From Flammulina velutipes (taxonomy: Eukaryota > Basidiomycota > Agaricomycetes > Agaricales > Physalacriaceae): 64,000 nt of DNA. The notes under the pieces are model-generated. The model saw nothing but the letters and a program-made list of their open reading frames with translations. It made no database searches and was not told the DNA's origin. A program made the translations under genes and the position numbers. The stretch covers positions 1,798,001 to 1,862,000 of the forward strand of contig CM022372.1 in NCBI GenBank assembly GCA_011800155.1, read 5' to 3'. The stretch's first letter is position 1; each line of letters starts with the position of its first letter. This document shows, one piece after another, positions 1-64,000 of the stretch.

Positions 1-1
1 T

Positions 2-301
2 CGTCGCGTTCAAGCGACATACGAAATTAAGGCCGAATCTGACGACGACGAACTATCCCCAGAGGAGCCGCAACCTTCGACGCAGTCTCACTCTGTTAGG
101 CGCTCGCGAGTAATACAAAGCGAGTCTGAAGCAGAGGAAGAGGATGATGATGCATCCGAAGAAGACGAACTGTGCGGCTATGAGATACCCCACGACACCG
201 CGAAGAAAACCAAACGTGCACAACCATCTCCTCCCCGGACCGAACCTCAGCCTAAGAAGAAGCGTCGGGTGGCGGCGCCAGCGACACGGCGGAAGAGATA
301 G
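2..301 (+). CDS. 3' end of a gene for an acidic, NLS-bearing protein (partial)
   Basis: The window opens inside an open frame (frame 2) that runs to TAG at 299-301; the start lies outside. The visible 99 residues are low-complexity and charged: an acidic stretch (SESEAEEEDDD, then SEEDEL), then a proline/lysine-rich tail with PKKKRRV, an SV40-type nuclear localisation signal, and a basic end (TRRKR). This suggests a nuclear protein, perhaps chromatin- or RNA-associated, but no catalytic domain is visible and I cannot name the family. It converges on ERV46 with 128 bases between the two stop codons. Confidence 0.6.
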   Translation, partial: RRVQATYEIKAESDDDELSPEEPQPSTQSHSVRRSRVIQSESEAEEEDDDASEEDELCGYEIPHDTAKKTKRAQPSPPRTEPQPKKKRRVAAPATRRKR

Positions 302-429
302 TTGGAGGTTTGTGGTATTTATTTTTATTCGGTTGGTTATGCATAATGTACAACACGGGATCTATCAATGTATCACTTACCCCACGAACCCTAAGGCCGT
401 AGATTGCTGGATTGCTAGCAAAATATACA

Positions 430-2068
430 CTACATGAGTTTCCCAGAAGAGTACCCGTTCCCGTTCACAGTTCCTCCCGACTTCTTTAGAGCTCGAGTGG
501 TGGCAAACAAAACGCTGTCGAGCAGCGATGCAACAGTCAGTACACCTCCGACGATCGCACATGTCCTGTACGGAATAGTCAGACCACGGAAACATCGAAG
601 CATGAAGTAGACAGTACGATGTGATGAAGTGAGCAAATGATTGTCTGGTGTCAGAATGGATAACTAATATCGGCGAAATTTCAAAGTTGAAGAAGGCTCC
701 CGGGACGCCAGTAACGCCGTGTTGGATGTGAACGTTTTGCGGTGTATTCGACTGGCCACCATCGGAGAGGTCCCGCTCAAAGTGTGTTGCACTGTATTGG
801 TGCGTGTTGATCTTCAGAAAAGGTCAGATCCCAACGTGCATTACCAAAAGGTACGATACTCACTGTCTTTCCCTCGAGTGTGCGGAACTGTGTGGAGACT
901 ACTTTGAGGAAGTATTGGAACATGTATTGTGCTTTGCTCGTGCGTCCAATGGCGCCGTCCAGCGGGTTGACACCCATACCCATACGCTCCTTCATCTCCC
1001 GGCCGATGTTGGCCTTGAAGATGTCGTATTCGTCGTCGCCTAGATAACGGAGTGAGATATAGAGCGACGGGATGTCATAACCATCTCTTACCCTCGAACG
1101 CAAATTTGTGGATGGTATGTGAGAAGTCATGTCGGTTTCCGTCTTCGCGAAGGTAGGGAACAAGCTCGTAGAAATTCCTAGAGCTGGTCTGGAACGAGCG
1201 CCCCGGAGATAGGTGAATGTTGCCAACAACCCTGTTGACGCGAATGCGACCAGAGATGTTGCATCCCTCGTTGGCCTGTTCGTGCAGTTTGTCGGCCCAG
1301 CCTTCAGATTTGCACTGGAACGTGGGTGTTAAATCGACAGCGAGGCTGCAAGGATGGCGTACACACCTGTTCAATGGAATCCGGATTGGAGAAACTCCAT
1401 CCTCGGTTGACGTAGGCGGTGCGGACCTCCTCACAAGTGTTGCAACATCCGCCTTCGGGCTCAAATCCGCCGTAACATGAGCCGCAGTAGCCCTCGCCTC
1501 TCTGAGCATTCATCTTGTCGAGGTCGTTTTGCAAGTCAGCGCTGTATGACGCCGAGCCCTTTACTGGTTTGCCGTCGACGTCTAAACGCAGTTTGAGAAT
1601 GTTGTGCGACAAGTCCCGCTGGGTCTCCCCGCTGATATCCATAATATCCAGACTTAACACTGTGTCGCCGTCAGCCAGTGTATGCTCATGTCCGCAGACT
1701 ACGCACAGTAACACGGTACTCGAGGAAATGTTATGTTCATGTTGACGGTAAGCTTGGCGCCGCGGCTCTTGTCGACGACGATGGACGTGTCTGTGTATAC
1801 CCGCCGGTAGTCTATGAATTCCATAGTCGAGAACGCGATAATGATTGCAGCAGAGAGCAGAGTCACTGTTTTCTAGGTCAAAAGCTGTTTCTTCATACAA
1901 CAATATAGCACTCACAGAACGCGCCGGTGCGAGTCTTGACTTTGACATCTTCAGTGGTCTACCAAATATTCGTCCATGAGCCAATGTCCATCGCGACCTT
2001 TGCCGGACGAAATATACCTTGCCAAAAGCGTCGATGCCTTTGAGACCGCCAAATAAGCCTTTCGCCAT
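430..2068 (-). CDS. erv46: ERV46/ERGIC3-type COPII vesicle cargo receptor
   Basis: Multi-exon gene. The protein starts MAKGLFGGLKGIDAFGK, the typical ERV46 N-terminus. Later exons give LSLDIMDISGETQRDLSHN, the cysteine-rich DGYCGSCYGG-type loop with GCCNTCEEVR, GCNISGRIRVNRVVGNIHLS, LSPGRSFQTSSRN, and AQYMFQYFLKVVSTQFRTL. The final exon ends with a hydrophobic CAIVGGVLTVASLLDS segment, the second membrane span. ERV46 is known to cycle between ER and Golgi with ERV41 and to recruit luminal cargo into COPII vesicles; two membrane spans flank a large luminal domain. I chose the ATG at 2068 because the frame upstream has only a TTG and the known N-terminus starts there. The stop is TAG at 430-432. 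At least five short introns interrupt it; one donor follows GK in exon 1. Confidence 0.93.
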
Positions 2069-2380
2069 GGCCAAAGCAAGGCCGTAGAGGTAGAGGAAAA
2101 CAAGAGAAAAGTAACAAGTAAAAGGAAGAAGGTAAAATGGTTTCGAAGCGGTGATTTCCAGGTAAATTCGAGTCCCGTGACCAAATACCTACGTGTCCTC
2201 CTCGAGGTCTCGAGATGCGGATTCAATTTCCCATCAGAATCGGGGTCATAAGGATGAGCTGGAAGAGCCTAAACACGACCACGCGTTTCTCCTTCTGGTT
2301 CACATCCTCCGGTATTTATCCAACGAACTGTGGCGTAGCTCGACTGCAAAATAGTTCATTGCTACTGTAATGCGCAAATG

Positions 2381-3193
2381 CTATATCTTCCCCAAACGGA
2401 TATTACGAAGCATCTCTCGTGCTGTAATTCTGGCGGTACGAAAGAATGACGGAAAGTCAAGCGTCGATGTAATGGTGTCGATGAACCCAAAAGGAAGCAT
2501 TGGTGGTATCCAGCCTATATCAAATGCGTCAACAACCATAGCTCATGTTAAGGGTGTCTGACTGACCTCTAGCATACTCCAAGGCGAAGCAGCCCTTATG
2601 CATCTTGTACTGCTTGACCACCCCCTTCCGCATGAGATTTACAGACCCAGCTGGATACCTTTCCATCTCCAGCGCGCCAGGAGCAAACGCCCATTCCTCC
2701 CCGACAAGGATGTTGAAGTAATCATCAGCGGTATGCCTCCCGCTGTGTCCCTCCGTCCCGAGGGGAGTCCCGAAGATGATGAGATACTCGGTTAAGCTCG
2801 CGTGAATGATGTACATCGCGCCCATCGCGCCTCCGGCGTTGTTGAACATCCATTCCGAGGAATCCGTGTTGAACCGTATGACCTCAGATGGGTACGTCGC
2901 TGTGAGGTTCGCGACGATGTGTTCAATCATTCCCGCCAAATTGTCAGGGGATGCAGCGATGGCACTTTTCGAGAGTTCGTGAAGCTCGGTAGGATCTAGG
3001 ACATAGAATCGATCCTAAGAAGGAACAACGTCAGAAATGTGGCGCACATATTATACGGTAGATTGTAATGTTACTGTACCTTTATGGAATCCACATATCC
3101 ACAAATAGCCAGGAAGAGAGTGAAGATGATCAAGGGGATAGTCAATCTCTGACCTGCGAATGGGCTAGCTGCAGCTTTCTTTGTTGGCTCCAT
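2381..3193 (-). CDS. erg2: C-8 sterol isomerase (ERG2 / sigma-1 receptor family)
   Basis: Converts fecosterol to episterol (delta-8 to delta-7 shift) in ergosterol synthesis at the ER membrane. Exon 1 encodes MEPTKKAAASPFAGQRL then one hydrophobic span (LTIPLIIFTLFLAICGYV). The next exon supplies DRFYVLDPTELHELSKSA, and the main exon carries the family signature: FNNAGGAMGAMYIIHASLTE, GTEGHSGRHTADDYFNIL and KQYKMHKGCFALEYARG. After a last intron comes GWIPPMLPFGFIDTITSTLD, ending in MLRNIRLGKI and TAG at 2381. The length (about 220 aa) and single N-terminal span fit the family. The ATG at 3193 is the only one that places the membrane anchor correctly. A composite palindrome/CArG motif lies about 430 bases upstream. 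Confidence 0.95.
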
Positions 3194-4244
3194 GCCGACT
3201 GCAGACGAAGGATCGCAGCCATCGGCTTAAGAAGTGAAGAATACACCCAGGTCTGAATCGGATGATTTCTTATTATTGGCAGTAATCGTGCCACTTTCTA
3301 CCTTGATTTCTCCGTCAACCGTCAGCATCATTATGGAACAGCGATGAATATCAATGCTACATAGTGAACAACATCGTTTCAGTCAACCGAAGGCTTAGAT
3401 CGCACCGTTGTCGTCCGCCCCAGTCAGGACTTTAAAAGCATTTTAAAAAAGATGTTGAAAGGCCGAAAGCAGCTGCACGCCATAATTCATAGGCTTGGAG
3501 CACCACAGAACATCCACCGAGAAAGAGTTGGTATATGCCTCTCTTTCAAGTTCCAAGATTCACAGGCGTTTACGAAGGGTGGAATTTCTCCGGGAGACTT
3601 TTAGGATGACAGTTGTGAAGAGAATGTGACGTTGTATTTGTCACGTAGCCATATATGGTCATGACCGCCCGTGGTATTGCTTTGACCTTTCCGCCAACTT
3701 AACGAGTGAGCAAGCGGTGTTTCATTCGACAGAGAAATCCATATCCATATCCGTAATATATCTTTTCAAGTCTACAATGCTTTTTCCAGGATACTATTTT
3801 TCCGTGAATCGGTAAAATAATCAATCATACATCCACTAACATATAAATTGAAAGGTACACCGTGCATCCTCAAGGTATCGGAGAAAGGCGACAACAAGGC
3901 TAAAAAGTAGAAAGCGATTTGTCCATTTTTTCGTTGAGATAGAAGGCTGTTTCGGTGATTTTGAACGCAACGGCATTAGGACTCGTAAAATGAAGGAACA
4001 AGGTCATCCAAACAAAACGCCTGGATCGTCATAAGCTGTGGAGACCCCGACTGTGCCTAGTATGCAAACAAAATCGTATGATTCGTGCCACCAGTAAATC
4101 AAGTCGTGCCACTTTTGCTTACACTGTCACACCTTTTCCACCACTCGACAACCCGATCATCATGATCAACATCACACAGCAACCAAAAATGTTGCTAGGA
4201 CTGTCGACCTACTATGACCCTATCCCATTAGTGGCGGACATAGT
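3194..4244. other. Intergenic region upstream of ERG2
   Basis: I see no coding gene on either strand. The 199-aa open frame at 4078-4677 on the plus strand lies mostly antisense to the gene at 4245-4939 and looks like a shadow. The region is AT-rich between about 3740 and 4070. Its only distinct structure is the palindromic/CArG motif at 3626-3671, listed separately. Confidence 0.5.
3626..3671 (-). promoter_or_regulatory. Composite palindrome + CArG-box motif, copy A (ERG2 side)
   Basis: Order on the plus strand: GTGACGTT, six bases, GTCACG, three bases, the CArG box CCATATATGG (3649-3658), overlapping the 10-base palindrome GGTCATGACC (3657-3666). GTGACG and GTCACG are separated by 8 bases. 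The same arrangement recurs at 7454-7500 just before VPS45, with about 37 of 45 positions matching. CArG boxes are bound by MADS-box factors (Mcm1/SRF class). Orientation relative to the downstream minus-strand gene is the same in both copies. The regulatory role is inference. Confidence 0.45.
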
Positions 4245-4939
4245 TCATGCACTTCCAGACTTACGAGGCGCCACACCACGAGCCAACCGCAGCGCCGAAT
4301 CCACCTCCTTCCGCGAAAAGATACCACCTACAACAGTGGACTCCAGCACTGACACAACCCAATCCTGGCAATTCCATCGCCCATCAGGCTCCTGTACTTC
4401 CGTCGCACTAGCAATTCTCTCCAAATGCAATCTCTGCGCCAGCGTCAACACAGCTATAGTGAAGACCCGCGCTTCCTCAAGGTGGTTACACGCCGACTTG
4501 GTTACAGGCCCCCAGTTCGTGAGGTGCCCAGCTTTCTCTGACATCCCATCGGGCAAGGAGATGATGGCACGTTCGACTTGCAGTCGACGAAGGATGGATA
4601 TATCGTTGGGTAGCGTCATTATAGTCCAAGAAATATCCCAGTGGTTATCTTTTGAATCGTTCCCCATCACTGGATAGACGGCGATAGTAACTTCGAGCGG
4701 GACGTCTGGGTCGAGATAAATGTGATCAACGCTCGTAGGACGGTACATCCCGGGAACAATGCCCATGTTCGGTACGGTTGGCATCGTAGGACGTTTAAAC
4801 AAACCTAGACAGAGGATGAATTCCCAGTAGATGATACGATGATGACAAGAGAAGCACTTACCTCGGTTCGACAAGTTCCGCTAGGCAATTCCACAACCTT
4901 GCCAGTGGACACACAACGCACGAGCTTCCAAACATATCC
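4245..4939 (-). CDS. Hypothetical basidiomycete protein, 5' end unresolved (possible pseudogene)
   Basis: The main exon (4245 to about 4815) is a long open frame of about 190 codons with clearly protein-like composition: RPTMPTVPNMGIVPGMYRPT, SVDHIYLDPDVPLEVTIAVY, NHWDISWTIMTLPNDISILR, NWGPVTKSACNHLEEARVF and GRWNCQDWVVSVLESTVVGG. I recognise no named family; the pattern resembles uncharacterised Agaricomycete proteins. Upstream, a credible exon reads ELGYVWKLVRCVSTGKVVEL and ends at a good donor (gtaagt). Joining it to the only good acceptor (ctag near 4815) shifts the frame by one base, and this exon has no in-frame ATG after a TAG. The ATG at 4939 is in yet another frame. Either a single-base defect or error is present, or the 5' structure is unusual. 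Only 57 bases separate it from the VPS45 stop. Confidence 0.5.
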
Positions 4940-4996
4940 TAATTCATCCAAAAATAATTTAAACAAGACAGTGAATGAGTCCGAGTTGTCGATCTA

Positions 4997-7436
4997 TTAT
5001 TGAGGCGCCGCTATACGATCAACTCCCTGCTTCACTTTACCAAACAGATTCATTACTCCATCCCGAATATTGTCAGTCTGCAAGCCAACACCTTCCCCAG
5101 CGGTTCGGTACAGACCTGAGCCAGCAGGTCCGCCCAAGCTAACATTCACCCCGCCCAGATTTAGATTGATTGACGGCAGGTTGTTGGTCCCAGATTCGGG
5201 CGGTGGTTCATACACGGATGAAGGGAAGGACGTCGCAGCGTGACGAATCATCTCGATGTATCTGTGCTTCGTTAGCTTCCCATAAAGGTAGAGAAGGACA
5301 AACAACGTACGAGGAGGAATTATGTACACACGTCCCTCCGAGAAGTAGACATACACCGGTACCTGCCATGGATCCACCAGCTGGAGTCGAGGTTTGTTGG
5401 TTTAATATATTGATTGTCCTCGCTTCTTCGTAAGTCGCCCCGCCGACAATGAATATGATGACATCTTGTGGTCTGCGCACTCGTTGAAGACAGTCCAAAA
5501 TATCGATAGAAAATATATACTCACCGGTGCAATCCAGCATTGGGTCCAGGACTTTCCACAAACGGATAACTAGACTCTTTCAGCCTTCCCTTGAACAGAT
5601 TCTCCAGAGTTTGCGAAAGGTGCGGTGTATGTTGCGTGTAGACATTTTCCACACCCTACATTCGAGTGAGAAAATAACTGCGTGTGCAAAGGGGAACATA
5701 CCTTGAGTCCCTTTAACGCCGACCGGCCTATCGCGAGCAGAGACTCTGTCGAAAAGAGGTCATCCTGGCGCTGATCCGACCCAGCAACGTTGAGCATAAC
5801 ATATACAAGCTAGATCCCCGTTAGATTCAGTGCAGATCATGACTATGAAACGTACTCTCGCATCCTCTCGAGATACCCCATTCGCCAACATGAGATTGAT
5901 CAATGCAGCAATGTTCGCCGTCTGCGTCTTCTGGTAACGGAGTGCATAGAGCATGACTACCCGTAGCTTATTCCACGCGGGTACACCATGATCAGTAACT
6001 ACAGCCTGCACGCTCTGCACTGGACTTTAACATAAGCTCTTCCAGAAGTTGAAGAATTCGGCCTACCTTGAAATCTGCGCCAGAGCTTGTTGCCAAACCC
6101 TGCTCTACCTCGCCGACCTCCAGAAGTTTATCCCGTCCCACAAGCCGACTAAGCTCGCCAACGAGGGCAACATGCTTGCTAACGTTACCACCCAGCTTTC
6201 TGAATTCCGGATATTCCTCCACGAACCGCTTCATATCTGCTATCGAGTTGATAGAGGAAGGTCCCTGCGCGAGAGATCGCGACTGGTAGGACTGCACATA
6301 ATTTTTTAGAGAAGTACCGAGGTCGCCAAACGTTGACATGTAGTGCGCTTGGAAGAATGGGTCGGTTGAGGGCGTGAGTGTGATTTCCTGTAGAGATCAT
6401 GAACGTCGAAAGAGGAAGTAGAGCTCGCGAACATACAGATAGTTCCGGTCCTATATCGGGTACCATAGTTAGGTCAACACGACCGTTCTGGATGCCCAGT
6501 AGTTCATGGACCATGGCTTGATATGTCCACTGCGAAAGAAGAGGTGTGACGGGGTCGTTTCTTCGATCCAATATGAGGAGAAGGGGTGGAACTTGTGTCA
6601 TTCGGAAGTCAAAGAGTGATGCCTCGGACTGCATGCGATGCTGAAGGACGGTCAAGGTCGTATAAAGTATGAAGAGGACACGAACTGCACCTGTATCTCT
6701 CCCGCGAGTTTCTTTGCCATTCCGCTCATTTTCTCATAGCGTATGATGGGTTTCTTCTTCAGACTGAGCAGCGCCGCTGTGATGCCTTGGATGGACCGCT
6801 CGAGGGCATCGGGATTCCATGTGTTCGGGGTGGATCCGTACAGCGGTCGTTGCGGACTGGGTGTATGGTTCAGCGAGAACAGGGACGGCAGCAGCGGCGC
6901 GTAATCTGCGAAATATTCCTAGGCGTCCGTCAATAAGACCACAAGACATCGATACACACAACAGCGCACCTGCACTTCTCTGACCACCTCGAATTCATCC
7001 ACCTCGGCCAAAAGCTCGATGACCGTCTTGCTGAGAATATTGGTAAAGTCTGCAGACGAATGTTATGGATTGTCGTAGAGAGTCCGAGAGTTGCCCGACT
7101 GACACAAGTAGTACTCTGCATACTTGGGCTCACGAAGTTCCGTCGTGAGTGCTTCGAGGCTTTCCTCCGATGCCTGCAGAAAGCAGACACATTTCATATG
7201 TGGCATCCGGTCGCGTTTTTGGTTGTCGATTCGGTCGGTGAGATACACTTGTTGCGATAATAAGACGGACTGTGTAGACGCCAGGGATACTATTGGTGTC
7301 TGTCAAACGTTACGGCGCCGCGACACTCAGCTTTGCTGCTGCTCACCGTGTGCGAGTCCAGAAGCAAGACTTTCATCGACGACGGCTCTGATACCAACTT
7401 GCTCACATATGTTTCAACGGCTTTCACAACGTCCAT
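4997..7436 (-). CDS. vps45: VPS45, Sec1/Munc18-family vacuolar/endosomal sorting protein
   Basis: SM protein that binds the Tlg2/syntaxin-16 SNARE and promotes fusion of Golgi-derived vesicles with endosomes. Roughly ten exons. Exon 1 starts [18 protein letters not shown] and continues KVLLLDSHT. Then come [20 protein letters not shown] and [18 protein letters not shown]. Central exons carry the strongest signature: [95 protein letters not shown] and [19 protein letters not shown]. The C-terminal exons give [20 protein letters not shown] and [24 protein letters not shown] sequence, ending [14 protein letters not shown]. The ATG at 7436 matches the family N-terminus, and the stop is TAA at 4997. 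It is co-directional with PTPA, whose stop lies 121 bases upstream. Confidence 0.95.
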
Positions 7437-7453
7437 GATGGCAAGAGAGAGAG

Positions 7454-7500
7454 GTGACGTTACACTCGTCACGAATCCATATTTGGTCATGACCGTCCAT
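7454..7500 (-). promoter_or_regulatory. Composite palindrome + CArG-box motif, copy B (VPS45 promoter)
   Basis: Same order as the copy at 3626-3671: GTGACGTT, six bases, GTCACG, three bases, the CArG box CCATATTTGG (7477-7486), overlapping GGTCATGACC (7485-7494). It begins 18 bases upstream of the VPS45 ATG and sits in the 121-base gap between the PTPA stop and VPS45, so it must overlap the VPS45 core promoter or 5' UTR. The function is inferred from placement and symmetry. Confidence 0.5.
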
Positions 7501-7557
7501 TTCGAAAACATACATTTATTCTATTCATACATTACAGATAATCTGCTACTCGGTCCA

Positions 7558-8914
7558 TTAATCAAAGGGAACCGGTCGTATTCCATGACCTTCTAGACGC
7601 ATCCCAGGCTTCTTCTCCGTCGCAGCAGCCGCAAATGCACTAGGTACTGGTATCCCGCAGCAGTCGCCCCATCCAGTAGGCGGATGTATATGCCCATGAG
7701 CATCTTCTTTTCCTGCTTTCTTGTCAGAGAGGTGTCACAATACTTTTTGAAAGACGTACCACTGGACTCTGGCGGCGGTGGACCGTCGTACCCCAGAAGG
7801 TGGTCACTACCAAACAAAAAGTGCTGCATCACAGGCAGTTTCCCCAACACCTCTGCTCGATACATCTTTAGCATTCCAGAATTGACTTTTTCCCATGTCT
7901 TTACTGCGGATATGTCATCGAGCATGGGGGAATGCCATCGTAGAGACGCAGTCTTGATCTACAGAATAATTAGAAATCGACGCGCTGGAATGGATCGAGA
8001 CGAACAGAGTTGATGAACTGGATGCACGCAAAGTACATGTAGTCCTTGGCGTACTCTTCCACTACCTCTGGGTCGTGTATACTTTTCGGCCGGATGTATT
8101 TATGGCCTGGAGAATGTTAGACACGCGAATTGAAACTTTCGGCGAGGAACGCACCTTTTAGCTGTGCTGATCCAAGGAGAAATGGGAGGAAATGGTAGTC
8201 GTCCAAGCCCCAAACGCCGTGAGACCCAGCCGGTTCCAGCCAATATGTGGACTGCAGGACGCGCATGACCTGGATGTAGCGCCAGAAAACCCGGAGGACA
8301 AGCGCCTTGTGATCGGATTCTTGAAGGGCACCCAGACGTTCCAAGCATATGCTGGGCTTTGTCAATGAAATGAAATGCAAAGGTAACAGATGAGACGAAC
8401 ATCCAGCAGAGAAAATTGAGCTCCATGCCGCTGCCATAGTCAATTCGTTGTCTGTTTCCCCAAGCTTCCTTGAAGTAAACGGAAACCTCCTCGACCTCGT
8501 TTTCCGGCAGACCTGGTATCTCCGAATGGAACGACGGAGATGCCTAGAAAATGAACACGCGATTTGACCGAGACGGTACCGATGACATACTTGAGTGACT
8601 TTATCGTAAAAGGTGCGAAATGCAGGATTCCCGAATCTCGACGCCGAGTTCTCGACGGGCGGCGTGCTCTTTGCAATGTCCTCAACGTCGTCGAGTATCT
8701 TGAGGATGCTTTGGACGGCCTGGGTGCACATTGAGCGTCAGTCAATGAATCCGCGGGAGCAACGCACGGGCGACGCCTCACATGAATCCGCGAGCTTTGC
8801 ACCGACAACGGTGTCGTTGAGAGCCTCGATATATCCTGTTACTATGCCGTATGTCTTTGAAGACTGGAATGCAAGCAGCTGCTCCTGCGAAAGTATTCTT
8901 TTCGTCGGGATCAT
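7558..8914 (-). CDS. PTPA: Serine/threonine phosphatase 2A activator (PTPA / RRD family), peptidyl-prolyl isomerase
   Basis: PTPA reactivates PP2A-type phosphatases and has peptidyl-prolyl isomerase activity. Exon 1 reads [20 protein letters not shown] then [20 protein letters not shown], the typical start (ATG at 8914). Middle exons include the signature [20 protein letters not shown]. Later comes [20 protein letters not shown], then [20 protein letters not shown]. After an intron with donor gtacgt near 7765, the last exon gives [20 protein letters not shown] and ends at TAA 7558-7560. The longer open frame that stops at 7593 ignores this intron. The start is only 117 bases from the divergent MAPKK ATG. 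Confidence 0.92.
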
Positions 8915-9031
8915 GATGGATCAAAGGCAAGAAGTGAAATAAGCTTTCATCATGCAACGACGTTTCCCTGTCAACGCCATCTGCTTTGCTTGCCATTAGC
9001 AGCCTCATCAAGCACCTACAACGACATCACA
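8915..9031. promoter_or_regulatory. Shared divergent promoter, PTPA / MAPKK
   Basis: Only 117 bases separate the two start codons (PTPA leftward, MAPKK rightward). Both 5' UTRs and both core promoters must fit here or extend into the opposite coding region. It includes a short pyrimidine-rich run and CATCA/CACC clusters just before the MAPKK ATG. I see no TATA box. Confidence 0.5.
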
Positions 9032-10374
9032 ATGGCTTCGCTGCGCAAGAAAAGAAATTTCAAGGCGCTCCAGCTGCCGTCTGACTCTCCGACGACGCAC
9101 GAAACGACGCACACGTCGCCCACCAACGACCAGCCTGGCATTCGTTCAGCCATTTCGACGACGCTCGCCGGGCTGAATGCGCCGCCAGACGCCGACGGAA
9201 AGCCCAGCAAGCGCTTTGGTCCCCTCAAGAACGAGGACTTCCGCAACATCAAAGAACTCGGGCTCGGCAACGGGGGCAGCGTTATGAAGGTGCAGCACAT
9301 TGCCAGCGGTCTGATAATGGCAAAAAAGGTATGTGCCCGTCGACACTCAATAATCGCACTCACCGCTGTCCCTACAGATTGTGCTAATAGACGCCAAACC
9401 AACGGTGCGCAAGCAGATTCTGCGCGAACTGCAGATTATCCACGACTGCGACTCGCCGTACATTGTCATGTCGTTTGGCGCATATCTGAACGAGCCCAAC
9501 ATCTGTATCTGCATGGAATACATGGACAAGGGCTCGTTCGACGGTGTGTACAAGAACATCGGCGCCATCGACATACGCGTCGTCGGCAAGGTCGCTGTAT
9601 GCGTGCTCGACGGGCTCGGCTATCTCTACGACGTGCACCGAATCATCCACCGAGGTGCGTTTCCTCGGTATCGCACGTATCCCTGCTAATTCTATACACA
9701 GACATCAAACCATCCAACATTCTCCTCAACTCATCCGGCGAAATCAAGCTATGCGACTTTGGCGTTTCCGGCGAACTCATAAACTCCATCGCAAACTCGT
9801 TCGTCGGCACTTCAATATACATGAGTGTCCGTCCGTTATTACGCCACATCGCGCCTTCACTGACGTGACCCACAGCCCGAACGTATACAAGGCGGAGACT
9901 ATTCCATCAAATCCGACATATGGTCGCTCGGAATAACACTCATCGAACTCGCGCATGGGCGCTTCCCATTCAACGACTCCTTGTCCGACGACGAAGACGC
10001 GGATGACTCTTACCTCAAAGTCCGGGATCCAATCTCGCCGGGGAGCAGGCGCAAGAGCCGCGGCGTGTCCTTGCACGGCTCCCGCCTCACTATGAGCATA
10101 ATCGAGCTCATGCACCAGATCGTCAGGGAGCCCGCTCCGAGGCTCATGGACGTGAATCCAGACGGCACACGACGTTTCCCAGCCGGCGCGTCGGAATTCG
10201 TAGACGCCTGTTTAGAAAAGGACGTCGAGCGCAGAGGAACACCTAGAACACTATCCGTAAGTGCTCACCCTAATCCAAGCGTGTCTGTCTGAATAACGTT
10301 GCCAGACTTTTGAGTGGATAATAATGTCGAAAAACGATCCAATCGACCTTCGTGCCTGGGCTAGCACTATATAA
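9032..10374 (+). CDS. ste7: STE7/Fuz7-class MAP kinase kinase (MAPKK)
   Basis: Dual-specificity kinase of the mating/filamentation MAPK cascade. Five exons: 9032-9328, 9378-9654, 9702-9826, 9876-10256 and 10306-10374. Exon 1 has a poorly conserved N-terminus ([18 protein letters not shown]) and the glycine loop in [20 protein letters not shown]; the AxKK lysine sits at the exon 1/2 junction. Exon 2 gives [20 protein letters not shown] and ends IIHR, joining to [20 protein letters not shown] (HRD and DFG equivalents). The activation loop is [20 protein letters not shown]. The two regulatory positions are Ser and Ser, as in animal MEK, where yeast STE7 has Ser and Thr. An acidic/basic insert (SDDEDADDS to RRKSRG) lies between the kinase subdomains. 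The kinase ends at TFEWI...LRAWAS and TAA. Introns are about 48 nt. Confidence 0.94.
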
Positions 10375-10566
10375 CACTCACTCTCTTCCAACTATTAACC
10401 CGGATTTATGTGGACTGAATATTTATAGATGTAGTTGTAGCCTTGCCAGAGATGTACTTACTGTATCATAGATCACGAAATTCAACGACAATACTATGCA
10501 CCTACGCTACATGTTGTGAATGTAGAAAATGTATACGTTCTCCACTAAACCCCTCAGCCCGGTGAG

Positions 10567-13243
10567 CTATCTTCCTGACACCTTGATCTCCAATTTTCTC
10601 AACGGCACATACAGGATTGCAGTCAACGCAAACGCGACCTCAAATCCTATATCCCCCGTTATGTGGCCAATAGGTCCAACGAACCACAGCTGTTCCATGC
10701 ACGGAATGACAAGCCCGAATGAACCAATAACAGCAGAAACAGCAGCTGCTCCCCACGGCAATTCCCCAGGCTTGTTCCATGACGAAATGTCATACTGGGA
10801 AGCGTCCCCCTTCCGGAAGACGAAGTGCTCGACGATGACCACCGCAACGAACGTGCTCGCCCAATACCCAATGAGACTCAAGAAGTTGATAAGTGCATCA
10901 TAGAACCTATGAGCGCCCACGATGGCAATCGGAAGGACACTCGAAGCAAGTCAGCCATGGACAGGCGCGGCAGCCAAATCCCAGCACTCACATGGCGGTA
11001 GCAACGATCGAGAAAACATATCTCGGGACGATGTACAAGGCTGGAATGAATACCTGCACGTTCAAGGTTGCTGAGTAGAGGGTCGGTGCGATATTTCCAG
11101 CGACAGAAAGGCTCAGGAGCACCGTAAGGAATTTTCCGAATCCTTTCGAGGGATGAAGCATGGCTTCGAGCAGACCACCGACATTTCCTCCTTCGTATCC
11201 AGCTTCCCATTCAGGAACAAGAGGCGCCGAAGCAGCTACTGCAGCACCTAGGCATTGCAGTGTTACCTAGCGAGTCTTCAGCTTCAAAAATATCTGTCCT
11301 CAGGAATAAATGACAGGCGCACGATTGGCAATAAGAACCCAATATACGAGTACAGAAATAATCTCAATCTATTAGGAATGTAGTCAGTCCCTTTCTTCTT
11401 CGATGATGAGGTGCTTATCTCTTACTTGGGAGCTTCTGGACGGAAGTAGATCGTGAAATCTGAGCTCAGTGGCGCGAATGTTATGACGAAGCCTGCAATG
11501 GTGGAGGCGAAAGACAAGACGGCGGGAGCGGAGGCAGGCTCTGCCGACTTGACGTTGGAGATATGTTTACCTCCTACACCGAGGGCGACAACAAAGACTA
11601 TGAGCGTCGGAATCCACAAGAGTCGTTCGTACCATGACAGGACCTTGATCCCACAGAACGACACCTGCACAAGCGTCAAGTTCAATTCAATAAGACGCTG
11701 ATAAAACTCACCAATAGGGAAATTACCGCTATGATGACGATACCGATGCTAAAACATCGACATGAGCCTTGAGGAGTAATGAATTGGATGGGAAATCATC
11801 AGGACCTCCAACTGATGTTACCTCCTGCGACGCTTGCAAGGGTCTGGCCACCGAGAATACAGTTGAGCACACAAAATCCGACCATACCGATGAGGTTCAA
11901 TACGCAAGGGAGGATCACACCGAAATATCTAGAAGAGCGTTTGACAGGCAATCGCACACACATAATTCGGAGGACGCACCCAAATGAGTATCGAGCCTGT
12001 ATCATCTGTCGAAGGCCCAACCGAGGTCCCCATGTCGTCCTAAGGTAGACGACGCTCATAACCAACGAACCCTGACGTGATGCAATGTGACTACCAAATC
12101 GGGCAAAAGCCCGTTTCGATCACAACGATTTAGCTAGTATTTGCGGGGTTATAGGCATCTCTGTAGTATTTTGGAAAATCTGTCTCCAACATGTTGTGTA
12201 AAATCATCTTAGCTTTTCAGATCTGTTTCAAGTTCCAAGAAATATTGAGATTCTACCCAGTTAACTTCCATCTTCTACCTCACCCGCCTGGACACGAAAA
12301 CCTCCATTGGGACATGATGGACAAGCTTCAATGGAAGAAGTAAGAGGTCCTCAACATTTTTGGCAGATCAGAAAAGGCTAATCACCACCTAAGGAGAGTT
12401 ATTCAGGCTTTATATCTGCATAAAGGTGTCGCACAATCCAAGAGGGAGAACAAGGTGTCTGCTCTTTTCCAAGCAATTCAGGTTCTACTAATATATAACC
12501 ATGATGATTGTAACCTATAAAAGCACATTTTCAGAATACAGACTGACTCGGACTGGCTCGGACATGGAGGAGCTTGATGATGCAGGTTTGAGGGTGTAAA
12601 TTGAAGTTATCTCAACGTGTTGATGCCAGATTGACTAGATTTTGAAATATGTAACACTTAGATATATTCTTCGTAATATGTTGGAGTTGGATTTTCCAAT
12701 TTCAAGCAGCGAGGCCGTCAAATGTTCAATGAATGCTCAATGAGAGCGTTCAGTGCCCGATTTGGGCAATGTGACTTGATGTGACATACGTTAGTTGATT
12801 ATGAGCGTCGTCTACCTTAATAGTAAGAGATATATACAATCTGAATCACCGATAAACTAAATGCACTTACAGATATGCCGGTGGCAGCGCACACAGAAGG
12901 TTGAAAAATAGAATGACCAAACACGAATCCCGTACACTCAAGCCAAAGACGGCTGGGCCCAGGGTGCCAGCAGAGAAGGTAAGGATGTTGCAGTTCCACG
13001 AGAACCATAGGAAAAAGTTCTTGTAGTACTGGGTGTCGATGCGATCCTCGGGAGCCACAGGGATCGTACCTATCATTTAATCAGAAGACAGTTCCCCACC
13101 TCGGAGTGAACGAACGCACCTCTGCCCTCTATACCCCACGTCAAGAGGCGTTTTGACCAGAGACTGAGATTGGTCGTGATCGACGAGCTTGCCTCTTGTT
13201 TCTCGACATCAGGAGCGATCTTCTCAGTGGGTGATGATGGCAT
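10567..13243 (-). CDS. fcy2: Purine/cytosine permease (FCY2-like, NCS1 family) with an element-enlarged intron
   Basis: Plasma-membrane symporter for cytosine and purines. Exon 1 (ATG 13243) reads MPSSPTEKIAPDVEKQEASS and ends LLTWGIEGR. The next exon is GTIPVAPEDRIDTQYYKNFF, then LWFSWNCNILTFSAGTLGPA and the conserved FFNLLCALPPAY. After an 831-nt intron (12040-12870) the frame resumes as LTTWGPRLGLRQMIQARYS and ILPCVLNLIGMVGFCVLNC. Later exons carry more membrane spans, including FYDALINFLSLIGYWASTF and FVFRKGDASQYDISSWNKPG, ending LRKLEIKVSGR with TAG at 10567. Length and topology fit the 10-12-span family. Other introns are about 50 nt; this one is long because it contains the 775-bp element at 12043-12817. 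Guanine deaminase at 30.2 kb acts in the same salvage pathway but is not adjacent. Confidence 0.92.
12043..12817. mobile_element. 775-bp terminal-inverted-repeat element (MITE-like) inserted at a splice acceptor
   Basis: The left end AGGTAGACGACGCTCATAA (12043-12061) is the exact inverse of the right end at 12799-12817. Similarity continues imperfectly for about 65 bases (both arms reach AAATCGGGC), with weaker matches further in (TTGGAAAATC...CTCCAACAT). TA dinucleotides flank both sides (12041-12042 and 12818-12819), as expected for a Tc1/mariner-type TA duplication. There is no open frame inside, so it is non-autonomous. It lies wholly inside the permease intron. On the permease strand the TA next to its left end supplies the T and A of the acceptor TAG. 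Removing the element plus one TA leaves an ordinary intron of 54 nt. Confidence 0.85.
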
Positions 13244-13758
13244 CTTGAGATGAAGAAGAGAGAAAGAGACGAGTCAAGAAATTTAGACAGGCTAAAAGTG
13301 CCGTCTGCATAAACTTGGGGGCGGGTCACTGAACATCCGGGGGCCCGTCAAGGAAAAGTCCTGCAAAGAATTTGGTGCACTCCTAAGGCAGGTATAAAGT
13401 CAAGAGTTGAATGTTGAACGACTGTCAATTGTGCATGGCATTGGAAGTTGAGGACAAAGACCGGCCCGAGAATCCGAACCGTATATTGAACGCGTGACCG
13501 CGCTGAACGTTCGACTTGCGCTTTCTGGTGCTACGCTTGCTCCAAATTGTCAAATAGCGACTCCGAAGCCCTGGTCGACGATGTATCTGGAAATCCTGAG
13601 GACTCGCCTTGGAATTATGTCTGTTCTGCCCTTCAACAAAAAGGCTCCTAAAAGTTGCTCAGCTACATATATGAGACCTGCTGGCGAAATGTCTCTCCTC
13701 ACTTTGAACACACTCTATCGTCATCTTTACGCCGATTTTACTCTTCAAAGCATTCAGC
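13244..13758. other. Divergent intergenic region, permease / duplicated-repeat protein
   Basis: 515 bases between two divergent start codons. I find no convincing coding gene. The 110-codon open frame at 13494-13823 uses a non-ATG start, overlaps exon 1 of the next gene in another frame, and shows no protein-like motif. A GC-rich patch (gggcgggtcac...ccgggggcccg) at about 13319-13346 could be a promoter element. Confidence 0.4.
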
Positions 13759-15281
13759 ATGACTACTTTCTACCAGACTCTCTTCAAGGCCAAGCGGACG
13801 TCGAGGCCCAAGGCCACTGCTAGACCAAAGGATCCTGGTACGTCGAGCGAGCTCGCTGTCCAGCACAACTTCCAACATGGCCCCTAATGAACTAGCAGAG
13901 CCCACTCTTGATCCTGACGTTGTGCATCGCCTGGCATGGTCAGGCTTTTCTGAGGACTATGTCGAGGCGTCTTATGCCATCCTCATTCAACAATCGAATG
14001 AGGCCCAGCGCCTTCAGATGGACGTACTCGAGGGGCTATGGCACGACGACTGGTTCTGTATCTCAGGCGATCTCCCGACGCCGTCATCGGTACTCAAGGA
14101 GCTCCCACCGGTCGACTACGAGTCTGACGCCGTAGAAGCACAAATCGCAGAACTCCCAGCCCAGTGGAGGGAACACGTCTCCGAGATCGTCCACCAGCTC
14201 CCGTTCGACCTGCAAGAGCTGGAACTGAAAGAGATTACAAAGATCATCGAAGACGCCGGCGGGAATCTTCCCCTTCCCTCAGCGGATCATTCTCTCGAGG
14301 CGCCGTCCAACGTCGTCGAACGATCATTGGAACAGTCAATTTCGAATATTATCTACTCCGAACGAACCCCCTTCACCCCCATAGGCACACCCAGACGCAG
14401 AACTTCGGCGGACATACCTGGAGTTTACTCTCCTCTATACGCCCCGTCTCACTCCGCGCATCTGGGAGCCAATACTTCCTCTTCCTCCATGCAATGGAAT
14501 CCACCAAGAACAGTCTTCGGCGCGTCAAGAATCTTAAACCGCCCGACATCGTATTCTGGCAGATGGGTTTCTTCCAAGAGGGATTGGTTCGAAGCAATGC
14601 CTCCTCCTGTCGTCGACCGTCAACTCGAGGAGGCTGAATATCACAGCGATATTTCATACGAAGGAGGCGTAGAAGCGATGGACCAGTCAATTCCGAACTT
14701 CCTCAGCATTTTTGACGAGCGAACGCTCCTCCTTCCCATTCAACCTCTCGAAGTCAAACAGAGAGTACAACGTTCCCCCGGCAAATCCAAACGCAGACTT
14801 TCGGTACATGCTCAAGTTGGAACTCACCCTCTACTGCACGCCCCGTCCCAAACCGCGCATCTGGGAGCCAACATTCTCACTTCCTCCACCCAATGGAATC
14901 CGCCAAGAATGGTTTTGGGCGCGTCAGATATCGCAAACCGCCCGACATCGTTTTGTGGACAAGAGCTTACTTCCAAGAAGGACTTGTTCGAGGCAACGCC
15001 TCCACCCGTTCTTGATCTTGAACTGGCCGAAGAAGATGAGTGTTACATCGATATCGATCCCTTTGCATACGACGGAGGCGTCGATGCAAATTATGCACTA
15101 TCTGACGGCACGACTGGTACGTTGTTGCTTTCGACTTGAATATTGGTTCTAACTTCATCATTAGCCATAGAGCAAGGACCACTATTGGATCGACAATACC
15201 CATCCTTTGATAGCATGACTAGTAAATCCCTTTTCTGACGGTGCATGCTGAATTCTGACTTCTTCAACAGCCATGACATGA
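13759..15281 (+). CDS. Hypothetical protein with an internal duplication of about 85 residues
   Basis: No named family. Exon 1 (ATG 13759) reads MTTFYQTLFKAKRTSRPKAT and ends at a gtacgt donor after KDP. A 63-nt intron, which contains the in-frame-looking ATG at 13877, leads to AEPTLDPDVVHRLAWSGFSE then DYVEASYAILIQQSNEAQRL and LEGLWHDDWFCISGD, a helical conserved-looking N-terminal domain. The rest is disordered and Ser/Pro-rich. Two related units follow: APSHSAHLGAN...QWNPPRTVFGAS...NRPTS...PPPVVD (about 14440-14670) and APSQTAHLGAN...QWNPPRMVLGAS...NRPTS...PPPVLD (about 14840-15075). Two small 3' exons (donors at about 15117 and 15221) give a short tail ending MTTMT and TGA at 15279-15281. 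Without these introns the frame stops at 15139. Confidence 0.7.
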
Positions 15282-15601
15282 CGATGGGATTAATCGCAAC
15301 TTCTTTTTGACGTGTTCCGAGTCTGGCAACTGGTAAGCTTTTTTGACTTTCCTCCCTTCAACGCTGACGACAATCGTCCAGACCATCATCGCACACACCG
15401 TACTAACATGACCTGCCGCCTGACTATCTGGTCCTTCCACTCCGATTTCCGTATGGAACGCTCAAGTTTCGAAGGGGGGCAGACTTACGCGACTGGTGGA
15501 GCCAATCCCGTAGGGGCGATTCTGAAGTAACAGTTATCGCCCTGCGGGACCCACCCTCAAGTCGACGTCTCGTGCTCTGTGCAGACCTAGCCCGGTTATC
15601 A

Positions 15602-15710
15602 GCCCAGTCCTTCGCTGGGACTGGGCGGTCCTCCGGGCGGTCCTAAGCCACTGCCAGCCAAGCCCCCCGTGAGCCACTACTGGGCTGGCAAGTCAATAGC
15701 CCGGTAGTGG
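15602..15710. repeat. Two adjacent strong hairpins in a GC-rich island
   Basis: Hairpin 1: GCCCAGTCC (15602-15610), 7-base loop, GGACTGGGC (15618-15626), a perfect 9-bp stem. It is followed by GGGCGGTCCT twice in direct repeat, 2 bases apart. Hairpin 2: CCACTACTGGGCT (15674-15686), 11-base loop, AGCCCGGTAGTGG (15698-15710), a 13-bp stem with one T/G position. AGCCCGGT also occurs just before hairpin 1. The composition differs sharply from the AT-rich flanks. Confidence 0.6.
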
Positions 15711-16445
15711 TGTTGTCGACGACGAACGTCATTTTGGAATCGAAGTTCGGATCTGATATCATCTCGCCTGCAGGCCAGCCACCACCTATACCCTCGTGTG
15801 CTTTGCTTTATACCCCCGGACGATGGACATTTATCTGTGAAGTTGCTTTTGCCCCGGACTTGTGCTATGGTTCTCGACGCTGTCTTTGCCTTGATATGTT
15901 ATTTTCTTCTCGATGAACGCTATCGATATATTCATCCCTTTATCTCTAGTTTCTCGCTTTATAGTCCCTTATAATAGTCTGGTTTATAGTAATCTCTTGT
16001 AGTTAATCTTTCCGAGTTCTAGTTAGTATCTCCTTCCATACTTTATGTCCTATCAGTAATTAATCGCTATTGGCACTTGCGTGTGATCTTAATTGATAAG
16101 TACCCTTCAAACTTGAAGCTTGAAGCTTGAGGCCTGAGGTTCGGAACCTATTGTGAGTGCTTTTGCCAAATAAATGCAACGTGACCGTGTTCCTCACCGC
16201 CACTTTCAAAGTTCAAGACGAATTCTTAGACCCCCTTGGCCACCTTCCTCGTTGCACAGGTAAAAGGCACACAAATACCCGTCCTTGGTATCGCAGTCCA
16301 TCGTCTCAAATGCGGAAGTCTTGCTATTGCACCTGACCCTAATCCCGCGCCACAGCCCACTCGCTCACCCTCATAGAGCGCTGAGTTCGATCATCTTGGT
16401 ACGCGGATGAACGCGTGGAAGTCAGCGTAAGCGGCCCTTGGATTG

Positions 16446-16455
16446 GCTATAAATA
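16446..16455 (+). promoter_or_regulatory. TATA box of the carbonic anhydrase gene
   Basis: CTATAAATAC lies about 38-47 bases upstream of the carbonic anhydrase ATG (16493), followed by a pyrimidine/CGT-rich leader. It is a near-consensus TATA element at a spacing that implies a very short 5' UTR. Confidence 0.5.
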
Positions 16456-16492
16456 CGACAGCTTCGTCGTCGTCGTCTTTCAACTCCTACAA

Positions 16493-17639
16493 ATGCTTCT
16501 CCTAGTAAACCTCGGTCTCATTTTTCTGGCCTCTTCAGTCTTGGGACGCCCTTCTGGTTTTGAACCGACTATAAAGCGCGATGCCGAAGCCAACGTCGAC
16601 GTAGACGACAGCTGGAAGGCTCTGTACGATGGCCACCAGCGTTATCTTGCCGAAATGGAACTCAACCATCCTACTTTAATGAAGGACTTGGCTACCAATG
16701 GGCAACGTAAGCCTTCCTCTTTCTTCACAACGCTAATTCCTCAACTTTTGTCTCCCAGATCCCAACTTCGTGGTGATTGCGTGTTCTGACAGTCGGTCAG
16801 TCCCAAGAAGATTCAACCTATTTCCGCTATCACTTACTACGATACAGCGTGGCCCCAGAGATGGTGCTCAACACCCTTCCTGGAACAATATTCTCTGAGA
16901 GAGCCGTGGCTAACCGGTTCGAGGCGAGCGACCTTCACGCGTGAGTACTCTGTCGCGGAGGACTCGCTCAATCTCATCTATGGATAGCCACACGACCCTC
17001 TACTACGCTGTCGAACATCTGCATTCCCACCACATCATCGTTATGGGTCACTACGGCTGCGGAGGTGTGGGCGCAGCAATTGGCTCTCCACCAGCAGAAC
17101 CTATGAGCATGGCAGATCGTGGAATACAAGAATGGGTGCTCCCCATTCGTGATCTCTATGCTTCGTCGGAAAGGTAATGGTTTATCCCTTTCCTTTTTTC
17201 TAGTTAATGCTGACGCCACACAACACAGAGAGGAAATTGTCGCATTCAGAGAGAAACACGCCTCCGAAGAGTTTATCGAGGTTCCCGAACCGAGTGACCG
17301 TAAGTCATTGATCTATCTCATTCAATATACCAACAACTTGACGCGTGTCGTTAGCCGCTTTTCGTGCACTAGTAGAGGAAAACGTCAAGCGGAATGTTCT
17401 CAATGTCGCAGAAAGCGATTTCATTCATGAGGTTGGTTTTCTTCGTATTCTGCTACCAAAACAATTCAAGAGCATCTCATCAGTATTGGACCAATTCGAC
17501 GAATCCATCTCTTTGGGTCCACGGCCTGGTCTACGACATGGAATATGGAGGTATCGTCGACTTGAATATCACGATGGGTGCCCCAGGAGCCTCTGCGCCA
17601 CCTCCAACTCATTTTCCCAAATGGTCTCCCTCAGCCTGA
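16493..17639 (+). CDS. Beta-carbonic anhydrase with a predicted secretion signal
   Basis: Zinc enzyme interconverting CO2 and bicarbonate. Exon 1 starts MLLLVNLGLIFLASSVLGRP, a good signal peptide, followed by a dibasic IKRDAEA. An upstream in-frame extension from 16415 has no better start and lies before the TATA box. The catalytic core is spread over short exons: CSDSR (zinc Cys with the Asp-Arg pair) just before a donor, VAPEMVLNTLPGTIFSERAV, then HIIVMGHYGCGGVGAAIG with the zinc His and Cys. The following exons read REEIVAFREKHASEEFIEVP and LVEENVKRNVLNVAESDFI. The last exon ends VHGLVYDMEYGGIVDLNITM and a proline-rich tail (TGA 17637-17639). Fungal beta-CAs are usually cytosolic or mitochondrial; here the N-terminus points to the secretory pathway. 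Confidence 0.9.
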
Positions 17640-17752
17640 TTATGTTTGTACCACGCACGGACTAATCTAATTTTGAATTATTAAACACTACGAGCTACAT
17701 TTACATACAGTAATAACTTGAATCAGAATCCACGTCTATGGCATACTAGGGG

Positions 17753-19348
17753 TTATTGTTGTCCATCGTAGACGTAGTCTGAGAAAGAAGCCCACGACCA
17801 CCACAGTATTATCCCTCCTGGGTGCCCAGGATCCCGAATAGCAGAAGCCGCGTCATCTCTACAGACTTGACCATCTGCCTCTACAGCATCGACCATTCCT
17901 TCAGCAAGCGCAATAGTGATCCCTTCCTCCTTTGCTATATTGCCTATCGTCTGAGGCCCGTTCAACAACAAGAATCCCGATAGTCTCGCTGAGAATGCGT
18001 GGTGAGAGTAAGGTGGTGTATGCAACACCGTAAGTCCCGAGTGCAATTGTCGCGTCTGGATGGTGGGGATGGTGAACTGGGGTAGGTGTGGAATGACCTG
18101 GAGGAACGTAGAAGGCGGAATCAACGCGACGCCTCGGGCACGGTTCCAACCACCCCAGACTTCGTCGAGAGCAACAACTCCGCGCCCCTTCATGATAGTC
18201 TGCAAGACTTTGGCAAGCTCCCGAGCCAACTGTGCCGTCCATTCCCGTTCATCGCGCATCATGTCTAACGTTACAGGAGCATTGTCCATCTGGAGACCCA
18301 ATTGCGAAAGAGAGGAGCGGATGAACGTCGCCTCTTCTGGCTCTGAAGAAGTCGTCGAGGCCGAGAGCTTTTCGTTCAGGTCGGCCGCTAGCTTGACCAT
18401 GTCCTTCGCTTTGAGCATGAGGGCTTCCAGATCTTGTAACGCGTCCGTCATATTCGTCTCTAGGCCCTGGTTGGAAGTTTCAACACTTCGAAGAATCCCA
18501 TCTAGACGGCAAAGGTCAGAGCAAGATAGACACGGTGATTCTATTGACGCACTTATCCCAGAGCCAGAAGGAAGGTGATCACTGTGAGCTGGCAAGTCCG
18601 CCTAAGTGGCATGAGGATTTACAATCGGGATAGTATGTAGATTATTGCGTACCTCCCAAGCTTTGGCTTTCAGACTAGACCTCAGAGCCAGATACAGCGC
18701 TTTATCACCACCCTTTCTGAAGCTAAGCTTCACCAGAGACGCCTCGGGAGCCAAGGGTATGGGTAACTCCGTGGTACATATCTCGCAGCTCGCCCTCGTC
18801 TTGTCATTCAAAAACGTACACGCTGGACAGGCGATTGTATTTGGGTCTTGCGGTACTGGAGTAGATGGCTTGGATGGTGTCGTTGATTGACGCTGGACGC
18901 CACAAAGGGCGCATGCACGAGACAATGAAAGTGCACCGCTGCGAGTATTTCGCTGGCCACAAACATGGCATACCCAGCTCTCCACCTCTTCGTCGTCGGT
19001 CGAGCTGGATCGGACATCGAGGTGCAGCGTGATCTTGGATGAGGAAGTGAACAGGCCTGCGTAATACTCCGTTTGTGCTACAAGCGCCAGATCCAGTGCG
19101 AAAGAGTTGGTCTGGTTGTCGGTAAAGAAGATACGATGGGAGGATACGTGTATTGTACCAGACTGGTGATTCATGGATTTATTCTGTCTGCCGCGTTATT
19201 TAGCTATAGCGCGGTAAAGAGATTGTGGTGCGCACCCATCGTATATTCCAACGCCATATTGCGAGGAGTACAAGCGCTCGTCAGAGTAAAGAAGAGCTGG
19301 TACTGGAATGGTCGAATCGATAGCTTTTGTGTATCGTTTGAGGGCCAT
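17753..19348 (-). CDS. vps36: VPS36, ESCRT-II subunit (GLUE domain with inserted NZF zinc fingers)
   Basis: Part of ESCRT-II; the GLUE domain binds phosphoinositide and ubiquitin on endosomes. Exon 1 (ATG 19348) reads MALKRYTKAIDSTIPVPALL then SSQYGVGIYDG. Exon 2 gives HQSGTIHVSSHRIFFTDNQT and LDLALVAQTEYYAGLFTSSS, the GLUE half, interrupted as in other fungal VPS36 by two zinc ribbons: WVCHVCGQRN...CALCG and IACPACTF...SCEICTTE. The GLUE half resumes with LVKLSFRKGGDKALYLALRS. The C-terminal part has a coiled coil (DLEALMLKAKDMVKLAADLN) and the winged-helix region ending in DYVYDGQQ with TAA at 17753. It is divergent from the F-box gene, with 149 bases between starts. Confidence 0.92.
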
Positions 19349-19497
19349 GTCGTCGTCTAGACATTGTATAGGTCCTAGCACATCGTAGTACAAAGTCAAG
19401 GATGTTTGATGTCAGCTTCTGACCATCATCATCAGACCGAAATTCCGTAGGTCCTCTCAACACTGCTACATTGAATTGTATTCACGAAAAGCTAGGA

Positions 19498-20822
19498 ATG
19501 CTTCCTTCTATTGAAAACGACGATGGGAATAACAAAGTCTTTGCACAAAGGCCGCCAGTGGACGCCACTGTCTCCGCTGGCATTGAAAGGCTCCTGAAAA
19601 CGAACATACAGCCACTGGATATCGAAAGGACGCAGCTGGAGAATGCCTTTGTTCTACACAACGAATATGCAGCGAAGCTAGCGCAGAGGCAGGCCCAAGT
19701 CGACGCGGCAAGACGCGAACTTGAGGTCGAGTCTCGCGTTGTGCAAGAACACATGTTGAAAATAAAGACTATCCTGCATCCCGTTCGCAGCCTTCCTAAC
19801 GAAATCCTGTACGAGATACTCTTCCCCATTATTCATTCCGCCACACACACGCCATATGTACCACTGGGTGACGGTCCATCGACTTATCCAAGTAGCCTTG
19901 ATGTCAAAAGGCATCCCCTTTGGATTTTCTCTCACGTGTGCAAGCGGTGGCGCGACCATCTCCTTTCCCTACCCCGCCTCTGGTCATACATACACATCCC
20001 TCTGGCACGCAAGCCTCTCAACACTTTCAGATCCTCATTCCTTGTCCGACTACTCGTGTCACGTTCTGGAGACCATCCCCTCCACATATCCTTCCAGGAC
20101 GAAGATAAAATTCTTCAGAAATCCAGCTCCCTGTCCGAGATTTTTCTCCACTATTCGCGATGGAAAACACTCCAGCTTTGCACTCGTGCATCGTGTCTTC
20201 ACATCTTTGATTGTGGCTCGGAGGATTTCTCGATCCTCGAAAGCATCCAGTTTACAATGCATTCGCCATATCCTCCCGGATGGAGTGACGACTATGACGA
20301 GGATGAGGACGAGGAGGTGACGCATAATGATACCCTTGCTCCTTACCAGGGCTTCTCCCGCGCCCCAAACCTCCGACGAGTTCACCTTGATGACCCATGG
20401 GCCACCCTCGAACTATTACAAACTTTTCCCTGGAACCAAATAACCCACCTCTCCCTACTGTCTATCACATCTACCCAAGTCGCTAACCTGTTGCCATTTG
20501 CGCCTCAACTTGTCGACGCAAAATTTTGGCTTAAAGATGATGTGACGGAATCTTCCGACAGCTTCGTACACGACACACTCCGTTGCCTGACTGTGCGGTG
20601 CGCTAGCCATGTCGGGAATCTCATTGGTGCTCTGCGTCTACCCGCATGGGAATCTCTGTCTATAACCAAGTTGGAGGATGATATGTTCGACAAAATACCT
20701 CGCAGCAGGATCTATGAGACCTCCCGGTTAACATCATCTTCTAACACCTTCCAAGGGTTGGTGTCACCAACGGGATCGTGTGTCACATCACTATCTGTGG
20801 CGCTTGTGGCGGCGCTAATTGA
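19498..20822 (+). pseudogene. F-box protein gene, 5' part, disrupted by a copia insertion
   Basis: The open frame starts at ATG 19498 (MLPSIENDDGNNKVFAQRPP); the frame upstream has only a TTG. It has an N-terminal coiled coil (about residues 40-95, LENAFVLHNEYAAKLAQRQA), then an F-box typical of the large basidiomycete family: LHPVRSLPNEILYEILFPII and HPLWIFSHVCKRWRDHLLSL followed by PRLWSYIHI. An LRR-like region with an acidic DDYDEDEDEE insert follows. At 20823 the frame enters a retrotransposon LTR and stops 46 codons later, so the product loses its last 114 codons. The 3' half lies intact at 25866-26210 in the same frame. F-box proteins of this type are substrate adaptors of SCF ubiquitin ligases; the target is unknown. 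Confidence 0.88.
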
Positions 20823-21127
20823 TGTTGGAATTATTGAAGTACGAGTAGGAGCATGGACCGTGGGAACTTATGCACATAATCGGACAATTACCGTAGATGC
20901 GTCTCAGCGTTTAACCACCACGCTGAGACGTGAGTACTTCACTCATTTATGCACCGTATAGCTACTAATGCCCTTTCCTAGTTATAAGCTAACTAGTCTA
21001 TTCATCTAGGTATAATACAAGCGTTTAACCACCACGCTGAGACTTATAAGCTAACTAGTCTATTCATCTAGGACAACAACGTGTAAACGTCAACATACGG
21101 AACCGCGTCTTCGGCCTGCGTTCAACA
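20823..21127 (+). repeat. 5' LTR (305 bp)
   Basis: TGTTGG...CAACA. It contains two related sub-copies. Copy A is 20907-20929 plus 20982-21010, split by a 52-base segment. Copy B is 21021-21072 and has the same two parts directly joined. The 5' part of copy A also forms a 9-bp hairpin (GTCTCAGCG with CGCTGAGAC), which copy B lacks. Confidence 0.95.
20930..20981 (+). other. Intron-like 52-nt segment inside the LTR
   Basis: It begins GTGAGT, contains a branch-site match CTACTAAT (20962-20969) 12-13 bases before the end, then a CCCTTTCC pyrimidine tract, and ends TAG. This is a textbook fungal intron by length and signals. The second sub-copy in the same LTR (21021-21072) carries the flanking 23 and 29 bases joined exactly where this segment would be spliced out. 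The same segment occurs in the 3' LTR. That it is really spliced is inference. Confidence 0.7.
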
Positions 21128-21139
21128 GGTTATGGGCCC
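21128..21139 (+). promoter_or_regulatory. Primer-binding site, half-tRNA(iMet) type
   Basis: GGTTATGGGCCC follows the LTR with no spacer. It is complementary to the anticodon-arm region of initiator methionine tRNA (GGGCCCATAACC), the internal site used by Drosophila copia, which primes with a half-tRNA. The polyprotein ATG (21132-21134) lies within this site. Confidence 0.8.
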
Positions 21140-24100
21140 CGAGGTCGACTTAAATGCGACGACACAAGTCAAGGTCGTCAGTAGCCTCAAGCTCGACGAC
21201 GATGGTTCCAATTGGACGACATGGAGCGAAAAGATCCTGACGAAGATACGGGCTCACGGACTTGGACGACACATACGCTACGACGTCCCTCCGCCTCCAA
21301 TCCCTGTCTACAAAGACGACAAAATCTATCACCCCGACGACCAAAAGGAAGTCAGCGGCACGACCGCGGAGTGCATGGAACTCGTTTACGACAAATGGGA
21401 AACAAACGAGGCGAAAATCAAGACGTACATCTACGAGTCAGTCAGTAACACGACGTTCAACAACATCAAGCGCAGCGGGTCAGCCCACAAGACCTGGATG
21501 AAGCTCGAAGAGCTCCAGACGCAGAAGGGCGACATCGTACGCGAGCACCTGCTTACCCAACTTGGGAACATGCACTGTGCCGACGACGACGACATGCGCG
21601 CTCACCTGAGCAAGATGACGAACATTCGCGAACGAATCGAGGGCATGGGCATGACCATCCCCGACGTGCAATTCGTGTCGATGATCCAGAAGTCCCTCCC
21701 GCTCCGATATAAACCGACCCAAATCTCACTCTCTAATGCCACCCGTGTCGTAAAGACAACCCTCACCTCCGAAGTCCTCATGCAGGCGCTCACCGAATGC
21801 TACGACGAGAACTGCCAGGACGCGAAGACGTCCGAAAATCTCGCGCTCTCGGCGTCGTCGAAGGGAGGTAGCTCGGTGCAGTGTACCAACCCCAACTGCA
21901 AAGGAACCGGGCACACGAAGGAGAATTGCTGGAAGAAAGGTGGCGGCAAGGAGGGTCAGAGTCCATGGGCGAAAGCGAAGAAGAAACGCGAGGAGCAGAA
22001 GCAGAACGGCAAAGGGAAAGGCAAGGCAGGAGCAGCCATCGGAGATTCCGACGAGTCCGAAACCGAGTCCACCCATATCGCCGTAGCCGCCTGTATTGAA
22101 GATGACCACCCTAACGTGGCAATGCACATCAGTTCCCTTTACGACGAAGAGTGCAAGGCGCTCGTGTCTGACGGTTTCCTTGTTGATGCACTTCTTGACA
22201 GTGGCGCCTCTAGTACTTTCTCTCCCGAACGTGATCGCTTTTCTAATCTAGTCGACATCACTCATAAGCCTATCACTTCCTCCAATGGACAAGTGATTTA
22301 TGCGGTCGCTCGTGGTGACTTGACTGTCCCAATGCCGACGGGCAGAAAGAAGTCGACGTCGACGGTGACAATCCGCGGCGCGTTCTATGCCCCAAAGATC
22401 GCTTATACACTCATTTCACTATCTCAGCTCAGTCGCAGCGGAATCCGCATCGACATTGATCCTACCACTCGCACAATGTCTCTTCACTCGCCTGGTCCTA
22501 AATCACACATTTTCGCTCGTATTCCTGAACGGCGCGGCCTATATCCCGTCTATCTGTCTGGTGCTCCTGTCCCAAAACGCAAGCCAGAAATCTCACTTGT
22601 TAGCGCGACGCAGCATGTATCGATTGACATGCTCCACCGAATATGCGGTCATCGAAACCACGCAGCTTTACGACGAATGTATCTAGACGGCCGCGTCCTG
22701 GGTATCAAACTTGATTTGAACTCGAAGCCATCTGTCTGCAAGACCTGCCCATTGGCGAAGGCGAAGCACTTACCTTTTCCAAAAGAGGGGAAGTACGAAT
22801 ATGTGGAAAAGACTGGCGACAAGATCGTTGTGGACCTAATGGGTCCCATGGAGGTTGCATCGATTAACGGAGCAAAATACGCCTGCACATTCCGCGATCT
22901 TCATAGCCGCGAGTCGAAAACCGAATACCTCAAAAAGAAATCGGAGGCGTTCAAGGCTTACAAGCACTACGAGGTCTGGATGAAGGTACAACGAGGGGTG
23001 GAGGTTATCAAAATCCTGGGCTCGGACCGAGGGGGAGAGTTTACCAGCGATGAGTTCAACAAACATCTCGCTGGGAAAGGCACTATCCGTCATCTGACGG
23101 TGCACGACTCCCCGCAGTCCAACGGTGTGGCAGAACGTGGAAACGGCTATCTCATGGACATGGCTCGGGCATTTCGCATCGAAGCCAGATTGCCGAAATT
23201 CCTGTGGGCTGAAGCTCACCGCCACGCTGAATGGGTCTCAAATCGGATTTCTACCAAAGCCATTCCCTCCGGAAAAACACCGCACGAAGTAGCCACCAAG
23301 TCGAAGCCGAACCTCTCCGTTCTACGCCCATGGGGTAGTCTATGCTGGATCAAGCTGAAAAAGCCTGGCAAGCTCAATGAGCAAGCTTTCGAGGTTCGTT
23401 TCGTTGGAGTCGACAATGAATCTAAAGGCTGGCGCGTCTATTGGCCTGGGCATAGGAAGGTTTCTGTCGAACGGGATGTGTACTTTTCGAAGTATGATCA
23501 ACACCCAGAGCCCTTGCTGTTCGAGGGGGAGGGAGAAAAAGCCGTGGCTGAAGACGTTGCCGATCCGCCAGTGGTCGACGAAGTTGTCGAACAGCCAGAG
23601 GCACCTCTACCAAAACCTATCATTCCAGCACCCATCACGACCACCATACCTCCTGCCGCCGTTGCGCCGCCTCCTGTCGCTCAACAGGAACCACCTCTAT
23701 CACCTCTATCACCTCTATCACCTCTCACTGAGTCGGATGAGGAAATTGAATCCATTCTTCCACGTCGCTCATCGCGCAAGGCAGCTCAACCTTCCGGAAC
23801 GTACACCGAACGCGATCTGCGAAAACGTCCCACGACAGCCGGATTTGCTGAGTTATTGGAATCCCTCATCGCTGAAGCTGACGACGACTTTTACGAACGG
23901 TCTATCGAACACGCTTTTTCCATGTTCACGGAGCCTATGTCACTCCGAGAAGCACTCAACGGCTCTGACAAGGACATCTGGACCGCGTCAATCCAGGACG
24001 AAATTCATCAATGCGAGAAGTTCGATACCTGGAGACTCATTGCTGCAGACGACGTTCCAAAGGGTACCAATCTAATTGGAACCCGTTTCGTGTTCCGTGT

Positions 24101-25535
24101 CAAGCGCAACGAGTACGGCGAGTTCGATCGTGCCAAATCTCGTCTGGTTGTTCGTGGCTTCTCCATGATCAAAGGTGTGGATTACTATGACAGCTACGCT
24201 CCCGTTGTTCGTCAATCTACCCTTCGCATCCTTCTCTCCTTCGCAGCCTCTCTCAACGCCGTCATCGACCAAGCAGATCTCAAAAATGCGTACCTCCATG
24301 CAGAGATCAAGGAAGACGTCTACATCACCTTCCCTTCGGAATGCGAACACATGTTCACCGTTCCCGCACATCTGCAGGGCAAGAAACGCGTTGGAAAGCT
24401 GAAGAAGGGCTTGTATGGCACCAAACAGGCTGGCCGCGGACTCTACAAGAAGCTGAAAACGACGTTCACCAGTTCTGGCTTCAAAGTCTGCACTGCCGAC
24501 GAAGCAGTTTTCTATTGCTTTTCGGGTGACGAATACATCATCGTTGCAGCTGCTACTGATGATTTCACCATCATAGCGAGCTCGCAAGACGTCGCCAACC
24601 AGTTCAAGCATGATCTCAGCAAGACGTTCGAGCTTGTTGATCTTGGACCCATTCATTGGCTCCTCGGTATGCAGATCACGCGCGACGTTGAAAAGCGAAC
24701 CATCAGCATCTGCCAGAAGGCCTACATCGAGACCCTAGAGCGAAGATTCCACATCGAGGACTCCAAATTCAATCCGCTGACGCCTATGGAAGAATCCATC
24801 CAACTTGACCCCAAATCCTCCGCCGTCTCATCTAACGCTCTTTCCAACAACGACAAAACTCTATATCGTGAACTTATAGGCTCTCTAATGTACGCCATGG
24901 TCGCATCTCGCCCTGATATTGCTTTTGCAATAGCTACTCTTTCCCAATACTTCGAAAATGCGACCGCCACACATCTCAAGGCAGCATTCCGGGTTCTTCA
25001 TTACCTTGTACGCACCAAGGATCTCAAACTTACCCTTGGCGGAAAGGATATCACCATACACGCCTACCACGACGCTTCTTTTGCATCCCAACCTGGCAGG
25101 AAGTCAATGTCCGGTTTCCTTCTATTTGTTGGAGAAGGTGCGGTCATGTGGACTTCAAAGAAGCAACCGCTGGTCACATTATCCTCTGGCGAAGCGGAGT
25201 ATGTTGGTCTTACCCCCGCGTCGACCAACGTCATTTGGCTTCACAAGCTATTGACCGACTTGGACCCCATCATCAAAGTCCCTTCTATCTATCCGGTCAA
25301 TCCTACAACTCTATACACGGACAGCGAGAACGCGATTGCGATTTCAAAAGACTCTGTCTTTCATGAACGCACCAAACACATCGGTGTTCGTTACCACTTC
25401 GTCCGGCAAGCGATTGAGATGGGAGATGTGGCACTGAAGTGGATTTCCACTGATCAGATGATAGCGGACGCGTTGACCAAGGCGCTAGGGCGAACCAAAT
25501 TCGTCTACTTTCGTGGTAAGCTCGGATTGCATTGA
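21132..25535 (+). CDS. Copia Gag-Pol polyprotein (1467 aa, intact)
   Basis: Single frame with no stop or frameshift. Order by approximate residue: Gag-like N-terminal region (1-240); zinc knuckle CTNPNCKGTGHTKENC (about 249-264), a CX4CX4HX4C variant; aspartic protease DALLDSGASSTF (about 352-363); pre-integrase HHCC zinc region (about 495-545, ending CKTCPLAKAKH); integrase core with DLMGPM, SDRGGEFTSDEF and SNGVAERGN (about 568-670); a proline-rich linker with a repeated SPL unit (about 850-865); reverse transcriptase with DLKNAYLHAEI (about 1048), KKGLYGTKQAGR and catalytic AATDDFTII (TDD in place of the usual VDD); RNase H with YHDASFASQ and LSSGEAEY (about 1315-1450). The start codon overlaps the primer-binding site. 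No separate gag frame is visible, so Gag must come from proteolysis or another route. Confidence 0.96.
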   Translation: MGPEVDLNATTQVKVVSSLKLDDDGSNWTTWSEKILTKIRAHGLGRHIRYDVPPPPIPVYKDDKIYHPDDQKEVSGTTAECMELVYDKWETNEAKIKTYIYESVSNTTFNNIKRSGSAHKTWMKLEELQTQKGDIVREHLLTQLGNMHCADDDDMRAHLSKMTNIRERIEGMGMTIPDVQFVSMIQKSLPLRYKPTQISLSNATRVVKTTLTSEVLMQALTECYDENCQDAKTSENLALSASSKGGSSVQCTNPNCKGTGHTKENCWKKGGGKEGQSPWAKAKKKREEQKQNGKGKGKAGAAIGDSDESETESTHIAVAACIEDDHPNVAMHISSLYDEECKALVSDGFLVDALLDSGASSTFSPERDRFSNLVDITHKPITSSNGQVIYAVARGDLTVPMPTGRKKSTSTVTIRGAFYAPKIAYTLISLSQLSRSGIRIDIDPTTRTMSLHSPGPKSHIFARIPERRGLYPVYLSGAPVPKRKPEISLVSATQHVSIDMLHRICGHRNHAALRRMYLDGRVLGIKLDLNSKPSVCKTCPLAKAKHLPFPKEGKYEYVEKTGDKIVVDLMGPMEVASINGAKYACTFRDLHSRESKTEYLKKKSEAFKAYKHYEVWMKVQRGVEVIKILGSDRGGEFTSDEFNKHLAGKGTIRHLTVHDSPQSNGVAERGNGYLMDMARAFRIEARLPKFLWAEAHRHAEWVSNRISTKAIPSGKTPHEVATKSKPNLSVLRPWGSLCWIKLKKPGKLNEQAFEVRFVGVDNESKGWRVYWPGHRKVSVERDVYFSKYDQHPEPLLFEGEGEKAVAEDVADPPVVDEVVEQPEAPLPKPIIPAPITTTIPPAAVAPPPVAQQEPPLSPLSPLSPLTESDEEIESILPRRSSRKAAQPSGTYTERDLRKRPTTAGFAELLESLIAEADDDFYERSIEHAFSMFTEPMSLREALNGSDKDIWTASIQDEIHQCEKFDTWRLIAADDVPKGTNLIGTRFVFRVKRNEYGEFDRAKSRLVVRGFSMIKGVDYYDSYAPVVRQSTLRILLSFAASLNAVIDQADLKNAYLHAEIKEDVYITFPSECEHMFTVPAHLQGKKRVGKLKKGLYGTKQAGRGLYKKLKTTFTSSGFKVCTADEAVFYCFSGDEYIIVAAATDDFTIIASSQDVANQFKHDLSKTFELVDLGPIHWLLGMQITRDVEKRTISICQKAYIETLERRFHIEDSKFNPLTPMEESIQLDPKSSAVSSNALSNNDKTLYRELIGSLMYAMVASRPDIAFAIATLSQYFENATATHLKAAFRVLHYLVRTKDLKLTLGGKDITIHAYHDASFASQPGRKSMSGFLLFVGEGAVMWTSKKQPLVTLSSGEAEYVGLTPASTNVIWLHKLLTDLDPIIKVPSIYPVNPTTLYTDSENAIAISKDSVFHERTKHIGVRYHFVRQAIEMGDVALKWISTDQMIADALTKALGRTKFVYFRGKLGLH

Positions 25536-25551
25536 CGTCCGTGCTCCACTC

Positions 25552-25560
25552 GAGGGGGAG
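25552..25560 (+). promoter_or_regulatory. Polypurine tract
   Basis: The purine run GAGGGGGAG ends directly at the first base of the 3' LTR (25561). This is the expected primer site for plus-strand DNA synthesis. Confidence 0.8.
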
Positions 25561-25865
25561 TGTTGGAATTATTGAAGTACGAGTAGGAGCATGGACCGTG
25601 GGAACTTATGCACATAATCGGACAATTACCGTAGATGCGTCTCAGCGTTTAACCACCACGCTGAGACGTGAGTACTTCACTCATTTATGCACCGTATAGC
25701 TACTAATGCCCTTTCCTAGTTATAAGCTAACTAGTCTATTCATCTAGGTATAATACAAGCGTTTAACCACCACGCTGAGACTTATAAGCTAACTAGTCTA
25801 TTCATCTAGGACAACAACGTGTAAACGTCAACATACGGAACCGCGTCTTCGGCCTGCGTTCAACA
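25561..25865 (+). repeat. 3' LTR (305 bp)
   Basis: Same length as the 5' LTR and identical to it by eye, including the intron-like segment and the joined sub-copy. It is followed by the second ATTGA (25866-25870). Confidence 0.95.
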
Positions 25866-26210
25866 ATTGACACCATAACTACCTTGCACAGTCTCAGCGC
25901 GTTGCTGGAGAGCACGCCAGTCTTGGATTCGTTGTCAATACGCTTGATTGGGCATGAAAGCATGGACGAAATCTGCTTGTTACTGCAGTCGACAAATCTT
26001 GTTCCGCGACTCAATCAATTGACAATATGGGCGACCCATGGGGCGAAAATTTCGGATATCCTGATTGGGATGATGGAGTTGAGGCGAGGGAAACTGAAAG
26101 ACGTTGACCTACGTGGCGTGTCGAAAGCTCCGGATGCTGTTCTCGCACAGCTCGATCAATTCGTGGAAGATGGGATGACCTGTAAGATATCCCACATGAA
26201 CCGATTTTAG
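25866..26210 (+). pseudogene. F-box protein gene, 3' part (severed C-terminus)
   Basis: It continues the frame of 19498-20822 exactly: with one ATTGA copy counted once, the codons read through ...AALIDT. It encodes 114 residues of leucine-rich-repeat-like sequence (TLHSLSALLESTPVLDSLSI, LLQSTNLVPRLNQLTIWATH) and ends KISHMNRF with TAG at 26208-26210. It has no start of its own in this position, and no damage beyond the insertion. Confidence 0.85.
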
Positions 26211-26281
26211 AGTATGCATCAACACCTATCGAGCACATATCTTTACACTCCATAGTTATACATATAATTCAACTTAGATAC

Positions 26282-27937
<1,656 letters not shown>

Positions 27938-28156
27938 TGGAGAAGTGTGGTTGTCCCGTTATCGATGTATTTTGCTTTTAACTATTCTGCGGAGTCCCTT
28001 CATGGTCGACACCATCCTTGTTTCAAATGGCGTGCTTGGTGGTCTCACTTTGCAAAACGTCACCCCGTGGGAAACTTGCTCATAATGGCACGCGCAAGGT
28101 TGCATCGATAGCGGAAACAATATTAGTCTACATATGGTATAATATAGCAGTACACT

Positions 28157-29596
28157 TTAGCACAAGCAGAACAACACCATACTGACGGCGGAAATAATGA
28201 TCCAGCCATGACTGTCTGCTAGTACTCGACTGGCACTTGAGAACGACGGAGTTGCCAGATTTGACCCAACCACCGCAGTCGATAACACTCGGGTTGGTCC
28301 TCCTCCAACGGGAGTTGGAGAATGAGTAGCGCGGCCGCTCTTCTCTACGCTGCCTGCTCCGATGTAGAATTCACCGAGTGCGTTGAGACCACCATCACCG
28401 TGGAGCATATCTAGAAGAACAGTCAGTCCTAGGCTGAAGATAAGCATACAGAGTTCCTACTGTAGTACGTATCATCTTCTGGCCTCTGCGAGCGATTGAT
28501 TAGCGCGCGCCAGGCAAGAGAGTAAACGAAGCAAGACACTTACAAAATACCCAAACCAGGCATATCGCTCTATCCATTCTATCCCTTCCATGTACGTAGC
28601 AGTCGCGTTCATGAAATCAAGAACATCTTTGAGAAGCAGGTGAGCACATCGCAAGGAATCCCAAAGATTCATCGCATACCATCGTAATTGTTCCGCGTGT
28701 CAGCATACTCTGTGATCCAGATATCGTATTGAGGCCATTCCCCGTGGACCTCCCATAGATAATTGTAGAAGCCTTCGGTACCTTCTCCATACCTGCAAAC
28801 GTGAGTGTGAGTATTCATACGGAACATTCTTGCTCACCAATGCAACGGCAAAAAGTCAATTGAACAGTTTCCGCACGCAGCGAAGAAGGTCTTGAGCCAA
28901 GGCCTTCCCGTCCCCGAGGCAGTCACAGCAGGGCCACCGAGACGAACGCCTTTGGCCTTCAATGGCTCGATATACGTCCTCCACAAGTCGGCAGCATACG
29001 TCGGGTCGAGATTAGACTGCTCGTCAAAATCAGGTTCGTTAAATGCCTACAGATACCTTCGTTAGAGATACAAGCTCCGGACATGAACGACATCTTACCA
29101 ATAGAGTTTTCGCGCCCGTTTCTTCAATGATGGAAGCCAAGTTTTCGATGTTCCCCTCGCCCCATTGCATCGGTACGTACCCGATCCCCGTGTTTTCGAG
29201 GTAGTCAGGAGGGGAAACCGCCCAGTCGTAGATCCAGGATACGACACTTCTGGTCTGGTTGATGTTCAGTACGTCTTCGGGGTTGTTCACGGCCGGGTAT
29301 GCGATTCCACGCTTGGGCAGTTTCGAGACAGGACCTGTCGCCTTTGAGAGATCAGCGCTGGTAGTGTTGGTCGGAGCGGTGAGCGATGAGTTGGACGCCG
29401 TGGAGGAAACCCCATCCAAGTTTGATGCAGCCGACGACGATTCGCCCGCCCCGCTCGGCAATGGTTCAATGGTGGCGGTGGTAGTGATGATGATAGTCAC
29501 AGTACTGTTGCTGCCATCGGTGCTGTTGTTGTTGTTGAAATTCGCGCCGACATAGAACACAAAGAGCGCAACGTAGAAAAGACTGGACGTCAGCAT
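28157..29596 (-). CDS. GH128-type beta-1,3-glucanase (Asl1-like), GPI-anchored
   Basis: Cell-wall glucan hydrolase. The start is ATG 29596 (MLTSSLFYVALFVFYVGANF), a signal peptide or anchor; a TTG seven codons upstream is not used. A Ser/Thr/Asn-rich linker (about residues 25-85) precedes the catalytic domain: RGIAYPAVNNPEDVLNINQT, WIYDWAVSPPDYLENTGIGY, FNEPDFDEQSNLDP (first catalytic Glu in NEPD), GGPAVTASGTGRPWLKTFF, CGNCSIDFLPLHWYG and WITEYADTRNNY (second catalytic Glu), then IERYAWFGYF and GGLNALGEFYIGAG. After a Ser/Pro linker the protein ends in a hydrophobic tail (WIIISAVSMVLFCLC), a GPI-attachment signal, with TAA at 28157. Short introns interrupt it. Confidence 0.88.
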
Positions 29597-30198
29597 GGCG
29601 AAGGGGGAGATGGACAACTCGATTTCGGCATAGACACGAAAGGCCCGTTTTTAACAGGTTCCACGTAGCTTAGAAAATGGTAGGCACCACACCGGTTGTG
29701 TCTTTTGGATCTAAGTGTTTAATGCACTGAGTGGCCAGGCCCTAGTTATTCATATAAGGACCACACCACGATGGACAGCGAGAATGATTCTTGATGCCGT
29801 AGTTGGGTCCTGGTAGCGTGCTACTGCACATCCCAGCCAGTAGTCCGTGAGGTTCGGAGCGATAAGACAGCCTTGACTTCGCTTTGAAAGCTTCGATATA
29901 CACCAGTGTTGACAGTAGGAGTAGCGGAGTCCGACCAGAGAAGTTAGACAAGTTGCCAAGCCGGAGAGGGACTGGTGACTCGACTGAAGACAACAGATGG
30001 ACACTGGCAGGACTGAGGAACTATACAATAATGAACGGGTACCTAATGAATGCTGATCATCAGTGTCGAAGAGCAAGCAAGCCGTTCACTTGAAAGATTG
30101 AAAGGCACTCCGTGTATTGTGGCCGTTGTTGGTAGAAAGAGCACACGAGTGAACGTCCGGTCCGACAGGTGCCGATTCAAGGTTATACTCGTAACATC
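29597..30198. other. Divergent intergenic region, GH128 / guanine deaminase
   Basis: 602 bases with divergent promoters. The open frames here are short, overlap on both strands and lack motifs; I call none of them a gene. Confidence 0.4.
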
Positions 30199-31689
30199 AT
30201 GTCGCCGTTGATTCGAGGTACATTTATCCATTGTTCTTCCCCCAAACGACTTGAGATATTTTTCGACTATCTCCTAGGCAAGTTGCCCTTGCTTTTGCTG
30301 CAGCGATAGCGCCTTGAATCGTCGAACAGGCGTGGACTCGTCTGGGATCATAACCCACTTTGCGCCCTCCGACGCTCCAGACTCCGTGTCTCTTTGTACA
30401 GGAAATACTGCTGTAGAAACTCTACGGCCTGGGTCGTTCATTCTCCCCACTTTCTGCGATCTCCATCTGCATGCACCTCAATTCCTGTACCAAGGCAATG
30501 GCCTACACCTTCCTCTGATGCAATGGCTCAACGAGTATGCTTTCAAGGCGGAAGAACGGATGGACAACGATCCACAACTCGCTCGGAAGGTATACACGCG
30601 TCTAGCCTGTCGATTGAAGGAGAACGGGACTGGCGCTGCCCTTCTCTTTGGGACAATCAAACCTGATACCAAGTTTGTGTTAAGCTTCACTGTATTGCTG
30701 TCGAAGGCTTACCTCCTACTAGTCTTATCCTTGCTGAATGTATGAACAATGCTGGCCTTCGCGGATTTGTAGGCAAATTATCAATGGATCAATTATCTAG
30801 TCCGACGTATATCGAGGCGTCGGCCGCAAGTGCCATTCTTTCAGCAAAGGCTTTCGCCGAAATCATGACAGCCACATATCCTTCGCCTGCCCTCGTAGAG
30901 CCTGTCATTACACCCAGGTTTGTACCTACCTGCTCAGATACTCTTCTCTGTGGTCTAGGCGAACTCGCAGCGTCGCACGAACTTCGAATTCAAAGCCATC
31001 TCGCGGAATCACACGACCAAGTAGCAGCCGTTCTCGCTGAACGTGGCATCGATGACATCGATGTTTTCGAAAGGAGCAAACTCTTAACATCGCGGACCGT
31101 TCAGGCTCACTGTACTTTTTTGGACGCACCATCTCTATCACGTTTGCTCTCGTCGGGTACAGCCGTCGCACATTGTCCGCTCTCGAACGCATACTTCTCG
31201 GCGGAGCCCTTTCGCCTCCGCGAGGCTCTCGATTTGAATGTTAAGGTAGGCCTCGGAACGGACGTAGCGGGCGGTTACAGCTTGGATATCATGAACTCGA
31301 TGCGACAAGCTGTTGCGGTGTCGAGATTGAGGCAAGGGACCAACATCATGAAGCTTGAATCCGATAGATCGCTGGCTATCGACTGGGTGGAGTCACTCTA
31401 CCTCGCTACGAGAGGGGGAGCGAAAGCTTTGGGGCTTCTCACAGGGATATTCGAGGTCGGTGCACCTTTCGATGCGCAAGAGAGTGAGTAATTGAGGGTC
31501 GTGTATCATCATATGCTGATTTGACTCGCTTCAGTTGCTCTTTGGGGATCTGACGGAGCAGGTATTGGTGCGCTCGACTTCTTCGACGAAGAAAGTAAGG
31601 AGGTCAACGTGGAATCCCTCGAGAAATGGTGGTGTTTGGGCGACAATCGCAATCGACTGAACGTTTGGGTACAGGGAAAGAAACTCTGA
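30199..31689 (+). CDS. gud1: Guanine deaminase
   Basis: Amidohydrolase converting guanine to xanthine. Exon 1 (ATG 30199) reads MSPLIRGTFIHCSSPKRLEI and ends DYLL at a GC donor (gcaagt). The 52-nt intron ends aacag and gives GVDSSGIITHFAPSDAPDS. The metal site HLHAPQF follows in TFCDLHLHAPQFLYQGNGLH, then LPLMQWLNEYAFKAEERM. A second intron (donor gtttgt, acceptor ctag) joins PDT-N to LILAECMNNAGLRGFVGK. Then come VEPVITPRFVPTCSDTLLCG, LRIQSHLAESHDQVAAVL, TVQAHCTFLDA, AVAHCPLSNAYFSAEPF and VKVGLGTDVAGGYSLDIMNS. A last intron after AQE leads to IALWGSDGAGIGALDFFDEE, and the frame ends VWVQGKKL with TGA at 31687-31689. All metal ligands appear present. Confidence 0.93.
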
Positions 31690-32644
31690 CTTTCTCCTTT
31701 ATCTTGCAGATCCAATCCAGATGCTCATGAATCTTGCGCAGGCATTCATATTGCTAGGCATTGGCTAGACCTCCTTCTTCAAGTTAATAACAACTCGATG
31801 TACTTTCTTAGATCTTGAACGGGATGCCCAAACGTCCGTGTGATTAAGGAGAGGCGAATCTGCAACGCGTTTCGTGGGGACCTGAGCGAATGAGATAGTC
31901 TGCTCACCTGGAATGGGGCGGGGGAAAATACGAGGTGGGTACACGCCCCTCCTGTGCGTAATAAACACGTCAGCCCGTTTCTTACCCCATTTTCGAGCGG
32001 CGAAGAGAAGATATTCAAGGCCGCATCAACATCCTTCCGAAGCTACACAATCGAGCTCATCTGCAGCTTCGGTTAGTGGCGACCTTTAGCACTTCGGGTG
32101 GGCATCCACCGACGCGCAAAGGATGAAATCATTTCTTAGCGTATGTATGTCCCCTCGATCTATATTGTACACGTAGTTGTGCCAAAAGGTAATCGATCCG
32201 AAGGGGCGCCACCTGAAGTTGGCGAACCGAATATCCCTTTGTGCGTGCTACGGTACGCGCTCTGGCTACCTGAACTGGGGCGGGGCGTCAACACAGCTCT
32301 CAAATTTGATACCGTCTACTAGTGCGTCGGTGCAGGAAGGAGCGAACGCAGCGGAACTGGATTTGCGATGATAAGGTGTAGGCAAAATGGCGTCGATAAG
32401 AAGGCACGCGGACACCTGAGTCGCCCAGAAGCTGTCCGAGCGTAGCTCAAGCTCGGTCAAGAGCTCCTTGGACGACCTGACATGGTCACAATCGGGCTTG
32501 GCTTCATTCACTCTTGGATAGGCCCACGCAAGCTATAAAGCTCGAGCTGGGACCCTCAATTATTCTCATCGTCCACTCATCTTTTCGACTTTCACACCTT
32601 TCATCTTTACGAACTTCGCTGTGCCCATTATCACCATCATCATC
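31690..32644. other. Intergenic region, about 950 bp
   Basis: No supported gene. A TATA-like CTATAAAG at 32533-32540 lies about 105 bases before the ATG of the next gene and is its likely core promoter. A GC-rich patch is present near 32270-32290. Confidence 0.4.
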
Positions 32645-33179
32645 ATGAACACCCTTATATCGCTTTTCTTCACAATCTTCCTTCTCTTCAATGTCGTAGC
32701 ATCGGCCCCTCTTGTTACGTCCCCTAGGGATGTCTTTGTTCCTCCAGTTCTCTATCCCAACACTTCGACTGTCTGGAAAGTAGGGAGCACACATTCCGTC
32801 AAATGGTGCGCCACATTGAGCTTTGCTCCCTATTCGCAGTTGACCTTTTTCGATAGGGATACAACCAATGCACCTGCGAGCATCACCAACCGTAACGGGG
32901 TGATTGTCCTCAAGAAGCTTGATGGGAAACTGGATGTCGGTACGTTCGCACCGCATTTCCGTCGACGGCGAACTCATTGGTGTGATAGAGCATCCCATAG
33001 CGAAGAACTTTGACATCTTGGATGGCACAGTGACCATCACCGTCCCAGATGTTCAGCCTGGAAAGACGTACAAACTTGTTCGTGAGTGTCCTGCCCAGAG
33101 GAATATACTTATTTTTGACGCCACACTAGTTTTCGGAGATTCTGGGAATGACAGTCAGGCCTTTGAAATCACGGTTTAG
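32645..33179 (+). CDS. Small secreted Kre9/KNH-like (Ser-Thr-rich family) protein, short paralogue
   Basis: Four short exons encode about 125 residues. It has a signal peptide (MNTLISLFFTIFLLFNVVAS, then AP) and a mature part RDVFVPPVLYPNTSTVWKVG. An intron splits the Trp codon in front of DTTNAPASITNRNGVIVLKK. Two more introns join LDGKLDV to EHPIAKNFDILDGTVTITVP and KTYKLV to LFGDSGNDSQAFEITV. This is the beta-sandwich N-terminal module of Kre9/KNH-like, often GPI-anchored, cell-wall proteins. Unlike its neighbour at 33603-34523 it stops right after the module (TAG 33177-33179) and has no Ser/Thr tail or GPI signal, so it should be soluble and secreted. Confidence 0.82.
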
Positions 33180-33602
33180 ATTCGGAAAACCCTCAAAAAA
33201 TCTTCCATAGCTTCCTCGCATAGTAGAACGACGGGATAATGCCTATTCATGACGGACTTGTAACACCATTATACGAACTCTTACTTTTTACGTACCTTGT
33301 ATACCTAATCGCTTCGTTATAGTTAGCTTCTTTCGTAATCTTGTAAATTGACGACGACCATTTCATAGCTCTCCTACTCAGCATCTTAGAGGTTCGAGAG
33401 TTCATCGTTCAGCGCTCAGCGCTCGGCGTGCAGGTCGAATGTCCATTCAGGGTATGGCGGCTGCCCTCGGCTGCCGTACCGGGGACACGTGAGCGTGATT
33501 GAGCTGCGAAAGTTCCCACGACGTCTTATCTTCATTGAAGAAGCATGATAGCTCGGAGCATGCCAATTTGGACAGCTGACTGTTGTAACACCGTCAGTTG
33601 CC
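33180..33602. other. Intergenic region between the tandem Kre9-like genes
   Basis: 423 bases. No gene is seen. A short GC-rich tandem (CGCTCAGCGCTCGGCG) lies near 33412-33427. Confidence 0.35.
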
Positions 33603-34523
33603 ATGTTCTCTCCATGTTCGGCCATGCGGGCTCCCATTTTCACCCTTTTGGCGGCGCTCTTGGTCGTGGATGCGCTCCCGTTCGTCGCTCGGGACGTCTA
33701 TTCGCCACCTATCACTAGTCCGAATGCTGAAACGATATGGAACGCTGGACAAGTCGCGACAGTGACATGGTGAGTCTCACAATACACGAACAGAACATGT
33801 ATTAACGACTATCGTCGAGCAGGGATACTTCCAATATGCCTCCAGACTCCCAAATTACCAATTTGAACGGCAAGGTCGTTTTGGGATACTTGGAGAACGA
33901 TAGTATGAATTTGATGTATAGTGGGTGTGCATCGTGTTGTTGAATTACCCGTTGGCTGAAGTTTTAAACTTTTGCAGACGACCCCCTCGCCCAGGACTTC
34001 AAGCTGCGCGATGGACAAGTAAACGTGACGGTGCCGCCATCTTTGGTGTCCCGTAATGACTACATTATCGTCTGTGAGTGCTAGGAACAGTTCACACTGC
34101 CAACGTGTCGTTCAACCCTCTCTAGTATTCGGTGACTCTGGCAATGCTAGCCCAGAATTTGTAATCCGTGGAACCGCAGATGAATTCTCGTCTGCTATCT
34201 CGCCATCTGAGTCTCTCATCACCACGCCCATTCCTATCACGGGTACCGAGATTACTGGCGGCTCCACTCCAACTTCATCCGACGCAATCTCGCTTTCATC
34301 GAGTGCTACAATATCCGTCACGGTGTCCGCGTCCGCGCCAACCAGCAGTGGCGTGTCTTCTACCCCTCCAGCCACAGTTTCGTCCACTAGCACCTTCGGA
34401 TCATCGCAGAGCACCACTGCATTTGGCGCCAACGAAACGGACAATGGTGCGCGAAGCCTTGAACCATCAATGCTTAGCGTAGGCATGCTCGGGATTTTGG
34501 CCCTCGGAGTTTTGTGCCAGTAG
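33603..34523 (+). CDS. GPI-anchored Kre9/KNH-like Ser-Thr-rich cell-wall protein, long paralogue
   Basis: Starts at 33603 or at the in-frame ATG 33624 (MRAPIFTLLAALLVVDALPF, a clean signal peptide; I favour this context). The module parallels the upstream gene: RDVYSPPITSPNAETIWNAG, an intron splitting Trp, then DTSNMPPDSQITNLNGKVVL, DFKLRDGQVNVTVPPSLVSR and VFGDSGNASPEFVIRGT. The intron positions are the same. It then carries a Ser/Thr/Pro-rich tail of about 100 residues and a hydrophobic C-terminus (MLSVGMLGILALGVLCQ), a GPI signal. The role is probably structural in the cell wall. The two genes are a tandem duplication whose copies differ in this tail. Confidence 0.84.
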
Positions 34524-34872
34524 GAATGACGCTAGTGTTCTCGTCGCTTAGATCTAGTACGAACGAATGTATAGGTTCATCGCATGTTTTACATTCTATA
34601 TCCTAACCACATCTCCACATCGATCACCCCATTTCAGACAATATAAATATTGAACGCAAGTAGGTATCGTGATGAGCAGACTCCAGAGTCTGTCGTCGTG
34701 AATAGCGCTCGATGTCGTCAAATAATACCACCCGTTATCCGTCGTTGTTGTTACATCATTGTGTACTTCCATCGTAAGCATTCGTCCAGTCCCTGCAAAT
34801 AGGTGGTATAGGCGTTCTATCTCGTAAGACCCGGTCATGAAATGGAGGGCTTCGAATTCGTATCGGAGGCCT
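34524..34872. other. Convergent intergenic region
   Basis: 349 bases between two converging 3' ends. The 80-codon minus-strand open frame at 34596-34838 has no recognisable motif and lies in presumed 3' UTR, so I do not call it. Confidence 0.35.
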
Positions 34873-35447
34873 TCAAGGATGGAAGGACTTGCTCTCGAAG
34901 TGCCATTTCACCTTTAGTTGTCCCTCAGAGAGATCTGCGAGAGCTTTGAATGCACCGGGGGACATGTCTGAATCGATGGTCAGTATTAGACGTTGGCAAG
35001 GTAGATTGGTGGCCTACCGAGGTCATCGTAACCACAGCCGGGGCAACTGTCCACCGTCTGGGCAAGGACTGTGTGGCCGTTTGCCAGATTGGTGATTTCC
35101 ATCCACTAACAAGTCTCGTTGAGTGACGAGTCCAATGCTCAGACTAAGAATGGTCTTACCTGACCACAGTTAGATGCGTGTTCCGCGTCATAGCGAGACT
35201 TGGAAATCGCGACAATCTTGTCGTTCTCGCCGTTGTTCCATCCACAGTTTCCCATCCCGGGCCAGAACCAAGTCCCCTAATTGTATGTTTAGTCCGAGGA
35301 CGGCCATCTCGATGAAATGGTGCTCACCCGACCCTCGTGTGTAACCCTCTTTACCAAGTCAGAGCCAGAGTCACTGGTTATGGGTGCGGCGGCGACCATA
35401 GCTAGGCATGATACAACAGCGATGGTAAGGAGGAAGACTTTCGACAT
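34873..35447 (-). CDS. Small secreted double-psi beta-barrel (RlpA/expansin-like) protein
   Basis: It has a signal peptide (MSKVFLLTIAVVSCLAMVAA, then APITSD); an alternative ATG lies six codons upstream (35465). After a short propeptide with a KR site (DLVKRVTHEGR), an intron leads to GTWFWPGMGNCGWNNGENDK and IVAISKSRYDAEHASNCGQ. The next exon is WMEITNLANGHTVLAQTVDS with CPGCGYDDL, then DMSPGAFKALADLSEGQLKV and KWHFESKSFHP, TGA at 34873. The barrel Asp (DLDMSP), the paired Cys and the final WHF match fungal single-domain DPBB proteins, often secreted effectors or wall-loosening relatives. No enzyme activity can be claimed. A TATA-like TATAAAAG lies at 35561-35568 on this strand, about 115 bases upstream. 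Confidence 0.85.
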
Positions 35448-36675
35448 GGTCAGAGCAAAGAACATGTGGAATGATGAGTCTGGCGAAGGGAAAGCTGAAG
35501 GGGGAGGCGAGGCGAGTAGGTGGGATGGCTCGACGAAACATCTAGTAGACCATCCGGTTGCTTTTATACTTGAGCGAAGTAAGGTATCATCGCGTGTACC
35601 CCGGTCAAACCGAAGCTCGAGAAAAAGCTTATTTGCACCCCAATTTAGAGATCTGCCAACTAAGGCCATAACATGGGAAGATGCCTTAAATGGTGACTAA
35701 CATCCAGACGTGTCGCGATGGGTTCCAGTCACCAAAGAGTGGCGGAGAGCGGCGCGGGAAGTTAGGACAGACCGCGGACATGTGCATCATCGACGGATGG
35801 GCAGCAGGAGTTCACTAGATCCAGATATCCATACCTCGAATTTGAAGAAGGCTGACACTAGTAGATCTCATCTCGTTTGCTGCACGTTTTTTTGAAGGAG
35901 GACGCCACTTTCAAGAGAGAAAATCGGCATTATGTAAATAGTTGATCCGAGATAGGTAATTAAGAAATGCCATGCTACCATCGGTTATGGCGTAAAGCTG
36001 GAGAGTCTCCAAGGGATTCTCAGTCGCGAATCCGTAAATTTCCAAAATCTCGCTTGGATGTTTCTTACGCCTCTTACACTCCTACATTTCACTCAGGCTG
36101 CGGCCCTAGAATGTCTCCCCTTTATCCCTTTCGATCGGACTAGCGATAAATGAACGCTCATGCTACGCGTCGTGATTAGAATCGTACGTAGTAATACTCT
36201 TCACGGATCCATACGGGCGTTGTATTCGACAATGCGCGTCCTTAATCTCGAGTGCCGTTACGCGACAAGGTCCTCAGCCTACTCCCAATGAAAGAGATGT
36301 AGTTTCTCCCGTCCCCGAGGACGCGTTGTATTTCTGAAATGGATCTAGCTATGATTGTATGCAAAGGCTTCTTGACGAGGCCGATTTCATGATTCTGGCC
36401 TCTGGCCTTTGACACGATGGCATTAGAACGTTTCTGCCTCTGGTTCTTCCACTAAGCGCTGGAGACGGGTGCTTAAATAAAAGCTATCTTAAGCTACGGT
36501 GTATTCTCCGAGCTTTCAGGTGGTCTATACTACCTTCATGAACTCACTAAACTCTTGTTTGGCCCCATGATAATTACGTCTGTGTTATAATATTACAATG
36601 ATCGGATGTCGGCACGGAGAAAGACATTGCTCTTGTACTTCAACAACGACCATCTCCACGAAACTAAACGCTGGA
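35448..36675. other. Intergenic region, 1.2 kb
   Basis: It lies between the divergent DPBB and BZZ1 genes. Apart from the DPBB TATA element I see no gene, repeat or RNA. The open frames present (61-127 codons) are antisense to the DPBB gene or lack motifs. Confidence 0.35.
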
Positions 36676-39600
36676 ATGGCTGCGGCAGGCAAGAAATACG
36701 GTGAAAGCTTGCCTGTTTGTCGATATCGCCACTTCCGACTCCAACTCTGATGACATGAACCAGGATCAGGCTGAACGAATATCGACACTCTTCGACTCGC
36801 ACATTGAGCTGATCAGCGATGTAGGCTCGACTAGTGCGGGCTGGGATTATGCTCACAGACTCAATAGGTACGGGAATTATACAAGGATAGAGTCGTTCTA
36901 GAGCGTGAATACGCAGCGAAGCTTCAGGCCCTTACCAAGCGAGCCGCTGAGAAGAAGAGCAAAACTGAGTCCTCCTTTGTAGTCGGCGACGAACCCACGA
37001 AAGTATGGGACGAGCACGCTCTAAAGCAGAGGTACGTTGACCACGCAGCCGCACGTCTCGTCTGACACCCTTTGTAGCACCCTAAACGCAGCATACGACC
37101 GGCTTATTGACTCCATGCTCACTACCGCCGATGATCATGTAAACATAGCGGACTCCCTTTCTACCCAGGTCGTCGATGTCTTGAAGTCCGTCACTCGAAA
37201 GAATGAAGAGTACAAGAAGAAGGTACGCACCACACGCTTCTCGTTCCGAGATATGGTCCTAATCATCGATATGACTAGGAGATGCAATTCTTTCAGAAAT
37301 TGGTTGCCGATCGTGATCGCACCTACACCGATCGCGTAAAGGTGAGTCTCAGAACCTCTGTCCGATGTCCACTTCCTCATCCTGCAATTACTATTTTTCA
37401 GGCTAAGCAAAAGGTGCGCGCAATGTTTAAGCGTGTTTAAAGATCTAATACACATCTTTTATATCTCAGTATGATGAAGAATGCGCAGACGTAGACCTTC
37501 ACCGCCAGAAGCAGGTACGCATTGCGCCACATATCCATATCCATATACGAACAACATATCATCAGGGACGTTCTCATGATGATAGGCACGCAGAGCGCAT
37601 TGCCAGACAGGCAGATCAACAGCGTACCGACATGTTGAACTCTAAGAAGTATGTTCGGTCTCTTTGAGTCGTTACTATGTACTCACGTTATCACGACTCT
37701 CAAGCTCGTATATCATTTCCACCTCCGTGGCCAACAAGATAAAAGACAAGTTTTATTCTCAGGATCTACCAGAATTAGAAGATGTACGTCGTTCTGAATG
37801 TCAGTTACATGGCAGACGCTCACTGCATCTCAGCAACTACGTACGCGTTTATGTTGCGTTTCAGATCGGATTCTCATTCAGAGCAGAAATCTTGCAAACT
37901 AAGCTTGTCACACGTTTCGCAAATATCCTTACGCATGCCCAAGTTCTCCAAACAAATCATCTGGATGTCCTGAAGGGTAGACTGACCTCTGTGGAAGGAG
38001 CACTGTCCGAGATCAGCCCAGAGAAAGATCAAGTCATGTTTATTGACTACAACATCCGTCCATTTAACGCCCCCGGCGACTGGACTTTTGAACCATGCGC
38101 CACCTTCTATGACACTGTAAATATTTCTCATTGTATGTCTTCTGTTGATGGATTGATCTCTTATAGGATGCATTAAACGTGGACCCAGCTCCGAAGATCT
38201 TCCTACAAAACAAGCTCACAAGAAGTAGGTCCAAACTCCAGGAACTCGGACCGTTGCTAGAGACCAAGAGTGTGTCGTCTAACACCATCACTTACCTCGT
38301 CCTAACTACGTCCGCACTCCAGGACGTGAAGTACAGCAATTCTCTAGGCTATCTGATGCGTACCAAACAGAAAAATCTTTGGGGAATGTCGATGATATAT
38401 CTGAGGTACGATGTCTTTTTCAAGGAGTATGCGCATCTAACGTATAAACCAGAGCTACATGGAAAGTAGACATCAGCTGGTCTTCTTTACTTGCTCGGAA
38501 TGCATACTGAACGCCGAAATCGACGTGATCGAGTCTGCGATAGGGGGTAAGTCTGAATAGCGCAATGTCGCTCAGAGTAACTTGATCATAGTATGCTACC
38601 CTCTAGACGACATTGGTGCCCAACGGCTCCATACTTTCAAGAGTTCCTCCTTTTCTATTCCCACAACTTGTGGTTACTGCAAGGTCGGTGCATGTAACAC
38701 CGCCGGTTGATGTCGACCTGTTGACATTCTGCATCTAGGCATCTATCTGGGGTCTTAGCAAGCAAGGGAAAACGTGCAAAGCGTGTAACTTATCCGTTCA
38801 TTCTAAATGTGAACTGAAAGTGAGTCTGGTTCCTACAGCTTTGTCATGATAACTAAATATGAGGAGGTCCCCGCCGATTGTCAACATGGGACAGTGTCAT
38901 CCACGGCTTCTTTGACTCGGACATCTACGAACCGATCGACTATCAGTAAATCTCTCTCTAGATTATATGTTGTCTCATGGGCGCTAATTTTTCTGTTAGC
39001 ATCCTCGGTTGTCCAGCCTTCTACGCCGTCATCTTTTGTGTCTAGTCCGCAAGAGGAGGAAGAATCTTACCCTGTCGCCCGTGTCATCTTTGACTTTGTG
39101 GCTTCGTCTGAGTTTGAACTCAGTGTTCAAGGTATGTAGGACGTCTTAAGTATCGTTCTATTGACGTTGATGATATTGACCCTCAAGATGGAATAATTGT
39201 CAATGTTCTAGAGCCGGACGACGGCTCCGGGTGGGTAAAAGTTGCTAATGGACAAGGAAAAGATGGACTGGTGCCGGCAAGTTATCTTCAGTATGACGAA
39301 GAAGGACCTAGCGCCACTCAGTCCTTCTCACCGCATGGGTCCGGGGAATTTGGTGAGATTGTCCGCCGAAACGACCGCACCGATGCTGACATCCCGTCGC
39401 AGTTAAGGCTATATATCAATACGTGGCAAGAGGATCGGACGAGCTCGGCCTCGGTGGTGGGGAGATGATTGAATTGTCGAGCGGGCCAACCGGTGGGAAA
39501 CATTACGGTGACGGGTGGTGGGAAGGTAAGTCAGACTGTGACGTTAATCAATGAAAGATTCACGAAATCCTAGGCTACAACTCCGCCGGACAGAAGGGGA

Positions 39601-39682
39601 TATTTCCCAGCAATTATGTATGTTCACTACTCTGCTGAGAGGTGATTTTCTAATGATCTTCCAGGTAGAGCTTGTCCCTTAA
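36676..39682 (+). CDS. bzz1: BZZ1: F-BAR, C1 and two SH3 domains, actin/endocytosis adaptor
   Basis: Recruits actin nucleation factors (Las17/WASP) to endocytic sites. About 18 short exons. Exon 1 (ATG 36676) reads MAAAGKKYGESLP; the next exons give DQAERISTLFDSHIELISD and VRELYKDRVVLEREYAAKLQ, the F-BAR start, followed by VVGDEPTKVWDEHALKQ and YDRLIDSMLTTADDHVNIAD. Middle exons are short helical pieces, including VEGALSEISPEKDQVMFIDY and PFNAPGDWTFEPCATFYDT. A C1 zinc domain follows (HTFKSSSFSIPTTCGYCK, then GLSKQGKTCKACNLSVHSKC, VPADCQHG). SH3-1 is ARVIFDFVASSEFELSVQ to GWVKVANGQGKDGLVPASYL. SH3-2 runs from VKAIYQYVARGSDELGLGGG and MIELSSGPTGGKHYGDGWWE to GQKGIFPSNYVELVP, ending TAA 39680-39682. 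The exon count makes automatic frames look broken, but I could join all of the tail exons. Confidence 0.9.
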
Positions 39683-39784
39683 GATTAACACGTATGACAG
39701 ATCGTGGACACATCGATTGGGAAGTTGAGGCAGCATGCTCCTTTTATGATGTTGTCGCGCAAAACAATCTGACTTTGCACCCAT

Positions 39785-40935
39785 GATGTCGCGACATTTC
39801 CACGCCAGCGCGTCCGTCGAGACGGTAGGCGTCGAGACGCGTCTCGACGCCCGCTCATTGTTGAAAATAAGAAATAAATAGATCAATAAAATGTATTTCT
39901 AGTCTAGTCGTAGATAGCTAATTAATATCCTTGCTCCCCTTCCCCATGTCGAGACGCTATAATTAGTCGAGACACTGCTATCGTCGGGACGCGTCAATTA
40001 GTCGAGACGCGTCAATCGTCGAGGCATTAATTCTTGCGATAGGAGGCATAGTCAACTCATTGCAAGGCGGAAAACTAGTGTTAGTGATCTCTGGTCAAAC
40101 AGACAGCTGCACACTCACCAGGACTCACAGAAACACACCAAGGGACGTGTCCAGGGCAGAGTGGCCATATGGGCAGTGGCGATAATGGTGGTAAGAGACA
40201 GAGGTCAAAAGGGAGTTACACGTCACAAAGGGTCCCTCTTTCAATGCCGACAATGCACAAATTCCGAGTTCGCCGAGAACAATAATGTTGTGTGGCACAA
40301 ATGTATTTCATTGTTCAATTATGCTCTCGGCGAACTCGGAATTTTTGCATTGTCAGCATTGAAAGAGGGACCCTTTGTGCCGTGTAACTCCCTTTCGACC
40401 TTTGTCTCTTACCACCATTATCGCCAAATGGCCACTCTGCCCTCGACCACTTCCTTTGGAGCGTGTTCTGGCATGCTTGTGTGAGACCTGGTGAGTGTAT
40501 AGTTGTCAATTTGACCAGAGATGACTTCATTCATGTTAGATTGACAATGAATCAGTGCGTCCTCGGTGATTGGCGTGTGCATCTCGACTAATGTTAGCGT
40601 CCCGACTAATCGTACTTTCTTGACGGATTGATGTGTCTTGACTAATTACAATGGCCTGACAATATCAGTGTCTCGACGGATTCACACCTCTCGACTAATC
40701 CACGCGTCTCGACGATTGACGCGTCCCGACGATAGCGGTGTCTCGACGGATTACCGCGTCTCGACGTGAGGAAGGGGGACAAGTATATCAATTAGCTATT
40801 TACTAGTACTACCAGACTAGAAATATATTTTTATTGACCTATTTATTCCTTACTTTGAACAATGACTTGGCGTCCAGACGCGTCTCGACGCCTACCGTCG
40901 AGACGGACGCGCTGGCGTGGAAATGTCGCGACATC
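39785..40935. repeat. 1.15-kb foldback element (long imperfect palindrome)
   Basis: The left terminus GATGTCGCGACATTTCCACG (39785-39804) is the exact inverse of the right terminus at 40916-40935. The arms stay inverse-similar almost to the centre: the outer parts share GTCGAGACGCGTC-type motifs, and the inner parts (about 40150-40283 and 40321-40455) match closely through GCGATAATGGTGGTAAGAGA and AAAGGGTCCCTCTTTCAATG. The loop is about 40 bases at 40284-40320. GTCGAGAC and variants recur many times in both outer arms. There is no open frame of note, so it is non-autonomous. I could not find a clear target-site duplication. It starts 103 bases past the BZZ1 stop. Confidence 0.85.
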
Positions 40936-42897
40936 GTAGATGAATTTTCTGAAACAATAACTTAGTCTCAAATACGGACAACTCTCCGTGATAAATTGTG
41001 ACAGCGGTGCCTTTCCGGTCCTGCCAACCACGGTACTTTTTCAGGCATAAGAGCAAAGTTATATGGTGACATAATTTTCTGGAATTCATCGCCACCGCAC
41101 AATTATTATCCTCCTCGTCTATACATGATATAATGAGGCGACGCGACTGATATCTGCAGCTGGATTATTGGAAAGACGCCTGTCCCAGGTGCACGACGTC
41201 CAGGCTTGTGGTAACCAACACAACGTGCGAATATTAATTGACGCAATGCGTCCATGCCCCAAGTGTTGACATGGACATATCGACAGACTGTCTATTTTTT
41301 CCACAAGACTACTTATCCGATGTGGTTAAATTCGTTCATTGGTCTAGAAGCTCCTCCCGCAGGTCATGCGGTGACGGTCTATGTCAGTAGGATCGTGTCG
41401 TCCGCGAACTTCATAGAATTCTAATCATGCTCGACGCCGAGGCAATCGCCCTTCCTTGCGCCTCCATGCATAGGGACAGAATTCAGCCCACCAGCAATTC
41501 TCCAACTGGTTAAATTCAATCGAAGCCAGGGATCAGCTATTGCATTTGATATGGACATTGCTCGCGGTGTTTTCTGCAAGCTGGTTCGGTGGCTTGGCTT
41601 CCTCCTCTCGTCCTTTCACGATTTTACATGAACCAGCCGAGGTCGCAACGTGTCGAACCCAATGTCCGCACATATATAAAGCGATCTCGCTACGCCCACA
41701 TCGTGTTCAATCCTTCTTCCCGGCTCTTTTTCTCTTAGACCGTGGTGTACCTACTCCAACCGCGGCATCGTCGCCAGTAGTCCCGTTGCATAGCGCGAGT
41801 AGAAGGGGCGCCAGCTAGTCCAGCCAGCTGAACCCGACTCGCGCTTCTGCGATGGATGACTACGCCGACTATCCCAAGGAATGAGAAGGACACTTGTGTC
41901 AGCCAACTGCATCCTGGCGGACGTTCTATTAGTCTTATTGGACATCGCCCTCGACTATCGCAAAGTGGATTATTTTGTTTATTGATTCTACTATACAACC
42001 TTTCCAGTAAATACAATACCATGTTTTAAACGAGTGCGTCGGCGAATTTCGCAGGACGGGACGAGGCTCAAGGATAATTGTTAAAAAAGGCATATGGTCG
42101 CATAGATTTCCTGCTTGCCAAGGCCCTCGAAGGGAATGAATTAAGCGGGGCTCCATGCAGTACGAGAATCACAGTCGATGATTATATTTAATATACGAAG
42201 TGTCTACACCGTGGACTGCGTGGTTTTTGACATCGTTCCCAGCACTTGGCGCACGTAGCCCAGGGGCATCTACGAGCAAGGGACAAGGTCGTCGACATTT
42301 TGTGCCATCTCGAACCTTGCCGGAGATACGTACGTTGATAAGCCGATATAGATACCCAAGGCTACAGCATGTTAAGACCCTCGGGATCTTCCGATCGGTG
42401 GTGCCCAATTCGGAAGTGTATGTTTGCGGCTAAAATGCGTTTTTCTCCCCTTGTCAGGCGTCGGTGACGTTCTTAGATCTATTGAGATCTGCGGAGCTTA
42501 CCTGGCTTATCATGAATTCCTTTGACCCTACGATGGATTCCCAATCGCTCATAATCTAGGTACCTTCCCCGCACGCACAAAAATGACGTATATGTTCAAT
42601 CTTTTTTCGAGGCTGCGTATATCGGCCATGAGCGCAACCGATGTGGTATACATATACCGTATTTGTTCGACAACCTTGAACCTTTTCACCCTTTCATGGA
42701 CGCCACAATCCTGCGCAATACCTATTATCGTCACCGAGTACTATCACATGGCACTTAAAAATACAACGAACCCGATACAGTCTGATACAGTCGACTGAGG
42801 GTAAAGCAGGTATTAATAAACATAAAGAGAAATACAAAGCGGAGTTCCATCTTTACTCTGTACACAAAGCGACGAAAAAGGAAAAGTCCAAAGTACC
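40936..42897. other. Intergenic region, about 2 kb
   Basis: No gene could be supported. A 92-codon open frame at 41540-41818 begins at a TTG, and CATATATAAAG near 41680 looks like a TATA box inside it, but no coherent product follows. The remaining open frames are short and motif-free. It could hold a decayed gene or non-coding transcript. Confidence 0.35.
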
Positions 42898-44144
42898 TCA
42901 ACGACCGCCACCAACTAGCGATGGCCTCATGTATCCATTCGCGGCAAGAGGACCATAACCCCCATTAGGTAGAGGTGTCGGTATTGGCATAGGTATACCC
43001 ATGGACACACCCGGCGTCTGTGCAATAGCGTTGATTTGCCCAGGTGTTGGAGTGTGTGTTTGGTGAATACCCCTATCCTCCCTCTCTGCAATCGTCGCGC
43101 CACCTCTCCCCGGATCCAAGCCATTCGTGTTCGGAAACGTTTGACCAAAGCCATACAGCTTCCCAGAATACTCTCTATCGTCGATTTTGTCGCCAAAGTA
43201 TAACTCGCGCATTTTGAAGAACGTGGACGATGTCAACAAAGAGTCGGATCCAGCTGTGTGGGAGTTACCAATACGGAGGACCTAGATGTGGGAGGATAAG
43301 ATTGGGGAGGAAGGCCGTTGTAATGACCACAAACCCCAAGATCGTCAGCTACTTCTTGTAGTCCACCCTTGAGCACTTGTGAGGCGCGCATCATGAACTT
43401 TATGTCGTAGACGGTAGGGAACCATATCCGGAGAAGCTCGAAGAATTCGTCTTCAGATCTTGGTAATGACACCGCGGTCAGGAGCTTGACAAAGTAACCA
43501 AAGTCGTAGCCACTATATTCAACCACTTAGTTTGTTAGACCGTGCAAAGGGGGTTTGACGCGGCAGGTGCTGGCGTGGGGGATGGCTTACCTGTGGAAAG
43601 ATACCCATTTTGTATCTGGCGAGAGAACCATGCCAGATGTAATCATGAGTTCCGCAAAGTCCTGTGGCGATATTCCCATTTCTTCGTGGCGCTGGAAGTC
43701 GAGACCTGATTTTTGCAGGAGTTCGATGGAGTCAGGGGCATACATGTCGTCGCTGGGACAAACATTGAGTCAGTCGAGGCATTTATGATACAAGTAACGA
43801 CGCACTTGATACTGAAACGGAAGTTGAACTGCCACGTAGATCCATCTGCAGGAAAGTTGCCATCCTCATCTGCGAACGTGATGCCAACTTGTATTATCTT
43901 GAGGAGGTCGACGTTGCAGCGCATAGTCTGATAGTGATAATCGGAAGACGTCCTAAAGTTTCCTATTGGCCGCGCGACTACGCCAGGGAATTCCGTGTCC
44001 TTGACGAGGATTTGAGCGAACCAGATGTCGCGACTGGCGGACTGTACGCACCATGGCAATGTACGGATACTTTTCGACGACTTCACGGATAATCTGCAGC
44101 TCAGAGTCGAGATTTGGCGCCCAGACATCGCGTATTCGGGCCAT
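42898..44144 (-). CDS. pop2: CAF1/POP2 deadenylase, CCR4-NOT complex subunit
   Basis: DEDD-family 3' exonuclease that shortens mRNA poly(A) tails. Exon 1 (ATG 44144) reads MARIRDVWAPNLDSELQIIR then EVVEKYPYIAM. The next exon begins DTEFPGVVARPIGNFRTSSD, with the first catalytic D and E, then YHYQTMRCNVDLLKIIQVGI. Further exons give PDSIELLQKSGLDFQRHEEM, SPQDFAELMITSGMVL, SGYDFGYFVKLLTAVSLP (third acidic residue), FFELLRIWFPTVYDIKFMMR (fourth) and LKGGLQEVADDLG. The last exon reads LLTSSTFFKMRELYFGDKI. A proline/glycine-rich tail of about 80 residues (TPTPGQINAIAQTPG...) follows and ends LVGGGR with TGA at 42898. An out-of-frame ATG overlaps just upstream (44148). Confidence 0.95.
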
Positions 44145-45152
44145 TCATGCGTGGTCGCGAAAGACAAAGGGTAATGATTACGTAAAATGACTTCTTGCTT
44201 TTAGCAATCACCGCCTCGAAATCGCTGGTCTGCGTCTGCTCCAGCGGATAGCTTCCTCAGCTCTCCAAAAATAAAATGGGATATGGAAGTACGTATATAT
44301 GCATCTATCATAACTCACAGGAGCATTATCACACTGCTTAAAATGCCCCCACACTCCCACAATGTTTTACACGGAACCCAACAAAACCTACCAGAAAATT
44401 TAGGATATCACAGCCTGAGTAGCTTCCAAGAATGCATTCAACATACCGGGTTATTGTTGATCTGTGAAGCTCCCAGGCTTCAGCGCTCAGCTCCAACCTC
44501 TGTCAAAGCGTGAGAAACTCCTTGCGATCTTAATACCTGGCAGTCGCTAGTAATCCGTAAGGAGTTGGTTTTTCATTTTCTGTGAGACTGTTACATCTAT
44601 TTCATCATGCAGACTCTATGCAGGAGGTAATAATTTGGTAAACTTCGGGAAACGCCAGACCGTATTCTTGAGGTCCTACTTGGTGATATTTACTGAGCGA
44701 CTCTCCTCCTTTCTTCAAGACGATAATTGTCGCAGGTCACGCGTTGAAAGGAACGTATACGTATACTGAGTGTGGAGATGTACTCCTCAGGGGTCAAGAA
44801 ATACAGCCAAGCACTGTAAAGTATCGCAAGTACTGTCGAATGTCTATTCGAGGCGGCCGCTTTCTCGAAATCTTTGGGTGATATGTGTCCTGCATAACTG
44901 CCAAATCGACGAAAAAAGAAATGTGATGTTGGAGTTCCTGACCTACGGACTATATCACAAAGAATACGCACAACATTCGATTACAAAAGCCTAAGCCGTA
45001 AGTAGTACTGCTGAGATTGATTTGAATCCGTAGCCACCAAAGTATTCTAACATTTACACGCAAGCAATTACATAGATACATATGATAAGAAGTTAGACTA
45101 GCAGCTCAAAAATATACTCGACCCAAAATACTTCCAAGATACACACCCCACA
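44145..45152. other. Intergenic region, 1 kb, with a possible gene remnant
   Basis: It lies between the CAF1 start and the 3' end of the first Zn2Cys6 gene. On the minus strand at 44690-44971 a 93-codon frame has protein-like composition (GHISPKDFEKAAASNRHSTV, LAILYSAWLYFLTPEEY), but it has no sound start, no family match that I know, and nothing coherent around it. It may be a decayed fragment. Confidence 0.35.
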
Positions 45153-48100
45153 CTAAAACCACGCCATGTAGCTGGTGTCTGTCAAATCTACCGTAATAGC
45201 GCCGTGATCAAAGTTCACGCTTTCGTGCTTTCCGACTCGTGGATCCATCGGCGAAAACGGCGTTGGGTGTGGTGCCGCCACCTTAAAACTATGCCGATCC
45301 TCCGGCCCAACCCCAGCACTAGTAAAGTTGTACACCTCGGGTAACCACATCTCCGACTCGTTGTTGACAGCCGTCTGCAAGAGGTGGGACACGAAAACCC
45401 GCGACGTTGATTCTGGAATCGAAGGCGTAGCCATGATCTGCTCCGCGTACTGACAGATTGACGAGTGGGCTTTGGAGAAAGACTCGGGCAGTTTTAGTGA
45501 CGTGTTCCTCGAGTCACCCTCCATCAAACCCTCCAAGTCTTCCTCCTTTTGGCCTTTCCGCACCTGCATATGCAAGTTCATTGACTTGGACGCGACCTTT
45601 TCCAAGAGGGGCTGAGGGAGGCAGGTAATAAGATGCCGACCCGCTTCACGAAAGCGAACACTCACCAGAGCTTTCCCGCAGAAAGGCAAGACGGTCGCGA
45701 CATGCATGAACAACTTCCGCACGCGATCAAGGTCCTTGAGCGCAAATGTGGCCAAGGAGCTCTGCGGCGCTCGAGATACAAGGAGAGACAAAGTAACCTG
45801 TGGTAGTGTCAGTTCATGTATCTAGATTGCTCGATCCTTCGATACTCACCGCAGCTGAGAAGGCATTGAACCAAAAACACAGAAACCGAGCGCTTAAGTC
45901 CGCCTCCTTGTCAAACACGGCTTCCACGGTGGATATTAGATGGGAAGCTCCGAGATATGTGGCAACCACCGAGGGAGCGTATTTGTGGTTGAAACTAAAG
46001 AATTCGCGACTATTATTCATGGCGTCGGTGAAATAGCGTCGGTGAAGTTGCAAGATCGCAATGTGTCGACTTGTGGCGACAAAGGCGCGTTGCATCGCCA
46101 ATAACTGGCTACCGACAAGACCATGTTCGTCCAGGAGAGGCGGAATCGCATAATTGCGAACCTTGTTGTCCAGAGCCATCACACTATCGTAGTCGAGGAG
46201 GGTGATCGAGGTCATTGACTCCAGAATGGGGCTGAGGCAGTCGTAGTAGAACCCATTCTTCCACTTGTGGTCTGAATGGCATATAAATAAGCAGGTACAG
46301 AAGATCATTTCGAATTCGACGCACATAAAACCTCCTGGCGAGAGACACTAAGTCCCTGGCCCTCGTAGTCTGGCCTTCTAGCGTCGACATGGGCTAGGGA
46401 TATTGATGGTGGACGTCCGAGGGATAGACTCTGGATAACATTGAAACTGTTATCGACAGTTCGACGTGACATAGATAGGACGCACCAGCCGGCAATCAAG
46501 GTTGAGAAGCTCCCAGAAAATAGACCTCCGCCTATCATCCTCCTCCGGGATCACCTTCATCTTCCTTCCATCCCGATCTAGAAGTTCCGTCGGAAGGTGA
46601 ACACTAGAGAAAATCCTGTCAAGACGTACGTAGTCCGAGCTGTGGAAGCAAAGTTGAGTCTCAGCTCGGGCAGAAAGCAGACCGATTTCGAAGACTCACT
46701 CCTTGTGCCAGCTTCACTACGAAACCTAGCAAATTCCAGGCGTAACCAACAGCTTTTTTGTTGTCAGAGAATACCAGGTGATACCAGACCATGAAAAACT
46801 GTTTACAGAATTACCGGTGAACATTTAAAACAACGAAGAAAATGGCGGAGCACTTACCAATGCGTGTAGCTCGTCAAAGTCTGGTTCATCCATCAATGGG
46901 ATTTCACAGACGGCGGCGCGGGCAAGGTGGTGATAGGCTTCGCCGTGCAAGACATTAGCACCGATAGGCTGCTTCAGATTAACATGAGAGCCAATCGAGA
47001 GAATCATAAGCAAGAGTGCCAATCGACGAGGGCTGACGTCCTCGATTGGTAGCGAGTAGCAGTGATGCAACAAATTCGTCAGAAAACTGTCGGCAGGATT
47101 TAGATTGTATCTGGGAAGATGAACCAGGTGAGTTTCCGCCAGGAGAAAATAATCGGAAGGATCTCACTGCCAAAGAGCGTTATGACACGCTTGCTCGCAC
47201 AGCTCCTGCGCATCAGGACGTGGGGGAAGACAATCCCGTATCCTCCTGCGGACGTTAACGTCGACGTTCCACGGGAAAGGAAAGGCGACACTAAAATGCA
47301 TAATGTCACTGGGAATGTTAATATCGGGCTGTAGCGCCATCGCGCCGTATGGCTAAAGAAAAGAGGTGAGGCCAGAGTAAGGTGTACCTATCACGAGAGA
47401 GCCTTACAATAAGGTTGGGTCTCTACATTGACCTGTGAGTAAAATTCCAGGAAGCGGCATTCTATCTCTCACCTCCATAGAATAATCCATAGGTGGTCCC
47501 TGTTGCCTAGAGCTGGACGAGGCTCCGATCCCATCGTCTCGGTTATTGGAATGTGGCGACGGGGGCAGCGGCTGTGAAGGATGCACATTCTTGATGCGCA
47601 AGAGATCGGGAGCAAGGAGGGGATGCGCCTCGGGGGTCATCGTGCTCTGTAAAAGTTCCAAGCCATCCTCCAATTGCCGAACGCGATCTGCTAGCTGTGC
47701 TATTCTGTCGTGCAATTCTGCAGTATTTGCAAGAATGAAGCTGGGGAATATCATAAACTCTGCAAAGGCAAAAAATGCAACGACGTACCGGCTGCCCCGA
47801 CCTGAGGTCAATAAGCCTGGAATAATGGTGTTCAGTAGCGCAAAAAAAAAGACTGAAGAACGCCAACCTTCAGGACAAATGTCCGCGCAGCCTCGCTTTC
47901 GACATGACTGGTTGAAGAAAGATGAAGATCCTCAGGGTGGAACAATTTAAGCGACGACTTGCCTGGCAGGGAAACACACGATCGCACTGACAAATGGGAT
48001 TAACGATGGACCCAACCAAGACGAGAGAAAACTTGCCTTGAGTTTTAGTCTGAAAAAAGTCGTTAAAAAAGAAAGACGATTCTGAAAACAAACACACCGA

Positions 48101-48367
48101 CCTTCGACATTCTCTACACGACAAGAGGCGTCCTCTTTCTTTATCTTGGTGCTTTACTGGTGGCGCGTCCATCCTCTGAATCCTCGAGTTCGAGCTCTCT
48201 GCTGCGCTGTGGTGCATATGTTGTTGGTGTTGTTGGTGTTGCTGGTGCTGCTCCTGTTCCATTTCTGCCTGCTGCTGCCATCCTCGGGACCGTTTACTGG
48301 GTCGCCCTACCGAATCCAAGCCGTCGTCGTGCATGTCGACGTCGAAACCTGGTATAGAGTTGTACAT
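45153..48367 (-). CDS. Zn2Cys6 fungal-specific transcription factor, copy 1
   Basis: ATG 48367 (MYNSIPGFDVDMHDDGLDSV). A Gln/His run (EQHQQHQQHQQHMHH) precedes the zinc cluster, which is assembled from three exons: LSCRECRRLKLK, CDRVFPCQ and SCRKRGCADICPEG. This gives CX2CX6CX5CX2CX8C with one extra Cys in the last loop. Both introns inside the cluster use GC donors (gcaagt). A coiled coil follows (AELHDRIAQLADRVRQLEDG), then a long middle homology domain with the usual SLGRPPSISLAHVDARRPD. The protein ends MAWF (TAG 45153). Targets are unknown. It is a tandem paralogue of 48715-51810, with the same architecture, intron plan and C-terminal MAWF. Confidence 0.85.
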
Positions 48368-48714
48368 GGCGGACAGCGGTCAAAGTAAAAGACAAGGGCT
48401 GTCAATTGCGTAGACTGAGAGCAAGAACGGAACTCCGTAGTGACCTCGGACTAAGCCTATCGAAGGTTGATTTGACGCTCAAGGTAAACAGTCCCATTAC
48501 GGGTCCAATGCGTCTAAACCGAACATCTACTCGACGCCTGCCTCAGGTCCGTTTTTTCATCTGCATGGATGTCTACGGGAGTCCATGCCATTTCGCTTTT
48601 TTCTATCTTTCATAGATCCATTATTTACATCCTGTTTACCCGTTTCTCAGCCGTTTCTTTCTTTCTTACATCCCGGCCATCAACCCGAGGGAACCGGATA
48701 TGAAGGATAACAGA

Positions 48715-51700
48715 CTAAAACCACGCCATCATACCATTATCGGACACGAGATTCATCGCCCCCAGCTCAATGTTAGTCGTATCCACCCCAGTGTACTTTG
48801 GGATAGGACTGCTCTGACCGTCCCTTTGCTGCGTCGGGCGTGGATTGGAATGCGGGAGTACAGACGACGTCACATGCAACGGCGCCGGTGGCGGATTCCA
48901 AGTGTTCGAAAATAGTGTGGCAATGTCGCTGTATGGCCGACACGGGGGTACACATTTCCCCCTTCGAATCACTTCGATCTGGCACTGCACCAGACTGGGG
49001 TGAGCCGAGCGAAACGGCCCCCTACTCGACATAAGCATCACTAACTCTTCCCTTGGCAGCTGCGACTGCAGCACATCCTCGTCATAGTACACGGTGGGCA
49101 CGTTTTGTGTAGCCTTCCATCGCGCATGTATATTACTCGCCTTGTCGATCATCGTCTCCAGAATTGGCTACGTGCAAGTCTCAGCTCCGACCATCATCGA
49201 TCTCTCACGGTAGTTCACGCACCGTAATTTCCGTAGCTCGAGGACAAACTTCCTTGGCAGAGTTAAACAATGAGCGGGCTCGCTCTAATTCTTCCAGTGC
49301 TGTAGGAACGAGACACGCAGCAGGTGCACGGGAAACGAGTAGACAAAGGGCCACCTATTTCACAAGCAGTCAGTTCAATGCCTGGAATGTGCTGCGCCAC
49401 GTACAGCTGCTGAGAATGTATTGGACCAATAGCCTAGCATCCGCGCGGTAAGCTCGGGTTCGCGATCATATAGATCTTGTACAATTGCGATCATTCTAGA
49501 TGCACCTAGGTAGACAGCCACACAGGACGGTATGAACCTATGAGTGCGATCCACCATACCTTCAGTTCCACCAATAATTCGAGTAAAGTAATTGCGATGT
49601 AACTGCAGCAGAACTAGAAGGGATCAGTGAAGCATCAGCTAGGCTCGGTATCAAAATTACCAGTCTCGATGGCCGTCGTTAGCGAGGCCTTCTGCATGAG
49701 GAACGCGCGCGATTGTGGGTTCCGCGCTTGTAGCGCGACAGGAACCGAAAAATCTCGTATTTTGGCATCCAGTTCCAGAACCTTATTGTAATCCAAATTT
49801 GGTTGGGACACAAGATCTAGCACTGGCGCTAGGCAATGGACGTAGCAAGAGTGCTTCCATTCCTGGACTATAAAGTGGATTGAGCACGAAATGATGACCT
49901 CGGGTAACGGGACACCTCACAATAGTGTAAACCTTCCGCCGGTTGGTTGAGAACGTCTGAGAAATATATCGGACGTGGACAGTCCGTGTGTGAAAGCGAT
50001 AGGGACGGAGGACGTCCGAGTGACAAGGAGAGTCGGGCGTCAAGATACAAAAGTTCCCAGAATAAACTGCGAAAACATTGAGCACAATTAGACTGTCAAA
50101 AAGAATATGATTACCTGCGCCGACGCTCTACCTCGTCTTGATCGACCTTGGTATTAGAAGAATTACGATCTAAGTCATCTGAGGTGAGTCACGGTGCCCC
50201 CAATGTGATAAGGAAGAGGGCGTACGGAGACCAATCTAGTGGGGTGAGAAAGATTAGTCTTGAAGAGATGCACTGGCGACGCCCAACACTGGAATACGTA
50301 CGCTTTGAGCTAGTTTCGAAGTCAATCCCATGAGGCCCCAAGCGTAGCCAGCCGCCTTTTTCTTGTCGGAGAAAACAAGGAGGTACCATATCTCGTAGAA
50401 GAGCGCTAAGATAGTCTCGATAGTCGTGTCTTCCATGACCGAACTCTCGCACAAAGAAGCTCTTCCCAAGGTGTGGTACGTTTCAGCCATTGGAGAGTAC
50501 GGTTGTCGCCTCAAATCTACGAGGACCGCTACGGCGAGAATTAGGAAGAGGAGAGCCAGACGCCGCGGGCATGTTTCCTCGATAGGTAGATTGTAGCATT
50601 GATCTAGTAAGGTTTCGTAGAAGTTTTCATTTGGGTGCGGGTTGTACCTGTAGTGACATGAGTAGGGAAAACAACAAAAGCGGATAATCACGAACTGCCA
50701 GAGTGCGTTCATCTTGACCTGCTGCCATAGATGTGCGGCTTCACCGCGTGGGGGTAATAACCCACGTATGTATGACCTCAACGGATAGTTATTAGTGTGA
50801 ACGACACTGCATATCGGAAAGTTGTGGCTGAGACGAAGTATTTCAGCTTCGATTTGTGCGTCGTCCTGAGAAGGTTCATCCTATTTAAATGTCCAGTGAC
50901 TGTATCAATAAATGATGGGGCCAGGACGACATACCGCGGTCTGTAGGTTACCGGGAGACATAGAATTATCCGAGCTGCCACTGAGCGTTCGACTGGAGGC
51001 AGTAAGAATAGGGCTGGTGTTACCATCTTGCTCTGAGCCATGGTTCGTTTGGTAAAGCGAAGCGGTGCTCTTGATGTCTAGCAAATAGGGCTCCAACAAT
51101 GGATGAATCGGAGAATTCGCTGGCTGGCTGTGCCTTAGAGCTTCTTCGAGGTCCCGAATACGATTCCCCATATCTTGGATCTTCGTATGGAGCTGCTCTG
51201 TGTTTGCGAGGATAAACCTGGAGAAATAATTATTCGGAGTATTGCGAAATATAGATACGCCACATTTACCGTGTGCCTTTTCCAGAAACTAGCGCGCCTA
51301 ATGATAAAGGGCGTCAAAATGGTTACAATGCATCGTTACAACGTTGTACTTACCTTCGGGGCAGATATCGCTCACGCCTCGCTTCGTGCATGATGAGCTA
51401 CATTCGAAGTGTGTTTAGTTCGAAAGATGGTGATGGAACGGTGTTTACCAGGGGAACTTTCGGTCGCACTAGCGAGTAGTTGCCTAAGGACGGATAGCTT
51501 TCGTCGACAGGAGTGACACGTACCTTGAGCTTTAGCCTATTCGTTACTAGATATCAGTCGAGCTAGAAAATGCACGACAAGGATACGCACCGACGACATT
51601 CACAACACGACAGCGTCGTCTAGAGACAATCAGCTGCAGAACGAACCGGGGAATACTACGCACCTTCTTCCCAGACTTCTTGGTGCCAACCACGCTGTCA

Positions 51701-51810
51701 GCGATGAAGATATGCTCTTTGGGCTGCGACAAGGCTTCTTGATCGAAGGGTTGGGCGGCGCTATTGCTATGGCGTGCTCTCTTTAAGCGTCTGCCACTGT
51801 CTTCATTCAT
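48715..51810 (-). CDS. Zn2Cys6 fungal-specific transcription factor, copy 2
   Basis: ATG 51810 (MNEDSGRRLKRARHSNSAAQ). The zinc cluster is spread over short exons: KKTTLSCCECRR, LKLK, CDRKFPC, SSCTKRGVSDICPEG. All six cluster cysteines are present; the extra Cys of copy 1 (GC) is Val here (GV). The introns at these positions have ordinary GT donors. A dimerisation coiled coil follows (MGNRIRDLEEALRHSQPA), then the middle homology region with LSLGRPPSLSLSHTDCPRPI and YSPMAETYHTLGRASLCESS. It ends NLVSDNGMMAWF, TAG at 48715. The intergenic gap to copy 1 is 347 bases (48368-48714), pyrimidine-rich, and holds nothing else visible. Confidence 0.85.
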
Positions 51811-53129
51811 GTTGGAGGTTGCGAATCGACCGGAGATGACTGAAAACAGCAATAGAGATATACAGGGTCAACATTTGCCCCTATGTTCCTATCAAATGTC
51901 TCACGTTATCTCATCTACTTATGTAGAAGGCTTGTGTGGCGTCGAAGGATACCTGAAATTGGAGTGCTATGCGTACATCTTTGATTATAAAATTGTGGTA
52001 CTACCATCTACTACCTGCGTGTTTGCCAGGGAGATATTTCAATTCATACCGAGATGTGTGGTTCCACGGTGGTCATCATCCAATCATACCTGAATGGATT
52101 AACAATGGTGTTCGACAACCATATGTAGCTAGCTGGATCCCTTCGGAAAGCTCAATTTCTTCGCCGCAGCAAGGAGTATGCCTGGCATGCCGCGACCCGC
52201 CGCATTATACCCCGAATTACACGATCACGTGTTCTTTGTAAACTGTGTTCTTTTCTGGCGCCACTTGGGTAACCCCACTTTTCTTCGCGTAGCGTGAATC
52301 AGTATATGCGCTGTACTATCTAACAGTACTCGTATTAACTTTCACATCCATGCATTGTCCTTTCTGCCTGTAAAATATTTTTGCCGATGATTTACCACAA
52401 CTTGGATCCTGATGTGATCCTGAGGAGAACGACAGGAAGGCTGTACTACTTGGTGGCTACTGACCGTCGCTCGACGCTAACTGACGTTAAACGGCGGAAG
52501 TCAACCGTTCAAGTCTTTCAGCCCTGACTGAAGCTGATGGCTTGTGCGGATTGTGGGGGGACGCCTCGGTCAGAGGGTCAGAGGGGCATATAGTTATAGT
52601 AGGTAGCCACGGAGAACAAACTGCTAGTAAGCACTGGCGCACGGCGTTCTGGGTGGATCCTAAGAATAGACTAGGAATCTTATTTATTCGATTACCCCAT
52701 TCCAAAATTTGAATTTTCTCGTGACCGCGAGAGTCGGATAGATAATACGTCGGGGAGACCTAAAACTGACCAAAGATACCACACTACCTACTCTAAATGG
52801 TGGCCGAAGTGGCCATGGATTTTATCTATACGCGTTCCCCCCAACAACAACGGTGCGAATTTTGATCGAGGTTCTAAATAGGGGCGTCCCGCATTCCTCT
52901 TCCACCCATGCCATTTCACTACCACCACCACCACCATCGATCGCACCAAATTCAGCGCCTGGAAGGATGAGGAGACAAGGAGGGGCACTGGCAGCTTCAA
53001 ATCGTTAAATTCGTTTCGTTTCCCTGATCTCTTGGACTCGCCTCCTGTCGTGTAGGGCGGAATGATATATATAAGGAGTGAACGAACTGGAATCGAGGGT
53101 AACCATTCATTGATTCGTTCCATCCCACC
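51811..53129. other. Intergenic region, 1.3 kb
   Basis: Divergent between Zn2Cys6 copy 2 and a membrane-protein gene. No gene is seen. It contains a CACGTG E-box near 52213 and a short (ACC)n microsatellite at about 52918-52936. TATATATAAGGA (about 53065) is a plausible TATA element 60-65 bases before the next ATG. Confidence 0.4.
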
Positions 53130-54715
53130 ATGTCGGTCCAGCCAACGCTCCCGATGATGTATTGGCCTACGGAGAAGCCTTACGAGCTCCTCAAGGTATC
53201 CGGAGGGGACATGAATCGTGCGTACTTGATTTATGTGCTCATAACCAAACCTTTTTCTGACCCACTATTTCCCTTGTATTTACAGTGGCGTCCATTGCGT
53301 TTGGATGGACGATGGGATTCGGTTACTTTGCTGTGTGTCACGCTATACGGGAGACGCGCCGCGCGCATAGGGTAAATACATATGTTGTACTCATCTGGGG
53401 GGAAATACTTGCGTACGTCAATTCGTCCATTCGTCTATGTAGTGACTTCCTTCTGACATATATCTCTAGCTGTTTGATATTTGCCATCATGTGTTGGTTA
53501 TACTTGGCCAAAGTGATACCCCCGAGCTTTTATTTCTTTTTCTTCATCCTCACGTTCGTCCGTTTTTTGTATGGCCTACAATATGACCTAACCTGGCGTC
53601 AGGTCCTGGGCATTCCAAGTACAGCTTCTACTCCAAATTATTGTCAACCGGCTATGCATTCTACTCCCCACCAACACGAGACGTGTCAGTTGTTTCTTCC
53701 TCAAGTGCACCCGTCCATTCAATCTCCTAATCGCAGAACTTCCTTCGATGGGGCATCGCGGGTATCATCCTGGCGATCAATATAACCGTCTACTGCATCT
53801 GGTTACCTGCGAAACTCCAGATCAGCGTCAAGTACCATGACATAAACTTGTGGTGGGATCGCTGCGAGGTACTTACGCGCATTGTCTGTCTCGCAGTCTA
53901 ATTTAACACGTCTTAGAAAGTGCTTTATCTCCTAGTCGATGGTCTCCTCAACTGGTACTTCATCAGAACAGTCAAGGAGCGGCTGGTTGTTCATGGTGGC
54001 GTAAGTCTATTTCAATGACCCATCTTCCAAATTGAGACTGATAGCCTTGGCCCCGCAGTTGAAGAAGTACGAAAAGCTCGTCCGATTCAATATCCAGATC
54101 GTCTGGGTTTCCCTGTCCATGGATGTTCTAATTATCGGTACGTTGAATAGCCTTCGACTCCTAACGATTTTTAATATGCGCGATTTAGCCATGATGTCTC
54201 TTCGAAATGACTTTGTGTATATGCAATTCGTGAGTGGCTGTTACCAGGGAGGTGGGAATACACCCTAAATCTATGCACGTGTAGCATCCTGTGGCCTACA
54301 TCGTCAAGCTCAATATCGAGATGGCCATGTCTAACTTGATCATCAAAGTGGCGCGCGATACAGGTTAGTGCTCCTCTTCTGACTGCTCCCCCTAACCAAA
54401 CCAACACATCTCATAGGTATCAACATGTCGGAATCCATTTCGGAGCACTCGAAAAGTTTCAACACCAGTCGCTTCCAGACGACAACGGCCGTACAAGTTC
54501 AAGTCGCCAGGCAGCAGTTTACCACTCATGATAATGAGATTGGTGAGTATTAATCATTTTCGAGACTGGGAACTACTCTGATCGCCATGTCGACGTTTAT
54601 AGAGCTGGTAGATGCTAATGGTGTTTGGTCTTCGAGGAATAAAGCCCCGATTGAGACGTCCATCCAACACCAGATACCCGACGATATTTATCCAGTGGAC
54701 AAGAGTGACGCTTGA
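53130..54715 (+). CDS. Multi-span integral membrane protein (basidiomycete-type, unnamed)
   Basis: Starts MSVQPTLPMMYWPTEKPYEL. About eight short exons. Hydrophobic segments in order: SIAFGWTMGFGYFAVCHAI, YVVLIWGEILA(C)LIFAIMC, IPPSFYFFFFILT, WAFQVQLLLQIIVNRLCILL, WGIAGIILAINITVYCIWLP, LYLLVDGLLNWYFI, IQIVWVSLSMDVLIIAMMSL and PVAYIVKLNIEMAMSNLII, giving about seven spans. The C-terminal tail is polar (SESISEHSKSFNTSRFQTTT) and ends VDKSDA with TGA at 54713-54715. Exon joins keep frame, for example AT-N to L-ASIAF and T-S to WAFQVQ. The pattern is that of a common Agaricomycete membrane family with NRL and WLPAKLQIS motifs; the function is unknown. Confidence 0.75.
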
Positions 54716-55097
54716 GGCGTGCGTAGGCTCACAAGAAAAAGGGAGTATCGCATTATGCTGCTTGAGAATTCCTGGATGGTTCCCATGATTTATGTAAGTA
54801 CTCGATACCAATGCCAATAGAGGAATGTGTTTTCATGCGAGAAGAAGGAATCGCAAACAGATATCTGGTTTTTCCTTGTACACTTCATAATGGCTACGCA
54901 TCGTCTTGCGTGCTCCTTAAACTCAAGCAACGTGTCTTTCAGCGGAAGACGATAGGGGCGATTAGTGGTCTACAATGAATTATCAGTTGTCGATGGTATG
55001 TCACAAATGAAAACAAAGAAGGAAAAGAGAGAGCCAAAAAAAATAGATGTAACTAGTTATACAGATAGAGCAGCACAAAGGGAACGGTTGGCGTAGC
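54716..55097. other. Convergent intergenic region
   Basis: 382 bases between converging 3' ends. No gene or structured element is seen. Confidence 0.35.
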
Positions 55098-56292
55098 CTA
55101 GGACGTCCGTGACGACAGGTGTCTCATTAAGAGCTCGTACCTAAAGGGAGGAGGAGGTCAACAGACGAGTTGGGAGAAGAAAGGACGACATACGTTAGCA
55201 TAGTGACAGCGCTGTTTGGGACTGTCCGTATTAAATTGACAGACAGACCCTTGTACAGCCCAGTCCATCCCTCTTTGCGGATGAGCTTCTTTATAGTGTA
55301 AATTATGCCGCTCCTAGGATATTTCTTGACCATGCCATCGGACGAGTAGTCGTCCGCGAGGGGGCGCCGCTGCGTCTGGAGACGCGTGCGCACGACCTCG
55401 TGCGGATACGTCGCGATAGACGCAGTCATTTTAGCGGCGGCAGAACACAGCAGAATCACTCTGCTAGAAATCGGCTCCTCGTTCCCGTCCTGCGCCCAGA
55501 CTTTAAGCTGCTCGTACAACGGAAACTGCACGGCCACGTGGGTAATTCCCAGTAAGCTGGGCAACAGGCCGCGATAGAAGGCAGAGAGGCCTTCGGTGCG
55601 GTATATCGTAAGGGCGGCATCCAAGGTGTGTTTGTACCGGACTTCATCTCTGGATTGGGTCTGCACGGCGAGTGAGCACGCATATAAGCACGTGCCAGTG
55701 AACGTACCATGAATCGGGTCTTGATAACCCAGAGCGGATTGGTGCAAACGGTGCTGGTGGCGCCTGCACTCATCGCGGACAGAATATGCAGCGACCACGG
55801 ATGCTCGCGCATAACTGGCTGGTATCCCTTTGGCTGTGCAGCGGGATACAGTCGCTCCTGTGCATTGTCCGTCAAGCCCAACGGCGCCTCGCCAAACGTT
55901 GTCTTAATCCCGTCATACACCGCAAAGTAGATGGCCCATGTCGGCAGATATCCAAGCATCGTCGGGCCAAGACCGCGGTAAAAGCCTCGCATGCCGTCGT
56001 GGAACCATATGGACCTTATCGTCGCTGTCGTACGGTCAGTACGGCGCCAGCGAGCGAATATCGGCCAACGCACCAACGATGCCCTCGTACGCCTGTTGGC
56101 CCTGTACTGCTCTCTGTGCTTGTAGCTTTGTCTTGACGACGTCGAGCGGACACGTCGCTATGCTCGCAACGAGACCACCGCCTGCACCAGCTGCGACGAG
56201 TCAGAGCTCGCTCTTTTTCACAAACCATTTGCTGCGCTTGGATGCTTACCGATCATACTGTGTGCTGTCCATTTAGGCTGGCCTGATTGCAT
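55098..56292 (-). CDS. Mitochondrial carrier, NAD+ transporter type (YIA6/NDT-like)
   Basis: Inner-membrane solute carrier with three repeats and PX(D/E)XX(K/R) signatures. Repeat 1: CPLDVVKTKLQAQ (exon 2). Repeat 2: NPLWVIKTRFM. Repeat 3: YPHEVVRTRLQTQ. Exon 1 (ATG 56292) reads MQSGQPKWTAHSMI, then AGAGGGLVASIAT. Other hallmarks are GFYRGLGPTMLGYLPTWAIY, FAVYDGIKTTFGE, SAMSAGATSTVCTNP, FYRGLLPSLLGITHVAVQFP and GLYKGLSVNLIRTVPNSAVT. The Trp in PLWVIK is typical of the NAD+/pyrimidine/FAD/folate branch; GYLPTW and the overall pattern favour NAD+, but FAD or pyrimidine nucleotide transport is not excluded. A final intron (donor gtatgt) gives YELLMRHLSSRTS, TAG 55098. Confidence 0.88.
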
Positions 56293-56458
56293 CTTCCTGC
56301 CGCGCAGATGCGCGGACTCCAAGCACTGTTATCGAGCAGACGTCGTGATTTATTCGTGGTCGAACGAGCAAAGGCGGGCGTCGGTCGCAAAAGGATCTGG
56401 ATCGGAACAGCTCGGCATCTCGCGTACAATAACCTCAAGTTGACGTCTTACTCTAACT

Positions 56459-58702
56459 CTATGGACACAATTTACTGGCAACCTCTCGCACAAGTTTATC
56501 AACTTCAGCCTTCTTCACACATCCTCCCTCCAACTTTCCTTTCAATATACTCCGAGCACCCAAAATATCCAACAGCGATGCTAGCTGCCCCTCGTAGAAC
56601 GGAGAAACTCGCACGAGACATGCCAGGGAGGCCGTCAACCGATGCACGACATCCTCATTCTCCTTTTCACGATCTAGTGCTTCGACAACAGCGCTCACCA
56701 TCTCCACCTCCCACTCCTCGTCTTCATAGTCCGCCGTCGCCCGCCCGCCGTTCCCGATCTTCTCCGCCCGTCCCTGCTGAATAAACGCAGAGGCATTGAA
56801 CGCAAGACTAGCAGCCGACGTCCGCACCGCCGTATCCTCATGGAGGAGATTGGGTACAAGGAACGCCGTAAAGCTCTGTTTCGCATTTCCACCCAGCAGC
56901 CGCTGCGCAAGGAGCGGCGTCGCAAACGCGTTGGAGAGCATCCGGATCACAGTGAGCGTGTAATTCCGCGGAGACGTCGCGCTGGCCTTGGACAAGAACA
57001 GCGTAATAGGGTCATGTGCAGTCGACACATTCGACGCACTCCACGAACCGACAGCAGGATCCAAGAGGCCCAGACGCCACATGTCCACCAGCGGGAATAT
57101 TGACTCTGAAGGTAGGATGTCAGCCAAAACGGCCGTGATTGTGGACCAAGATTGGAGAACACCAGACGAGGCGCTCGCTGGTTTTCCTCCTGCCGATGGG
57201 GCCCTCAATTTGAGGTATGGTATGATTACTCCAGTGAGGGCTGTCTTGACCTGGGCTGCACTCTGGGGCGCCGTACTTGGCCAAGTCGCAGCATCGATGA
57301 ACGAATTTAACTTGTTGCCAACGGTGTCCAAAGCAGGCACTTGAGTGAACAAGATGGGTTTCAACGACAGCGCTTGGAAGCTCGGTAGAGATAACGCAGA
57401 ATGTGGGTGAGCTACGCAAAAGTGCTTTAGTACCAAACACTCTCAATAACAAAAACAGCATACGTGGGTAGGCTTGGAATATCAACAGATCGATCTGGGT
57501 GCGCAGCTCTTGTTGGTCTGCACCTTTCATTTCGTGTATCTGTCATTCAATAAGCCGTCGTCCATCCGAACCTCAAACTCACGCACCTTCTTGCCATCCA
57601 AAAAGAACATAAAAGTAGGCATAACCCTCACGCCCCACTCCGAAGCCAGCTGACCACCAGCATGGGTGCTCATATCAATCTTCGTGAACGCAGCACCAGC
57701 ACCCTCCTTCCCGCCTTTCTCCCTCGCCAGCTGCTCGTACACAGGCGCGATCATCCGACACGGCCCACACGTCACGATGTTGGAGAAGTTGGCAATGACG
57801 GCTTTGTGGGTTCGGAGGAGGTTGTTGAAGGATGCGGAGTTGGTGCAGACGTGGAGGGGACCGGTTAGGGACTCGGTGGCGGGGAGGCCGTGGGCTTGGG
57901 TGGCGACGGCTTGGAGGAGGGCTGCGGCGAGATCGGGGTTGGGGGTTGTCGCTGCTGGGATGCCAGTGGGTGTACGAGCGGGGGTGATTTGGGCGGAGGG
58001 CCCGGAGGGGCGCCTGTACATTGAGTCGATCGTAGGCCGTAGGGCTTGACCGAATGGTGTCGCGAGGAAGTCGGTGGGGAGATCTACAGATATGGTCAGT
58101 GGGCGGGATACTGACACTGGTGGCTTCCTCTACCTTTAATGAACGATGGTATTGAGTTGCCAGTGAGGAAGCCGGCAACGTCATTCGTAAACGAATTGCA
58201 ATTAAAGTCTGAGCAGATTTGTGAGAGGTGGGTGAGGGAAGGATGTGTTTGCTAACCTAAGAGATGGTACTACACGCAAACGTTAGTGTTATCCAGACAT
58301 ACAAAGCGGAGATACATACTTTGTCTGCAGTGTAATGTTCGCGAAGCTCATCTAGGTATTCCTCGAACGTGCCCGCGTCTATTGCGGTCTCTCCAAGGTC
58401 AACAATCTGTTGAGGAGCGCCATGCTAATACCCGTCAGTTAATTATGCATCGACAAAATGACTAGAAACACACATGAGATCTCCCCGGGGCAGTGATATC
58501 TATTCCCTGTCCATAGAAAACCTCTATCCCAAAGACAACAATAGACGTATGCCTGCGATCCACACCATTAGTCAACGAACCGCCGCGAAAGTAGACCGAA
58601 TACATACCAGATACCGTCTATCTGGCGACCAGTAAGCTGTCGCGACATCTGCTTCGCCATTCCATTGCTGAGGTCATAGACGTATAGTTTAACGCTACTC
58701 AT
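56459..58702 (-). CDS. PPPDE peptidase - thioredoxin - PUL domain fusion protein
   Basis: Three modules. The N-terminus (ATG 58702) reads MSSVKLYVYDLSNGMAKQMS, then GIWHTSIVVFGIEVFYGQGI (catalytic His in WHTS) and YHLLDFNCNSFTNDVAGFLT (catalytic Cys in NCN); this is a PPPDE/DeSI-type deubiquitinase or deSUMOylase fold. A linker leads to a thioredoxin domain with the redox motif NIVTCGPCRMIAPVYEQLAR, then FTKIDMSTHAGGQLASEWGV and PTFMFFLDGKKVREFEVRMD. The C-terminal half is a PUL-type armadillo region (LQSWSTITAVLADILPSESI, FPLVDMWRLGLLDPAVG, NYTLTVIRMLSNAFATPLLA, LVPNLLHEDTAVRTSAASLA), the domain that in Doa1/PLAA binds Cdc48. It ends VREVASKLCP, TAG 56459. The combination suggests a Cdc48-linked, redox-sensitive ubiquitin or SUMO protease. 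The thioredoxin motif here is CGPC. Confidence 0.88.
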
Positions 58703-59327
58703 AGCGTTCGAGATGATTCTGAAGGGAAGAGAGAAAGATGAATGCGTCACCCCGGACCGAAATCCGCAACAACTGACGTACGTCTCTTGCCGGACGGCAT
58801 GCGCCACACAAGAAAGCACTTGGGATGTGGCGCGCGCTAATTATATAGATAAAGATCTACATAATGCTGCGATAAATGTACGACACGTTACGCGCCTCAT
58901 GAATGACTTCATAACGGGGGTATATTGGCATTCGACGAGAGAGAGAGAAGTACTAAACGAGTGGATGCAATTGTGCTGTTGCGCGGCGGGGCGCGTGAAA
59001 GTGCGAAAGACACACGGTACTAATTCGGTTCTTTGTAGAATTATGAAAGGCAAAAAAACGAAGAAAAGTCCAGGGGATGAAGTGAAGAACATATAAACAC
59101 GGCACAAAAGGGTGGGGATGGATGAGGAGATGCCAAGGGGTGCCGGGAGTCGGTGGCGGGGTAGTAAAAACACAAGCGGACTGGACAGTTCGTGAAGTAT
59201 GCGGTAATAATATATATAAAGTCAGGAAACGATGCGGTCGGGAATGAAGAAGCTACAAACAACCCATGAGACAAGGAGACCAAGAAAATGACGGAGAGCG
59301 GGACAAACGCGAGGGGTAATCGACCGA
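58703..59327. other. Intergenic region, 625 bp
   Basis: Upstream of the PPPDE-thioredoxin-PUL gene and downstream of the single-pass membrane gene. Open frames are short and motif-free. A GA-rich run (GAGAGAGAG) near 58938-58948 is the only repeat. Confidence 0.35.
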
Positions 59328-60780
59328 CTAACGATGATAGTCATCGTGTATCGTATCACCGCTGTCGCTAAGCGTCTCTACTTTGACGCCTCTCGACGAG
59401 CTCACGCTGCGTATGTCTCGACCTTCATCCGCCAGTTCTCGGTTTAGGATGGCGCCTTGTACCTGTGAGTCTGGGCTTTCGCCCTCCTCTACAGTAGCAC
59501 CAGCAAAGTCCGGTTTCCGTAAAGCCTTCCTGAAGGCGTCTGCCATGATAGCCGCGTCTGCGCCCGAGAAAGGGCCCGAATCGCCAGCGCTACCAGTTCG
59601 GGATATTGTCGAGGCTCCATCGGGGGAGACTATACTTGGTGCACGTTGACCGTGGCCTACCGAACTGCGTCGGTCTGCGCCACCAGGACCAGTTGCTAGC
59701 AAGGGCGACGCGGGTTCGTTGCCCACATGGGCCATCATGGGAGATGATGAGCCCATTGAATTTCTGCTGGAGTCGCGTTCGGCGTTACGCCGGCGTATTC
59801 TTCGCATGATGAAAAACGCCAAAATGCAAGATGAGGCGATGGCTGCAAAACCAAGAACGACGATGACGGCTATCGCCCAATGCGGGAAGCCCGAGTCGTC
59901 GTCACCAGATTGCACGTTTCCGCTACCATCTCCGCTGCCGTTAGGCCCAGAGCCTGACAGTGTCGATGTAGGCAAGGGAGATCCGGTGGTCGACGCGGCG
60001 GCCATTGATGACGACGATAGCATTGAAGAATAAACAGAGTCTGCATAGGTCGTTTCTGAAAAAAAAGAAAAAAACGAAGTTGGTACAGCTTTTGAGTGAA
60101 AGAAGATCTACGCACGGACGGCCGTAAAATGTGGCTGAGTTAGTTCTGAGCCATCGAGCTCCGTGTCATTCCGCGTGACGACCCAGTAAAAAGTATAGGT
60201 GAGATTGGATCCGCTCCACGAAGCGCCCTGCGCGCCGAACCAGTCGTCATTGACCTGCGCGGTGAGAGAGCCGGCTTGGTTCGGCGGGTTTGGTTCGTTG
60301 GGGAACGCGAGAAGCTGCTCCCGCGAATCAGCGTGGAACAAGTAGACATTCACAAAGTTTGTCTGCGTGAACTCTGGTCGGCGAGAATTCCCTGCGATGA
60401 TTATTAGGTTAGCGCATGGTCAGAGGGAACATATGGCACACGCACAAACGACAGTAGCCCACTGGTGCTGGGGGAATATAGAGTCAGAGGTGGGGAAACA
60501 GGTGATAACTTCATTCCCAGAGTACACCTGGCAGTTGTACTCTGCATTCTCTGCATCGACGATGAGCAGGCTAGACACGAAATAAAGGAGGTATGGACGC
60601 ACCGACTGCACTGCTGTCGGTTATCTGGCGCGACCAGAGATTAGGAGATGCTGGCGGAGAGATTTTGCGACGCTTTGCAATCCGTTTGGACGACGAGGAC
60701 GATGAGGACGGCTGGCGGTAAGAAGAGCCCGATGCTGCTGGCGGTGTCTGGGCTGGCCATGGGGGATTTTGGAAAGGCAT
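59328..60780 (-). CDS. Single-pass membrane protein with conserved cytoplasmic tail (5' end uncertain)
   Basis: Ectodomain exons read EYNCQVYSGNEVITCFPTSD and QHQWATVVWNSRRPEFTQTN, then FVNVYLFHADSREQLLAF and WSGSNLTYTFYWVVTRNDTE, a beta-rich secreted module with N-glycosylation sites. A Ser/Gly-rich stalk leads to one membrane span (WAIAVIVVLGFAAIASSCIL followed by AFFIMRRIRRR). The cytoplasmic tail has SSPMMAHVGN, SIVSPDGASTISRTGSAGDS, GPFSGADAAIMADAFRKALR and DEGRDIRSVSSSRGV, ending HDDYHR (TAA/TAG region at 59328). I recognise it as an uncharacterised basidiomycete family, similar in layout to Mid2/Wsc wall sensors. Two ATGs (60780, 60760) lie in different frames. The second starts a signal-peptide-like LFLPPAVLIVLVV but meets a stop before I can join it to the ectodomain, so the start is approximate. 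Confidence 0.72.
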
Positions 60781-61395
60781 AGAAGACCCTGGCGTATTAT
60801 GAGAGGGTGGATTCAGTACAGTCTATATCGCATTATCCTGTCAAGGCGGACGGCTGCGATGAGCGAGGCAACAAGAGCAAAGTCCGTGACATGTCACCTC
60901 TGATCTCATAACGGACCCCCAGACACCCTTAGCTAAGCATCCTCTCGTTGCCACCCACAAATCGGTCTTGTTGCTCGATCTCTGGCATCTGTTCGTATCT
61001 TCTCTGCGCTGAATCCTCGTTCCGCAACGCTCTGTTGTCGCTGCTTTAATTACTTTCGTTCCTTTCTTTTTCAGGTCAGTGCCACGAGGTTCTCAAAGGG
61101 TTCCCACCATCATTCTTTCATTATGCTCAGTGTCACACATCACATATTATGTCAGCCGGGTACTATTGCCTTTCCCACACTCACTGCCTGATTTGGCTCC
61201 GGTCAGCTATTTCTTGCAAGTTCAGTGAGTCCGAATCAGTAAGTGGAAACGGACTCAGATGCTGACTGAAACAGAACAACTCCCGTCCGTACTTTGATCT
61301 TTCAAAACGTACATAACCCGCCGCAATCGAGACGGCGTTACCCAGGGTACACTGCTTTCATCAACGACCGCCACGACGAGCAACTTGTCGTTGAG
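60781..61395. other. Divergent intergenic region
   Basis: 615 bases. No gene. It contains a pyrimidine-rich tract (about 61040-61075) and is the promoter region of the PEX8-like gene on the right and the membrane gene on the left. Confidence 0.35.
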
Positions 61396-63324
61396 ATGGC
61401 CAGCATGTACAACAATCTCCTCGCTCATCTGCAACGTCCCACTCCTTCGGTCCAGCTTGAAACGATCCAGGGCACTCTGTCGCATCATCTAGCTCACCTA
61501 TCACCGCTTCCCACCCCTCTGGCTGCCAGTGCTGTGTCTGCGCCACTGTTCCTTGCTCTCCCTCTCACAATCACTAAACTTGATACTCTCGCGACTGCTT
61601 TCCGCCACGCCGTACACATCAAATACGACCTGATAACCAAAGCCGCAGACGAGAGCTCTCTTGCTAAAGCCATATTCACGCGCGGAACACGCACTCTGCT
61701 TGGACAATGGGTCGCTGATTTGCTCAAAGGCCTCCACGGAGGCCAGCCAATCATGCGACTGGCATGCTCTACCGGTGTTCTGATGGGCATACATGACTTT
61801 GAAAAACTTCGCGCCTACAAAGGACCCGCGGAGAACGAAGTAGTCCTTTCATTAGCGGAGGTCATGGATCAATTTAGGTCGTTTCAAGCGTCTTCTTCAG
61901 ACTGGGAGAAGGAATTTCAGCCAAATCGTAGGTAGATTCACGTCAGCTTTTTCCTACCTCACCATCTTTCAGAGGACCTTCTCTCGGCTGCTTTAATACT
62001 GTCCGCTCAGTCCCTCCCTCTCGTGTCACAAGACAAACTATGTGTCCTCCCTCTCGATATCCTAGGACGTCTGCTAACCATAACCATCGCCGAGGCCTTT
62101 TTATCCGGCACCTTCCTATCCGCTCCCGATGCCCAGGTCAGTCAGTGCCCACTGCCCAGAGACCATACATTACACTTTACCTAATGAAATATCCAGCATT
62201 CCCCCATTCTCGCGTCCGTCGCACCTCTCTCCAAACTATCAAGCCTTGTGCATTCCGCTCTTCTCGATTCTCGGCCCCGAGAAGGCCTTACCACGTCTCA
62301 AGATACACTCGATGCTTTCCTCGCGTTATGCCGACAGGTCGAGGCAGATTGGGTACGCATCCAAGTCCGACCGGATGACCAACGCATTTGGCTCGTCCTA
62401 AAGACATTACTCTTCTCGACTATAATGATATCCGAGTCTATTCTCTCTTCAGCCATATACGTCACGCCCAGCCCCGCATCCCTCGGGCTTACCACCCTCA
62501 ACGCACTGAGCCACCTCTCCTTTGTCATCCAGCAGTTCGGAGGTATCACGCCCTCTTCAAACTTCGTGGAGCTGAAAAAGGCGGTGTACCTCGCTTTGGA
62601 TATCGTCGCGGGGAGCTCCAAGGATGACGAGGCGGAGCAGTTTTTGTCTGGCTTGCTGCGTGCGCAGGGGAAGATGTCTGTCAATGGGGATGACCTGGCG
62701 AAGAAGGCGTTCATATTGGCTTGCGCAGAGCAGCTGGTTCCCGTTCTGCGAGACCCGCGGGGAGTGTTCGCGTTATGCGAAGGGCACCTGAACGCGCCGG
62801 GCCACCGCGAGACGTACGAATCCGCGCATTCCGTCGTCCTTGCTGTGCTCTCGCGGGAGGATATGAATGAATGGGTGGCAAAGATGGTGCCGTGGTATAC
62901 GGCTTGTCTGGTTGATAATTCTGGGGACGATGGGTTGGATACTGTGCAGCTTTGTATGGCGTTTCAAACACTGGTGAGGAGTGCGTGTAGGGTTGAGGAC
63001 GCGATGGGATGGTATCCCGTGGAGGAAATCGTGCGCGCTGTCGAGCGGTTCAAAGGAGATGACGCGAGGGCACACAGACTGCGATTGGCTTTGATTTCGT
63101 GTGTGTCGGCGGTGAGGGGTGTGGATATGTTGGATAGGATTTTGAAGGAAGTCAGACGGGTGATTACGGGCAAACAAGAGGTGGATAGGTTAGGTGAGGA
63201 GGTCATTGAAAGAGTTGGGGATAGGGAAAAGGCGTTCGTCATCCGGTGGTGGGCAGAAAATAGAGAGAGCCTCGAGATGATATATAGTGAGGAGGAAGAA
63301 AGCCGGCAGATTGCTAAATTGTAA
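61396..63324 (+). CDS. PEX8-like peroxin candidate (alpha-solenoid protein ending in a PTS1)
   Basis: ATG 61396 (MASMYNNLLAHLQRPTPSVQ). Three exons: the first ends FQPN at a gtaggt donor (61930); the second reads QDLLSAALILSAQSLPLVSQ to FLSGTFLSAPDAQ; the third, after acceptor atccag, runs HSPILASVAPLSKLSSLVHS to TAA 63322-63324. The protein is about 590 residues, almost entirely helical, leucine/alanine-rich and HEAT-like (LGLTTLNALSHLSFVIQQFG, ESAHSVVLAVLSREDMNEW). The last three residues are AKL, a canonical peroxisomal targeting tripeptide. PEX8 of yeasts is a helical intraperoxisomal peroxin that itself carries a PTS1 and bridges the docking and RING complexes. Length, fold and AKL fit, but no PEX8-specific motif is certain to me. 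Another peroxisomal matrix protein is the alternative. Confidence 0.68.
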
Positions 63325-63647
63325 CATATAGGAAGCATTGTGAATGTTGAATGCCTTCGATTGTAACGCTATCTCTCCTGTTCACTACGTAGACAAGCGG
63401 GGTTCATTCAAGTTCAGTTTGAATTCAGTAGTAGACCAATAACGTGCGTCAAGTAAGGTAGTTGCCTAGCGAGCTACTAAAATTATATGTGTGAAGTTGA
63501 AAATTACATCGTGTAGGAAGCTCCTCCATATACATTAGAAGTGAAGTAGGATAATTCTATAAACTATTAATTGGACGAAGCACTGTAGAAACCTTCAAGA
63601 AACGACCCTCTTCACCGCCCCATTAAGAGGGAAGCCTTTTTGAGCTA
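63325..63647. other. Convergent intergenic region
   Basis: 323 AT-rich bases between two 3' ends; presumably overlapping 3' UTRs. Nothing else is seen. Confidence 0.35.
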
Positions 63648-63999
63648 TCACGCGGCTTGAAGTGGATATAGACCAGGCGGGGCTGCCTGCTCTAATTCAT
63701 TTTCCCTAGCCTGAGGGATTGGTACGAAAGGTCGCACAAAAGGTGCAGGCACGGAAGGCGATTGGCTATAGGAAGATGAAGGGGAATCAGGGGGCTTTTC
63801 CTCATCGTTAGTGACCGGTAACCCCGTCGACGTGTTGGTTGCATATCGCTCCTCGATGATGGACCCGACCTTGAGACAAGTTAAGGTTAATGATCCGTCG
63901 ACCGTGATGACCACTCACAGCAATCATCAATGTCAAGGCGACGCTGAACACACTCAGTGAGTTCCCAAGGACCACGGCGAGAAGTGATAGAGGACTCTT
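63648..63999 (-). CDS. 3' end of a membrane-protein gene (partial)
   Basis: The gene runs off the right edge. The last visible exon piece (63932 to the edge) reads SPLSLLAVVLGNSLSVFSVA then LTLMIA, a membrane segment. It is joined by a 49-nt intron (donor gtgagt, acceptor caag) to VGSIIEERYATNTSTGLPVT and a proline/serine-rich cytoplasmic-type tail (EEKPPDSPSSSYSQSPSVPA) ending LYPLQAA with TGA/TCA at 63648. The family is not recognisable from the tail. Confidence 0.6.
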
Positions 64000-64000
64000 C

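Follow-up and report, generated by a model that had tools for sequence, protein, structure and literature searches.

Putative introns and an intron-free copy of the leader within the long terminal repeats of five retrotransposon families of Flammulina velutipes

The window, a stretch of 64,000 nucleotides on contig 5 of the Flammulina velutipes genome surveyed here (38.1 Mb, 23 contigs), contains a Ty1/copia retrotransposon, hereafter F1, recognised by RVT_2, a copia-type gag, an integrase placed before the reverse transcriptase (RT) and a pair of long terminal repeats (LTRs) (Table 1). By eye, the target repeat ATTGA flanks the element on either side. RVT_2 (PF07727, 157.9 bits) and the copia-type gag (PF14223, 71.8 bits) scored above their cut-offs, and the rve match (24.4 bits) lies under its cut-off of 32.6; the order of the domains, integrase rve at 561-651 and then RVT_2 at 965-1212, is that of copia. 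The primer binding site is one that we take to be of the half-tRNA-iMet type of copia, and the ATG of gag (21132) falls within it. Among the homologues listed for the Pol protein, Mycena chlorophos is the first entry named by organism. The element splits a host reading frame (a 496-aa ORF running into the LTR; flanks 19471-20822 and 25866-26210), which by eye may be of the F-box/LRR type.

Table 1. Parts of the F1 element, in window coordinates; exons, introns and transcription start are putative.
Feature	Position	Strand	Basis or remark
Ty1/copia element F1	20823-25865	+	LTR pair, target repeat, primer site, polypurine tract, one ORF
5' LTR, 305 bp, TGTTGG..TTCAACA	20823-21127	+	identical to 3' LTR
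Weak TATA-like CATAAT, -31 to -26 of putative start	20875-20880	+	by eye
Predicted hairpin over the GU of the first 5' splice site	arms 20899-20910, 20920-20931	+	minimum-energy fold
E1, 24 nt; putative transcription start A 20906	20906-20929	+	left edge of exact repeat, GTCTC[A]GC
Putative intron 1, 52 nt, GTGAGT..CTAAT..TAG	20930-20981	+	missing from second copy, no base gained or lost
E2, 28 nt	20982-21009	+	exact repeat
Putative intron 2, 62 nt, GTATAA..CTAAC..TAG; weak 5' site	21010-21071	+	removal makes leader equal to E1'E2'-U5
E1'E2', exactly fused spliced copy; proposed R and landing site of strong-stop cDNA	21020-21071	+	identical to E1+E2
U5, 56 nt, without ATG	21072-21127	+	
Primer binding site GGTTATGGGCCCC	21128-21140	+	
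gag-pol ORF, 1467 aa	21132-25535	+	Retrotran_gag_2, rve, SH3, RVT_2
Polypurine tract CTCGAGGGGGAG	25549-25560	+	by eye
3' LTR, 305 bp	25561-25865	+	same parts, offset +4738
3' LTR: E1	25644-25667	+	identical LTR
3' LTR: putative intron 1	25668-25719	+	identical LTR
3' LTR: E2	25720-25747	+	identical LTR
3' LTR: putative intron 2	25748-25809	+	identical LTR
3' LTR: E1'E2'	25758-25809	+	identical LTR
3' LTR: U5	25810-25865	+	identical LTR

The F1 family consists of five elements and one solo LTR in the genome. Five-base target repeats were seen by eye also at the other four elements and at the solo LTR. Three of these four are identical to the window element over 5043 bp, and the fourth, on C2, is 291 bp shorter in pol, with identical LTRs and an open frame; its deletion is in frame and lies at the equivalent of position 22986. 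A splice-like loss was considered for these 291 bp and rejected, since the segment ends GT..AA and is thus not an intron.

A reading made from the sequence only had reported that, in each LTR, two blocks occur twice, that in the first copy they are separated by a 52-base segment GTGAGT..TAG (20930-20981), and that in the second copy they are exactly fused. All of this was recovered: the first block, GCGTTTAACCACCACGCTGAGAC, is found at 20907, 21021, 25645, and 25759, and the second block, TTATAAGCTAACTAGTCTATTCATCTAGG, at 20982, 21044, 25720, and 25782. The edges were refined to 24 and 28 nt: the first block gains an A that is found ahead of each of its copies, and the second block gives up its last G, which fits better as the G of a second GT; the junction of the 52-nt segment has a single possible placement. 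The two LTRs of the window element share the structure, as had also been stated, and the genome-wide search for LTRs with the first copy, the second, or both, which that reading had proposed, found both copies in 11/11 F1 LTRs, all identical over 305 bp. The earlier account had not mentioned a second putative intron, a start-site motif where the repeat begins, or a hairpin. This second segment encloses a spacer (21010-21019) together with the fused copy E1'E2'. Both candidate introns of F1 have GT..AG ends, a host-like length and a branch motif, the 5' site of the second being weak.

The same layout, with different letters, was found in five families of the genome, the copia families F1 to F4 and the gypsy family F5. 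In F2, the LTR (221 bp) has an E1 of 27 nt, a putative intron of 48 nt (GTACGT..CTAAT..CCTAG) and an E2 of 17 nt, followed by GTAATGCATA and then by the fused copy with ACAG at its end. The F4 LTR (300 bp, with TATAAATA) is built alike, with an E1 of 29 nt, a putative intron of 52 nt (GTACGT..GTAG), an E2 of 24 nt, and then GTAATTCAC and the fused copy ending in ATAG. In the other two families, the second copy (E') lies in a single segment: 54 nt, GTATGT..[E'] with AAG at the end, in the 206-bp LTR of F3, which is identical at either end of an element of ~25 kb on C6 with the target repeat AGTCC; and 58 nt, GTACAT..[E'] with GAAG at the end, in the 237-bp LTR of F5. The two LTRs of one F5 element are 99.6% alike over 246 aligned bases, and the F5 block gave 65 matches (with at most 3 mismatches), which form 32 pairs, every pair 58 bp apart, and one single. 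F5 belongs to Ty3/gypsy, as the H2C2 integrase zinc finger (PF17921) lies within the element, at C1:1051201 (between LTRs at 1047464 and 1052861) and at C2:371119 (between 367385 and 372811). An F5 element is inserted inside E1 of the F4 3' LTR (from C10:2304369 onward), and an extra copy of the F4 E1 at C10:2316858 lies, by arithmetic, at the expected E1' position of the interrupted LTR. Older F5 blocks at C3:2735440-2735519 and C6:1637537-1637616 show G-to-A differences from the common form, with a RIP-like look, and in them E and E' differ, as expected after insertion.

The families came to light in different ways. F1 was taken from the sequence-only reading, F2 and F3 from an inspection of LTRs and repeats that was blind to splice motifs, and the block on the 3' side of F4 and the F5 family were found by eye and with a detector flagging GT..AG-bounded repeats (exact repeats of at least 16, 40-220 bp apart, in 12 sequences and on both strands). 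In these 12 sequences, with unflagged repeats also counted, the flagged repeats belong to the five families without exception. RVT_2 matched 11 times in the genome: five F1 elements, one each of C9, F3 (C6), F2 (C7), and F4 (C10); the remaining two are fragments that contain stops and whose LTR limits could not be set. Thus, four of the five copia families with delimited LTRs have the layout; it is absent from C9, which has a plain LTR. A non-autonomous family present in three places has a 186-bp LTR without internal repeat and the same primer site as F1, and GGTTATGGG of this site stands directly after the LTRs of F2, F3, and C9 as well. Two further sequences sampled for other gypsy LTRs held no recognisable LTR, and F5 is the sole family examined among the 137 H2C2 matches.

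The RT stretches of the four copia families with the layout share 33-38% pairwise identity. In the RT tree, whose long branches make the places unsure, F1 and F4 fall in separately supported groups with database proteins, F2 joins C9 at 89/91 (not starred), and the position of F3 is not resolved. As for relatives in other collections, viral_contigs yielded no locus with the protein and one with an alignment, and genome_contigs yielded 19 loci, all with prokaryote-labelled titles. Among these 20 loci, none of the six direct-repeat pairs (at least 80 bp long and more than 1.5 kb apart, in five loci) has the layout, an absence that says little because none of the loci is labelled fungal.

A common rule describes the five LTRs. 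In all of them, the repeat begins at an A after pyrimidines (GTCTC[A] in F1, CTCTC[A] in F2, CCTTT[A] in F3, TCCTC[A] in F4, and TCTTT[A] in F5) and ends in AG, a GT follows the first copy directly, and the second copy is enclosed in a further GT..AG segment. When the GT..AG segments are removed from the left edge of the repeat on, the resulting leader is letter-identical to the end of the LTR (E' and U5) in 5/5 families. The first exons would measure 24, 27, 22, 29, and 23 nt in F1 to F5. The repeat extends 2 nt (F3) and 1 nt (F4) to the left of the assumed start, and for this reason the starts of these two families are set by analogy. The sequence-only reading had explained the exact copy by splicing followed by a template jump in reverse transcription. 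The intron-like segment, the exact spliced copy and a part for reverse transcription are supported, and a single past jump that left no more than a record of splicing is not supported, both because the layout recurs in F2-F4 and in the gypsy family F5 and because, in 5/5 families, the second copy lies inside a further GT..AG segment, which a one-time duplication does not require. A fossil of one accident, in which cDNA of spliced RNA jumped to an unspliced 3' LTR and left its R copies uncollapsed and with no present function, would account for the order of the copies (intron copy upstream, spliced copy downstream) and for the exact junction; set against five diverged families, and leaving unexplained the GT after the first copy and the AG ending the second in every one of them, it seems to us improbable.

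The borders of the segments also bear on how these may have arisen. The inner introns of F1, F2, and F4 are GT..AG at edges that allow 1, 2, and 3 placements, and with a chance of 0.0578 x 0.0617 per placement (from the GT and AG frequencies of the window) the three together amount to ~3e-7. For the outer segment, GT..AG coincides with the right edge of the repeat in all five families (with 1 nt of play in F1 and F4); here, only this coincidence counts, since excision would yield one and the same product from every position within the repeat. Chance deletion was considered as origin of the segments, and it is not credible given these GT..AG borders. In models of intron origin, tandem duplication at an AG/GT site can give rise to an intron, and splicing it out returns the earlier sequence. 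One copy of a duplicated LTR block might have acquired its introns in this manner, and direct repeats near the splice borders of 213 introns, with a mean of 11.4 bp, are reported in PMC11782384. In such a case the tandem unit should run on beyond the 3' splice site with a copy of the 5' end of the intron, and its right extension is 0 or 1 nt in 5/5 families; nor would intron gain bring the left edge to a start-site motif in each of the five families. Recurrence and the enclosing GT..AG segment likewise disfavour the reverse order, gain of an intron by one copy, which the earlier reading had left open. Intron gain could be the first origin of the layout; as an account of the present LTRs, we give it slightly less credit than the fossil.

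The putative introns resemble those of the host in size and, for the most part, in their 5' sites. Their lengths are 52/62 nt in F1, 48/54 in F2, 54 in F3, 52/62 in F4, and 58 in F5 (range 48-62). In the host part of the window, without the element, segments of the form GTRNGT..CTRAY..YAG number 21 at 46-51 nt, 11 at 52-57, and 5 at 58-63, against simulated counts of 1.9, 1.1, and 1.1. Sites such as GTGAGT, GTACGT, and GTATGT fit the host. Each of the three families with two introns has a weak 5' site at intron 2 (GTATAA, GTAATG, and GTAATT), and in F1 (21010-21019) and F2 partial complementarity between this site and the first bases of E2 was seen by eye. In F4, neither intron has a CTRAY/TTAAY branch motif. 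A clear TATA-like sequence is present in F4 only, where TATAAATA lies 34 bases upstream of the putative start. This position suits the first copy and, together with the GT..AG ends of 8/8 segments at borders defined by the repeat, speaks against a true start in the second copy (E1'), by which the first copy would be U3, perhaps a duplicated promoter element, and the splice-like signals unused; the inverted repeats at the first copy could then be protein sites, and of the alternatives weighed here we find this the least credible.

We consider it probable that the leader is spliced and that the second copy is a built-in R for spliced strong-stop cDNA, so that the first transfer rebuilds the introns and rewrites E'. 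From the letters of one genome, we infer a transcription start, splicing, and a strand transfer that would act as follows. The LTR would encode a transcribed leader that contains one or two spliceosomal introns, along with a ready-made copy of the spliced leader. In F1, the RNA would start at E1 and, once introns 1 and 2 are spliced out, begin with E1-E2-U5, and the strong-stop cDNA made on it would be E1-E2-U5 as well. The uninterrupted match for this cDNA in the 3' LTR of the RNA would be E1'E2' with U5, where it would anneal, and extension past E1'E2' would copy the spacer, E2, intron 1, E1, and U3. In this way each daughter LTR would regain the introns, which would survive a spliced template, and E1'E2' would be rewritten from the spliced leader in every cycle. 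The introns probably serve intron-dependent accumulation or export of the mRNA. In F1, their removal would also strip two upstream ATGs, both in intron 1, and the spliced E-U5 has none; F2 is an exception, as an upstream ATG stays in its spliced leader.

Provided that the RNA reached the end of the LTR, the uninterrupted match of the spliced leader would be 22-29 nt at E and 53-108 nt at E'-U5. The first transfer should therefore go preferentially to E', after which the 3' LTR would supply the introns for copying. Rewriting of E' from spliced E in each cycle would also keep the copies identical; within a family, the identity of E and E' cannot show this, because the pairs are young and their two LTRs differ little or not at all. 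The deep divergence of the families, one of them gypsy, implies a layout that is old and maintained or one that evolved repeatedly, and either case argues for function.

A hairpin at the first 5' splice site may add to this scheme. We folded the 50 nt ahead of the first 5' splice site and used 500 shuffles and 1305 host GT sites as controls. The minimum-energy fold pairs the G of the GT with upstream bases in 5/5 families, at -21.7, -17.7, -28.4, -23.9, and -11.9 kcal/mol for F1 to F5. Energies equally low were reached by 0, 15, 0, 0, and 9 of the 500 shuffles and by 11, 63, 3, 6, and 488 of the 1305 host sites, so that the energy of F5 is not unusual; the number of pairs running into the GU was matched by 137, 84, 11, 109, and 84 host sites. 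The upstream arm lies ahead of the putative start, wholly in F3 and in the main stem of F5 and mostly in F1, F2, and F4, and thus the hairpin would be complete only in the 3' LTR. Folds beginning at the putative start reach only -2.6 to -5.7 kcal/mol. In the predicted folds, the 5' site of F2, apart from its first G, is open in the leader and becomes closed when the full LTR is folded, that of F3 changes partially, and that of F1 is paired in the 5' leader as well as in the full LTR. The hairpin, complete where the RNA contains U3, may mask the first 5' splice site of the 3' LTR, a suggestion toward which these models leave us rather more doubtful than convinced.

Taken more broadly, the layout might be a general strategy of retroelements, in which LTR introns are reinstalled through an encoded spliced leader and a hairpin conceals the splice site in the 3' LTR alone, in both superfamilies; we put this forward tentatively, finding the balance close and tipped slightly toward doubt. 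The layout would then occur in both LTR superfamilies because the mRNAs of such fungi need introns to accumulate. Most genes tested in Cryptococcus are reported to give far less mRNA without introns (PMC3744415), and transgene expression in Armillaria to require an intron (PMC4935854). If the proposal is true, a retroelement could use splicing-dependent expression and keep its introns, the R region would gain a new role, and the start and splice sites would be readable from the LTR itself. It would also hint at what lets such elements flourish in hosts that accumulate little intronless RNA.

A search of 5.39 million open papers gave no recognised description of an LTR intron with a spliced duplicate. 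A match in PMC5542766 proved to be an engineered lentiviral vector named LTR1.20, and R regions and strand transfer are treated in PMC12789967. Apart from their LTRs, the F1-F5 elements are ordinary by sequence, and it is the replication step that we infer. F1 resembles Ty1/copia elements in its LTR pair, target repeat, primer site, polypurine tract, gag, and integrase before RT, and differs from them by the putative introns and the spliced leader copy in its LTR; the LTR of C9, a copia family of this genome, is ordinary. HIV-2/SIV have a leader intron within R-U5, in the transcribed LTR as proposed here, but their unspliced RNA is the template and they are not known to have a built-in spliced copy. 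The classical demonstration that retrotransposition passes through RNA is the loss of an intron, which retroelements as a rule are unable to restore. In the direct-repeat-flanked introns of PMC11782384, the repeats measure 4-30 bp (mean 11.4) and lie at the splice borders, whereas in F1-F5 the repeat is the whole putative spliced leader, from the putative start to the splice site, exact over 22-53 nt and placed in an LTR. The plant LTR elements EVADE (copia) and Ogre use splicing, as F1-F5 would, with alternative splicing giving subgenomic RNAs, and an intron with a spliced copy in the LTR is not described for them in the part of PMC12786077 available. In the same source, spliced RNA of a marked Ty with an artificial intron templates retrotransposition and the new copy loses the intron, whereas the layout of F1-F5 would restore its introns (PMC12786077).
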